DNA of 64,000 nt from Planoprotostelium fungivorum. Taxonomy: Eukaryota; Evosea; Variosea; Cavosteliida; Cavosteliaceae. The stretch spans positions 1-64,000 of the forward strand of contig MDYQ01000812.1 in assembly GCA_003024175.1 (NCBI GenBank), written 5' to 3'. The number at the start of each line of letters is the position of its first letter. Positions within the stretch are counted from its first letter, which is position 1. Below are positions 1-64,000 of this stretch, one piece after another. The position numbers and the translations under genes were made by a program. The notes under the pieces are model-generated. The model did no database searches. It worked only from the letters and a program-made list of their open reading frames with translations, and had not been told where the DNA came from.

Positions 1-2640
1 CCGGCACGTACAATTGTTCTTCATAAAAGAGTAAGTCGTCAGTGACGTGAAACCCTTGATCAGTATGATCGTTATCGTCCAGGTCTCCGTCGTAGGATCT
101 CATCTTTCCCGAGCCAGGAGGAAAACGTGATCTATGTTCGTTACCATAGTCGTTCATCCATTGCATCACATCGTTGTAATACTGGTCATCTTGATACGCT
201 TCTCTTAGCATCTTCTCGATGTGCGTGTAAGACGTACTTTCCGTCTGTACGTTCGCGTCGATGACTGCAAACAAGTGAGGAGGAAGTAGACATTTCTGCT
301 GGTTCTGTCTGTCCCCTATGTCTAATTCATCCTGTTCGCGACGTGATAGTGCATCTGCAATGATGTTTTCTTTCCCTGGCCGATGAGATAACGTGAAGTT
401 GAAATCTGATAGAAATTGCCACCATCGTACTTGGCGTCTATTCAGACTCTTCGATGTCATAAAGTATTTCAAATTATTGTGATCCGTAATGATCTCAAAC
501 GGAGTTGATGTCTCCATAGTATAGTGTGCCATCCTTTCAGGGATTCGATTATCGCCAACAGTTCTTTGTCGTGTGTATCGTAGTTTAACTCTGCAGGTTG
601 CATCTTCTTTGACATGAATCCTACTGGATGTAAACCGTCTTTGTGTCGCTGNGCGACGCGATAGTGCATCTGCAACGATGTTTTCTTTCCCTGGTCGATG
701 AGATAACGTGAAGTTGAAATCTGATAGAAATTGCCACCATCGTACTTGGCGTCTATTCAGACTCTTTGACGTCATAAAGTATTTCAAATTATTGTGATCC
801 GTAATGATCTCAAATGGAGTTGATGTCTCCATAGTGTAGTGTCGCCATCCTTTCAAGGATTCGATGATTGCTAACAGCTCTTTGTCGTGTGTATCGTAAT
901 TTAACTCTGCAGGTTGCATCTTCCTCGACATGAATCCTACCGGATGTAAACCGTCTTTGTGTCGCTGGGACAGGACGCCTGAAATTGCAAAGTCCGACGC
1001 ATCCGTCTCTAGCACAATTGGTAGCGACGGGTCAAAATGACGACACACATCAGCTGTGACAAAAGCTTCTTTCAAATCTTCGAATGACTTTTGTAAATGG
1101 GGTGTCCACTTCCACTCTACGTCTTTACGTGTCATGTTTGTCATCGGTGTGACGATGGAGGAGTAATTTCGTATAAATCCGCGATAGAAATTGCAGAATC
1201 CTAAGAAGGATTGCAAAGCTTTTAAATTGACGGGAGGCGCCCAATTTCGTATAGACTCTACTCTATCGGCACACATGTGAATCCCGTCTGGAGTAACCTC
1301 ATAGCCCAGAAACTTGACCTTCTGTGAGTGAAATTCACACTTCTTCAGATTCACAGANCGCCTATTCAGACTCTTCGACGTCATAAAGTATTTCAAATTG
1401 TTGTGATCCGTAATGATCTCAAATGGAGTTGAAGTTTCCATGGTGTAGTGTCGCCATCCTTTCAAAGATTCGATAATTGCCAACAGCTCTTTGTCGTGTG
1501 TATCGTAATTTAATTCTGCAGGTTGCATCTTCCTCGACATAAATCCTACGGGATGTACCCCGTCTTTGTGTCGCTGGGATAGAACGCCTGAAATCGCAAA
1601 GTCCGACGCATCCGTCTCTAGCACGATTGGTAGTGACGGGTCGAAATGACGACACACATCAGCTGTGACAAAAGCTTCTTTCAAATCTTCGAATGACTTT
1701 TGTAGCTGGGGTGTCCACTTCCACTCTACGTCTTTACGTGTCATGTTTGTCATCGGTGTGACGATGGAGGAGTAATTTCGTATAAATCCGCGATAGAAAT
1801 TGCAGAATCCTAAGAAGGATTGCAAAGCTTTTAAATTGACGGGAGGTGCCCAATTTCGTATAGACTCTACTCTATCGGCGCACATGTGAATTCCGTCTGG
1901 AGTAACATCGTAGCCCAGAAACTTGACCCTCTGTGAGTGAGATTCACACTTGTTCAAATTCACAGACAGTTTGTGATCGATCACACGCTTCAGAACGCGA
2001 CGTACGTGTTGTACGTGTTCTTCGTGTGATTGTGAATATATCAGGAAGTCATCTAGATAAATCTGTACGAAGACATCGATCATGTCGGAGAACGTACTGT
2101 TGACTTTCGCCTGAAAATTCCCTGGACAATTCGAGAGTCCGAATGGCATGACTAGATACTCGAATAGACCATAACGTGTCCTGAATGCAGTCTTCCACTC
2201 GTCGCCTTTCTTGATTCTTACCAACCAATACGCATTCTTAAGATCTAACGCAGTGAAGATCTTGCCCCTGCGTATCCGATCAAGCATCTCGTCGATCAGC
2301 GGCAGTGGATAGGTGCTCTTGACTGTCACGTCATTCAAACGTCGGTAATCAACGCACAGCCGGAGTGTACCGTCTTTCTTCTTAGCAAATAGTATGAGTG
2401 CACCACAAGGAGATTTGGAGGCTCTGATAAGACCTTTTTTGGTCATATCCGTAACGTAAGTATGAACGATGTTCATCTCGGCCTCTGACATCTGGTATAA
2501 CGGTCCCATTGGGGGGATCTTGTCCCCAACGAGGTTAATCTCCATGTCAAAAGGACCATGTTCCGGCAACTCCTCATTTCCGTCCGAGAAAGCCGCCGCT
2601 AGATCAGCATACTCAGGTGGAATTTCCACCTTTCGTTCAT
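1..2640 (-). mobile_element. Ty3/gypsy LTR-retrotransposon pol fossil (reverse transcriptase / RNase H), broken
   Basis: Reading the minus strand shows a Ty3/gypsy-type reverse transcriptase, with a YLDD catalytic motif near 2050, and RNase H-like sequence. Three overlapping pieces (about 1-0.65 kb, 0.65-1.36 kb and 1.36-2.64 kb) repeat much of the same region and are separated by single N characters. They therefore look like contig ends or near-identical copies joined by an assembler. No LTR was recognised, and gag and a joined integrase are not seen here. The element is broken, with several interruptions. The pieces are nearly identical to each other, so the family was probably active recently; the age is inference. 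Confidence 0.85.
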
Positions 2641-3121
2641 GCACGACGGTTTCCTCTTGTTTTTGGACGTTGGCAAATGTAGACGTTGGAATTTACAGGC
2701 CTGTAAATCGGGACGTAGTCCCGTCAGTTGGAATTTACAGGCCTCTACAACGAAATACCGATCGATCTCCGCCGCTCATTCCCACATCATCCAACGCGCT
2801 TTGCACAGAGTGATGCCCTTTTGGTAAGTTTTCCTTTTGTAATCGGTATTGATATAGAAAAAAGTTGCAGATTGTATGTTGCCTATTAGCCATCTCTCAA
2901 AAGTTAGACTTGCACTGAATACAATCGCTAACGTCATCAGACCACGTCCTGATCCGACAGAGGTGAGGGGTGTTACATCACATCTGATTCAGATGATGTT
3001 GGACAACATTCAAATAAATTACTTGTAAGTTTGAGTTCTCTATAGACATGACGGTCTCTGAGCAGTGCAACATACGATAGAATTACAAGAAAGACAATCA
3101 AGATCAATGAGCCATTGACAT
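2641..3121. other. Repeat-flanking DNA without recognised gene
   Basis: No credible coding exon was recognised. The stretch contains a direct repeat of about 17 bp (GTTGGAATTTACAGGCC) at about 2686 and 2728. The first copy overlaps a perfect palindrome, TTTACAGGCCTGTAAA. The sequence lies between the Ty3 fragment and the telomere-type array. Confidence 0.5.
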
Positions 3122-3219
3122 GATAAGGTAAGGAGTGCTCTGTATGCTAACCATGTACAATCTGCATACAAGAATGATGCAGAAGATCACTTGAGAAGCC
3201 AGTGTCATCATGGCTTACA
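3122..3219 (+). repeat. 98-bp segment, copy 1, left of the telomere-repeat array
   Basis: This 98-bp stretch is repeated without visible change at 3345-3442, on the other side of the (CCCTAAA)n array and of a single N at 3220. The pattern fits a scaffold join between two overlapping contigs, or a real duplication around an inserted telomere tract. Confidence 0.9.
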
Positions 3220-3220
3220 N

Positions 3221-3344
3221 AACCCTAAACCCTAAACCCTAAACCCTAAACCCTAAACCCTAAACCTAAACCCTAAACCCTAAACCCTAAACCCTAAACC
3301 CTAAACCCTAAACCCTAAACCCTAAACCCTAAACTCTAAACCCC
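3221..3344 (+). repeat. Telomere-type (CCCTAAA)n array
   Basis: There are about 17 near-perfect units of CCCTAAA, the complement of the plant-type telomere unit TTTAGGG, with one short unit and one CTCTAAA variant. A second, very short run (CCTAAACCCTAAACCCCC) occurs near 4772. In this window the array is interstitial, but the adjoining N at 3220 leaves open that it is a true chromosome end that has been mis-joined. Confidence 0.93.
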
Positions 3345-3442
3345 GATAAGGTAAGGAGTGCTCTGTATGCTAACCATGTACAATCTGCATACAAGAATGA
3401 TGCAGAAGATCACTTGAGAAGCCAGTGTCATCATGGCTTACA
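3345..3442 (+). repeat. 98-bp segment, copy 2, right of the telomere-repeat array
   Basis: This matches 3122-3219 over its full length. After it the sequence becomes unique, with no further resemblance to the left flank. Confidence 0.9.
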
Positions 3443-3469
3443 ATGCGTCAGGGTCAAATAAAGTTGGGA

Positions 3470-4375
3470 ATGAAATTGCCTTTTATCTGTCTCTGAATAT
3501 ACTCCCGCCTTGTGGAAATTTTTTAGGGTGGTGGGAGTGATGGATATCAAAAAGCATTCTTCATCACATCCCACTCCAATGACAAAACGGAAGGGGTGTG
3601 ACCAGATTAAGAACACTCCAGAGGAGCTTCTTCTGGTCATGTGGAGACACATGACTCCTTCTGGTAAAAAGTTAGAAGGTAATGATGCTGGCCCTCAAAG
3701 AGAAAAACACGCATTATGGAATTGGACCCGCACCGTGAGAGAAAAAACCATGTTGCAGAACATCAACAATCATGCCGTGTGCATTTGGCTTCAAAGAACA
3801 GAGAGGTCCAAACATGAGGTGAGTGCACAGCATGCAAAGAGGTCTGACAAGAACAGACCAGTGTTCTTGGCTGGTTTCGACTTGTTTGCCAAGATCAAGT
3901 GCAACATACCGTTAACTGGCTGCATTTCAAGACGGGACATGGTGGTCGAGACATGATGTATTATATGGCTATCAGCCTTCGCCTCTATTGGCCAGGTGCT
4001 TGTCGATTGTGATTTGGTGTCTAATTCATCCAGGTATGAAGGAGGATCTCACCGGAGCGGGTCATTCATGTTCCGTCTGCAGATTGAAGGTCAATTTCAT
4101 CTATCGGCTACCGTTGAACAATATAATCGACTCAGAACCTCTGCAGAGAGGTATTATTGATGTGACGTACCTACCTCCATACGATGATCAAGATGAAGAC
4201 GGCCATCACTGCTGGCAATACCTCATTGTTATGGTGGATCACTTCACGAAGATGGCTTGGGCAAAGCCAGCAGAGCATCGCAACGCAGCCACCATTGTGA
4301 CATTTCTAGAAGAACTCCGAGACGAAGGGATCATCTTTCAGATCTACCACAGTGACAACCTACAACTTCAGCAAG
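3470..4375 (+). mobile_element. Retroelement integrase fossil (Ty3-like), broken
   Basis: Forward-strand reading gives an H2C2-type integrase zinc-finger remnant (HGGRDMMYY...LRLYWPG) near 3930-4000. A Ty3-type integrase core follows, with 'VDHFTKMAWAKP' near 4230 and 'YHSDN' near 4345. The upstream part (3510-3956) is not recognised and is placed in the element only because it is contiguous. Several breaks are present and no LTRs were found. A Ginger-type DNA transposon with a related integrase cannot be excluded by eye. Confidence 0.65.
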
Positions 4376-4558
4376 AGGACCCTCAAGGACTTCAAGAAGC
4401 AGATGGAAGAGCACGAAGAAGCCAGGAAGGAGGAGAGGGAGAGGGAAGAAGCGGCCAGGAGAGAAGAGGAGGCCAGGAGAAGACCTTTCCTCTTTGGAAG
4501 AAAGAAGCAGTTCCCTCCTCAGGATGACCCTGCCTCCAAGAGACAGAGGAAGGAGTAA
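4352..4558 (+). CDS. Orphan 3' exon of an unrecognised host protein (K/E/R-rich tail)
   Basis: In a frame different from the integrase core, about 60 codons run to a TAA at 4556-4558. They encode a charged helix (DFKKQMEEHEEARKEE...) followed by a basic tail ending SKRQRKE. Codons favour C or G at third positions, as in the host genes of this window and unlike the adjacent fossil. A possible splice acceptor (...CTACAACTTCAG) lies at about 4371. The simplest reading is the last exon of a host gene whose upstream exons are missing or displaced by the neighbouring element. The family is not recognised; nuclear location is guessed only from the basic tail. Confidence 0.4.
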   Translation: MTTYNFSKRTLKDFKKQMEEHEEARKEEREREEAARREEEARRRPFLFGRKKQFPPQDDPASKRQRKE

Positions 4559-5246
4559 ATTCGATCGAAATAGATCATATCAAGAGACACCAGACTGTTG
4601 TACATTTTTTTTTGTATGTGTTCACTTGGTGGTCCGTGTGACGAGGGCCATATCTTTCTTATGCCTTGCGCTACGGTGACTTTTTTCGACTCAAAAGATA
4701 GATCTCTTCGAGATCTATAAGATAGTACCATTTACGTTAGTCTACAACCAGCCATAAGCGTCGTACAATACGCCTAAACCCTAAACCCCCAACACTGATG
4801 CGCTTTGAATGCGCGTTTATTATTTAATTCTTTACATCTACAACCACCTATTTACCGATTGACCCGAATATTTACATTATTAAATTTACAAGTGAATTAC
4901 AACCTTCGCTTTGCTTCCTGACAATGATCTTGCCAAAGGTGAAAATGTCATCTGTCTGTATCTCTGTGTAATTTCTCTTTCCCACCTGTACAATCTTTGT
5001 TGTCCTTCTCATTTTGGCCGCTGGAGTCTGGCTCTCAAGTGGGGTAATGGAAACCTCCTAGAATTGGCTGGGGACACAAATTATTTCAGCCATATTTCTC
5101 AAGTGTGCTAATTGGCAACGGCAAACTAATTCTTAACCTCTTTGGTCCGCAATAGTGAGATGGTGCATTGAAGATGGATTGAATACTGGAATATGCACAA
5201 TGAAAATTAAACACTCTTGATGAATTGATCCCAATCTACTTCTCAT
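4559..5246. other. Intergenic DNA, no gene recognised
   Basis: AT-rich sequence with a short telomere-like run near 4772. Small open frames such as 4911-5111 have no recognisable domain and are not coding-like in codon use. The interval separates the repeat-rich left end from the first complete host gene, TSR3, whose stop is at 5247. Confidence 0.5.
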
Positions 5247-6178
5247 TTATTCATCGTCTTCTTCTTCCTCATCATTGTCTTCTTCCTCTTCTTCATCCTC
5301 CTCGCTATCATCACTCCACTCTGCCCCTCCTTGATTCCATGAGTCATGGTTTGGATTGTGCAAAAGATCGTCTTCCTCTTTGTCTTCTCCTGATCACTTC
5401 AGACATTTCACTTTCTCCTTATCTCACCCAGAGTCCTCTTCTCTTCTTGTTCCTCCTCACAGGTCTTGATGTATTCATTCTGAACGGCCACCACTTCCAC
5501 GCTATTCTTGCATTTTGCATAGTCCTCTAATAACTTTCTGACATACAGTCATGCGTGAGATGAAGGATGGGACTCCACCTGTTGAGATCGTAGAAACCAG
5601 CCCCCCATTTGAATTTAGACAAGACGATGTGGGCCTCTTCGAAGTGATTGGTGATGAAGAGTGTGGCTGCAATAGCTTCAACACACGTGAGTTTGAATGG
5701 TTTCCCATAGTTCACAGGGTTGGCTGCGATGAGAAAAGGGAGGAGTCTGTGATGTCCACTGCTCATCTTGTTGAATGGGACAGACTCAATCATGGCCCAG
5801 GAGCAGTCAATGGCTGTGATTCCATACTTCTCTACGACATCTCTGTCGGCTGGCGAAATGGACATCTCCCCCCGAGGACTGAGAACAATTCCTCTCGTTT
5901 TTCTCGATATAGAAATCTCTTTCAGATAGCCCAGACGAGCCAGCTTCCTTCCCGTGCACCTCTTCGAATCGCATTGTCCAAAGTCCTGGGTACCGTCAGG
6001 ATCGGCATAACACTCTACGTCTCACCCACATGGTCAGTTTGACTGGAAATTCTTGGGAGAATCAGCGAAACTAAGACGATTCATCATCACCTGTTGCTAC
6101 ATTCTCCTCCGTTTCTACTTCGCTCTCTCTGTTGTTGCTTTTCTGCCATGTCTTCTTACGACCATGGTCCTTTCCCAT
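5247..6178 (-). CDS. TSR3: 18S rRNA aminocarboxypropyltransferase Tsr3
   Basis: Tsr3 transfers the aminocarboxypropyl group of SAM to a hypermodified pseudouridine of 18S rRNA during late 40S maturation in the cytoplasm. The family signature is clear once introns are removed: DFGQCDSKRCTGRKLARLG, then RGIVLSPRGEMSISPADRD, then AIDCSWAMI and HHRLLPFLIAANPVNYG. 'EAIAATLFITNHFEEA' and 'FKWGAGFYDLNRKLLEDY' follow. The start (MGKDHGRKKTWQ) is the first ATG of exon 1 at 6178. Four introns of about 38-60 nt can be placed, for example one joining VATEFPVKLTMW to DFGQCDSKRC. The last exon is a very acidic tail of D/E runs ending at TAA 5247-5249, as in other eukaryotic Tsr3 proteins. The gene is divergent from UTP21, 105 bp away, so the two ribosome-biogenesis genes may share a promoter. 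Confidence 0.95.
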
Positions 6179-6283
6179 GATGCCCAGCTGCTGATGTGAT
6201 GTGATCGGTCTCAGTTTTATCGGTTTGAAAACGGACGAGAATCTTGCGAGAACAAAAGTCAGAGGAGAAAGACAGCAGGGAAG

Positions 6284-9200
6284 ATGAACGTCTTCACCAG
6301 ACGTGAACCCGTGGCAGAGAGAAGGTAATTGAATCCTGTCCGTCCAACAAATGGTGATCATTGATTGATGTGATTTCAGGGAGCGTCTCAATGAAGATGC
6401 ACCCCGTATTGTCAGAAAGGATAGAGGAGATCACTACAAGAATGATAATCCCAAAAGGAAGGGACCTAATGCAAAGGTAGAGCCCGCAAAGAAGAGAAGG
6501 CTGGACAAAGAGAAAAAGTCCAAAACCATTCTTCAGGCCAACAACAAAAACTCAGTACCCGATGAGATGGAAAAGAAGGAGACGATCAAAATAACAGGAC
6601 TATTTTCACCCATAGGTATGGTTGGACAGGTCAGCAGCGGTGTTCCCTTCATTCTTCGCTCCAAAACTCTCACTTTATCGATTGGAAGGTGAGAATTTTG
6701 AAGATTGGACATAATGATGATTCGACAATGATTCACATCACGTTCGAGATGTGCATCAAGGAAGAGACTGAAACGAACAGGTCTCTTCAAGTTCGAAACC
6801 TGGAAAAACTGGCGGTGGTAGGAACGAGCCCTCTCTTGCCCGCTGACATCACTTGCATGGAGCAATCTTCGACTCACGGACTGATCGTGGCCGCTGGACC
6901 CATCCTCTACAACATCAAGACTAATTTGATCGTTCGACAGTCGGAACCTCACGTCTCCGGCTTCCTTCAGGTGTTCAACCATGTCATCGAAATGGACTGA
7001 AATCTCTCAGTTACTTCTCCTTGGACCATACTGTGTCAGCATCAGTGAGGGACAGACGAACGCACTGCTCTGGTCTCCCAAGTTGAAGGCCGCGGACAGG
7101 ATCAAATTCGACCCCAACTTCCAGCCCACTTGTATGCTCCATCCACCCACCTACATGAACAAGGTTCTCTTCGCTTCTGCCAATGGAGGTCTTCAGCTAT
7201 GGAACATCGTCACTCGCACCCTCATCTACAAGTGATCTCCCTCATCTCTCCTACGATCACTGTTCAGAACCTACTTCTATTCAGTATTGAAATGTACGTA
7301 CAGATTCCAGAACGTATTGAAAGAGGAGAAGGCAGATTACGGAGAGAGAAGTACGGCGGAGAGATTGACCACGAGTCAACTGTTGGGCACCCACAAAGAG
7401 GAAAAGAGAAACGTGAGTGGGAGGGAGAGACCGAGTTGACGTGGAACAGATGAAGATCACTTGCATGGCATCTTCGGGTGTGCTGGATGTCGTTGCCATC
7501 GGGTTCTCGGATGGATCCATCGTGGTGCATCATCTGAAGAAGGACGCTACCATCGTCAGATTCCATCAAGTGGAGGGTGAAGTCACCACTCTGTCTTTTC
7601 GATTGGGTGAGTTATCCTCTGTTCATCACATCATCAGAAGAATCGAACATCAGAACATGATGATCACCGACATCACGAACGAGAAGAGAAATCCATACAT
7701 TCATTGTGATACGATGAATGAGACGAAAAGGAAAGAACTGATGGAAACAGGAGGAGAGGCACTTCTGGCATCAGGGACGACGAAGGGAAGTATTGTCATC
7801 TGGGATCTGGACAAGAAATGCGTGAGGAACATCGTGCAGAACGCTCACCAGAGTCCATCGGGTGAACTGGGCTCCGTGACGAGCATTCGATTCCTCCCCG
7901 GTCAGCCCATCATGTACACCACTGCGTTCGATAATTCCATCAAGTGCTGGATCTTTGATAGTCCGGACGGAAAGTGCAGGCTGTTCAAAGAGGCTTCCGG
8001 CCACAGTGCTCCCATCGAGGAGATCAAGTGGTATGACGGGGAAAACCCGGGAGTCATCTCTTCTTCAAAGGACATGAGTCTCCGCCTCCACTCTCAGCGT
8101 AACGTTCACCAGAAGATCTTCTTCGGTCCCGGTTCGAAATACGCATTGGAGAGCAGTGCTCACGTGAGATTTCATCGAAATTCGAGAGTGACACGGAACA
8201 GGTTCGGAAGATTCCCCCCATCGCAAAGTTTGATTTCAGCGTGAGAACGGAAGACAGATGGCCCAGTGTGGTGGCTCTCCACGAAGACAGTAACGTACTC
8301 AGAACGTGGGACATCCTTCACATGAACGCGGGAAAACATCAGCTGCCCGTACACACGACCCCCACTGTGCGTATTGTACGTTTGTAGATAGGCTGAATGG
8401 AGACAGACCGTGGCCGTGAGTCTGTGTGGAAACTTTGCTTTCGTGGGGCTTGTCGATGGCAGAGTGAAGCGATTCAACATCCAGTCGGGGAAATACAGAA
8501 ACGATTACAGCATCTCGAAACGACCGGGTCACAGTGCCCCCGTGACTGGAATCTCTTCGGACACCATGAACGACAAGTTGATCACATGCAGCATCGATGG
8601 TACCATCAAGTTTTGGGATCTGCACTCGGGTGATCTGAAGCACGTCATCGAGGTGTGCATCGAATCTCTCTCACGATCGTATCTTTCACACTGCATCCAT
8701 AGAGTGTCTTTCATACAGCATCCATAGATGATCATTCATGATGTGAATCGATGATGAATGATGCGCAGGTGAACGAGCCGATATCGAGCATGTACTTCCA
8801 CAAGGGAAACGAATTACTCGCCGTCGTCTGTGACGATCTCAACATTCGAATCTACGACATCCAGACACGCAATCTCGTTCGTCTCTTGGGCGGTAACAAG
8901 AGCCAGATCACCAGCATGGTGAGTCACACATCGTGAAGCTGTTCTCACCTTTCTTCAGGTGATGTCACCCGATGGAAGACTGATCATCAGCGGCTCGGCC
9001 GACAACACCATCCGAACCTGGGACATTCCATCGGGCAAATTAGTCGACATCTTCTCGGTCGATTCACCCGTGGTGTCCATGTGTTTCAATCCTTCTGGTT
9101 CACGCCTCGTCACTGCTCATTCGGGTTCCTCTCATCTCCTCTTATGGTGATCCATCTCTCTCCCTCACCGTTGACTCACTCTGTTCAGGGTGAATCTGTT

Positions 9201-10327
9201 GTTCTACGGAGACATCACCTTGGCTCCTGTCAAGGAGACGGTGGAGAAGAGGAAGTACACGACGCTGCACGACAACAACCGACCGGAGATGAAGGTCAAG
9301 ATAGGTGAGGCGCAGACCATCGAGTGCGATTGACAAGATGAAGATGAGACCGAAGAGGAGGTGGAGTTGAAAGAGGAGGATGTGAAGGAAGAAGAGGAGG
9401 AAATCGATCAGATGAACCGAGAGGATGATGAATTTGTCACCACAGCAGAGGACCAGGTGAGAGAAAAGAATAGAAGAGAGAGAAATAGAAGAGAGAAGAG
9501 AAGAGGGACAGAGGGGAGAGGAGGGACTGAAAGAGAGTAGATCGAGAAGGAGATTCGCAGGAGAGTTCAGGCAAAGATCAAGAAAGACAAGGAACGAAAG
9601 GTCAACAACGAACAGAGAACGGACGATCTCATCACCTTCTCCGATCTACCTTCCTCCGCATGGTCATCCATCGTACACATCGACACCATCAAGGTATGCC
9701 CTCTCCATCACACGAGATCGCTCACTCTTCCAGGAACGAAACAAGCCAAAGGAGACAGTCTCGAAGAAGATCAAGAACGCACCCTTCTTCCTTCCCGTTC
9801 AATCTGGATTGAACCCACAGTTCAAGGTGGAAGAGCAGGCCACAGAGTCAAGAATCCGATCGGTTGCCCCCACCGAACTCTCCCCGTTCGCTCGTCTCCT
9901 CGTGGACGGAAGATGTGAGTCACGTTGAAGGGAGAGAGAGCTCTGTAGAGAGACTGACGGCAGTAGATTCTGAGGGAATCGACTTTCTGAAGGAGCTGAC
10001 GCCATCTGGAGTGGACTTTAACATTCTGATGTTGAACGGTACGGAGGAGATGGCAGCATTCCTCATGATGTTGCACTATCAGCTCAACATGAACACCTCG
10101 TTCGAGTTAGTGCAGGCGTACATGTCTTCCTTCTTGAAGGTGAGCTCGTGAGATGGGAATGACATCTGAGATGTGATCAGCACCACTCGGATACAGTGTT
10201 GATGAACGAGGAGATGCACAGTCAGGTGGTATCACTCAAGGAGGCACAAGACACCCACTGGCAGAGACTGCAGTCCCTCTTCAACATGAACTCTTGCCTC
10301 TTGAACTTTTTCTGTGGAAACCAGTGA
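6284..10327 (+). CDS. UTP21: U3 snoRNP / SSU processome WD-repeat protein Utp21 (WDR36)
   Basis: Utp21/WDR36 is a tandem beta-propeller subunit of UTP-B in the nucleolar small-subunit processome, needed for 18S pre-rRNA processing. The start is MNVFTRREPVAERR at 6284, followed by a basic segment (NPKRKGPNAK, KKRRLDK). The sequence 'ITGLFSPIGMVGQV' opens the propeller part. Many WD blades are visible, for example 'TTKGSIVIWDLDKK', 'CSIDGTIKFWDLHSG' and 'ISGSADNTIRTWDIPSG'. An acidic and coiled linker (9330-9600) leads to the diagnostic Utp21 C-terminal domain: 'EGIDFLKELTPSGVDF', 'LNGTEEMAAFLMMLHY' and 'FELVQAYMSSFLK', ending LLNFFCGNQ at TGA 10325-10327. At least a dozen short introns interrupt the gene. 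It is divergent from TSR3 and convergent with the OGFr-like gene. Confidence 0.93.
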
Positions 10328-10459
10328 TCATCCAATAAAGGAGAGACTCTCACGTGGCATCATCTGTGCCTGTTATTCATCATCACAACCTTGTTTGAGA
10401 AGACCGTCTGAACGCATTCCAAGGGTTATCGAAGAGAAAAGGAATAGACAACAGAGACT

Positions 10460-11480
10460 CTATTTATCATCCTCACTCATCTCATCACTGTCATCTGATC
10501 CATCTTCTTTCTGGAAGTAGACAGATTCTTCTCGATCCGCTGGTGCCTCTAATGTCTTTGTAATATACCTGTGTCTGTCATCATCTCTTCATCGCGATGA
10601 TGCAGAAGAATCTCCACCCACCACTTTGAGTTCTCGTCCAATAGTTTAACCCAAAAATCGTTGAAAGATCTCTCACACCTAAAGAACATCAGCTCTGACT
10701 TGTGCAAGGAGCTCACCTCTTCAACTCTCCGTCCTGAACTTCTGTTCGGAGGTGCTCCACAAAGGGCTTCTTGTATCGAGCAAAACCCAATTCACCCAAT
10801 GAGGTGATGATCCTACCTGTTTCAATTTGAATTTTGAATCTTCTCATTCTTGAACGTTTACAACGTTGATGGGCTTAGATTTATGATTCTATGTCTAAGG
10901 AGAGCTCACTGATGCGAAGGTAATTGTGAGATGATACTCTCAAATTTTGATATCGACTCTTCCAGTTGCTTCCTCTTTTGATTTCTCCTGTTTCGGTGGA
11001 TACCAACTCCATCCCGTAGAAATCCAACTGTTGAGAAGATGAGCCTGATGAGAAGATGGAATTTACCATCAATCGGTACGAGCGGATGACTCTGACTGCA
11101 CACTCTCTGCTTTCACGTATCTGCTTCGCTTCCCCTTTTGTCAACGAGCTGGACTCCCAGTTCATTCCACTGTTCTCAAATACTGGAAATAACCATTGTA
11201 TGTACCTTCTCGAATCAACCTTACGTGTTCCGTGTGAAATTCACCCGTGATGTGCCTCTAAGAGTCCGTAATTGCCATGCCATTTCTTGTGGATGACATC
11301 GATCAGAGCCCCATCCGGAGAGCTCGCGAGTTCGTTGCTATAGAACAAGTAATTAGGTCCCTCTCTCGCAGTCGTCACAGAGCGAGTCGTGCGAGATGTA
11401 GTTTGAAGCAGCTGCCACAGCATTAGAGGTAAGAGGGTGACGACAATATAGAGATAGACCTTGGGGATATATTTACTCAT
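10460..11480 (-). CDS. Opioid growth factor receptor (OGFr)-domain protein with N-terminal membrane anchor
   Basis: The OGFr conserved domain reads through several exons: GPNYLFYSNELASSPDG, 'IHKKWHGNYGLLEAHHG|YIQWLFPVFE', 'LDFYGMELVSTETGEI', 'NWKSRYQNLRVSSHNYLRI' and 'SLGELGFARYKKPFVEHL'. The bar marks a 39-nt intron. Exon 1 (MSKYIPKVYLYIVV...) carries one hydrophobic stretch of about 20 residues followed by Thr/Arg-rich sequence. That suggests a type II membrane anchor rather than the nuclear form known from vertebrates. The acidic tail ends DDSDEMSEDDK at TAG 10460-10462. Joining the tail frame needs either a 20-nt intron or another splice, so the last junction is uncertain. The molecular function of this domain outside animals is not known. 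It is convergent with UTP21 (132 bp between stops). Confidence 0.88.
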
Positions 11481-11934
11481 GGTAGTGCTGTTCCGTATTG
11501 ATCGTTGCGGTGTGATCGGAAAGATCAAAAATTCGCAATTCTTCGCTGAATCACATCGTACAAAGGCATGTTGCTCCCCTTCTACTATGTATTAGAGATC
11601 CTCTTCTTAATTTGGAACTCTACGTTCATGAAAGTAGTGCCTCTACCAATCCCTTGATTACATCAAGTGAGTGATAATGATACTTGATGTACGAGTGAAT
11701 CGAATGAATTCCTCATTGTCATCAACAAGGACATCATGAGCACAGCTAGGCTGGATAATACTGAACACATCGCGTTGTAGAGATCTGAGTTTTCGTCGAA
11801 CACCCAACAAAAGCGAGCACGTGCTGATGAGCACACTGCTCTTCAGATCAGGAACAAAGATTCGATCATTCACACAATCACGACTCACGTTAGGGCAAAC
11901 GAGAACACATCACACCACATCACCTTTACAAAAG
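11481..11934. other. Divergent intergenic region between OGFr-like and NIF3-like genes
   Basis: The interval separates two divergently transcribed genes and should hold both promoters. A minus-strand frame at 11658-11888 (76 codons) has no recognisable domain and is not supported by splicing context. No TATA-like box or other element stands out. Confidence 0.5.
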
Positions 11935-13729
11935 ATGGAAGAAGCTAACCCCCTCGGTGACGTCAGTCTTTGACGATCGTACTCTTCTCACTCACACAGA
12001 TCGCGATCGAAACCGGAGTGTCGCGCGATCACGAACAGAGAAGACAGAATGGACCCACCTTCGAGAAGAGTGAGTCACCATCGAGATGGATGTCACAGAA
12101 CTAAAGTGAGGCGAAGGAGAACACTCGGAGAAGAAGGAACCAGCAGTCAGGACACCTTCCGTCATGAAACCATTTGTCCTCCCAAACGATCCGCAACCAG
12201 ATGGAGCTGACATGCACGAGAGTCTGTTAGAGCTCATGAAAGAGACCGATGTACCCAAGATGCAGGTGAAGGGAGAATAGGAAGATGATCTCTGAGGGCA
12301 TTCAGAAAGTCATCGATGCATTAGAGATCTTGTTACCACCCGCGAAAGAAGAGATGAGACTGTATCACACTCCGAGATCAGACATGTCTCGTCTGGAGGC
12401 CTCGAGCATCGTTCTGTCTATCGAACCGAATGATGGTGTCTACGATCTCATGTCCCAGAGAAGACAAGCCGACCTCACTTTCCTGCACAGACCTTTCAAC
12501 CTCAACCGAAGAAACGTCCCCAGAACATCCTCAGTCACTTCCAGTCACATCCGTTTCGATGAGGTGATCTCATTCTCCATCTTTCGACATCACATCGACG
12601 ATGATCCAGTTGTTGACTACGGGATGGAATCCCATACTGGCATTACGTTTGGGTATGGCCAACGATGTCTTCTGTGTGCAGGGTTTCAAGAACGATCCAG
12701 ATCGCAAGATCGGCCTCATAGGTGATCCTTTACACGACACAGAGCAGCTAGATTGAATCCATCTGCAGGAAAGTTGAAGACCCCAGTCAGCCGCAGACAA
12801 TTCCACGACCAAGTGGAGAGGGAATTCGAGGGAATCGAAGTGGCTCAGGTGAGTTCATCTTTCGATGACAAAGGATGACGTGTACAGATGGGAAATGAGG
12901 AAGAAGAGAAGGAGATGGTGCACACTGTGGGAATACTGAACGCACTGACACCAGACTTACTCCGTGACATCGAATCAGAGTGCAAGGAGGTGAGTGAGGG
13001 ATGGGAGATGTGGTCTGAGAGAACGAGTACAAGGTGGACATGCTCATCACGGGAGCACCCAGAGAGGTGGGATTGTTGGAAGCTTCGAAGATTGGATTCT
13101 CTGTATTGGCCGTGGGACACACTTCTTCAGAGTGGTGGGGCATCAAGGTGGGTCTTTCGATGGGTTCATCCGTACGTTGATATGTTGCTTCTTCTGTTCA
13201 TTCTCTATCTGATCTGTTCGCCTTATTCGTCGCAGGAATTGAGAAACATTCTGGCCCGGCTCTTCACGGGAGCAAAGGTGACGTACGAGAGGGAGATAAA
13301 ATTGAAGAAGAGAACAGATCCACGTTGTAGAACCAGAGATGGAAGAGACGAACGAGAAGATCAGTTACACGGACGAGAACGGCATCGAGTACGTCATGGA
13401 TGAAGGAAAGAAGCAGAAACGAACGAGGAGAGGCAACAGCGCACGCAGGAATAACGAAAAATCCTCGTCATCCAGAGGCAAGGAAGAGACCAGGGGTGAT
13501 TCGCAGAGGGGAAGGAGAGAAGAGAAGAACGTAGGATCACCTGAGGCAAAGCACGAAACGAAGAAGAGGTGACGATGAGTCTGAAGTTGAGCTGAAGTGG
13601 AGCAGAAGAGAGAGCAGAGGAAGGGATAACGGAAGAGAGACGGGGAAGAGTGAAGGATTCAAATCGAAGCCGATGAACCCACAGGCAGCTGTCTTTGGTG
13701 GAAAGCCTTCCGTAGTCGACGCAAAATAA
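11935..13729 (+). CDS. NIF3/DUF34 family protein with charged C-terminal extension
   Basis: NIF3 (DUF34) proteins are conserved metal-binding proteins, usually toroidal hexamers; the biochemical role is unsettled. The N-terminal lobe shows 'ISEGIQKVIDALEILLPPA', then 'ADLTFLHRPFNLN' in place of the usual HHP metal loop. 'DVFCVQGFKNDPDRKIGLIG' follows. The C-terminal lobe is diagnostic: 'KVDMLITGAPREVGLLEA', 'GFSVLAVGHTSSEWWGIKE' and 'LARLFTGAKVTYE'. The chosen start, MEEANPLDRDRNRS, gives an Arg-rich leader; a start at MKPFVLPNDP (12164) is the alternative. Beyond the domain the sequence is disordered and R/G/S/E-rich (TRRGNSARRNNEK). One frame ends at 13572. A second coding-like stretch (13568-13729) ends PQAAVFGGKPSVVDAK and resembles the tail of an RNA-binding protein. 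Whether that tail belongs to this transcript is not settled. Confidence 0.75.
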
Positions 13730-13801
13730 GCGAATAAAATGCGCAAGGAGCAAGTTGAATATCAGTGCATTATTGATATACAATCTAAATTTGAGAGCAA
13801 G

Positions 13802-14965
13802 ATGGGAGCGGGCACCTCGCGTGTGAATCCAGAGGGAGAGTCACCACTAGAGCCCAAGACACCATATCAGGTTGGTATCGTGAGTGGTTTCACACGTGCA
13901 GCTCTCTTTATCACTTGTGAGACATCATCGAAGAGGTCTAAGCTGAATCGCACGTCAGACTATCTTGAGGACAATTTCGACCAGTGCGGACGTGAACTGG
14001 GAGCTGCGATCTGCAAATTACCTCGTCTGATTTCACAGTATGATAAGGACATCAACAGCCCCCTATACGGGGTCGTCGCTGTGAGGTGCATGGGCGATAT
14101 GAAGCAAGGCTGATGACGAGGTAGCTCACCGGTCTACCAATCAGTCTTCGACTCTTCTGCAGCACCTTTCGCATACACTGAAGTCCACGGACACCAAGAA
14201 TACTCTCATTTTCCCGCCACTGGCGGACACATCTTCATCAATCTGAAGGCAGACCGAAGAGATCTGCTCTTTTCTGTCGCAAGATCCTTCTTAGATCAGG
14301 TGAAACTCATCCGTGTCGATGGAAACTCCATCATCAAGAGCGTCTCTGAGACAGAGGGTTTCGTCTACGAAGTTGGTGATGAGAAGTATCATCTCATCCA
14401 AATTCACAATGAAACAGGAGAGAACGGCTTCGGCAGAGACTTGACCGGATTCGAGGATGGAACGAAGAACCCACGAACGCTAGAGGCACAAATTCAGGCA
14501 GCCATAGTACCTCTTCGAAGTGGCAGCTATGTTCTGGTTCAGAAGTGGATCCACGATCTGACTTCATGGGAGAAACAGACGGAGTCACAACAAGAGTGCA
14601 TCGTGGGAAGGAAGAAGGTGAGATGACGAAGAATAATGATCTGATGTCTTCAGACGGACTCGGCCAAGCTGGACCCCAACCCCCCAACATCCCACGTCTC
14701 TCTCGTGGACCTCGGAAAGAGGAAGATTGTGAGACATTCCATGCCCTTCGGTAGCGCATCAGAGCACGGTCTGTACTTCTTGGCTTACTCGTCCGATTTG
14801 GACAGAATGGACGAGATGCTGCAGAATATGATCTCTGCATCCAAAGGAAACAGTGCGATGGACCTGATGAAGTATTCACGATGTGTGATGGGTCAATACT
14901 ATTATGCTCCTTCCGCGGGTGAGATGGAGAGGTATCTGAATCAGACGGAGAATGAATGTTTGTGA
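13802..14965 (+). CDS. DyP-type heme peroxidase
   Basis: Dye-decolorising peroxidases use heme and H2O2 to oxidise phenols and dyes. Family motifs are visible in order: 'PYQVGIVSGFTRAALFI' at the N-terminus, 'VHGHQEYSHFPATGGHIFI', the signature 'DLTGFEDGTKNP' with the catalytic Asp of the GXXDG motif, 'GSYVLVQKWIHDL', and 'GKRKIVRHSMPFG' with the conserved Arg. 'GLYFLAYSSDLDRM' and 'GQYYYAPSAGEM' follow. No signal peptide is seen, so the enzyme is probably cytosolic or peroxisomal. The start is taken at MGAGTSRVNP, the usual N-terminal position; an upstream in-frame ATG at 13739 would add 21 residues. An intron of about 36 nt before 'TDSAKLDPNPPTSHV' is clear. The first intron (about 14080-14160) is less exactly placed. 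The gene is convergent with the F-box gene (57 bp between stops). Confidence 0.92.
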
Positions 14966-15022
14966 TTGTATCCTTGTATTTATTTCTTTGTACATCACAG
15001 ATCAGACACGATCTTCTTGACG

Positions 15023-16779
15023 TCAATCGCTCTGGACACCAACCGATGTCTCTCGATCTTCGGGATACCATTTGGCCCCCTTCTTGCGGTGTAGATCCAC
15101 TGATGGCGTCATAAGACACATCAATCCTATCTCATCCTCACCTTGTTTTGCAACTCGTACGTGACAAAATTGGTCTGTCGCGACATTGAGACAATGAAAC
15201 GTTACATCAACCCACCTGAGTGTATCCCCACACGCTCTTGAGATCCGGTGAATTTTCGAAGAGAAACTTGAGGAATACTTCGCAATTCTTTGCATCGCAT
15301 CAGAAGAGAGAAGGGTAGGATCTCTCACATCGACGAATTCTTTTGCGAAAGATCTGGTGGGTTCGGGTTGGTAGCCGTGGGGCATGAGAGTCATGTTCCT
15401 GATGCGATTGACGTTCTTCAAGTGCAAGAAGGCTCCTCGGACCACCTTCCACTTCATTGGATCCACCTGAATCTGTTAGTCATCAAAGTGAACCGATCTC
15501 ACCTTCAGATTCTCTAAATAAGTGATAGATGTGGGAACAGAAGAGATCAAGAGGTTGATATCAGAGATTTCCTTGCATAGGTACAGTCTCCTCAACTCAG
15601 TATGTCTGATCAGTTGCTGGCACAGTGTTTCGAGGTATTGCGTGATGATGGTACCTGACATCGTCATCAGTGGTTGACGATGGAGATGATGGATCGCAAG
15701 ATGTGAAATGATCAGATTTGACGTGATTCACCTGAATATTGTAGATCCACCGTGTCGATTGGTCTCAGCTGTCCATTCCGCATCGGTTTCAACAAGAAGA
15801 TGGTGTCTTCTATGTTGCCTAACTCAATCTTCCTCAAGTTGGGTAACGCATCCGGGCTCAAATATCGCCCGAATGCTCCACCAGCTGGGTTACTCAAGTA
15901 CAACTGCATTTCGTCAACTCTTTCATCATCTTGATGTTCTTTACCTCTTGGAGGTGTTTGTGTTGATTCAAGAAAGAAGACATTCCCATCTGATCGAATG
16001 GAAAGGGTAATTTGAGGGAGGTCAAGAAAGGCCACACATCGGTCAATCGATCAAACTGTATGCGATCGTGGAAATGAGGGATCAGTGACAGCGATTGGAG
16101 GTGAGAGCATGCAGAGAGGGAGGAAAAGAGTTGCTCCCATTCACTGAGGGGTCGGCTGAGTTCAGAACGGATGTGGATGCTCCGTAGCGTCCCGTTCAAA
16201 CTCTTCAAGAAAGCAGGAGAGTTTCCAGCCCAGGAGAGAGAAGAGCAGTTGATGTCGAGGTCTCTGCAGGTGACAGGTCTGGGCAATGTCCAGATGGCAT
16301 CGTCCCACATCTTCCTGTACCAGCAGAATCTCTCCATCCTCTGGCACAGATTGAATATGTTTCGTAAGGAGGAGACGAAGTCCAGCTCCTCAGAGAAGTT
16401 CTCATCTCTGACGAGGTCGTGTTTGTCTTTCAGTTGGTCGTAGATGGTGATGGTGTGAACCCACAGGGCTCGGTGACGTTCCGTCGATAGATGAGGTAAG
16501 GCATTGTTCCGTGCTGGAGTCAACTGTTTGTCGTTATAGACAAGGAAGAATCAGTCACTAACCTTGAGATGTCGATACCGAAGGCGCATTATGGTGGGTT
16601 GAGCGGCTTCGTACCATTTCTTACAGACGGTCAACAGAGGAAATAGGTTCACACTCTCTTCTGCAGTGGTCTGTTGAAATCAGCACATCAAGGATGGTTT
16701 CCATCGAGGAGGTGATGTTCACCTTTGATATGATTAAACCAACAACGTCACAGCTCAGTTGATTGAAATGATCCGTCAT
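15023..16779 (-). CDS. F-box-like protein with leucine-rich C-terminal region
   Basis: Exon 1, from ATG 16779, encodes MTDHFNQLSCDVVGLIISK. Splicing joins it to TTAEESVNLFPLLTVCKKW, matching an F-box: a short helix pair with conserved L, V and W (CKKWYEAAQP). F-box proteins normally link substrates to SCF ubiquitin ligases through Skp1. The rest (15023-16523) has irregular leucine-rich segments, such as 'SHLQSLSLIPHF', 'FLTSLKLPF' and 'ELRRLYLCKEI', in the spacing of degenerate LRRs. Such segments often form the substrate-binding part. No closer family is recognised. At least four introns are present, and the C-terminal exon (15023-15466) has no recognised domain. The neighbouring membrane-protein gene (stop 17019) lies behind its start. 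Confidence 0.65.
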
Positions 16780-17018
16780 TCACGTCGTGTCGTGTTGATG
16801 TGGAATTTCCTAATGATGTAATTGACGGAAATGAATCACAACGACAACAGCAACACTTGAACTCTTCGATTTATTGCCTGCTCAATTCGAAAAAGGCGCC
16901 GACGAACACGTCTTCACATTCCCTCCTTCAATCCACCATTCTCCTGTGTCTCCGTGTGAGTCACTTCATCTTCTTCTTCATCACCATGCATCTTACCCAA
17001 CGAATCAGATTGCGACAA

Positions 17019-17750
17019 TCAAACGTAGCGGACTTGTTTCTTCTTCATGCCATATATACACGTACCAAAGAAGGTGACGCCCATGATGCTGAAATAAATA
17101 ATGACCGTGGCCAAGCTCAAATTGTACAGATGTTTCTCCTGCACAGATGATCAGCTATACGACAGAAGATGGAAGGTGTGATGGATGAAATGACTCACAC
17201 AGACGTCCACTCGAGCCACCCAACTGGCACCGATGCAGATCCAGATGAGAAAGAAGATGAACAAGAAGAAGGTGCAGCAGTTGGTCACCATCTTGAAGCC
17301 ATTATAGGCCGTCTTGACTCTCGTTCCATCCTCTGCATGACTGTAAAAGTGGTTGCATAGGAGGAATCCACCACCCACACCAAAGACAAAGAGCTCGGCG
17401 ACGAGAATCACTGAGGATGGTGTCAATGATAAGGAAGAGAAGAACTATCGGAAATAAAGTCTCACCAATGACAAATAGTCGGAGAGGTTTGTCGCAATCA
17501 TCGTCTAGTAAGAGGACGACCAACTGTGCCAAGATGAGAAATGTGAAGAGAAGAACCAGAAGGATCTGACTGGGTAATAAGAGCATGCTGCATGCGTTGT
17601 CAGCGTTGTCAGAGGGATCTATCGTTTGGCCATTTGAACACAAATCAGCTCTCAATCGACAGATATATTGCAACATTCGTCTCACCTCTTATGAAAACGA
17701 AAGCGCGTCTTTTTCTCCTCCTCTAAGGCTGACATATCGTCATCATCCAT
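17019..17750 (-). CDS. Small multi-pass membrane protein, unrecognised
   Basis: The start is MDDDDMSALEEEKKTRFRFHKR at 17750, an acidic then basic cytosolic N-terminus. Hydrophobic segments follow: 'ILLVLLFTFLILAQLVVLLL' (about 17550), 'VILVAELFVFGVGGGFLL' (about 17390), 'CTFFLFIFFLIWICIG' (about 17260) and 'ATVIIYFSIMGVTFFG' (about 17070). That is four likely membrane passes in roughly 190 residues. The C-terminus, MKKKQVRYV, is basic and ends at TGA 17019-17021. Short Cys-containing loops lie between passes 1 and 2. No family could be named; a tetraspanin-like or Marvel-like fold is possible but lacks the signature residues. The hydrolase gene stop lies 163 bp upstream on the same strand. 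Confidence 0.6.
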
Positions 17751-17912
17751 GATTGGCAACATGTCTGGATCTATCTATCGTCTCAGCAGTAACTCTTATC
17801 TCCTCCTCTTTAGGAGTTGCTTGACTGCCTCTCCCGCCAATTCAGTCCGGTCGTCGGTTCTCTTTGTCTATTCTACAACGAAAAACTCCGCCAAATAACG
17901 TTTATTATAGCA

Positions 17913-19317
17913 CTACTGCTCTCCTGCCTTCTTCTCTCTCAGCATGGCCCTCTCAAAGTTTCTGAATAAGGCCTTGTTGAACTCTTCCTTGTTCTCTTGG
18001 TTGATACCGTGGCCTGAGCCGTGGAACACAATGTACTCTGCAGGCACCAGGATGTCGTTCAATATCCCACTGTTCTCCCATCTGACCAGCTTGTCCTCAT
18101 CTCCAGTCATGATCAAAATGGGTGCACCTGTTCTCTTCAATTTTACTTCTCACGCGTCATTTCTCACCTGAATCACGGATGACATTCAGTCTAGCTTCAG
18201 TGACGTAATGTGTGGATACGGCTGAAAATTGTCCCAAGAAGGTGGCCAGCCTGTTCATCGTTATTGGAAGTTCTTTGAAATAAAATGGAAAGTGATGGAC
18301 AATAGCTCGCCTGGGTGGACCATCGAGGCGTGATCTCTCTACGGAAGACTTCCAGTATCTCTCGTGATACTCTGGTACTGCCAAGTGTTTCTGTCGAATT
18401 GTTCAACATCATTCACGATTTCCTCTGCAGTTGACAGAGAATCAACTCACGTCTGAGAACAAGATGGGGAGGCCAACCTTGGCCCTCTCTTCTGGATCTT
18501 TGATTGTCAAGGAAGTCAAGATTCCTTTCACACCAGCCAACTGTATCTCAACGTCAATCGATGGATGATAGAACGAGACATTTGAATGAATGGGAACGAT
18601 ATTTACCGGTGCGAATGCATAACGACCACCGGCGTGAGTGCAGGACAGAGCGAGGGAGAGCATCTTTGGATAGGAGGCTGGTCGATTGGGGTTGGTCAGA
18701 GCGTAAGCGATCTCTTGTGAGATCATACCACCTGATTCACCATCAGGCGATCGGATTCATGAATGGTGATGAAAGACGATGACGTACCCATGGATATACC
18801 AACAAGGTGAAATTGAGACCAACCTAAATGTTGTACTAATTCGATGGCATCTTCTGCCAGCAGCTTTGTTGTGCACCTGTCATTCGATCACGAGAGTGAG
18901 AGTGAGATGATCTAACAAACCTTCCAGACCAAGGCTCTGACTTGGCCACACCGCGGTTGTCGAACACAACGACCTCATAATCGTCGTTGAACATGTCGTC
19001 TGTCTCATTCTCTGGGAAGTATTCTGTGGGCTGGACTTTACGAAACGCGTTGACCTGACAGCGTCAAAAGATAGTGTATACTCTTTCATCTCACCTGCGT
19101 GCGCCAACCTCTGTGAGAGATTAGGAATCCTGCGTGTTGATCAGATGGATGCATCATTATACAACCCAGACTCACCCATCACGAAAAGAACCTTGTTGGG
19201 TCCGTTTCCGTGCTTCTCATAGAAGATGGTTGTTGGGATTCCCCTAGACTCTCCTACCTGGACTAGCATGAGCAACGAACGAGTCGTATTGAACCAAATT
19301 ACCTTTGTGTATGGCAT
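17913..19317 (-). CDS. Alpha/beta-hydrolase fold protein
   Basis: After splicing, MPYTK|VGESRGIPTTIF begins a typical alpha/beta hydrolase. 'KVLFVMG' and 'VVVFDNRGVAKSEPW' form strand 3 and the oxyanion region. 'HLGWSQFHLVGISMGG' carries the nucleophile elbow (Ser in G-x-S-x-G). 'APILIMTGDEDKLVRW' carries the acid, and 'HGSGHGINQENKEEF' carries the catalytic His. The full triad is therefore present, so this is probably an active esterase, lipase or haloperoxidase-like enzyme; the substrate is unknown. A hydrophobic cap region lies between the Ser and the Asp ('ALTNPNRPASYPKMLSLALS'). No signal peptide is seen. At least seven introns interrupt the gene. The stop is TAG at 17913-17915. Confidence 0.88.
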
Positions 19318-19593
19318 TGTTGTTTCTTTGCTGACCTAATCGATCTCACTGGACTTGAACACGGAGGAACTCTGTTTTTCCGTAATTTCTCCGACATGGG
19401 TCCCGCCACTCTCCGCGATTCAACATGAAAGAGGTGATTCATTGAAATGTACCACAGTGACACCACGAGGTATCAGAGAAGAACAAGATGTATCTCAATC
19501 AGTGCAAGTGATGATGAGCGTGGGTCAAAGTCAAAAGTCAAGAGTGATCATATTCAAACCAATTTATTGAGTAGCCATTCATTCATTCTATAA

Positions 19594-20523
19594 TCAAATG
19601 GGTAGAGACTGAAAAGTGGAAACAGCAAGGAAAGGATGAGATGCAGGCAGCTCTTTTGTGCCTGGTCGAACAGACAACACGCATCTCATTCCAACCTTGG
19701 TGGCTGCCTCAGCCTCCAATATATTGTCCGTGACAAACAACACTTCTTCTGCTCTTATCTCTCTTCCCTTCTCGTTGATATCCTTCAGTATGTTCTCGTA
19801 GCTCTGACTCTCCGTCTGATGCATGATCAGTGATCAGAGACACAACGATGTGAAGTTACCTTCAGACCCGATGTGGTGTCGTAATGACCGACGAGATAAG
19901 GTGATAGATCACCGTAGAGGGTGTGAGCGAAGAGGAGCTTTTGGGCTCCGATCGATCCAGATGAGTAAATGTAGATGGGAACAGCTTTCGATTTCCACCT
20001 CTCAAACGAGGGAAGAACATCTTCATAGATACTGTGTGCATTTCAGCGGGACACATGATTGATGCTCACTGTGCTTTGATCTGGCCGCTTGCATAACCAT
20101 CTTTCCACATGTGGCCTTGAAGGGCTTTCAGTGCTGTCGATTTTCGGTCCACATCCATCTGGCTCAGGACATTCTTCACTGCATCATCCAATCGTTCTTG
20201 CGTCAATCCATCGCCCTTGTTGAAATTGAAAAGAGGGAATCCTTCAGATCGTCAGATCTGTCTGTGTTCTTCGTCTACCTTTGTCTCCCTTCGCATCATC
20301 TTCGATGGACAGTCCAGATAGGTGTGCTAGATCTTCTTGCGTCTGTGAAGTAGACCACGTCGATTCTAAATAGAAACGGAGGTGCTGACGAATGTATGGG
20401 AATAATTCCTCAGCCACAAAAGAGATGGATGTTGTCGTTCCTTCTATATCCAACAGAACGAGTTTGATATCTGATGGAACGGGTTGAACAGTTGGATGGT
20501 GCGTGATGCGCACCTGTGCTCAT
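19594..20523 (-). CDS. Enolase-phosphatase E1 (methionine salvage)
   Basis: This HAD-family enzyme (MtnC, ENOPH1 or yeast Utr4) converts 2,3-diketo-5-methylthiopentyl-1-phosphate to acireductone in the methionine salvage pathway. The first exon is only ATGAGCACAG. A 44-nt intron precedes 'DIKLVLLDIEGTTTSISFV', which carries the diagnostic DIEGTT catalytic loop of the E1 group. Further matches are 'LYGDLSPYLVGHYDTTSG', followed by 'ESQSYENILKDI' and 'EVLFVTDNILEAEAATKVG'. The last is the HAD motif with the acidic pair (TDN), and it runs into 'VLSVRPGTKEL'. The stop is TGA at 19594-19596. Length and motif order match the family. No other methionine-salvage gene is nearby. Confidence 0.92.
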
Positions 20524-21053
20524 CTCTGAATAAAACTTCTTTTTGAAATTGAAAATATTGTCCTACACAAGCGACATCAGCAGATGACAATCATAAGAGC
20601 AATACAGAGATTATTTACTGTTGGCATGGTTCTCAATCGCCAGTAACGAAAGACGAATGGTCTCCGAGACTGGTGGTGAGATCGACATCATCAACAGAAC
20701 ATCTAATAGTTATCAAATGATTGACTGAGAGATTCAGGTCCCATTTGTGAAGTGGAGACGGCCATCTGAAGACATTGAGAGCAGACGGTAAACTTCTCTT
20801 GGAACTACCTGCCGTCTTCAACCAGTGGTTATAACCACTCGCTTTACCCCAACTTGCGCATCCCATTCCAACCTACGTACAATGACGAGGAATCTCAGCG
20901 ACATCTCATCATCCTGAGACCGTGCCGTCCACTGACGCGCACGGGTATAAGAAACATCGAAATTTCACCCATATCACCCGAGCTTACGTGCAGCAAATAC
21001 CAGCTCTCAACATCATACTTCACACCCCACTCACGCACACGCACACGAAGGAG
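20524..21053. other. Divergent intergenic region between E1 phosphatase and ferritin-like gene
   Basis: The region presumably holds both promoters. A TATA-like word, GGTATAAG, lies at about 20944, some 110 bp before the ferritin-like start, and is a candidate core promoter. A minus-strand frame (20633-20866, MGCASWGKASGYNHW...) of 77 codons has no recognisable domain; it may be a small gene or chance. Confidence 0.45.
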
Positions 21054-22854
21054 AATGAAGGTACAACTGCTCATCCTCGCCCTCTTGGCTCTCGTCTTTG
21101 GACAAAACAACGGCACTACCAACGGCACCACCACCACTAACGGCACTGATTACCACTATGCTTCCTTCGTCAACGATAACTACGTCCTCAACTTTGCTCT
21201 CACTCTCGAAAACTTCGAAGCCGCCATGTACGCACGTGCCGTCAGCAGGTGATCATCATCAGATCACCACCACATCACTATCACATCCAACACGCACCAT
21301 GTCACGCCCTACATCGTCACCTAACCCCCTCCAGTTTCAATTCTTCCTCCTTCACCGCAGCCGGCCTGAACAGCACGACCTACAGCTACATCCAGACTCT
21401 CGCCAGTCAGGAAGCCGCTCACGCCTCGGCCATCAACTACACCCTCACCTCCAGAGGTTACCCCTCCGTTCAGCCTTGCGTCTACAACTTCCCCCAGGGT
21501 ATCTACAACAACGTCAGGTCCTTCCTCTCCTTCGCCGCACGCGTCGAACAGATCGGTGTCTCCGCTTACGTTGGAGCAGTTCCTTACATCAGCGATCCCG
21601 CCATATTAGAATACGCAGCCACCATAGCCACCGTGGAGGCCAGGCATTCGGCTTATCTCTACGCTCTCGATGGACAGTCTCCCTTTCCCAACGGAACCGA
21701 GCCCAGTCTGACGCCCACCGCTGTATACAACTCGGTGAGGGCTTACCTGGGCAACTGTCCCGCCACGGTATTGAACACATCTTACAATGGTACGGTCAGA
21801 GTCAACTCGAGCGAGCCCGTCTTCCCTCAGTACGCCAACGTCACTCGTCAGCTCAATTCCACCTATGCCGCCTCCACTCCCAACTCGGTCAACATCTCCG
21901 ATGCTGCCAGGGTGAGTTGTATCATCATCCTGGAGATTGACGATGAGACAGTTGAATGATGATCGCATTCTGAATCTAGCACTGTCCGTGGAGACCTTCT
22001 GCACTTACTTCTACAACACTTCTCTCTTCGGTGGTCCCATCAACGCCTCCGCATTCACCGCTGCGGGTTACAATGGAGACGCCCTCTACAACTATTACGT
22101 CACCATCTACCAACAGGAAGTGGCTCACGTTCAGGCCTTACGCATGGTACTCTCCTCCAGAGGTTCCACTTACGTACAGCCCTGCAACTACACCTTCCCC
22201 GCCACCGTCCGGATTGTAACCGAGTTCATTCGCTTGTCCCAAATCTTCGAGCTGGTCGGAGTTCGAGCTTACGATGGAACCATCTCTCTCATCTCGGAGA
22301 GTAGCCTTGCGGCCACTGCCGCTGCCGTGGAGGGCAGGCACTCTGCCTTCGTCTACAACCTGACGGGTCTGAGTCCATTCCCCAACGTGACGGACACACC
22401 TGCGACTCCAGCTGAGGTCATCGCTGCGGTGAGTCGTGTTGTCGTGGGAGAATTCTCATTGTTGAATCAGATCACACCTTACATCAGTAGCTGTCCCACT
22501 CCGAATGTGGAGGCCATCAGCAACCAGAGCATCTCGACTCTCAATCTCACCCTTCCTACCAACTTGGACTATTTCAACCAGTTCAACCAGACCTTGGCCA
22601 ACACCACTCCCAGCGGTGCTGCCGTCATCATTCCCGTCGCGAACGCAACGAACAGCTCTGGAACCAACGGCAGCCGCACCAACTCGAACGGCTCTGGCTC
22701 GACCAACTCGGTCTCAACTCCCGTTGGTTCTGTAGATTCTGCCTCTGAGACGTTCACCACGAACGGAAACTCTGGAGGTTCCATGTCGGGTGATGCCACC
22801 GTCCTCACTGGTGCCATCTTCCTCTCGGTCTCGGTCGCTGCCATGACTCTATAA
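21054..22854 (+). CDS. Secreted or GPI-anchored protein with two tandem ferritin-like domains
   Basis: MKVQLLILALLALVFGQ is a classical signal peptide. Two homologous ferritin-like modules of the Rds1/DUF4439-like type follow. The first spans 'DNYVLNFALTLENFEAAMY' to about 21720; the second spans 'DDRILNLALSVETFCTYFY' to about 22420. In each, helix pairs carry E...E-x-x-H type residues: 'QEAAHASAINY' and 'VEARHSAYLYAL' in the first, 'QEVAHVQALRM' and 'VEGRHSAFVYNL' in the second. A possible metal site is therefore kept in both. Many N-glycosylation sequons and a Ser/Thr/Gly-rich stalk precede a hydrophobic C-terminus (TGAIFLSVSVAAMTL), which fits a GPI anchor. Two introns are clear (about 21249-21332 and 21913-21950). 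Each module is bounded by an intron, suggesting internal duplication. Such proteins are known in fungi as stress- or sexual-development-linked cell-surface proteins. Confidence 0.85.
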
Positions 22855-22937
22855 CTCTCACGATAAATACGTCAACGTCATCTGCATGGTTTGAACTTTG
22901 TCTGTGTAGTGTGTCTTCTTCGCATAGAATTCGGTGA

Positions 22938-25388
22938 ATGCGATTCCGAAGATTTCCCGCCAAAAATCGGAGGTCTTCAAGTTCAAACCATAAGAGAGAC
23001 ACCAACGATAACATGGACATGGACAGCGATGAGGATGATTTCATATTCACTGGTCCCGTCACGGTCAAAGAGATCGAGCGTAGGGAGAAGATGATGAAAA
23101 AGTTGAGGAAGGCGAGGAGGACCACCATCTTCCAGAGGATCGAGAGATACGAAGAAGAAGAGGATGAAGAACCATCGAAGGATAATGTAGAAGAGACAAT
23201 TACATCCGATGTGGTATCAGAAGAGCCATTGCCGCCGATTGACCTTCCATTAGAGAACATCACTATCTCTGAGGGCTCGATGGATTACGAAGACAATTCA
23301 GGTGCGATCCAAAATGAGGTGAGAGTAACGGTCTGATAATCGACGAGATGCTGATACACCTAAGGTCGCAGATGACGTAGAAAGGTCTTCGAGCATGGAA
23401 GAGGAACCTCCAATCGAAACCGAATCAGAGATCTCCATCACCGACCCTGAATTTCAAAGCTCACCTCTGAACACCATCGTGCTGAGCGACATGAAAGGCG
23501 ACGACGCCCCAGTGCCATCCACCATGGACACCCCTAAAGAAGATGAAGAGACCGTCATCTGCGACCAGATGGCCTTGGAGCGAGACCAAATCGTTGACGA
23601 ACCATTTGAGAAGGCCACGGAGAACATGGCAGAGGAGAGCACCACAGAAGCAGACACCATCCTCGAGACCACCCCTGAGGAAACTACTGCAGAGACAGAA
23701 ACTATCTCAGAGACAGAAACCACCCCTGAGACAGAGATCATCCCTGAGACCACGGCGATCGCCGAGACAGAGCCCATCGTTATGACGGAGGTCATCGCTG
23801 AGATAGAGGCCATTGCCGAGATAGAGACCTTCGCTGAGACGGAGATCAACACCGAGACGGAGGCCATCATGGACGCAGGGAGCACTACTGAGACTCCTAT
23901 CATGGAACCTGAGACCGTTCAAGTGTCTGAGATCATGACACCTCAATCTCAGATGAGTTTAGAGTCTGAGACTGCCTCTCCTTCCATGAGCTGCTCGGAG
24001 TCGGAGACCATCCCTGAGACAGAGATCATCACCGAGGCAGAAATCACTCCTCAGACAGAGATCACTGAAACACAAGTCATCCCTGAGACAGAGATCATCA
24101 CCGAGACGGAAGTCATCGAGTCCGAGCTTAACCCGGATGACTCCTCCACCTTCACAACCGAGTTGATCCCAGAGCCTGATACCATCCTCCATACAGAGAC
24201 AGACATCATCTCCCACACTCACCTTCCCTCTCCAACCGAAGTCACTGCTGACATCAAGATGATCCCAGACACTGAGACAGACATCATCTCCCCCAACGAG
24301 ACCATCGTTGAGCCACAGATACTCTCAGAGTCAGTCGTTGTAGATGCTGAGATGGCCCCTGAGTCCGAGATCCTCATCGGGTGCAACACCGTCAACGACA
24401 CCGAGAGCCCCTCTTCAGACACGAACAACGCGGATACCTCTGACATCGAACCTTCTATTGCCTTGGAGGCGGTAGAGCAGACCCCCAATAGCATCGAGGC
24501 TCAACAGGAGACCCCCGCACCCACCCCGGAGGACCAAACGATTGAGACGACCCCCGTCGAGCCGATGTCAGTCATCCTACCCTCCGCAGCCGTCGAAATT
24601 TCATCGAAATCCATCGGTACACCGCAGGCGATGGATCGTGCGAAGAACACACAGAATCCACTCCGAATTTCACAGAGCGACTCCCCTGGCACCATCGTGT
24701 CCAAGGAAGTGAGCAGATTAGAACAAGTGTCCAAGATGGCAGCCAGGAAGAGTATGGATGAGGAAAATGAATTCGCAGCCATCGAACTACAACTGGCCAT
24801 GGAGATGGGACAGGTGAGTGAGACGGAGGAGTGTGCGACTGATCGTTGTAGATGGAAGATTACGACGATTTGAAGGGTAAGACGGTGGAGGAGCTGAGAG
24901 AAGAGGAAGCCCTGCTGAAGAGGTGGGCGTCTGAATCATGCGAATGCGATCTCACGGCTGCAGGTTGATCGAAGAGGAGGAGAGAAAGATGCTGCAAGAG
25001 ACGACCCAGCATGCGCAGATTCCAGACACCTCGCTCTCAATACCTACCAAGACAACCCTTCCATTCACCTCTGAGATTTCAGTGAAATCCACGAGAAATC
25101 TCCCGCCGAAGGAGTCTTCTCGGCTGCCCGTGGCCACTCGCTTCGTTTCAAAGACGAAGACGAGTGCCAACGATGAGAACCTTCAGAATGGCAGTGGTGA
25201 GTTCTACATCCACATCCCCATGCTACATGATTAATACCTCACTCGATTGTCTCTGACACACCTCAGTCGTTACCAGAGAGAGAGTGAAGAGCAAGACGAG
25301 ACCAGCACCCTTTGAGTTCAAAGCTGTGACAGTGAATCGACACAAGGAGACACCGGGGGGAATCTTCATACCCACCCGAATCGTGTAG
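22938..25388 (+). CDS. Large acidic low-complexity protein with ET-rich repeats, unrecognised
   Basis: The start MRFRRFPAKNRRSS is basic. An acidic region (MDMDSDEDDFIFTGP) and a charged helix (EIERREKMMKKLRKARR) follow. A long repeat region (about 23620-24330) is then built from units like 'ETETIPETEIITE', about 5-10 residues long, rich in E, T, I and P. The C-terminal part has two short helical blocks: 'EFAAIELQLAMEMGQ' spliced to MEDYDDLKGKTVEELREEE, and 'RLIEEEERKMLQ'. The protein ends RHKETPGGIFIPTRIV. Introns carry GTGAG donors, for example at about 23318. The repeats are degenerate and imperfect, as expected for a disordered, fast-evolving linker. No enzyme or binding domain is recognised. 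A nuclear or cytoskeletal scaffold role is possible but is only inference. Confidence 0.6.
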
Positions 25389-25646
25389 AATAGATCACAT
25401 GATTGAATGATGTATTAGATGTGTGTGTCAGCAACTGGCCGGTTGCCATTGCCATGCAGCATATGGAAGCACAGATGAAGCGATAGGCGTTGTATGTGTC
25501 TATATTTGGGAACTAATCTCGCGGGCCTTTAAGACATCGATTCTGCTATGGTAACGAGTTACCGAGTTGTGCCACGCTTTCTCTCGTGATTCGGAAAATT
25601 GTTACGACGCTGGAGTGAGGAGCGGGTCATCGCACAAATCCGAGAC

Positions 25647-27223
25647 ATGATCCAAAAGTCGCTCATCTTCCTCTGTTTGTTAGTGTGTGTCTTCAGTGAT
25701 ACCACCTTTGTCATCGTAGGAACGAACGATGTGGGAGGAGTCCTCGTCTACCGTCAGAATGGGGTGACTCCTTTGAAATGTCCTCTTGATTCATGTTGAA
25801 ACAGGTCAATCTGACCAAAGTTGGAGGTGGACCAGGCAATTATAACAGTGCTGTATCTCCCTACATCTCCGCAGGTGAGAGAGAATATCTGGATAAATGG
25901 TTTCAACTGACGGAAATAGGGGGAGACCTCTACATCTTTGATGTGTCGGAAGGCGAGAACACTCTTGGACTGTGGACTCTCGACAAGAATGGAAACATCA
26001 ATCGCTCTCTGTCTGTCGCTTCTGGTGGAGGTGAGATCTTCTTCGAAAATGGACTTTTGACCGTAACAGCCGATCCCTGTTTCGTCAGTGTGCATTCTTC
26101 AGGTAAATTTGTCTTTGTGGCCAACTATGATTCTGGACACTTTGCCTCCTTCTCTTTCTCTTCAGGGAATTTATCTCTCATCAATGCCATCAAGCCCGGC
26201 AATGGTAGGGATGCCAGTGTGAGATCATCAGCTTCTCATCATCATAATCTCATGATTGCGCAGACAGGACCCAACGCTCACATGCTGATCGAGGCACCCA
26301 ACGGGTTGATCGCAGGTGAGTGACGTGTCTCACCTACCATCTCATCCATCCAGGTGTGGACCTTGGCTCAGACAACGTCTTCTTTTTCAACCTGGGTCCC
26401 CACGGAGAGCTACAGTGAGAGAAACCGTATCTCCCTCACTGACATCCACACAGACTGAACAAGACGTACAACGCCACAGCCGGAAGTGGACCTCGTCACA
26501 TTGCCTTCCATCCCACTCTGAGTTTGTTCGCCGTCTCATCATCTCGAGCTCATCCTCTTACAGATATGGCTTATGTCGTCTGCGAAGAGGGAAACGTCGT
26601 CCTCTCTTTCAACTACAATGCGGCCAAGCCCACCACCATCCAAGTGAGATTTCGATGGGAGTGTGTTCTGAAAGGTGTCAGAGTATCAGTACATTGCCAC
26701 CTGGTTACGCGAACGTAACGTACGGGGGTGAGATCCGTATCAGCCCCAACTACAAGTGAGAAGCCGAAGAGATGTCGAAGAAAACTCATCTTCGCAGGTA
26801 TCTGTACGCTAGCAACCGTGGTGCAGACAGCATTGCCATCTTCTCCATTGATCAGAACACTGGAAATCTGGCTCTGCTCAGCATCGTTTCGTCTCAGGCC
26901 GCTTTCCCCCGTGGAATGAACCTTGACCCCACCGGAAGGTACTTGTACAGAGAGAGATTCCACTGAAAATCGACAGCCTTATGTACGTGGGTGGAGCATT
27001 GAACAATGTGACGAGCACCTTCCAAGTGAAAGACGATGGCTCCCTCGTTTATTTGAACAGCATCTACACACCCTTTCCCACCGACTATGCCTTTGTTACC
27101 ATCAGATCGGATGCATCCACCACGAAGAGCGATGTAGCTGTCCCCACTGTCTCTCACTCGGGTACCGCTCGATGTGGTCTCATCATGACCATGTGCCTCC
27201 TCTCCCTGTTCAACTTGCTATGA
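25647..27223 (+). CDS. Secreted lactonase-type seven-bladed beta-propeller (6-phosphogluconolactonase-like)
   Basis: MIQKSLIFLCLLVCVFS is a signal peptide. The body matches the YbhE/Lactonase family: 'VIVGTNDVGGVLVYRQN', 'LGLWTLDKNGNINRS', 'DPCFVSVHSSGKFVFVANY', 'NATAGSGPRHIAFHPT', 'AYVVCEEGNVVLSF' and 'YLYASNRGADSIAIFSID'. The motif 'NLDPTGRYLY' near the end is the typical blade signature (DPTGRYLY). The C-terminus (ARCGLIMTMCLLSLFNLL) is hydrophobic after a small-residue stretch, so the protein may be GPI-anchored or tail-anchored. Family members hydrolyse lactones such as 6-phosphogluconolactone or muconolactone. A secreted form probably acts on an external substrate, which is unknown. About eight introns of 30-60 nt interrupt the gene. 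Confidence 0.85.
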
Positions 27224-27270
27224 ACACCTCTGGATGAATAAAAACACCGCCGGTTCTATTTTATTCTCAA

Positions 27271-29709
27271 TCAAAGGAATCGGAGGATCATCTCGTATCC
27301 CACGTCGCTCGGTTGGCGATGGGGCTGTGCTCTCGGCTCACGTCTCGACTGACGTCCCTGCTCACATCCCGGCTCACGTTCCTGCTGTTGCTCATCGATC
27401 CGCTCGATGATCTCAAGGTGATGGTGGACTCTCTGCTGCTCGCCTTGTAGATCATGTCCCTCGCCTTCTTTCCACTCTCTGCTGTCGTCAGCTGGCGTTT
27501 CATGGGAATGAAACGCACTGGTGACATCATCTGCGATGGCCTCCGCGATGACACCTTTGCACATGGCCTTCAATTGTTTCATGTGGTGGGATGTGATCTT
27601 GTTCACCAACTGTCGCCCTTCAGTCCATCTACAACGATGTAGATCTCACCCAGGCTGGGGTGTCTTGTGGGTCCAAGTGTAACACGAGACGTAAGTTGAC
27701 GTAATCTCCTTCGTTTTCTGGTGTGTTGATGGTGAATCCTCCCACTTACGTATCTTCAGTGAATTTTCCTCGAATCCTCCTCACCCAAGACCTTGCAGGA
27801 CACGTGACCTGGTCTCAATTGTTTGGTCCTATCCCTCCACACACACAGAGTGGAATGATTGTCTTGACGCGACCAAAGTGTGGCTGACATGTGTCTCTGG
27901 TTGAACGGAAATGGCATACGTAAGACGGATTCCACCCTTCTACAACCCTCCGCCACGACATCGTTGGCGATCAGCTGAGAGAGATTGGCTTGTTGTAGAT
28001 GATGGTACCATCACCTCGATGGATTCGTTGTACGATGAATTCCAAAAATGGCGGAGGAAAAATTGAGAAGCACGCTCCAACGTTGTCTTCAGCTTTGTCA
28101 CATATTTGAAGCTGACGATACCTTCCTCCTGAGAAAGAATAAATGTCATTTCAAATGATTTAAATGATGATTTCACCTCTCCCTTGAGGGTGTAGCTCGT
28201 CGAGCCATCAGAGTGTTTACGTATGGGCTTCCACCTCTGAGTGTTCATCTTGTTCGTAAATTCCAAAGATAGATCGTCAGGCTGCAACGACATCAATCTG
28301 AGGCTGTACATCTCATCTCCCATCACCAATACAAATGGGTCCACCGCTCTGTCAGCCTCCTGCTGTCTGATGTGCTGGATGTCTAATAATAGAGCCGCTA
28401 ACCTCGTACACGTCACGAAAATCCGATGAAATTTCGAATACCTTTCGGAGGATAAGGTGATGCTCTTGGGATCGTGAGGTGGCCTGGCAGCCTCCACGAT
28501 GCGTTCCATCTCTTCTAAGCTGTCCGGCTCAATCAATTGGGACATCCACTTCCTCGTGTCGAGATACTTCTTTTCCAAAAATTGTCTGATCTTCTCATCG
28601 CTGATCTCGCTCGTGTGAGTCAATTTGGACAGCAACTCTGTCATCTACAGACGTTTAGAGGATGAACGTTCGAGCTACCTCTACCTCCTTCATCTTCTCT
28701 GAACTCTGGGGTGACAGTGCATCTGATGAGATTCAGCATGGTGTGGATGGATGAGGGAAGAGATCACCGAATACGATGTTGTACTCCTCTACGTTACGCA
28801 TGACGGCACTGAGATAGAGTTCAAAGAAGATGCTGATGCAATATTCTAGACCATCTGTCCCCGTCTTCTCAACCCTCTTCATCATACTGGCCAACATGTG
28901 TCGCAGGAAACTGTCTCTCAATTAACAAGGAGGAGAATAAGAGACATCACAGTGGGAAGTCTAATGCTGATTCCAGGAGAGAATCAAAGAAGACGTTCAG
29001 GAGAGAAGTCGTTTCTATCCCTGGAGTGACCTGAAAGAGATCGGCTCGGATCATATGAGATAAGGAGAGGAATACCTGCACTGCCTCCACCATGGGAGTT
29101 AAAAGTAATTTGGCATAGCGTCCACCCAGTGTGCTGAAGCACATCCCAGTGAGGATGTTCGATGCCAAACTCTTATCTTTGACATCTTGCAGGTATCAGA
29201 CACATGATGCAAGTCTAATGTGAATCCACCTTTGACGTTGATTCTATCTGTGGCATAGTTGACCAGGATCTTTTCACTTCGACTGGCGAATAAACTTAAA
29301 AGACAACTCGATAGCTCGATGATCTGACCCTCTGAGAGTCTTCCGTTGCTCAATTCATCGAGGAAACTAAAATTCCCCTCCAGCATATCCTTATCAGTCT
29401 CAGATGATGCATCCGAATCACGAACGCCTCACGTTACAAACTTGATCCGCGTTGAATCGTCCAACATAGACCCTGAACGAAGAGGGTGTCCTCTGGAGGG
29501 TAGGCATGATGAACTGGGGCAGAAAATATGTCAATGAACAGATTTGCTCGGCCCTGTTCAGGTCGATCTGTCACACATTCCTTCAGTGTTGTTGTCTCTT
29601 CCGTGGAATCTTCCACGCCTTCGTATTCTCTAACGGTCACATAGAGAGAGAATCCGATAGGAAAGAGAGTTCACTCAGCGACCTGACACACGAGAGTCGC
29701 ATGCATCAT
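27271..29709 (-). CDS. RasGAP-like protein with probable C-terminal START domain
   Basis: Minus-strand exons spell a RasGAP-type helical domain: 'QIIELSSCLLSLFASRSEK', 'KDKSLASNILTGM', 'GGRYAKLLLTPMVEAV', 'SFLRHMLASMMKRVEKTG' and 'LEYCISIFFELYLSAVM'. The usual arginine-finger position (FRxNSLATK) reads VKDKSLASN, so GAP catalysis is doubtful. Downstream, 'QPDDLSLEFTNKMNTQRW', 'SFKYVTKLKTTLERA', 'RVESVLRMPFPFNQRHM', 'HSTLCVWRDRTKQLRPGH' and 'NEGDYVNLRLVLHLDPQD' look like a START lipid-binding domain; that part is inference. The N-terminus near 29640 ('YVTVREYEGVED') could be a C2-type segment, so the start at 29709 is tentative. The last exon frame near 27640 does not join cleanly, so the C-terminus (stop near 27271) is uncertain. 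Confidence 0.6.
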
Positions 29710-29812
29710 AGACGATCGGCCAGCTCTCCGTACATATTCTCTTCTTTATTTGTAATTAAATCGTTCGCGGTTCTCGTTGGGTAGACAAAACTTTTGTGAG
29801 AGCTTGAGCTCT

Positions 29813-32800
29813 TCATGCCTCGGTCGGGGGAGTCTCTGAGCTCCCGTTGACCACCAAGTCCTCTAAAAATTGCCAGACTTCTCTCATGTGAGGTCGGTGA
29901 TGGAATGACATGTGCCAGCACTGTGATGCGATCTCTTCGATCTCCTGATTGGATTCAGTCTCATCTCTTCAACGGGAGGATGTCCTCACCTTCGGCCACG
30001 CGCTGAGAAGAGGGGGGCTGCCACCTCTCACGACACACAGGGTCACTTGGTCGTCCGTCATGTCTTGATACGGTAGGGCCCCGTTTTCCACTGTGAGAAT
30101 GAGTGGAGGTGATGGAGATGATGACTCACTGATCTCCCACATGAACACACCGAACGACCACACGTCGGAGGTGTAGTGGAGAGATATAGGCTCGTTGGGT
30201 GTTGTAGATTGTGGATCGATCTCCATGATTCCACGGAGGACCTCTGGTGCCTGTGATGATGTGAGACAGATCACGAGGCGTTGTAGATTCACCGTAGATC
30301 TCACTGGAAACTTCTTCTGTGGAACGTGTGTTCCTTCCTTCATTTCGGTAGCAGAGCTGACGTCTGATATCTGTGAAATAAGATTAAAATCTTTCCTTTC
30401 GATTCATTCTTCGTCCCACCTTGACCAGATAGGAACGGTTTTGGAATTGAACGGAGAGACACTTTGAAGATAACTCTCCGTGGACGATTCCACTGTCGTG
30501 AAGATATTGACAAGCCGAGGCCACATCTCTCATCCTATCTCATCATCAGTTCACGTCTACATCGTTGTAGAGAGGAAGGAGAGATCACATGGTGAGACGC
30601 AGGGGATGGTTCGATGGGATCTGTAGAGATCTGAGGAAGGGCAGGATGGGTCCGGGGGTCATGAATTCCACTACGATGTGATATCTCATCGAGACGTCTC
30701 TCCACACGCCCATCATCTGGATGACATTGGGATGTTTCAATCGGGTCAAGACGTTCATCTGTGATCATCAGACGACACGATGATCATCATGATCATCATC
30801 ACCTCTCTCAAAAACTGTCGGGTGCCGCTCATGTTCGACAGCTCCCTCGTGACGACCGGTCTTCCCTCGTACAGCGCGTTGTAGATGGACCCGTAATTTC
30901 CCACCCCACACTGATCTCTCAAAACGACCTCTTTGGACAGCACGTGTCGGTCTGAAACTTCAATCTCTTGTCTCAATGTCTCAAAGTCTGTCATCTCCAC
31001 GTCATCCTTGTGCTTCTTCCTGTACCTATGACATCTCGTGAGACATCGTACCTCCTTCCCTCTCACCTGGAACGTAACATGGCGGCGAGGGAGATGATGA
31101 GAATGAGAGAGATGACAACTCCCCCAGCTATGGCAGCCAGGGTGACGAAGGAGATGGACTGCCGCTGAGACGTCGGGTCTTCTGACGTCGGAGGTGTCAG
31201 AGAGACAGCACCCACGGTGAAATTGGTCAGGTGATTGCAGGTGCACGTGACGATGCCTGAGGGTGTGAGAAAAGATGGGAAAATGGGGTCACCTGAGCCG
31301 TTGTAGAAGGTGTTGCAGTCACGCGACGACCACGAGTCGTTCACTTCGTCCCACCACAGGCAGGAATATTCTATGAAATTTCGGTACAGTCTCTAGGTTC
31401 GACTTCACCTTCTGTCACTTTGATGTCACCATCGATCTTGACGACAATGGAGATGGGAGAGGACGTGTTTGTCACTGAAATTTCTCTCTTCGTAGATTGT
31501 TCCAAGAACTGAAGTCCCACCATCTTCGACATGTACCTGCACCCTTCAGCTCATGGCTCGTTGTAGATGAACTCACCTGGTGTTATTGGGAGGGGCGATA
31601 TTATGGAAGTCGATCTGGTTGAATACGACGGTGGCTGAACCGTTCTGAATGATGTTGGCCACCACATCCTGTGGCACACTGAAGGTGGACCCAGAGTGAA
31701 ATTTTCCATAGGCCGTCTTGGCTTCCACGATCTTCTGGACGAAGAGGGAGTACAGGGGGGAGGACAGGTGTACAGCGGTTCCCGCCGGATCTTCCATCTT
31801 CTCGGCGAGGGTGTTCAACAGGGTGAACGGTGTCTTCTGCGTGGAGTTGTACGAGTGATCGATCTCATTCAAGATGAGCTGACCCATGATGGGAGTCAAC
31901 GTCTACAGACATCAGGTGAGAGACTGAAGGTGACGTACCTGATTGGTGCTCAAGAGAGTGAGATTGCACAGGCTCTGTATGCTCCTGGACAAAGCAGTGG
32001 CGATGGCAGAGAGGTTGTTGCAGTAGCGAAGTGCGTCAGACCTCTCGGATATACTGTCCACGATGAGAGTGAAGGTCTCGTTGGCTATGCTCTTGTTCTG
32101 CGATGCATCGTTGAGAGATGCCTGTGAGAGTCAGTCTCATCGGGGGTATGGATAGAGTGGAGTTGGACTCACGATCATGCCCATGAGAACGCCGTCCACG
32201 TTGGAGTTGGAACCTGTGATGATGGGTGATGCGTGGAGTATCTTTTGAGCTCACCGTAGTCATCTTGAGTCGTAGTCGTCGGGGTGTCGGTCGATGAGGT
32301 ACTCTCACTACTCGCCTCCGTTGTGGAGCTGGAAGATGAACTTGTAGAACTCGTGGATGTGGTTGAAGATGTAGAAGTAGTGGAAGATGTGTGAGTCGAA
32401 GGAAATGTGGTTTGGGTGGGTGATATGGTCGACGATTTCGGGATCGTTGAGGAAGTCATTAAAGTGGTGCTTTTGGAGGTCGAGGATGTGGATGAAGACG
32501 ATGTAGTTGTCGAAGATGGGGCCTTTGTGGATGAGGTGGTTGAGGTCGTGACCGGTTTGGGGGGTCCTGGAGGTCCTAGAGGGCCACCAGGTCCAGTCGG
32601 CTGAGCGCCGGCCGTTGTATCATATGCAGTGGCTGTGTAAATGTAGTACCACTGACCCCAGACAATCTCTTTGGTGACAGTCTTCGTGGGGTAAGTTTGT
32701 GTAGGTGCTGGAGGTGCTCTCTTCGTGTTCAACCGATCATTCTCGGGCTCGGGCTCGGTGGTTGTTCTTTCCAACTCTCTTCCAATTTCATTTATGATGG

Positions 32801-32923
32801 GGTCTGTAGTCGATTAGGAGACATCCCCGACAAGATGTACGACTTACTCGGTCGAACAGTCGCATTATCATCTAAAGCCCATGCGAAGGATATAAAGTAC
32901 AACAGCAATAGAACCGGCTTCAT
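29813..32923 (-). CDS. Receptor with mucin-like stalk, GAIN/GPS domain, one TM segment and degenerate tyrosine-kinase-like domain
   Basis: MKPVLLLLYFISFAWALD at 32923 is a signal peptide. A Pro/Gly patch and a Ser/Thr-rich mucin stalk follow (about 32280-32560), then a GAIN-like region ('ILNEIDHSYNSTQKTPF'). A canonical GPS motif follows: CLWWDEVNDSWSSRDC, an intron, then VTCTCNHLTNFTV with the HLT cleavage triad. A single TM segment (ISFVTLAAIAGGVVISLILI) leads to a kinase fold. Its glycine loop is intact (GVGNYGSIYNA), but the beta-3 Lys is Arg (VVTREL) and HRD reads HGE (GIVHGELSSKC). The catalytic-loop Asn is Cys and DFG reads DVS (KISDVSSAT). The activation segment (FPVRST|APEVLRG) and 'SDVWSFGVFMWEI' are tyrosine-kinase-like. 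It is probably a pseudokinase receptor with a cleavable ectodomain. The stop is at 29813-29815. Confidence 0.85.
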
Positions 32924-33542
32924 TAGTTCTATTGCTGCAAAAGTAACATGATCTAGATGTTGAGTCAGGTAATGTCCTTCACCGATGAAAGAAATTCAAC
33001 TCTTTCGAATCAAAAGATATAAACCGAGAGGCCGTGGACTCACATGGATGATTGCCGTTTGAATGAATGATGCGCACCTTACCATAACATATTTCCAGGT
33101 TTGGACCAAGTTAAAATTTCTGCCGAAGCCTGTCAGGTAATCCCTTCCGGTCCTCTATCGCCACAAAGGACCTCCGGTTAACAGAAAACTCCACTGTTGA
33201 GAGACGATTGCCACAAAACACGGTCCATTTCACCTCAAAAATAGAGTTGGTAGACACAAACACCCCATCCAGGCTCAATCCCCCACAGATAGAGACCAGG
33301 AGAGACATCTGAGCTTCGGTCGTATTACCTCAAGTCGTAGGGAAGAGAATATATGGATCCAGAGCAATTGCGGTGGTATTCTTATTACTCACTCACAATG
33401 CCACAGAAAAGGGGTGAATCTACAAGGCACGAGAGGATGAAGAATAATATCTAAAATTGGGCTCTTTTTTTGTTTTTTTCAAGCTGAAATCTTAACGGTT
33501 AAAGTTACCCGCCGAGGCATGCGGGGAGACGTTGTCTAGTTG
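32924..33542. other. Divergent intergenic region between pseudokinase receptor and EFCAB9-like gene
   Basis: No recognised coding exon. A minus-strand frame at 33111-33308 has no domain and unbiased codons. A T-rich run (about 33460-33480) precedes the plus-strand gene. Both promoters should lie here. Confidence 0.5.
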
Positions 33543-34560
33543 ATGAGGTTGAACTTGAGCTTTTTCGAAGAACTACTGTCTGGATCATCTCAACACACTC
33601 CGAAAACCGAACAACCTTCGACGCCACCCTTTGGGCGGAAGTATAAGCTGTCCGTCGCTGTATCACCGAAACAAAGCAGGAACCACAAGATGAGCCCACC
33701 ACCGAGAAGAGTGAGACACTGAGATGAGATGCCAACCTGAAATCAGCTAGACTCCTTCCACGCTAAGAATCTTCGAATCACTTTATTCAGAATTGGGTTA
33801 CAAGAATGTGAAGAGGTGGTACCTGTCCCACTCAAATCGAAGTGGGCTGATGGAAGATCAATTTCTCTTCTTTCTTCGCAATCTCACAGACTTTCACGAC
33901 TATCATATACTGGAAATCTTCGATCTATTAGGTGTTGTGACCGACATGTGTGATGTGAAATCACTGAAGCTTCACAGACACGAAAGACACAGGGACAGTC
34001 TGCTTTCCCAATTTTTTCATCCTCGTATCGCTATTAGCCGGTTTAGAATCAGGCAAGAGCCTACATGTTCTGTGAGTACCCAGCAAGGAACACCATCTTT
34101 ACCATCGTCAGACACCGACACGGTAAGAAATTGTTTCGCATCTTAGCTCGACCGAAGGGAGGGGAGACACCTGCCACGGTGGACTTCCGAACCTTTGCCT
34201 CTCTGTACAGCGTCTTGGGCATCACCGAAGACGACATTCTAAACTCTTGTCGGTCTCTAGACTTGACATCAGAATCGACCATGGATTTCGATGTGAGAGG
34301 TCGTGGCAGCATCACCGTATTCACACCATCAGGACTTCACGTTGAATTCTTTCCTGCTGATGGAGATGCTGGATGACCTGACGGAGAGGGATAGATTCGA
34401 CATAGACATCCGAAAGATGGAGGTTCCAGCGTGGGTGATGGTGGACGATGAACCGAAGCTGCCTCCACCCGAGATGGATGTGAGGGTGCCGATCGTGAGG
34501 ACGGTGCCTGTACCTTTACCACCGAGGAACGTGGAGGAGGAGGGATGTAGTATATCGTAG
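33543..34560 (+). CDS. EFCAB9-like EF-hand protein
   Basis: Hand-spliced exons read MRLNLSFFEELLSG, then a Pro/Ser-rich linker. 'RIFESLYSELGYKNV', 'LEIFDLLDTKDTGTVCFPNF' and 'LHRHGKKLFRILARPKG' follow. Next come 'SLYSVLGITEDDILNSC' and 'LDLTSESTMDFDDFTLNSF'. The layout of one recognisable EF-hand loop (DTKDTGTVCF), the RH-x-x-x-LF helix and a second degenerate hand is that of EFCAB9-type proteins. In animals these are cytosolic Ca2+ sensors of the CatSper channel in the sperm flagellum. Four introns of about 35-45 nt fit the frames, including one inside FDL|LDTKD and one before DFTLNSF. The Pro-rich C-terminus ends EEEGCSIS at TAG 34558-34560. The homology is by motif order, not identity. It overlaps no neighbour and is convergent with the caleosin gene. 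Confidence 0.6.
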
Positions 34561-34761
34561 AGGAGAAGAGAAGGGAGGAATTTCATCGAGTCAAAGAGGG
34601 ACACCCATCGTCGATCATCTGTTCGATCGCGACCGTGGGTTGAGGCGTCTATAAAGGATGCATCTCTCGCACCTCTTCTCACGCATCACTCATCTCACGA
34701 CGATAATCGACATCACCATCATCTCATTTCATCATCAACGAATCAATCTTTCGTTCATTTA

Positions 34762-35760
34762 TTAGAATCCTGCGTAGCTTCTGGCGGCCTTGACGGCGTC
34801 GAGAGGGCCGAATCCCTTGGTCCATCCCTTTCCTCTTCCCTTGGATGCCTCTCTGTTCATGTCTCTGATCTCAAAGAACAGACTTCCGTCGTATACTTTT
34901 CTCATGTCTTCCTTCTCCACGACACCTACATCGTGTCATCGGGCGCTGCATGATGTTGGGGCTCACCGTCTTGGTCTCTGCAGAGGAGGTAGGTCGTTCC
35001 GAATTCGAAGAAGAGGGCGAACCATCCAAAGGGGTCCATGATGATGCGGTAGCCAGACATGGCAGCCCAGATCTCGGTCCAGGTGAGTCCTCCCTGTGGG
35101 GTTTCAATCATTTGATCCGTTGTAGATGGATGTGGTCTCACCTTGTAATCACGGTCGTACTTGGTGAAGATGTCTTCGAACTTGGAGGGTAAGAATCTTC
35201 CCTCGTTGTCAAAGGTGGCAGAGTCTGAACCGTGCTTGGCCTTGTGCATGGAAGGAACCTATCGAGTATGAGTTGATGGATCTCATTCGATTAAGTTCTC
35301 ACCAAGAGACGGAAGAAAGGGTCTGGCAGGTAGGATTTGGCCAGTCCAGTGGGGTATGAGAAGGTGGCGTGGATGATCACAACGGCGATGAGAGAGAAGA
35401 TGGGGTTGAATCCGAGGTCTCTGAATCCCTTGTATGTGTCTGAGGGCCAGATGACACCGTCGTTATCTTGGTCCCAGAAGATGACGTGCTGCTGGAGGAC
35501 AGTCTTGTCCTTGTTCTTCTCGGCGTATGCCTCAGATCCGTGGGGCTTCTCCTCTGTGGCTGCCTGGTAGACTCTGGGGACAGCTGATATGAACATCAGT
35601 ATGGAGGATCACCGAGAAGAGAAGCTGGAAGAAGGTCTAACGACTCACCTGGGTCTTGCATGGTGAATTTGGTGGCTGGCTTGCGATCGACGGTGACGCT
35701 GGCACCAGTCGATGTGACCTCGATGGGTTCTCTCCTTGGCTCTCTTCCGCGTTGGCTCAT
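34762..35760 (-). CDS. Caleosin (lipid-droplet EF-hand peroxygenase)
   Basis: Caleosins are Ca2+-binding heme proteins of lipid droplets and ER; plant and fungal members have peroxygenase activity. The start MSQRGREPRREPIEV is at 35760. An EF-hand loop, 'FWDQDNDGVIWPSDTYKGF', is followed by a hydrophobic hairpin with the proline-knot region (SLIAVVIIHATFSYPTG). 'HGSDSATFDNEGRFLPSKFE' and 'LTWTEIWAAMSGYRIIMDP' follow, then 'FGWFALFFEFGTTYLL' and a C-terminal 'GRGKGWTKGFGPLDAVKAA' ending RSYAGF at TAA 34762-34764. All family blocks are in order. Four short introns interrupt the gene; one (about 35100-35143) carries the recurrent word CATCTACAACG. With the DGAT1-like gene at 43 kb, it indicates neutral-lipid storage. 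Confidence 0.96.
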
Positions 35761-35986
35761 GTTGCTTGTTCGTGTGTCGTGTACGTTCTGATGTGGCGAG
35801 ACCTCGCCTATTTGAGATTTCGCGTGGAATCTGGATGACATCAAAATCTTGGAAGGCTCGTGTTCCCGTTTCGAAACGAAATTTCACATCGAAACGTAAC
35901 ATTCTGACATACACACCCCGGCAGCAGCATCATGATGATGACGAACACAGACACAGAGAATTCATCTACAGCGTGCAAGTCTTTAT

Positions 35987-38900
35987 CTACTCCTCTTCAT
36001 ATTTCTCCTCCTCTCCTTCTTCTTCCGAAGAGTGTGAAACCTTCTTCCTCTTTGCCGTCAGCTCTTTGATCTTCTTCGCCTTCTCCTCCACCGTCTCGCT
36101 CTCTTCTCTCTTCCTCTTCTGTTCCTTCTTCTGTTCCTCTTCAGTTCTCTCTCCATCTTGCAAGTGACGAAGACATGCATGAGATAGAGGAGATACATGA
36201 GATAGAAGATATGGAGATGAAGAGATAGAAGAGGCCCACCTTGTTTGGACTGCTTGTGTCCTCCTTCTTCTTCTTGTTCTTGATGAGGACGGTGTCGTTC
36301 TTCCCTCTCTGCTTCTCATCGATGTCAGGGAGCAGTTCCGTCCTCGCTTTCGGTGTCTTTGCCTTTCCTGGTGTGTTTCCCCTTCCCTGTCTCTCTCAGT
36401 CTCTCTCTCCTCTGTCTCTTCTTCTCTCTCTCTTCCTCTTCTCACCTTTGGAAACAGCCCTTCGAAGCTCTCGTCTCTCTCCTCCTCTCCCTCTCCTTCT
36501 TCCTCTTCAAACAGATCGTCTTGGTGTTGTTTGTTCTTCTGCTCACAGTCACATCTATCCATAGATGGATGTCTATCGATGTCTATGCATGGATGTCTAA
36601 AGATAGTTGTCTATGAATAAATGTCTATCGATGGATATCTATGAATGGATGACTGTCTTCACCTTCTGTTCTAGAGCTCTCAACTTTGCACGGTCCGTCT
36701 TCGTACCGTGAAACAATTTACCGTCTTTCGTCTTTCGAAAGGGTTGGATCTGTCCCTGTCACTCTCCCTTCCATCCATTGCCTCTCACCGTTTTCTCCTT
36801 CTTCGTCTTCGATGTCTTGGTCTTTGGTGATTGTAGATCGAACCACTTGTCTCTGCACTCCTCCTCGCTCTTCCCTTCCACTCTTCCACTCACTTCCCGC
36901 CAAAATCGATCCGATCCTGGGTGGGGGCAGTCTCGAACGGCCACAGACAGTTGTTTCATTTGCTGTTCTCCTTCACTCTCCTTCTCTCTTCTATCCTCTC
37001 ACCCCTTCGCTCCATTCTTCTTCTTCTCCTTCTCCCTCTTCTTCCTCTGATTCATCCTTCTTTGTCTGTTTCTCTATGACTCTCTCCTCCTCTTCTCTCT
37101 TCTCACCTTCTTCTTCTCTTCCTTCTTCTTCTCTTCAAACTCTTCCTCGTTGTCTTCTTCACTTCTCTTCCTCTTCTTCTGTGGATCGTCAGGTGAGCTT
37201 CTCCTTCCATCTTCACCTTCTCCTTCTCTGTCCCCCGGTCTCCCACTCGCCACGATGAATTGGCCTCCTTCGCCTTCTGTGCTCTACCCTCTTTCTTCTT
37301 TTGACTCTTCTACAATTCATTGTTATTCCACATCAATCGAAATGACATATTCCTGAAGAGTGTATGAAATAGAAGATAATCCACCTTCTCTTGATCTTTC
37401 TTGAACCATTCTACGTATTCTTGGTTCATCCCTGTCTCAGGTACCCAACTGTTCTCTGAATCATCATAACTGTATGTGTCAGTCTTCACCATTGTGTCAT
37501 CTCACCCTTTCCACGAGACAAAGAATTGCCATTGTCCACGGATGAACTTGTGTGTGATGATCTGTCGTACAATGAGAACATCATCTACAACGAGACACGA
37601 ACCTGATCGATCGTATACACCTCTGGCGTTCTAAAAATAGATCAGCATCATCTCACTCTCAGTGACTCACTCTTTCGGCTCACTCTCGTCGAGATTCTTC
37701 TTGGCTGTACGATTCAGTCATCGTGACGAACGACAGACTCACTCTCACTATCACTGATGTACTGATTTCCTTCACTCAACTTTCTCGTCCTGCATCACGT
37801 CAATTGTACGTTCAATACATTGAATGGCACACCTTCCAGAGAGGGGAGTGCAGGTGGAATCGGTCTTGGGTGACTTCCTTGACTGAGTACTACTCTTCTG
37901 TGCACTCTTCTGTGCACTCTTCTGTGCACTCTTCTGTGCACTCGATTTCTTCTTGCTGTTGGGTGTGATACTCTTGCAGTTGGATGAGTCCCAGTATTGA
38001 ACGGGGGAGAAGATCTTGCGTCTGGGAGGGTGAGTGATGGTGGTGATATCATCTCACCCCTTCTGTGATGTGTTGTATTCCTCCAGGAAGAACGGACTCT
38101 TTGGGTCTTTCCATGTCTTCTCCTTCTTCAGGAATCGATCTCTCTTCCCCTGTTTCCACTCTTCCTCTTCTTCCTCTTCTACCTCTCCTTCCTCTTCTAC
38201 CTCTTCTACCTCTTCTACCTCTGCTTCCTCTTCTTCCTCTGCTTCCTCTTCTTCCTCTGCTTCCTCTTCTTCCTCCTCTTCTTCCTTCTTCTTTTGTGCT
38301 CTTTTTCCGCTCTTACCCTTTGCTTTCTTCTTCAACTTCTCCTCCTGCTCTTCTTCCTCTTCTTTCTTTTTCACTGGAGCCTTTTGTTGATTTTTCCTGG
38401 GCCTTCCTCTAGGCCTCTTCGGTTTCTCCTCCTTCTCTTCTTCTCTCTCTTCTTCTTCCTTCTCTTCTTCCTTCTCTTCTTCCTTCTCTTCTTCCTTCTC
38501 TTCTTCCTCCACTGGAGTCTTTTGTTGCTTCGATCCCTTCCTGGGTCTTCCTCTGGTCCTCTTCGGTTTCTCCTTCTTCTCTTCTTTCTCTTCCTTCTCC
38601 TCTTCTTCCTTTTTCGTTGGAGCCTTTTGTTGATTTGATTCCTTCCTCGGTCTTCCTCTAGGCCTCTTCGGTTTCTCCTCCTTCTCCTCCTTCTCTTCTT
38701 CCTTCTCTTCCTCCTCCACTGGAGTCTTCTGTCGTTTCGATCCCTTCCTGGGTCTTCCTCTGGTCTTCGGTGTCTCCACTTGCTCTTCTTCCTTCGGTGG
38801 TGTACTCTTCCTTCCTCTGCCCCTCGTCGGTTTCTTCTCTTCTCCCTCCTTCTCCTTTTCTCTCTCCTCCCTCTCTTTCTCTCCTCTCTCCTCCCTCTCT

Positions 38901-41900
38901 TTCTCTCCTCTCTCCTCCCTCTCTTTCTCTCCTCTCTCCTCCCTCTCTTTCTCTCCTCTCTCCTCCCCCTCTTTCTCTCCTCTCTCCTCCCTCTCTTTCT
39001 CTCCTCTCTCCTTCTCTTCCTCCTCCCTCTGCATCTCATACTCTTCGAACAACTACCCCGGTCAATGGTCCCCCCTCCTTCACCTCCCTCACCTCTCTCC
39101 AATCATGGGGTAATCCATTCGAGAATGCTTTGACGATCTTCTGTGGGTAACTCTGCAAGGACTTCTCGTTGGGTGGCCCTCTCAGCTCGTAGATGGATCC
39201 AGAGATCGTGCGGAAGTAGTGAGAATTCAAGACCTGGAGACCGTGAGACACGTGACGGGTGACAGATGACGTCACCTCGTTCAGGCGGGAGGTGTGGTAG
39301 TGGCCCAAACAGTTGGGACGCTTCGATATGATGCAGTCGCCACGGAAACGGATTCCCTTGAGTCGAGTCTGCTCCACGGACCAATTCACGATCACTCCAT
39401 CGCATTCTTCCGCGTACTTGTCCTCTTCAGAGGATCTCGTCACCTCCTTGTCCACCTCATCTACAACGCGTCAGGGATGAAAGGTAGAATAGAAGACACA
39501 CTGGTGTAAGGAACTTCGTCGTCCTTGTCCAAGTAAGAGATCTCCGTGTCTTCGAGGTGATTCTCTCGGATCAATCGTTCCATCTCTTCTAACGGTAAGA
39601 CTCCTGTTCCATTCAGTCCTCTTTCTTCCATGAAGATCTAGATGTGTGATACTACATCGTGACATCGTGTGGAGGAGGATTAGAATTCGACTCTACCTTC
39701 CATCGATAAATCGTCATCCACTTCCATGTTCATTTTTCTGGGCTGTCTGCCGGACTGTACAACTTGTGTTCCCTGCACTCTCTCAGTATGAATAGATCTC
39801 GCATGACACCACTCACCTTCCGTCCACTCTTGACGCCTGTCGATTTCACACTGCACATTCGATTACTCTCCAGAGATGATGGCTCTGATACTCACTCGTT
39901 GGACGTCTTTGCATCTTCTTCCTTCTTTGTAGATTCATCGGGTGAACGAGGGGAGCGTGGAGGTTCATCATCCCCCGTTGTAGATGCATCCTCTGATGAT
40001 GAGTAGAGCTGACTGTTGGGAGGTGAGTTTTGCGTGGCAATCTGTGATTGTGGGGGTGAAGAGGTGCTATGTTCAACGGTGTTCTCCTCGATCTCTCTCC
40101 TCTCTTCCTTCTCTCCCTCCTCTTCTATCTTCTTTCTCTCCTTTTCCTTCTCTCCCTCCTCTTCTATCTTCTTTCTCTCCTTTTCCTTCTCTCCCTCCTT
40201 TTCTACCTGTGCTTGTTCTTCTGTCCTGTCCTCCTCTTCCTTTTGTCTCTTCTCTCTTTCCTCTCTCTTTCTCTCCTCTTCTGCTCTTCCCTTCTCTTCC
40301 TCCTCTCTCTTCTTCCCCTCTTCCATCTTCTTTGTCTCCTCCTCTTCTATCTTCTTTGTCTCCTCTTCTGCTTGCTCCTGTTCTATCCTCTTCCTCTCTT
40401 CTTCTTCCTGTCTCTTCTTCTCCTCTTCCTCTATCCTCTTCTTCTCCTCTTCTGCTTGCTCTTCTTCCATCCTTTTCTTCTCTTCTTTGAGTCTCTTCTC
40501 TTCTTCCTTCTGTTTCTCCTCTTCTTGTTTCTTCCTCTTCTCCTCCTCTCTCTCCTCCCTCTTCCTCTCCTCCGCTGCTCTCTTCTCTTCCTCTATCCTC
40601 TTCTCCTCTTCCACTCTTCTCTGCTGTTCTCTCATTCTGGCAATGTACTTCTCCTCTCTCTCTCTTTCCCTCTTCTTCTTCTCCTCCTCCTCTGTCTTCT
40701 TCCTCTCTTCCTCCTCTCTTCTCTCCCTCTCCTGTTCTTCCTCTCTCTTTCTCTCCTCTTCCTCGGCTTTCTTTCTCTCCTCTTCCCTCTTCTGTTCCTC
40801 CTCTCTCTGTCTCCTCTGCTCCTGTGCATCTCATCAATCTCCCTCCCTTCATCACATTCATTCCACAGAGGACAGTCTCCCTGAACGATCCATCATTCGA
40901 CACTCACCATGGCAGCATCCACTTTGGGGTAAGGAGAAGCCAAAGTGTTTCGAACAGGACGGAAAGATCTGATCGAGTCAGAGAGGCCGTCACGGGGGCT
41001 CACATGTTGGCCACTGCCGCATGCTGTGTGTCCGATGTGGGTTGAGGGCGTGGTGATCTGAGAACTCTCAGAAGAGAAGGAAGGGAGAGTCTTCACCTGG
41101 CTGTACGAGGCGAATTGAATAGATCCTTGTTCTGGTATATGCTCTGTTTCACTGCGACAGGCTCGGGAGACTGTGAAGAGGTGAGTGTCCCGTTTCACGA
41201 TGAGGTGTGTTCGAATGACTCACACGATGGGTCAGGAATGGGTTGTCCTGAAGATGAGATTAGAAGATGGATGTGAGAGATCTCTCACCGGTCGGATTCT
41301 GTGTGTGGATCCTGGTGCAATGGGCACTGGGAATAGGTTCCCTTGACCAATTGTTCGATTCGATTGCAGAGGTGTATTGGGTGTCGTAGAGAATGCTGTT
41401 GAAGTTAACGGTGAACGATTACAGGAAAGGCCGTAATTACCTGATTTCACCTCGGTCTGTGGAGTGTGTGGAGAGGTAATTTGAACATTGGGTGTCCCTG
41501 AAACAATGGGGGTGGTCGGTTTCTGAGGTGTTCTCGTTCGTGCCCCTGTGAAATGTAAACTCAGATCTTGAAAGTCATTAAGATGGAAGATCTCACTGGA
41601 TGGCTTCTCGCCAACATAGATGGTCTCTTCCCCTTCTGCCTTCTGTTTGTTCAAGTGAGAGACGAGTACCTCCAGTTCCGCCCTCGATTTATGAGGACCA
41701 ACAGCTACAATAGAATTAAGAGAATCGTTATGGAATGAAACGCACTGTGTTGAGAAGTTCGTGACATGACTTCCACCTGATACTGTTTGAAAGGTCAAAC
41801 CTGTTCTGAGACGCTCTATTGATTACAGACACAATATATTCAACTGTGATTGTAAGAAATAAGGGCGATTTCGTCAGTGATGGATCGCATGCATTAACGG

Positions 41901-41910
41901 CTACTGGCAT
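35987..41910 (-). CDS. KNL2/M18BP1-like centromere protein: SANTA, AT-hooks, CENP-C-like motif, chromodomain, SANT
   Basis: M18BP1/KNL2 proteins recruit the machinery that deposits CENP-A at centromeres. In order on the minus strand: an N-terminus near MPVAVNACDP; a 250-residue E/K/R helix (40080-40835); a SANTA domain (39080-39440: 'VNWSVEQTRLKGIRFRG', 'RTISGSIYELRGPPN', 'NGLPHDW'). Then come K/E repeats with five AT-hook-like cores (GRGRKS, GRPRK x4; 38370-38840) and a CENP-C-like motif (GRKIFSPVQYW, about 38000). A chromodomain follows (37390-37630: 'EVYTIDQIITHKFIRGQWQ', 'FFVSWKG', 'YDDSENSWVPE'). Last are a SANT/Myb repeat (36870-36970: 'MKQLSVAVRDCPHPGSDRF', 'GKSEEECRDKWF') and an acidic tail. 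Many introns. A stop frame at 37323 means the SANT part could be a second gene, but a 22-nt or longer intron would carry the frame on. SANTA plus SANT is the known M18BP1 pairing, so one gene is favoured. Confidence 0.72.
37893..37943 (+). repeat. 12-bp tandem repeat (GTGCACTCTTCT)4 inside coding sequence
   Basis: Four head-to-tail units encode KSAQ repeats on the minus strand just after the CENP-C-like motif. The identical bases suggest recent slippage expansion. Confidence 0.9.
38864..39012 (+). repeat. 24-bp tandem repeat, about six units, coding ERGEKERE on the minus strand
   Basis: Units of 24 bp (CTCTCCTCCCTCTCTTTCTC plus CCT in one phase) repeat with one or two base changes, one unit having a C for T. 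They lie within a long strand-asymmetric pyrimidine run (38150-39030). In the protein they extend a charged helix between the SANTA domain and the AT-hooks. Confidence 0.88.
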
Positions 41911-43079
41911 CTTCTTCAAATCGGTACTCTACAACGAAATATGATTATAATCATTATAATATATTAACATTTCAAAATCAACAGAAGACCACACTACAGA
42001 GGACCATCTGTAGGATGAACATACGCTACTTCATGTGATAGCTGATGAGAAGATGCGAATTAGGAGCATCCTAATCTCTCCCATGGCAAAAGGTGTCTGA
42101 AACAAAATCGACCTAGCCTATGGTCGTGTAACTGGGTGATTTCCGTTGTAACTGGCGAATTTTGGTGAAATATCACCGCGTTCTGCCAGTCATTGGTTCT
42201 TTGACAGAAATTCAGTGAACGATAGAGGCCCGCGAACTTTTAAAGGGGTAGAACCATATCGGCATTATGTTGACGGCAGTGGGCCCAGTTTGCGACTTAC
42301 GAGCCACGAGAAATTGTAATTGTCATCACAGTTTCACTGTAACTCGGCGTCATCATCGCGATGAAGCTTTCATCACTTCGACGAATACAATACACTAAAT
42401 GGCTCTGATTTAATTAAGGGAATGCAGATGTCGCACATTCGTGTGAGTATGGCCCTGATACCACATCCTCTATCTACTCGCAATGGCGGAAGTTTATCCC
42501 ATCCACAATGTTCAGCTGGGCACAAAGTTACAGTGTAACCATCAATCTCGGCAGTGTCACGATGCTGCGCGCCTTAGTTTCGGAGCTCAAAATCATCCGC
42601 TCTGTTCTCTTCGCTCAAACGAAAAAATCATCCGCCGGTGTCTCGATATTCCACAAACGAGCCTGGAGAAGCCTCGTCCGCTGTGACATTTGGATATTGT
42701 TTGAAAAATTGGGTTACAGAGTTACAACGCGAGTTACAATGGGTGCTCCCAGAGTTATGCTCGGCAGTCTGGGTCGATTTTGTTCTGGACACCTTTGGCA
42801 ATGTCTCTAGTAGTGAATCACAGGGAAGTGGAAAGTGAGCGGTTTCAAAGAAGAGTGTCTGACAAACGAGCCTGGAGAATTCTCTGATCGGCATGCTGAA
42901 TGAAATTTCACTCAACATTACGAACCGAGGAGTAGAGCGGAAAAATAAGCCTCGAGTCCACGCATCCACGCATCACCACCATGACGCTCAGAAAGTCTGG
43001 TTCTAACATAACGAATGTGAGAGCGTGCAAACACTAGTAATTGGCTGATCGATAACAGAGAATTACGTCTTCACCCAAA
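41911..43079. promoter_or_regulatory. 1.1-kb divergent region with clustered TGTAAC/GTTACA words
   Basis: This region separates the centromere-type gene (-) from the DGAT1-like gene (+). The six-base word TGTAAC or its complement GTTACA occurs at 42127, 42147, 42338, 42527, 42534, 42713, 42721 and 42733. Two copies face each other at 42527-42539. A 17-bp word, ACAAACGAGCCTGGAGA, occurs twice (about 42650 and 42862). An open frame at 42508-42810 has no recognisable domain. The clustering suggests binding sites for one transcription factor, but a decayed repeat is also possible. Upstream exons of the minus gene may also lie here, since a CGTTGTAG acceptor-like word is at about 41930. Confidence 0.45.
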
Positions 43080-44718
43080 ATGGCCCCACCGGCGAGTCCA
43101 AAGCTGCACCCACCTGCAGAGAAACAGTCAAAGAAATACAGGTACTACCCATCTCGTTGCATATCTGGGCACGATCAACTGAAATGTATCAGATTCAAAC
43201 AGCAACAATCAGCAATGGATTTCGAAATCGAGTCAGAATTCTCCAAAGGGTGAGCGCAGACGCCGACTGACCATTCCATTGACACGTGTCAGCCCACATC
43301 GTGGATGGTTCAATCTCTTCACGATTGGAATTGTACTCTACATGGCCCTCCTTCAATACGATCACATCACTCGAAACGGTGCACCATCTCCATCTCGATC
43401 ACCTCTGATGTCTCCTAGGAACACTGATCGGCCTCACTGCAGCGAAAGATTGGTTCACTTCCTTCGACATGTTTCCCGCATGGCTAGCTCTCGTCGCTCT
43501 CGCCTTCGTCTCTTTTTTCTTACAGAAGGCGGTGAGACACCTTCCTCCATCTTCCCTTCTCACTTCTAGAAGGTCACCACTCAGACGCTGTCTCTGACGA
43601 CAGCCACCGTCTATCATGCCATCCTCCAGATCACCATGTTCGTTGGCGCCACCATCGCGGCCATCTACGGAGCGTGGCCGTTGGTTCCCACCATCTTCTA
43701 CCTGGCTGAGACTCTCATCTTATCCATGAAGATCCACTCTTACTGGTACACCAATCGAGAGCTACAGCTCAACCCCAACGGTGACTCATTGTAGACGAGA
43801 TCGTCTCAGCTGAAACGACCGCAGCATCCGACAGCACGGTCAAGTGGCCGGACAACGTCACTCTGTGGAATTTCTTCGATTTCCTCATCGTGCCTCCCCT
43901 CGTCTACGAACCCGAGTACCCCAGAACGAGCAAGTTCAGACCCACCTACCTCATCTCTAAACTATTAGCCTTCATCGCCCTGTGGACTGTGCTGGTGAGT
44001 TCCCCACTCGACTTTCTTACTGAACGTAACGCAGCATCTCATCGCGAGCAGCTACCTGGAGCCAGGCTTCGCACAATTACCAGAGACTCCATTTGTCTTA
44101 GCCGTGGCAAAATTGAGTCTGCCCAGTCTTTTATTCGGGGTTTTATTGTTTTACGCCGTCTTCGACGCGGGTTGCAACGGTATTGCCGAGCTGACTCGGT
44201 GAGAGTGATGGAGAATCGATGGAAATTTGACGGAGATCTAGCTTCGCCGATCGTGAGTTCTACCAAGATTGGTGGAACAGCACCACCTTTGGTGAATTTG
44301 CCAGGAAGTGGAATCGACCCGTGCAGGAGTGGCTTCTCAGACACGTATATCTCCAAACCCAGACGAGATACAAGGTCTCACCCCGATCGGCCATGATCAT
44401 CACCTTCTTGTTCTCCGCTTTGGTGCACGAGTATTTCATGTGCGTCAGCCTGAGGATGTTCAGACCCTGGTGAGTTGAGACACCATCGACATCATCATCA
44501 TCTCGCATCACGTCTTTCATGCTGACGAGGACAGGTTGTCCGCTGCACAGATCGCTCAATTGCCTCTCATTATGTGCGGAGGTTCTCTGAAGGGAACGAG
44601 AGCGGGCAATTTCATCTTCTGGCTGAGCATGATGACGGGGCTACCTCTCATCACCATCGCCTACGCGAGAGAATACTATTTCAGAGAGAGAAGCTTACAC
44701 GCTGGCTTCCTCGTCTGA
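43080..44718 (+). CDS. MBOAT acyltransferase of the DGAT1/SOAT group
   Basis: This ER multi-pass enzyme joins acyl-CoA to diacylglycerol (DGAT1) or sterol (SOAT). The start MAPPASPKLHPPAEKQSKK is at 43080, followed by 'HRGWFNLFTIGIVLYMAL' (first TM). The diagnostic motif 'REFYQDWWNSTTFGEF' is FYxDWWNS, followed by 'WNRPVQEWLLRHVYLQT'. The catalytic His lies in 'FSALVHEYFMCVSLRMFRP'. The downstream 'LSAAQIAQLPLIMCGG' and 'GNFIFWLSMMTGLPLI' resemble DGAT1 (QIPLA, GN-x-x-WLS-x-x-x-GQP) more than SOAT. The stop is TGA at 44716-44718. At least eight introns of 35-60 nt interrupt the gene. With caleosin at 35 kb, it points to lipid-droplet formation. Substrate choice cannot be decided by eye. Confidence 0.92.
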
Positions 44719-44922
44719 TCTTATAAAATAAATAGATTTACTGCACAGCACAGATTTATGATTCATATACAGTTCATCATCAACATCATCACGGACGTGT
44801 CACCTCTTTATCTCCAAGACGACAACCTCGAAGCCTTAAACCGAACTCACCCAATAGAACCCCCTACACAACAAGAAGATCTTAAGCAAGCAGAAGCACA
44901 TCCCAGTTCAATTTATTCAAAG

Positions 44923-45480
44923 TCGTCATCTTCGTCCGCAGAATGTGTGTCGGTGATTGTCTCACGGCACAGAGAGAAAGAGTAGGAACGCCGATGCTCT
45001 ACCTGGGCTGGGTACGGCCATACTCCGTACACCACAGCCTCGTCAGACACTCGCCTGCCTTCACCGTAGAGACCCTCGAAAGGGTTGCTCCACTCCGGCC
45101 AGATTCTGTCACTCTCGTGACTTCATCATCTGTGCGGTCGATGCGAGGACATACGCTCTTCTGCCCGAAGGCATACTGGCCGTACATCATCCAGCGGTTG
45201 TCGGTCTGACTCCTGATAGCAGCCTCGTCACCTCACATCGCAAAGTCAGGGACAACAGTCTGTGTTCATCCTCGAAAGGAGAGCTGACGCTACTTGTGAT
45301 CACTGTTGTTTGACTTGGTCGTTGGAGGTGGCTGGGGACACGTTCTTGTCTTCTCTCGTGCACTTGTGAGACTCCTCTTGGAGATGTTGTGGTGTCCAGA
45401 TGGAAGATGTGATTGTTGATCTTGTCACAGTCGGTGGGGCAGTGAAGAAGTTGGCTCTTGGAGGGATCCCAGTGAGGTTC
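44923..45480 (-). CDS. Partial: terminal exons of an unrecognised minus-strand gene
   Basis: The terminal exon reads RIWPEWSNPFEGLYGEGRR, then 'VSDEAVVYGVWPYPAQ', and ends with an acidic tail (HSADEDDDFE) at TAA 44923-44925. Codons are host-like. Upstream, a Thr/Pro-rich stretch near 45320-45460 ('GIPPRANFFTAPPTV', 'KNVSPATSNDQVKQ') looks coding in one frame, but the joins to the last exon are not settled. No domain is recognised. The tail is convergent with the DGAT1-like gene. Confidence 0.35.
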
Positions 45481-45483
45481 CAA

Positions 45484-46551
45484 AGAGGAGGTAAGCCCAG
45501 GTGTTGTTGTTCAGAAGAGAGCTAAGCCATGTGTTCTTGTTCAGAAGAGAGCTTGTGGAGGAAGGCATTTGGCCGTTGCGACTTGTGTCTCAGTGAAGAT
45601 CCAAGTGAGGATGTTCCATGGTTGTTGTGGCTGTGAGGCTGTTGTTGGCTTGTTCCTCTGTGTGCTAAGCAGAAAATGATTTACCGGAACCACTAACTGC
45701 ATAAATCCTCCTTCTTCGGCGGTTTAACGTGTTTGTGACGTTAACAACCGAAAAAATTTGCATATCGGCGGATTCTAGAGTCACGTGACCGGGCGATCCG
45801 CCCTACGGTCCAGGTCTCCTTGTTCCTTTTGGTGGCAGACTGATGGTGCATTCCGATACCGATGTGTCCTCTAGTTGGGATAAGATCTCTTTCTGAGGAA
45901 GCATCACTTGATCTATACAAATTCTGTTTCAGGTGAGCTCGTCGCAATCGAGAAAATGAGAGCCAGGTATGGATCACTCGTCAAAGGCATTAGATCTCAC
46001 AAGTCTAGTCTAACGTATCTGAAGCAATGAACACACTGATTGATTGTAGTAGAGGGATTCACATTCTTCTCTTCTTCTTCATTTATCTGTGACATGACTA
46101 GCCTAAGGAAGACCGTTCGATGCCACCCTTTGCAGCGACGAATGCTGATCCAAAAATGTTTCATTCAAGTTTGATCTTATCGTCAGATCCGTTTTTATGT
46201 CACCATCTGAACATCTTCGTCACTGTCTGTGGTGATCAGCAAAAACTTGACATCTTCAGCACAATCGCTGTTCCACCCAAATCTGTGACAAATTCTGCGA
46301 TGAGGAGAGCAGAGAGGACGACGATGAGAGTGATGACGGTGTTGACTATCTTTGCCCTCGTGTTTGTCTTCGAAACTGAATGATAACCCATTCATAATCG
46401 ATTCACTTTATATCGAATTACATTAGAAGAGAGAAACATGTATACAGATCGTGTAATCGTTTATCCAAGATGTTTAGTGTACAGTACTAATAAATAAGCT
46501 CTCGTCTATCATACAGGTGTCCCGAATGGCCGCCCCCTGGGACAACATCGT
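45484..46551. other. Long intergenic stretch, no gene recognised
   Basis: A short direct repeat (TTGTTCAGAAGAGAGCT, about 45510 and 45540) lies near the left end. A minus-strand frame at 45741-45977 and a plus-strand frame at 46120-46383 have no recognisable domain. Promoter or 5' exons of the neighbouring minus-strand gene (44923-45480) probably lie at the left end. Confidence 0.45.
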
Positions 46552-47384
46552 CTAATCCGTGCGGACCAGAGCGGGGAGGTAAACCATGGATCTGGCAGGG
46601 TTATCTATGGACATGGACCAACGCATCGAGCTGATGGGTTGTGCGGCCTGCGATTTCACGGGGGACGAGGAACTTCTTGGTTTGTTGACAAGAGGCAGTT
46701 CGAGTTCTGGGCTCTTGCAACCATTGTTAATCCAGTTGTGGGTTCGGATGATACTGGCGACAACTCCTGGGATTTCGAATGAGCGATGTGACTTAAGAGG
46801 TGGGATCTCACCTGCCAAGATGATGGTCATCGTATAGAGGGTCCAGGTGGACTGAGTCATCGCTAAGAGCACGGCACTGGCCATCACGATGAGAGTATTC
46901 GATAGCTCCAAGACTTGAGAGCTCTTTCTCTTGTCATTGGTCGAAGAGAGGACGGCAGTCAATACATTATAGCTGCCGAAACAGAATACGGTGATCCCGT
47001 GCGATAGGAGGGTCATCGGTGTAGTATGGGTGAAGATGCCTACGCTGAGGAAAGCCTCCCATACCATCAGAACCGTCGAGATTCCTTCCCTTCTTTAGAC
47101 ATATTTCCTTCAATGGACGGCGTGGACTCACCTTGAACGATGGCTGAGCTCAGGTACATCTTATTTTGGGTAAGTTTCATTCTCAGCTTCATTTCAGTGC
47201 TGTTTCTTTTCGTGAGGATCGTGTTGCGTGATGATGTAAGGTCAGTTTGTATCCAGCTGCGCCTCGGAACAATAAAACTGTCGGACTCTCGCCGAAAATT
47301 CGCCCACACCACTGAAAGGTCCGTCCCGACTTCTGGATGACAATCTCGTTCTTCTCCATCAATTGTAGTCATCCTCTGAGACAT
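46552..47384 (-). CDS. Multi-pass membrane protein, unrecognised
   Basis: The start is MSQRMTTIDGEERDCHP at 47384. An N-terminal soluble part of about 80 residues is interrupted by at least one 32-nt intron. After 'KMYLSSAIVQ' a second exon gives hydrophobic stretches: 'VWEAFLSVGIFTHTTPM', 'HGITVFCFGSYNVLTAVL', 'LIVMASAVLLAMTQSTW' and 'LYTMTIILAGEI'. That is about four membrane passes. The C-terminus is polar (KPRSSSSPVKSQAAQPISS) and ends LPALVRTD at TAG 46552-46554. Ser clusters suggest a cytosolic, phosphorylatable tail. No family is named; a truncated seven-TM receptor is possible. The alternative frame for exon 1 is also open, so the N-terminal half is uncertain. Confidence 0.5.
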
Positions 47385-47775
47385 CTTCTCACAGCGAAAA
47401 AGTTGAAGAGCAGTTAGAGGTATGCAACCACAGAGGTACTACCACATAGACAACACATCGATGAAGGGAGAGAGAAACGACTTTTCCTTCAGAAGCTTCT
47501 GTCACGAGCACGTCGGAGCTTTCTCCTGGAGCTCCGAATCACGTGATGTCCCTTTCTCTTCGTCTCATCTTCTCATATCCCCCTATCCAAGCTCACAACA
47601 TCTTCAAGTCAACCATATCACCTTCTCTATCGAAATCAAACACCACCTTCATCATCATCTCTTTATTTCGTGTTGTGGCACTAACGGCGACGATGTCTCC
47701 AGGGGTGTCATGCCAGCCGTGAGAACGACTCTCCATGGCCTATAGAGGGTTCAGAAGGTGTCTCTCTGTCTCTTC

Positions 47776-50641
47776 TCACCTCAGTCGGAACATGAGGTCT
47801 TCCCTCCCGTTCACTTGACTCAGCGCGGTTGCGGCCGCAGGTGCATTCTTAAAGACGGCGATGGTGGTCTTGTCTACGTTCTTCACAGAGACGGCCCCCA
47901 TGGACATGACCTCCTCTTCCCAGTCTTCTGCTCCCTCTAATGGAAGTACCTGTGGAGTTGAGATGGACGTGAGATGATGAGAGGGTACCTCTAAGATGTG
48001 AGAGATGTAGAAGCTGTCAAAGGACGAGCTGCGGGGGAGATTAGGAACAGGAGGGTTGTAGAAGGAGGGGGTGTTCATGTTGGAGTAGGGGTTGTAGGAG
48101 GGAACGGGGGCGGGGTCTCTCTCTACGGGCAGCAGAGGAGCTCCTTTGTTCTTACTATTCGTCTGTCCTTCCTTTCAGCTCTCACTCCACAATGAGATCG
48201 AATGAGAGAATAAAATAGAATAAAATCCACCTCGGTCGTGGGAGCATTTGGATCGAAGAGGGTGGCAGAAGGCTTGGGAGGTCTCCTCTGGTAGTCATCT
48301 GAGCCGATGTAGATGGTACCACTGTTTGCATGTCCAGAGGACATCTGCATGTTAGGAGGGGGGATGGTGCCCGGGTGATAGAAGGGAGGGTGTTGTAGAA
48401 TGGGTGACGTCATCATGGGGTACTGACTGTTCTGCACCATGGGAGGATATCCACCACCCATCATCACTCCGTTGTTACGAAAGTTCGCGGAATTATACGT
48501 GGGCCAGGCGGACTTCTCCCTCTCTCCTTCCGTCGTGGTCGTGTTACCTGAATCAAATGAATATTGAATTCCTTTTCATGTTTCACCTTTCATGTTGGGA
48601 GGGGGAACGGGAGAGGTGGGGCCAGAGGGGTAGTAGACGTAGGGAGGTGCTCTGTAGTAATTCACATTCTGCTGCGGTGGCTGTGCCGCCTGAGCCGGGG
48701 TGGAATGGCGCGTTGTAGAAGGTGAGCTCGTGGCGTTGTTCTACCCCCGTCAGCTCTCTACAACGGAGCCCTCTCACCTTCTTGTTACGACTCGCCTCCA
48801 ATTTGGGGTATTCGTCCGTCTCTCCCTCTACAAACTGCCAGAAATGAGTTTTCATCTGATTTTCATCCAATTTCACCTTGTTCTTCGCATCGTTATTGCT
48901 ACGTGGCTGTTTAGAAGCGGATGGAGGAGGAAAGGGATCCTCCTGTGTCATCTGTCCGAATGGATAAGGGACGAATCCTCCAGGTGGTGGGAAACTCGGC
49001 CTGATGCGTTGAGTCGTTGTAGACGATCGATTCTTCTCTACACACCGTCCGGGGTAATACGGCATGGGTCCAACGGATTTCCCGCCAAAATCGAAAGGGC
49101 CGTTGAATATTCCCATGGTATCATAGGGCTTACCCGTGCTCCACGGATTACCCCCACTCGATATGTACCCTCCCTCTCCTTGATTCCCTTCTCACGTCAC
49201 TCACGAAACTCGTGGAGAACTCACCGTAGAATCCAGAATTGAGAGGTACAGGTTGTGGATTGTAGTTGGGATAGCCTTGGTGTCTGGGGTGGAAGCTCTG
49301 TGGGTTGGTGGGTGCAGGGCCACTGGAATTACTGCTCGTGGCCGGAGCCGTTGTAGTCCGAGACGGAGCCGTTCCTGGAATGGATGATTTCACCGGGGGT
49401 ACCACTGGGGCCTTGATGCTGTCCTTCTCTTCCGTGGGGTTCTTCATCAGAAGGGGAGCACTCGTCATCACTTTCTTCTTATCGTCGAGAGATGTCGCAG
49501 CTGTGGTGATGAGGATGATATCTCATACGATATCTCACCGAGAGATGACGTCACGTCGGTGAGGGGGGAATTGTCGATACCTTCCTCCGTCTCCTTCTCT
49601 GGACCAAATATTCTGGCCCTGGCCTTGGCATACTCCTCTTCTCTCTCTTCCAGTGTCATGTTTGGATTAGAGGGTGGTCTCGTGCTGTAAGCGGGGTATG
49701 ACATCTCAGCAGAAGGTCCCTGTGGTCTCTGTTGTCGTCAGATACTTGCGTGAAACTCGGATGAAATTTCACCGAACGTGGGGGCGCGGGTTCCAGTGTG
49801 GGTGCTGAAGTCTGCGAGGCTTGACTTTCACTCGTTGTAGATGATCGCTCGTGACCCTGGCCGTATCGATCTCGCCTCATGATTTTGAATGATTTATTCG
49901 AGGTGGGTGGGGCTTCAGGTTGTTCTACCAAATCAGAGAAACGGAGTATGGGCCTGCACTCGTTCACCAAAGTGAAGAACGAGAGGACTCACACTCTAGA
50001 GTCGGGTGTCTTCTGTAGAGCGACGGCCCTCTTACCTGGCTCTTGTTCCACGACAATGTGTTCGAGTTGAAAGTATTGTGCCACGCGATGGACGATGAGC
50101 CGCTGATAAGAAGACTGAGGGGGTAACATCAATTTGGTCTGTCTAAATGGGGTGAGATCAGATGAGGTGAGAGGATCTCGGTCTCATACCTTGGATTGTT
50201 GATGAATTTTTCGAGCTCGCTGTCTAATTTGAGGATGGTGAGTCGGTCTCGAAAGTTGACCAGGGCGTTCATCAGAAACTGATCGATCTGGAAACCATCG
50301 TTGGGTGATATCTGATGACGTCATTAGAAAGGAGTTCGAATGGGCTGACAAATCTCACTTCTCCTTCTTCATCTTGTGGATAATGACCTTCTTGTGAGTG
50401 AATCGATGATTCGGACTGCGGAACATGAGTTCAGATGATCTCCCTTCGTTGTTGAAATGTATCTATCTCACCGATTTGAACCCCATAAAATTCTCTTCTT
50501 CGTTGCTGCTGTTCTTTTCAGACAAGATGTTTTCTGAAGATGCAGGTGATTGTGAGTGCGCTCCCATCTCTGCCTGTAAAATTCGAGTCAGCCTCTAAAT
50601 CATCCACCAGAGGTGGAAGAGGGAGAATAACAACTCACCAT
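47776..50641 (-). CDS. R3H and SUZ domain RNA-binding protein
   Basis: R3H-SUZ proteins (animal R3HDM1/2, fly Encore) bind single-stranded nucleic acid and regulate mRNA. Exon 1 is only ATG; after a GTGAG intron comes 'AEMGAHSQSPASSENILS'. The R3H part is clear: 'GFQIDQFLMNALVNFRDR', 'LDSELEKFINNPR', 'KLMLPPQSSYQRLIVHRVA', then 'QYFQLEHIVVEQEPGK', which includes the R-x-x-x-H signature (RLIVH). The SUZ motif is 'KSFKIMRRDRYGQGHERS'. The long C-terminal half (about 47780-49850) is Pro/Gln/Asn/Tyr-rich and disordered (FPPPGGFVPYPFG, MMMGGGYPPM). It ends with 'KNVDKTTIAVFKNAPAAA' and FRLR near 47776; further splicing at that point is possible. Cytoplasmic mRNP function is the likely role. Confidence 0.82.
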
Positions 50642-51089
50642 TTTCTATTGAATTCCCAGGCGCTCTGCCTAGATATAACCTATGATATGCCAGAGATAGT
50701 AGGTTCTAGAGTTGATTCTTTATATCAGATCAGGTAGATCATCATGGACCTGAATGGAATACTGAATGGACGCAGATGGTCCTGGACTGGCGGAAAGATA
50801 TATGTTCCGCTCTGTCTTCGATACTGCAGGTGTATTCACACCACTTGTCCTCTGTGCTTGAGTAATGGGGTGACGAGATCAGATGTAAAAGATTCATTTA
50901 ATTCATTATCTTCAACCAAACAACGAACCACCTTCACCAGCCGGTCACTCAGACACCCGGTCGGAGTGAGTGCAGAAACAGACACTGAGGTTCTATAACA
51001 GGCCTACGGCTTAGATGCTGGGGGCTCCTGTCTGGGTATAAAACTTACCAGGATGGTGACGTGTCAAGAAGGGGATGACAACACAAGAT
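50642..51089. other. Intergenic, no gene recognised
   Basis: Upstream of the R3H gene start. No coding signal or named element is seen; the R3H gene promoter must lie here. Frames at 50744-50998 have no recognised domain. Confidence 0.5.
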
Positions 51090-52395
51090 TCATCTTTGAC
51101 GAATGAAGGTAACGAGGAGAACACAATTTATCTTCAAGCACGATGTTTTCTGAGGGTCATATTGTGCAACAAGAGAGAATCGTTCATGTGGTACGTCGGC
51201 ATTGCGACCCACTTGAGTAGAGCCTCTCTGCTCTCCTTTGGTGTCAAATCTGTTTCGCATCATCCACCACAATGAGATGACCATGCGATCACCTGCCGTA
51301 TCGTATCCTCTATCGAACAGAGCTTGCTTCACTTCCTCATCGGACAGTGAGTCGATGCCACCTTGTCGGATCTTGACGTCATCGATTCGAATCCACTTCA
51401 AGTAATCCTTCAACTTGTGGCGAGCGAAACTGTTTGACTTGAGCTGACTTGACTCGAAATGAATGCAAACGAATCGTTTGGAGAGAAGGAGAGACTCACT
51501 AGGCGGGTAGGAACCCTTTCAGACCGAGATAACGGAGGAAACGATCGACAGAGGGGTCGGTCAGTCTCTCTACGGGGGTGTCGAACAGTTCGGGTATGGT
51601 CTGCTTGGCGATGGGCTCATCGATGTTCTGACATCATGCGTGAGGAGAGATGAAAGGATCGGACTCACTTGGAGGAAACTGCTCTGAGCGTAGTCGGCCA
51701 ACTTGATGTGCTCGGCGAATGGCTTCGTGGTGTATTCGGATGACATGGCATCCTTGACTCCCTTCTCTATCGTGTCAGACAGTTGCACTCTGTCCTTCAA
51801 CCACTTGGCGTAATCTGCTTCCTGTTGGTGGTTAAAGGCGAAGACAATGGATGAGATGATGGTGCGAGAGACTCACCCTCTGTTCGGGTTGCTTCAGAGC
51901 TTTGGGTAAGATGGCGGGGAAGAGGAGACAAACGACGGGGATCGTGTAACCGACAATGGGGATCCAGAAGGCGATCAATACGGGAGCGGCCTTCTTCAAC
52001 TATGATCCACGTCATTCTCTTGCAGTCGAACTTCGTCACACCTCAGCAGTCGTCTCACGGACATGTCTGATCTCTGCTCGGGATCCGATGGTGTTGAGAT
52101 CGATTCCGTACTCTCTTTTGATGGCATTCATCTATTTTGATTGAATGTGATGTAGATGCAAGTCCATTACCTTCTTATAATCAGCCCAGAGTGACTTACT
52201 TCCACTCATGAATGGGGCCAAAGCTGCCTTCAACTTGGTCATGGCCGTTTGAACATCTGATTTTCCGACCGAATCAGTTGAAACAAAACGATTGACTCTC
52301 TGAATCGATTGGATGCGAGGGATAGAGGTGGTCGTGGTAGATCTTAGGACGAAGACGAAACGTCTGTCCCTCGTGAGCTGTGCGATGCCGTTCAT
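51090..52395 (-). CDS. LETM1-domain mitochondrial inner-membrane protein
   Basis: LETM1/Mdm38-type proteins sit in the mitochondrial inner membrane; they act in K+/H+ (or Ca2+) exchange and ribosome binding. The N-terminus MNGIAQLTRDRRFVFVLRS is Arg-rich and amphipathic, a likely presequence. 'GSKSLWADYKKMNAIKREYG' and 'FWIPIVGYTIPVVCLLFPA' (the TM segment with the LETM1-type LP...FP pattern) follow. The ribosome-binding-like C-terminal region has 'RFLRYLGLKGFLPA' and 'WIRIDDVKIRQGGIDSLSD'. The line ends with 'EEVKQALFDRGYD', typical of the family (IR-x-GG-x-x-SLS-x-EEL). The last exon runs to a stop at 51090 without a further recognised motif, so the end is approximate. No EF-hand is seen, as in the shorter LETM1-like proteins. 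About five introns interrupt the gene. Confidence 0.85.
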
Positions 52396-53126
52396 GTTTC
52401 GTGTGGCACGTTACCTGATCAGATCGGGCCTTGTAGACGACACAGACCTCTTTCAAGAAGACATAATTCGACCTTTATCACTTCTTTATAGAGCAACGCT
52501 CCACGTGTCCAGACGTCCAGACACAAGCCCAGTCACGCTGTGCTTGCTTTTTGAACGCTTCATTCCCGCCCATATTTTCAGTATGAAATATCGTTATTTG
52601 AACTATCTCGAAACACCAACGTGGAGGGACAGAGCGAATTCCACTGAGAATATGGACAGTGACGCAGCATAGACCGCGCTCCTCCACCCAAATGCTCAAT
52701 CCAGGATCCAGCGGACGAAATCTGGATGAAAGGTCAACCGAGATGACATGCCAAATTCCTATTCACCTGGCAACGGAGAGGGTTCTGAGACACTATTTTG
52801 TGCATCCCAATGGACATAAACATTGAAAGCAGCGTGCGATAAGACGCACGGCTGCAGACAGCAGCTCATGAAGAGCCCACTTTAGAGGAAGGAACGTATT
52901 GGATGGATACGCACGAGGAAGATGACCCATGCCGCCGTGTCGATAGATGATCAAAGATGAATGCATCTGGTGTACAGGCGAAAGGCAGAGAGGAAGTCAC
53001 CTACAGTAGCACAACTTCTAGAGGATATTTTGAAGAGTACCAATAAGAAACCCACCGTACCACACGCAAGTTGAGACGTCAGACATCAGCACGATGACGA
53101 CATCACTCACGATAAACCCTCACGTT
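52396..53126. other. Intergenic, no gene recognised
   Basis: Lies between the LETM1-like start and the iksA-type kinase stop. Frames here (for example 52478-52699) lack domains. The promoter of the LETM1-like gene is presumably at the left end. Confidence 0.5.
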
Positions 53127-55501
53127 TTATTTTGTCTTCATGTGTCTCCTCGATGTGTTCATCATCAGAGCCACCGACACGGTCGTGAATGCCATGTGCA
53201 ACATCAGCTGCCATCGACCAGAGTCTTCTCCCTCCCTGTATAACCCCACTTGAACTATATACAATAACGTCCAGACGAATCGAATTCCAGCCAGACTGAA
53301 TTGAGCCCACATGACCACCCTCGGTCTGTCCTCCATCACCATCACGATCTCTTCTCTTTCCACTCACCTGACAGAGTCCAAAACCATAGCTGCTATGCCC
53401 ATGAGAAGAGAGACGTAGATGTGGAGGGGGCGAGGATTACACTGCAGACCTCCCATCCAGAAGACCACCTGCTCGCATCAGCATCATGTGAGATGGATGA
53501 CAGTCACCTGAGGTATGAAGACCAAGAGTTGCATAGGCAGGAGGAGCCAAGGGATCCTGATGTGATCTCCCGAATCACTGAGAAGACGATGACGATGGGT
53601 GGGCGATGATGGTGGGTGATGGTGAGTTTCTACTTTCTTCACCAAGGGTTCAAACTGAAAGAGGTAAGAAGAGAATATCTACGTCGTTTTACCTTGCTGG
53701 AGGACAGCTGACGTGGCACATTGGCCCTGCGGAAGACTTTGTTCAGTTTCCCCGATGAGTTGGGGATACGAGTGATGTAAGGGGATCCGTTGGCGGTACT
53801 GCTCTGATTCATCTACAACGAGTCAGTTGAGAAGATGGAGAGCCACTCACCATCTCGTTTCTCGTAGAAGTGAGATTACTGATGAAGGGACACGTTAAGA
53901 TTTCGACCGTAGTGGGTCTGTCCCTGGGAAGTATAGACATCAGTGCCTCCGTCATATTCAAAATGGCTTCACTGCGATTGTGATTTCCGGGAAACTTTAA
54001 TCTACAACGAGTCAATTCAAATACGACGCTCCGTTCTCACTTTCTGAATCGTAGAATCTCTTCAGCCAGTTCCTCTCGATCGCAATTCTCCAAGTTGGCC
54101 TGTAAGAAGGGAAGCTCTTTGAAGGCCATGGCATACAAGACAACGCCCAGGGACCACACGTCGCTCTTCTCGTCTGCCACGCGTCAATTCAGATAAGGAG
54201 GTCATCTCGTTCACCGCAGAATTCTACGTAGTCGCCGGCCTCATTGGTGCGTAATAGTTCAGGGGCGACGTACTCCACGGTTCCAGTGGCGCCAGTGCGT
54301 TTGTATGGCTTCTCTTGATCCCTCTGGCAAGTCCCAAAGTCCGAGATTAAAAGGTGGGTGCTGCGAGAGTTCAACATTTAAATAGGAAGGTTTGGGATCA
54401 CCTGGCGATGCCGTTCTTGATGGTCTGATGTAACAGTATGTTCTGTGGTTTTAGATCTCTGTGGACGATTCCACATTGGTGGAGGTAATTCAAACCCTCA
54501 CAGATGTCGATGAAGTCTGGGTTGCATGAGATGACAGTGATGGAGGTGAAGACACATGAGATGGTGAGACTCACACTTCCATATGAGATCCTCTGGAAGG
54601 CCTCCCCTCTGTCTTGGATTCCAGATGACATCGGCGAGAGATCCACCGTTGGCATACTCCATGAGAATGAAGAGACAAGGTATCTCGGGTCCAAAGTCGG
54701 CACATCTTCCGTATTCAAGCCACGAATGTTGGTAGTTGACGATGTTCGGATGCTTTTGGATGGTCTCCAGGGCTTTCACCTGTTACGTCCATCAGCATCA
54801 CTCCATGTTCATGATGTCCATTTCACCTCCGCGATGACTTTATGTAGCCACGGTATGTTGTCTCCCACCGGGACTTTCTTCACCGCGTATAGACCGAGAT
54901 CGATGCCGTGAATCACATGGCGCGCCAGGAAGACAGCACCGAAGCCGCCGGATCCTATCTTCTTCTCCTGTTGGAAGAATCGACTGGAGTCATCTCAGTT
55001 TCACCATGAGAAGGTTATCACCTGTAATACCCAGAGTTCAATGATTCTGGAGATAGAGGATCAGCAGCTCCATTCTCTCTCCTCCTTCCGTCACTATTTC
55101 GTTGTTGCTGCCTCTGGTGGTCCAAGAGGAGAAAATAGTCTCGAGATTGGAATGCCTACGGCGGTTGAGTGATGTTGTCATTGATGTTCGATCTCTCACG
55201 TCTCGATTGAGGTCTGAGCCGCTCCACGAATTTGGACGAGAGGAAGGAATGGGTTGGTTGCACAGTGGACAACGAGAATCATTCGAGTTGTGATTCGAGT
55301 GCGAGTGAGAATGATTCTCATTTTCGAGTGTCCTGACGCTCACACCATCCGTATCATTCCATAGAACAATCTTCCGGTTGTCTGTATCGTAACTGTGATG
55401 CTTCACAAATCGATTCGCAAAGAGAAGCAGAAGGAGCCTCACCTGATGACATGCCATTGATCGTGGTTGTATAGCATCAACTGCCCATCTTTAGCTCGCA
55501 T
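53127..55501 (-). CDS. Serine/threonine protein kinase of the IKS1/iksA type with C-terminal membrane segments
   Basis: The start MRAKDGQLMLYNHDQWHVI is at 55501. A Cys pair (RCPLCNQPIPSS) follows, characteristic of the N-terminus of IKS1-like kinases. The kinase domain is complete: 'EKKIGSGGFGAVFLARHV' (Gly loop), 'LYAVKKVPVGDN' (Lys), 'GIVHRDLKPQNILL' (HRD, Asn) and 'LLISDFGTCQ' (DFG). 'ATGTVEYVAPELL' (APE) and 'SDVWSLGVVLYAMAF' follow. It is therefore probably active. After a Ser-rich linker, two or more hydrophobic stretches ('LLPMQLLVFIPQVVFWMGG', 'IRFVWTLLYIVQVG') suggest membrane anchoring, as in fungal and Dictyostelium relatives. The stop is TAA at 53127-53129. Introns near 53820 and 54001 end in CGTTGTAG. 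Function in this lineage is unknown. Confidence 0.88.
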
Positions 55502-55605
55502 GTGCCGTCGTGCAAGCATGTCTTTGCGTTTTGCACACAATTTGTTTACAAACGGAATAATTCATTAAGGAGGAATTTTCCGATCAGATCACATCAGCAA
55601 ATAAC

Positions 55606-56585
55606 ATGGCGGACAGAAGAGCGACCAACAAGTACTACCCACCAGAATGGGACCCATCCAAGGGCTCTATCAACACCTTCGTTGGACAACATCCTCTCAG
55701 AGACCGTGCGAGGAAATTGAAGACGGAGGGTATCCTCGTGGTACGTTTCGAGATGCCTTACAATATATGGTGTGGAGGCTGCCATCAGCACATTGGAAAG
55801 GGTGTTCGATTCAATGCAGAGAAGAAGCAGGCTGGAAATTACTACTCGACGAAGATATGGAACTTTGGAATGAAGTGTCACCTCTGCTCTCATCGCATAG
55901 AGATCGAGACCGATCCAAAGAACCACGATTACATCATCAAAGTGGGAGCCGACCGTAAAACGGAGACATGGGACAGTGCAGAGACGGGCATCATCCAATT
56001 GGAGGGCGAGGAACATGCACAGAAGATGGCAGAGGATCCATTCTTTCGTCTGGAGAATTCGGCCAAGGACGTCGAGAAGGCCAAGGAGAAAGTGCCACAA
56101 TTGGAGGACCTCATCGAATTTGCAAAGAGCAGGAGCGACACTCGAGAGATGTCCTCCATGCTGAGAGCCGACTTTAGAAAGAAACGAAAGGAGCTGGAAG
56201 ACATGGACAGACAAGGGAAGGCAATAGGTAATTCCAATCTCCATCTCATCACATGCATCATATGATGTTCATCACTGAACCATCTTCAGGCTTACCGATG
56301 CCATTATTGCCAGTATCAGAGACCGACAGAGAAGAGGCCAAGGAGGTCGTCTTTCGAAAAGATAAGAATGCCCTGGTGCAAGATTTGAAGAAGAGGAGAT
56401 TACAAGTGGCGTCGGCATCGATCTTTGGCAACGACAAGAACAACCAACTGAAGAAGACAAAGATCAACCTCTTGTCCTCCGCTCAGAAGAATCAACAACC
56501 TCTTCTCTCCCTCCTCAAGCCCAGCCGAACCGTTGTAGATAGTCAGAAGAAAGGTTTAAAAGTTTTATCCAACACAAAGACGTAA
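55606..56585 (+). CDS. CCDC130/YJU2-type splicing factor (CWC16 family)
   Basis: CWC16 family proteins (Yju2, CCDC94, CCDC130) act in the spliceosome around catalytic activation. The start MADRRATNKYYPPEWDPSK is the family N-terminus. 'GILVVRFEMPYNIWCGGCH' and 'HIGKGVRFNAEKKQAGNYY' follow. The zinc-binding Cys residues are in CGGC and 'MKCHLCSHRIEIETDP'. 'NHDYIIKVGADRKTETWD' follows, as in CCDC130. A predicted coiled coil spans about 56000-56220. One intron (about 56228-56290) precedes 'LPMPLLPVSETDREEA'. The Lys-rich C-terminus ends KVLSNTKT. Length (about 300 residues) is typical. It is divergent from the iksA-type kinase gene, with only 104 bp between starts, so the promoter is probably shared. 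Confidence 0.94.
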
Positions 56586-56780
56586 GCCAGCAGAGATGAC
56601 AGCTGCATCGGTGAAGAATCTCTGAAGAGGATGTACAGTAGAGACGGAGACATCTTTATATAAATCCGCTCGTTTCCTTTCGATCCATTCTCAACGTGAA
56701 TACCGAGAATATCATTTGTTCCCCAATTCATTTTGGAGAGTCATTATCGTATATACAAGGATGGCTATGCCCTCCCACCG

Positions 56781-58245
56781 TTACACCTGTTCGATTCAGC
56801 ACTTCTCTCTTCTGTCTCTCCTCACCTCCACGAAGGTATGCATCCTGTTGTTGTGATGCTGTGTCCTCCGGTGGTGATTCGGTTTTCGAGACAGAACGGC
56901 GCTCCTCTTAAATCCCATGGTGTTGCTGTTCTCTCCGCACTTGACTAGAACGATGGTGTCTAACGTGCAATCTCGGCCGCTTCCCAAGTCGAAGGGTTGC
57001 AGCGCCTTCATCACTCGACCACACGAGATGGGCATGATGGGCTGTTGGATGTTCGACTCTTCAAAGTGTTTCTTGTGTCTGACGTGTTGGCGCAGGGCAC
57101 ATCTGTCAACGTATCAGATGTGAATGGTGGAGATGATTCGACACCGACCTGTCTTTAAATTCTCGGTTACATATGGGACAGTCGAACGTTGTCTTCATCC
57201 ACTTCTTCAACAAGTTGTTGGACTTGACTTCATCTTCTGAACGTGTGGCCATCTTGAGATAGATGGCTCTGGACACCCAGGCATCTGTGGCTGCGTATTG
57301 AATTTGAGCTCGACTGAGGATCTGATGAGGTGTCAATCGCGAGGAAGAAGAGAGAGAGAACTCACCTGTTGTTCCCAATCAGAAACAGCATGTTTCTTGT
57401 CAAGATAGCAATGGAGGAAAGATCGAGTCAAGGCCTTCAGTCCGAGAGGATAGAGATTTTTCGTGATGGCGATCTCCTTGATATCAATCACATTGTGAAG
57501 TGTGATACCGTGCTGCTCTTCGAGCTTCTGAGCGTCATTGTGATCAATGGTGTGTCCAATCTACCAAATTTTATTCAGCTCGGGATGGAAGTTGAAATGG
57601 ATGATTAAGAATCTGATTTCGTTATCATGTTTTTCTCTCACCTTACAAATGGAGTGTGAGGTCAATAACTCCACGAGTGAATTGGGTATGCACCCCAATA
57701 GGTTGATGCGAAATAGTATACAGACACTGACCCCCGAAATCTGAATGAGAGCAATAGGATGATTGTCTCCCGGTAGAAGATTGGGCTTCCATTCCATATC
57801 GAATCCCACGATCGTTTCGTGTGCTATTAGCTTCAATGCGTCCTCCGCTTGTGATAATTGTTCCACCATCACAATTGCTCCTTTGAAGAGAATCTGTGGG
57901 AGGCGGTCTTCCTCTTGTTGAATCATGTCCAATGATAATCTAGAGGGTGATCCTACAGCGTCGCGGGGGATAAAGGAAGGCGCATCCAATAGTTGATGCA
58001 TGGGTTGTGATTGGAAGCGAGGTTGGACCATCTCCCATTGAACTGAAGGGAGGGAGTGATCATACATCGTTTCGTAGACTCTGTTCTCTCCTGTTCCTTC
58101 TACCTGATGCTCCTAAAGCCTTCGCCGGAATGTTTTTGTGCTCTCGGAAACTTCTTTTCCCGCGGTCCTCCGCCCCTTGGCGGGAACAGTGGGGGCTCCC
58201 TTTATCGTTTGATATTTGCATCTCTTCCTCTCCTTGGTCGTCCAT
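56781..58245 (-). CDS. DEDD-type 3'-5' exonuclease with C2H2-like zinc finger
   Basis: The exonuclease fold (WRN-exo/RNase D type) is shown by 'ALKLIAHETIVGFDMEWKP', with the first catalytic Asp and Glu in FDMEW. 'HPIALIQISG' and 'CKIGHTIDHNDAQKLEEQ', with the second Asp region, follow. 'LKALTRSFLHCYLDKKHAV' and 'AQIQYAATDAWVSRAIY', with the Y-x-x-x-D motif (YAATD), follow, so catalytic residues look complete. A C-terminal zinc finger follows: 'CPICNREFKDRCALRQHVR'. It suggests nucleic-acid tethering. The start MDDQGEEEMQISNDK (58245) is conservative: upstream 'RSPLSPKERQTILEATT' is in the same frame and coding-like, but a stop or an unresolved intron separates it from a further upstream ATG. 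The C-terminus near 56781 is tentative. Confidence 0.82.
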
Positions 58246-58634
58246 CGTGCCGCAAGCCTTGATCACCAGCAATATTTGCTGTTGTGTCGTCGCCTCCAAA
58301 ATCGTCTGTCTCTCCTTAGGTGACAGAGGTGACCGTCATGATCGATGAGATGCGGGAGACATCAGTCTCTGATCATCGTTGCTCATGATGTACCACAGCG
58401 TTCTGGATATCACCAGTACAAGATTCAGGGCATTCGATACGGTCGATTGTGTGAAGCAAGATCGATACGCTACCAAGAGCTGAATTCTGTTTGGGGGAGT
58501 AGACGCCCCAATCTCACCGCTGATCCTGCTTTGCGTGCAGACACGGCACCGCTTGCTCGGAAATTTCGTCCGGTTCTTTGAGCGTGTGATTGGCACCACC
58601 ATCACATCATCGCACACACGTCCACTACGTCAAC
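58246..58634. other. Divergent promoter region between exonuclease and small mitochondrial-type gene
   Basis: The two starts face away from each other across about 390 bp. Part of the left half (58246-58340) may code for the N-terminus of the exonuclease gene. No other feature is recognised. Confidence 0.45.
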
Positions 58635-59218
58635 ATGAACCGCTCCATCTATCACATATACAATACGACTGTCCTTCGTTCTGCTTCCGCCAGAACACCC
58701 ATTGGAGTCACACAGAACCGAACTCTGTTCAATAATGCAAAGAAGGCCGTTGCATTCTACGGGATGTTTAAGATGTTCCGCCCCTTGGTCACGAAGGTGA
58801 GAAGACATCAACTCTCATTATCTCATTTTTGAAGTTCTTCTCTTTCTTCAAGACAAAAGCCATCCAAGGAGCCAACAAGACGGGCCAGGTGAGGACCACA
58901 CATATTCGAGGTTGACACGAGCTCATCATCAACGGTAGGCTGCACAATCTGCCGAACAAGCCGCCAAACAGGTGGGCAACCTAGGAAAGGAGAGTGATTT
59001 CGAGAAGGTGAATAAGATTACCAGTTCTGTCATGCTCACTCCTTCAAGGTTCTCCACACCGCCGAGAGATTGGCACCAGATAACGTTCGAAATGTTCTGG
59101 AGAAGGCAGAAAAGGTAAATTTTAGCGTACGAAAGAAGCAGGGCTGATTGAGAACAGATTGCAGCCAATCCAGAAGTGAGAAAGGTCATACAACAAGTTG
59201 TTGAGAAGACCAAGTGAG
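58635..59218 (+). CDS. Small mitochondrial-type helical protein, unrecognised
   Basis: Four to five exons read MNRSIYHIYNTTVLRSASA, then 'AKKAVAFYGMFKMFRPLVTK', 'FFSFFKTKAIQGANKTGQ', 'AQSAEQAAKQVGNLGKES', 'VLHTAERLAPDNVRNVLEK' and 'IAANPEVRKVIQQVVEKTK'. The last runs to TGA at 59216-59218. The N-terminus is Arg/Ser/Thr-rich without acidic residues, typical of a mitochondrial presequence. The rest is amphipathic helix with Ala/Gln repeats. No family is recognised. Exon sizes are tiny (about 30-100 bp) and introns about 40-60 bp, so the model depends on reading all acceptors correctly. The plus-strand gene lies just upstream of Raptor, 232 bp away. Confidence 0.55.
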
Positions 59219-59450
59219 CAGAGAGAAAGAAACACGAGATAAAACACGATATTGAAGGAATGTTCATTGCGTAATGGTGTGATGTGTGATGATCGAAAAT
59301 CCGGCGAACTGGTGGCGATTCTCGTTGGAATTCTACAACGAGAGGGCGAAGAAGGTTTTGTCTTCCGTTTTGTTCATCAACCGATAGGAGGAGGCGACAG
59401 TGGGAACGATAGGATTAAACGACACATCTCACCTCTCTATCTAATCATTC

Positions 59451-62400
59451 ATGGATGAAGATGACGATTATTCCTCTGTCACTGGCGTCTCTTCAGGGGG
59501 AAGAGGTTCAGGAATGAGGGCGAGTCGAGATGAAGGACTCAATCTTCGTCTGTCAAGTCGAAGAGGTCCATCGGCAGCCATCTTTGGAAGGCATTTTCTC
59601 AGAGAGGATCGACATTCTACGAACGCCAATCCAGACGAGACGGAGCAAAAGAAGATTGCAAAGTGGAGGATGAGAGAGAGGGTGAGTGATGGGAGTCCCA
59701 TTTCCATCATCACGACCGTTTCAACCACACCATCTCATTCAGATCACCTTCGTTCACTTGTCTTCGAGACGTAACCCCCCTCAGATGAAGACGGTCAGTG
59801 TGGCCCTCGTCTACTGCCTCAACATCGGTGTAGATCCACCAGATGTAGTCAAAACTGATCCTTGTGCGAGGATGGAGTGTTGGATCGGTCAGCAATCGGT
59901 CGTATCATTCCATCGCTGACCCATCTAGATCCCATGATGCAAGTGCCCCAGAAGGCTGCAGAAAACATCGGAAAGGCTCTACAGGCCGGCTACGAGAGAT
60001 GGCAACCCAGAGCTAGGTACAAGCTCAGTTTAGACCCCACCGTAGAGGACGTGAAGAAGTTGTGTCTCTCCCTTCGAAAGAATGCCAAGGACGAGAGAGT
60101 CTTATTTCATTACAACGGACACGGTGTACCGAAGCCAACGAGCAACGGAGAGATATGGGTTTTCAACAAGAATTACACGCAGTACATTCCTATGTCCATC
60201 TATGAACTACAGTCGTGGCTGGGGAGTCCTTCTATTTACGTGAGTCGATTTCACCTACGATCGTTTCTCTCATCATGGTCTCTGTCGATCGTGATCACGA
60301 TCGAGATCATCGCGAACGTGTCATGCGATGAGAGGACGAGAGGGTGAAAGGAGACAGGTCTTCGATTGCAATTCTGCTGGTACCATCGTGAATTGGTTCA
60401 TTCAATTTGTCGAACAGAGAGAGAAGGACATGGAGAGGTCGGCCGTCACCACAGCAGGAGCCACGAGCAACGTGGTCATCAAGGATTACATTCTACTGGC
60501 TGCTTGTAGTGCGAACGAACTACTGCCCATGAACCCCGAACTACCCGCAGACGTCTTCACCTCCTGCCTCACGACACCCATCAAGATAGCCCTGCGGTGA
60601 AATCTCGCGGAGATATCGGTTCGCTGATCGTTGTAGATGGTTCTGTTCGAATAATTCGATGATCAGGAAACAGAACATCACACTGGATATGATCGATAAG
60701 ATTCCAGGCAGGCTGACGGATAGAAAGACGCCATTGGGAGAGTTGAATTGGATTTTCACGGCCATCACGGACACCATCGCTTGGAACATCCTCAGGAGAG
60801 GTATATACATCGTTGTAGATCGAGCTGACGGAGGTAGATGTCTTTCAGAAATTGTTCAGGCAGGATCTGCTGGTGGCCAGTCTCTTTCGAAATTTTCTGT
60901 TGGCCGAGAGGATCTTGAGATCTCTCAACTGCATTCCCGTATCCCATCCCAAATTACCCCCCACCTTCCAGGTATACCTCCCACCATCTCACGATAAACC
61001 TTAAATCCATCTGTACACTCTAACGAGAATGTACAGCATCCGATGTGGGAGGCTTGGGATCTGGCGGCAGATTTCTGTCTGTCACAACTTCCAGCCATGA
61101 TTGAAGATCCATCCATCGAATACCAACACTCTCCCTTCTTCTCCGAGCAACTCACTGCCTTCGAGGTGATTCCACGTGACTCGTTGTAGTTTGACCCCGG
61201 GTAGGTCTGGTTGAGGTCCGGGTCAGAGAAGAAGGACCCACCGGCACAATTACCCATCGTCCTTCAAGTTTTATTGAGTCAAGCTCACAGGCTGCGCGCC
61301 CTCGTGTTGCTCGCAAAATTTCTAGACCAAGGATCGTGGGCCGTAAATCTCGTGAGTCTACAACGATGTAGATGCCCCTCGTGACATCCGCAGGCGTTAT
61401 CAGTGGGAATCTTTCCTTACGTACTGCGTCTCCTTCAGAGTCTGACGACCGATTTGAGACAAGTGCTCGTGTTCATCTGGGCCAAGATATTAGCCGTGGA
61501 TAAGTCTTGTCAATTGGATCTAGTCAAGGACAACAATGGACACAATTACTTCATCAACGTACTGTCAGCCAATACCATGGTAATACGACACCTTGTGACG
61601 TGAAGATGACACGGACAGGTACCCTCTCACCAGAGGACCATGGCTGCTTTCATCTTGTCTGTCATCACGAACAATTGTAGACCAGGACAGAGCGCCTGTC
61701 TCAACGGAAATCTACTCAACGTCTGCATGTCCCAATTGAACGATCCGGACCCACTCCTGAGAAGGTGGTGCGTTGTAGATGATGAAAATTGAAGGAGACA
61801 GGTGGGCCATCTTGTGCATGGCCAAACTGTGGGAGGCATTCGAAGAGGCAAAATGGGCCGCAGTACGCAGCGGAGTCCACGAGAAGCTCTGCGTCCTATT
61901 AACCGATCCCGTGCCCGAGGTGAATCTTCGTCGAATCTTCCGTCTACAACCGACCACAAACAGGTCAGAGCCGCCGTGGTGTACGCCCTGGGATTATTTG
62001 TGGGGGGAGCAGAGGAAGATGAGCAGAGAGTTGGAATCGAGCTTAACATCGGGTTGACGCTACCGGTGGTGACAGAAGATGCGAGTCCGATGGTCAGGAA
62101 GGAACTCATCATCGCACTGTCCAAGTTGGTGCGGTGCTACGAGAGTCAGTTTCGGGCGGTGAGAAGGTACTACAACGTTGTAGATGACAAAATCAGGCTG
62201 CCGCGGAGAATTTCGATCGGAGGGGATCGGGGGGTAATGCACCGAGATCGGGATTGTATCTCATGCTGTGGAGGGTGATCTACATCGTTCGTCTTCTCTT
62301 CTGACTCGTTGTAGATCGTCATATCGCTCACGTACGATCCGTTCCCGGAACTGGCGGCCATGGCAGAACAGATCGTCAAGTCGGTTCACCCACAATCGAT

Positions 62401-64000
62401 ACCAGAGGAGACGACGGGTGATGAAATCTCGATGAAAATTCGATTCTCATCCTACGCAGCCATCCGTACACCGAATCCGAAATCGACCGGTAGACGTAAA
62501 CAGCTGTTGGAGGCTTTACGTATAGGTACGTACGTTATGTACTCTCGGTTGTTGATCTCGACAGGCTCACCTTCCACGGGAAGAGCAGGGACACCCACAT
62601 CTCCACACAATTCACTCTCCCCCGTGTTGACCCATCTATCCCCCAATCCCACACACAGGAAGGTACGTACCATACGCACGTCACTCTACATCGACGTGTC
62701 GATATGAAGAGAACTGAATCGTGTAGACACCATCGAATGGTGGTGTTCCTGTGAGCAGTGGAAGAGAAGAAGTGTACGAGGAAGAAGTGAGTGAGGTGGT
62801 GGACTTGGCTTCCAGTTTTTATGAATGGAGCTGCGAGTACTTCTCCACTCCATTACTGGGCCCAGGGGACGCGGAAGATCCCACGGGCCCTCTTTACTCC
62901 GAGAAGATGTGGAGACAGAAGAGGAACCAATCGATCATCAATGAATCCAATCTATTTATGAAGCAGCGTGAGCTCTTTACCTTCGAATGCCATTCTGAAC
63001 CATCTACAGTGATGAGAGACAGTGTCGAGACGACATCGAACGAGAGGGTTCAGTACAATGGAAACGTGTTGCACAAGGCGAATATTCGGCTGGATTCCGT
63101 GTGTACACGTTACAGCATGTCATCACTCATCATCGCAGATCGCAATCGCGGATCTAGGGGAGAGCACGTCGAGCATCTTATTACACCCGTTCGAGCCCAC
63201 GGTAATCATCGCCCACGAGAGAGATTCCATTACCGTGTGGGACAGGTGCTCCATCATCTAATCCCTCATCTGACCCAACGTGACAGGGAGGCCAACGTGA
63301 GAGTGTCTAAATTTAGAAATCGATCCCAGGGCCATTCGGAGGCTAATATCGTGTCACGAACGACATCGCTGGCTCTCATCAACGATCACGACATATCACA
63401 CCTCTTGGTCGGTTCAGGTATTTATTTCATTTTATTCTCGTCATTGCGGTTCACTCAGCCTCGTTGTAGACGATGGAGTGGTGAGGGTGTGGACGGGTTA
63501 CGATGAACCGAATCATCCCAATTACGGGAGGGGTCCCAGGCTGGTTTCAGCTTGGAAGGCTCTTCCTAATTTTATCCCCGGGAGTAAGGGTGCCGGACTC
63601 ATCACGGAGTGGCAGCAGCAATTGGGACTGTTGGTACGTAATTACGCATGGGAAGACCGCTGAAGCTTTTAGTTTGCTTCGGGGGATGCGGGTATCATTC
63701 GAGTTTGGGACTTGGAGCGGGAGAGTTACGTACAAGATATCTTGACTGGGTCGGACACTTGTGTCACGTCCATGGTGAGATGTCGTATACACTGCGTGAG
63801 AAATTTTGAAGAAATCTGATGGAAATTTCAGTCTTCGTGTGCGACGGGGAACAAGACGATCGTTGCGGGTTGTGGTGATGGCTCTCTACGACTTTTCGAC
63901 TTACGCACACCACCGAAATTCGGGTGAAATTCTGTCGACGTTATCGACCGTATCTGACGCGTTGTAGTGCGGTGAACACGTTCATAGAACATACGAATTG
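59451..64000 (+). CDS. Raptor (KOG1), mTORC1 scaffold; 3' end beyond the window
   Basis: Raptor binds TOR and presents substrates in mTORC1. The start [19 protein letters not shown] precedes the conserved caspase-like RNC domain: '[19 protein letters not shown]', '[19 protein letters not shown]' and '[17 protein letters not shown]', which keep the His and Cys positions. '[19 protein letters not shown]' and '[14 protein letters not shown]' follow. HEAT-type segments ('[18 protein letters not shown]', '[18 protein letters not shown]', '[14 protein letters not shown]') come next. WD repeats begin near 63090 ('SDDGVVRVW'), and the gene is cut by the window edge. About twenty introns of 36-60 nt are present. 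At least nine carry or end in the word CGTTGTAG or its complement; for example, introns ending at about 60637, 62313 and 63470 end exactly in it. Confidence 0.95.

Follow-up and report, generated by a model that had tools for sequence, protein, structure and literature searches.

The locus analysed here raises the question of whether one gene can encode a KNL2/M18BP1-like protein that also carries a chromodomain and, if so, what that chromodomain would bind and where it came from. The DNA under study (the window) comprises 64,000 nucleotides, namely bases 1-64000 of contig C20; the assembly to which it belongs has 471 contigs and a size of 36.9 Mb, and genome searches were performed on it exon by exon.

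Gene model and continuity of the reading frame

The gene runs on the minus strand from position 41910 to position 35987 of the window and is spliced via short GT-AG introns into one frame, the model consisting of 29 exons, 28 GT-AG introns and 1483 amino acids in a single frame read from three minus-strand frames. An earlier note on this DNA had proposed that a single gene joins SANTA, AT-hooks, a CENP-C-like motif, a chromodomain and SANT, and the spliced frame of 29 exons bears this out; the residues named in that proposal are all present on the minus strand in the expected place, EVYTIDQII and GRKIF appearing only once the exons are spliced. Intron length is 35-45 nt in 19 of 28 cases, while GTGAG at the donor start and a branch-like YTNAY located 9-17 nt from the acceptor end are each found in 16 of the 28 introns.

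Splice sites were ranked by a leave-one-out score, which is partly circular because the introns used for its training were chosen by eye. For introns 13-24, extending from SANTA to SANT, 12/12 acceptors were placed in the top 12% of the region's AG sites and 12/12 donors in the top 32% of its GT sites. The lowest scores were those of introns 1 and 11; both splice sites of intron 11 (39696-39625) score poorly, and this intron contains an ATG at 39631 that could be the start of the gene. Given the poor signals of introns 1 and 11, whatever lies upstream of 39624 may have been modelled wrongly or belong to a separate gene; the SANTA-chromo-SANT finding is unaffected by this doubt. Exons 1-11 encode a Ser/Thr/Pro-rich start followed by a long E/K/R-rich, coiled-coil-like stretch; their scanned pieces (exons 10-11 being outside the scan) returned no Pfam match, and the first 230 amino acids, where an N-terminal Mis18-binding region was looked for, are likewise without a Pfam match. 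The plus strand between 36001 and 40000 displays a GC skew of -0.32 and an AT skew of -0.43, a strong strand asymmetry that is attributed to the E/K-rich coding of this gene.

Two or three adjacent genes, or alternative transcripts, might in principle take the place of one protein containing SANTA, chromodomain and SANT, and certain junctions do carry weaker signals: the donor of intron 19 reads GTTCGT and ranks at 31.5% of GT sites, that of intron 13 ranks at 19.5%, and intron 21 is longer, at 75 nt. The positions of start codons speak against such an arrangement, since the last SANTA residue is number 715 and the next ATG codons in the spliced frame are found at residue 722 (seven past SANTA), residue 1179 (past the chromodomain cage) and residue 1271 (within SANT), so that a chromodomain-only or SANT-only gene would lack an ordinary start in this frame. 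Between SANTA and SANT, moreover, no two successive exons are more than 75 nt apart, as compared to 226 nt between the stop codon of this gene and the point where the caleosin gene, on the same strand, is presumed to start, this being the only intergenic gap measured. As there is no ATG between 722 and 1179 and no exon gap above 75 nt, separate genes are considered very unlikely.

The caleosin gene lies immediately downstream (window 34926-35760, minus strand), two of its stretches scoring 88 and 98 bits in Pfam. Plus-strand genes of the window encode a WDR36/Utp21-type beta-propeller (7417-8244, 137 bits against a cut-off of 80), a Ferritin_2 protein (21180-21959, 101.8 bits) and a Saf4/Yju2-type splicing factor (55561-56265), whose best solved match is 9s2e, named probable splicing factor YJU2B. 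A weak integrase core match (3916-4527, plus strand; 25 bits against a cut-off of 32.6) is perhaps a mobile-element remnant.

Table 1. Coordinates of the KNL2/M18BP1-like gene, its domains and motifs (window positions), and of divergent H3 genes on other contigs
Feature	Position	Strand	Basis or remark
Well supported portion of the KNL2/M18BP1-like gene (exons 12-29, starting shortly ahead of SANTA and ending with the stop codon)	35987..39624	-	Spliced model, profiles, splice scores
Exons 1-11, probably the N-terminal portion of that gene	39625..41910	-	Joined through weak intron 11; possibly a gene of its own
SANTA domain, exons 13-14, intron 39275-39234	39093..39395	-	Pfam PF09133, 33.3 bits; best PDB match Mis18BP1
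Five AT-hook cores in E/K-rich linker	38393..38821	-	One GRGRK (38821-38807) followed by four RGRPRK cores
CENP-C/CENPC-k-type motif KGRKIFSPVQYW, exons 15-16, intron 38057-38022	37991..38062	-	Pattern match
HP1-like chromodomain, three exons, introns 37602-37562 and 37505-37470	37385..37623	-	Pfam PF00385, 34.1 bits; PDB CBX5, HP1
SANT/Myb-like domain, exons 24-25, intron 37002-36963	36834..37020	-	Pfam Myb, 21.4 bits; best PDB match KIAA1903
Divergent H3 (L031)	C9:80388-80827	-	Own N-terminal tail, changed loop-1 by eye
Divergent H3 (L019)	C133:39370-39750	-	Own N-terminal tail, changed loop-1 by eye
Divergent H3 (L030)	C155:155095-155457	-	Own N-terminal tail, changed loop-1 by eye

SANTA, SANT, AT-hooks and the CENP-C-type motif

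Profile searches for SANTA and the chromodomain, which the earlier note had suggested as checks, placed both spliced pieces above the respective Pfam thresholds (cut-off of 21 bits for SANTA, with profile positions 5-91 of 92 being covered; 25.1 bits for Chromo, with positions 1-52 of 53). When compared with solved structures, the SANTA piece matched Mis18-binding protein 1 best (9r6h, E 3.5e-5), the aligned region being the C-terminal half of the piece. An exon-wise profile search of the same genome returned one SANTA match, i.e. one locus, and 13 and 32 pattern-matching stretches were retrieved from viral_contigs and genome_contigs, respectively, none of which was confirmed by tblastn. The spliced SANT piece scored below the Pfam cut-off of 24.4 bits for Myb; its best solved-structure match was KIAA1903 (1wgx, E 8.8e-5), which we take to be human M18BP1, followed by Mis18-binding protein 1 (9f5w, E 6.9e-4), with other Myb-type proteins ranking lower. 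An initial model of this domain, which involved an unusually short 22-nt intron, was dropped, the 40-nt intron 24 giving the usual-looking start WSEGQ. Because two separate domains, SANTA and SANT, both match M18BP1 best among solved structures, the gene is assigned to the KNL2/M18BP1 family, and the view that it is a member which also carries a chromodomain is supported by these sequence matches. SANT and a CENPC-like motif are features of many KNL2/M18BP1 proteins, though not of all.

The AT-hook cores (AT_hook profile at 19.4 bits against a cut-off of 17.4, unspliced exon) agree with the four GRPRK cores and one GRGRKS listed beforehand. The four RGRPRK cores (window 38761-38393, minus strand) are embedded in similar E/K-rich modules spaced 34-48 residues, a spacing that suggests internal duplication.

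The CENP-C-type motif contains GRKIFSPVQYW, which matches the published CENP-C core RxxxxPxxYW and retains its Arg, Tyr and Trp, the residues whose mutation is described in PMC4830207 as weakening CENP-C nucleosome binding. In addition, its key Arg and Trp line up with those of KRSRSGRV/LLVSPLEFW, the CENPC-k consensus of plants, in which both are required for targeting according to PMC9210943. A looser pattern, written after the motif had been seen, occurs once compared with 8e-7 occurrences expected from composition. When the motif stretch was compared by phmmer to solved structures, no CENP-C or KNL2 was recovered at E-values up to 10, and the motif is thus assigned by its pattern only. Between this motif and the chromodomain, a tandem repeat of four SAQK units is present (window about 37945-37890, minus strand).

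Ligand and origin of the chromodomain

The best solved-structure matches of the chromodomain were CBX5 (2.2e-9) and HP1 (9.7e-9), to both of which it aligns without gaps from EVYT through TGMN. At the three aromatic cage positions, which lie in EVYTIDQ and SWKGY and align to those of HP1 and CBX5, it has Y, W and Y, corresponding to Y24, W45 and Y48 of fly HP1. Pfam listed no chromo shadow domain for any piece scanned at E-values up to 1 (exons 10-11 being outside the scan), and the protein is therefore not classed as HP1. The genome also contains, on contig C43, a chromo match of 49.4 bits and a chromo shadow match of 24.8 bits (cut-off 22.4) lying 0.7 kb apart, which are taken as one HP1-like gene, as well as Pre-SET matches on C50 (61 bits) and C251 (30.6 bits, cut-off 29.1), downstream of which SET-like stretches were recognised by eye. 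Canonical H3 retains TARKSTGG, hence K9; the tail of this histone (C64 and C351; L014 and L015) includes the stretch RKHVANKAARKSAVSSGGVKK, which seems unusual when set against other H3s. Considering that the chromodomain is HP1-like with its cage kept, and that HP1-like and Pre-SET-type matches exist in the genome, it is plausible that it acts as an H3K9me reader.

Chromodomains with similar cages nevertheless read different marks, those of the Polycomb type reading H3K27me through a similar cage, and some bind nucleic acid. The domain might thus bind H3K27me or H3K4me, the CENP-A tail, or DNA or RNA instead, merely adding affinity beside the AT-hooks, whose five cores suggest that nucleic-acid contacts count in this protein. 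This is regarded as unlikely, since the nearest solved structures are those of CBX5 and HP1 and since the genome contains the HP1-like and Pre-SET-type matches mentioned above.

A distinct proposal, which is about origin and is compatible with methyl reading, holds that the chromodomain was captured from a chromovirus-kind retrotransposon and now directs KNL2 to element-rich centromeric DNA. The Chromo profile has 63 matches in the genome, and a search with the KNL2 chromodomain itself gave 28, two of which are the query; 18 of the 26 non-self matches constitute one near-identical multi-copy family (L038-L055), a finding in favour of capture. Members of this family share VSW.GY..EN.W.PE, 17 of them being 33-38% identical to the query over 39-41 amino acids and one 48% identical over 33, and several copies are located at contig ends; from their number and these positions they are probably copies of a chromovirus-type retrotransposon. 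In a small alignment the family is identical to the KNL2 chromodomain at 18/53 positions as compared to 15/54 each for fly HP1 and CBX5, which amounts to a difference of a few residues in about 50 amino acids, and C394, a locus that does not belong to the family, equals or exceeds its closeness over a shorter aligned segment (16/37). The KNL2 chromodomain furthermore possesses two introns, whereas the copies have none in the matched stretch. The identity counts do not decide between element capture and a host chromodomain; on the whole, capture is judged rather improbable.

Partner families, proposed mechanism and relation to known systems

Turning to likely partners of the KNL2/M18BP1-like protein, a Mis18-type zinc domain is encoded on C100 (39.7 bits against a cut-off of 26.6). 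Three divergent H3 genes (Table 1) may represent multiple CENP-A-like variants in one genome; they are treated as CENP-A candidates only, because the best solved-structure matches of the variant on C9, judged from the best 60 of 164, are H3s and not CENP-A. Exon-wise searches of the genome returned no match for CENP-C_C (PF11699), for which 8 of 14 control genomes gave matches, none above the cut-off, nor for Scm3, which was matched in none of the control genomes; these missing matches are weak evidence, as an exon-wise search can overlook both genes.

With regard to the host, its elongation factor 1-alpha reads DNMPWWKGPTLLEALD and is devoid of the 12-residue insertion typical of opisthokonts (animals and fungi), which makes an animal or fungal host improbable; the solved-structure matches of this protein, headed by animal and yeast-type entries, do not place the host. 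A second copy (C62:26697-26960, plus strand; L073) carries an internal deletion that removes the portion containing the insertion site. The caleosin- and Ferritin_2-type neighbours had pointed to a fungus, a reading abandoned in view of the missing insertion and of the exon-wise search of this genome, which gave no Chitin_synth_2 match. IFT57 is present, so the lineage is probably flagellated or ciliated.

The domains and their order, the single reading frame, the cage residues and several partner families in the genome were observed directly, and from these a predicted mechanism may be put forward for how the protein functions, where it localises and whether it binds histones and Mis18. CENPC-like motifs are reported to bind CENP-A nucleosomes, and the SANTA domain of Xenopus M18BP1 to bind CENP-C in metaphase (PMC9210943). 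As in these relatives, contact with CENP-C and CENP-A nucleosomes would be made through SANTA and the CENP-C-type motif, and new CENP-A loading would be licensed with the aid of a Mis18-type partner; the AT-hooks after SANTA would contribute DNA contacts. The HP1-like chromodomain, situated between the CENP-C-type motif and SANT, would recognise a methylated tail of H3 on adjacent nucleosomes, H3K9me being the likeliest mark, a contact that may either recruit the factor to the heterochromatin flanks or sense the border. The protein would thereby read centromeric and flanking heterochromatic nucleosomes together and load CENP-A at their border. We hold it to be moderately probable that the gene is a KNL2/M18BP1 orthologue whose chromodomain binds methylated H3, most likely H3K9me, with CENP-A being loaded at the border between centromere and heterochromatin. 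The more far-reaching suggestion, that in this lineage the CENP-A licensing factor itself reads H3K9me next to CENP-A nucleosomes and that new CENP-A loading depends directly on flanking, perhaps transposon-rich, heterochromatin, is offered tentatively and with some doubt.

To our knowledge, a physical link between CENP-A loading and heterochromatin is made only indirectly in other organisms, and one protein could here link silent chromatin to the site of centromere renewal. The ways in which pericentric heterochromatin promotes or restrains the loading of CENP-A are an open question with evidence in both directions (PMC7390644), and antagonism by H3K9me3 is described in PMC4906249. If a reader of methylated histones is indeed part of the licensing factor, this protein would constitute a natural experiment on the causality of the link between heterochromatin and CENP-A.

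As to novelty, the earlier account of known layouts holds for the chromodomain as a new part but not for the union of SANTA, CENPC-like motif and SANT, which is described for non-mammalian vertebrate M18BP1 (chicken, Xenopus) in PMC13294675; what is unusual is therefore confined to the chromodomain and, perhaps, the AT-hooks. The contention that no KNL2/M18BP1 with a chromodomain is known agrees with the literature searched, in which no such protein was reported, the material being mostly titles and the starts of abstracts, with most subscription papers and the eukaryotic protein databases outside its scope. The word chromodomain is absent from the main text of PMC13294675 and of PMC9210943, and PMC6981222 mentions KNL2, chromodomain and SANTA incidentally. 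Within the literature searched, the chromodomain is the new element of this KNL2/M18BP1-like protein. The occurrence of SANTA, CENP-C-type motif and a probable SANT in a probable non-opisthokont suggests that this triple layout may be old rather than an animal invention and, if the host is indeed not an opisthokont, would extend it beyond animals and their kin.

Compared to chicken and Xenopus M18BP1/KNL2, the present protein likewise unites SANTA and a CENPC-like motif with a probable SANT, and differs by its chromodomain, by linkers that are long and E/K-rich, and by its five AT-hook cores. With plant alpha-KNL2 it shares SANTA and a CENPC-k-type motif in which the targeting Arg and Trp are both kept, whereas Arabidopsis KNL2 is without SANT and is described with no mention of a chromodomain (PMC9210943). 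HP1 and CBX proteins, which provide the best solved-structure matches, have in common with it a chromodomain with three aromatic cage residues, while SANTA, the CENP-C-type motif and the probable SANT set it apart from them, as does the absence of a chromo shadow match from the pieces scanned. A related theme is offered by human M18BP1, which acts where CENP-A chromatin meets H3K9me3 made by Suv39h1 and interacts with KAT7, by which this mark is countered (PMC4906249); there, an interacting acetyltransferase removes H3K9me3, whereas here a putative histone reader is located inside the protein itself.
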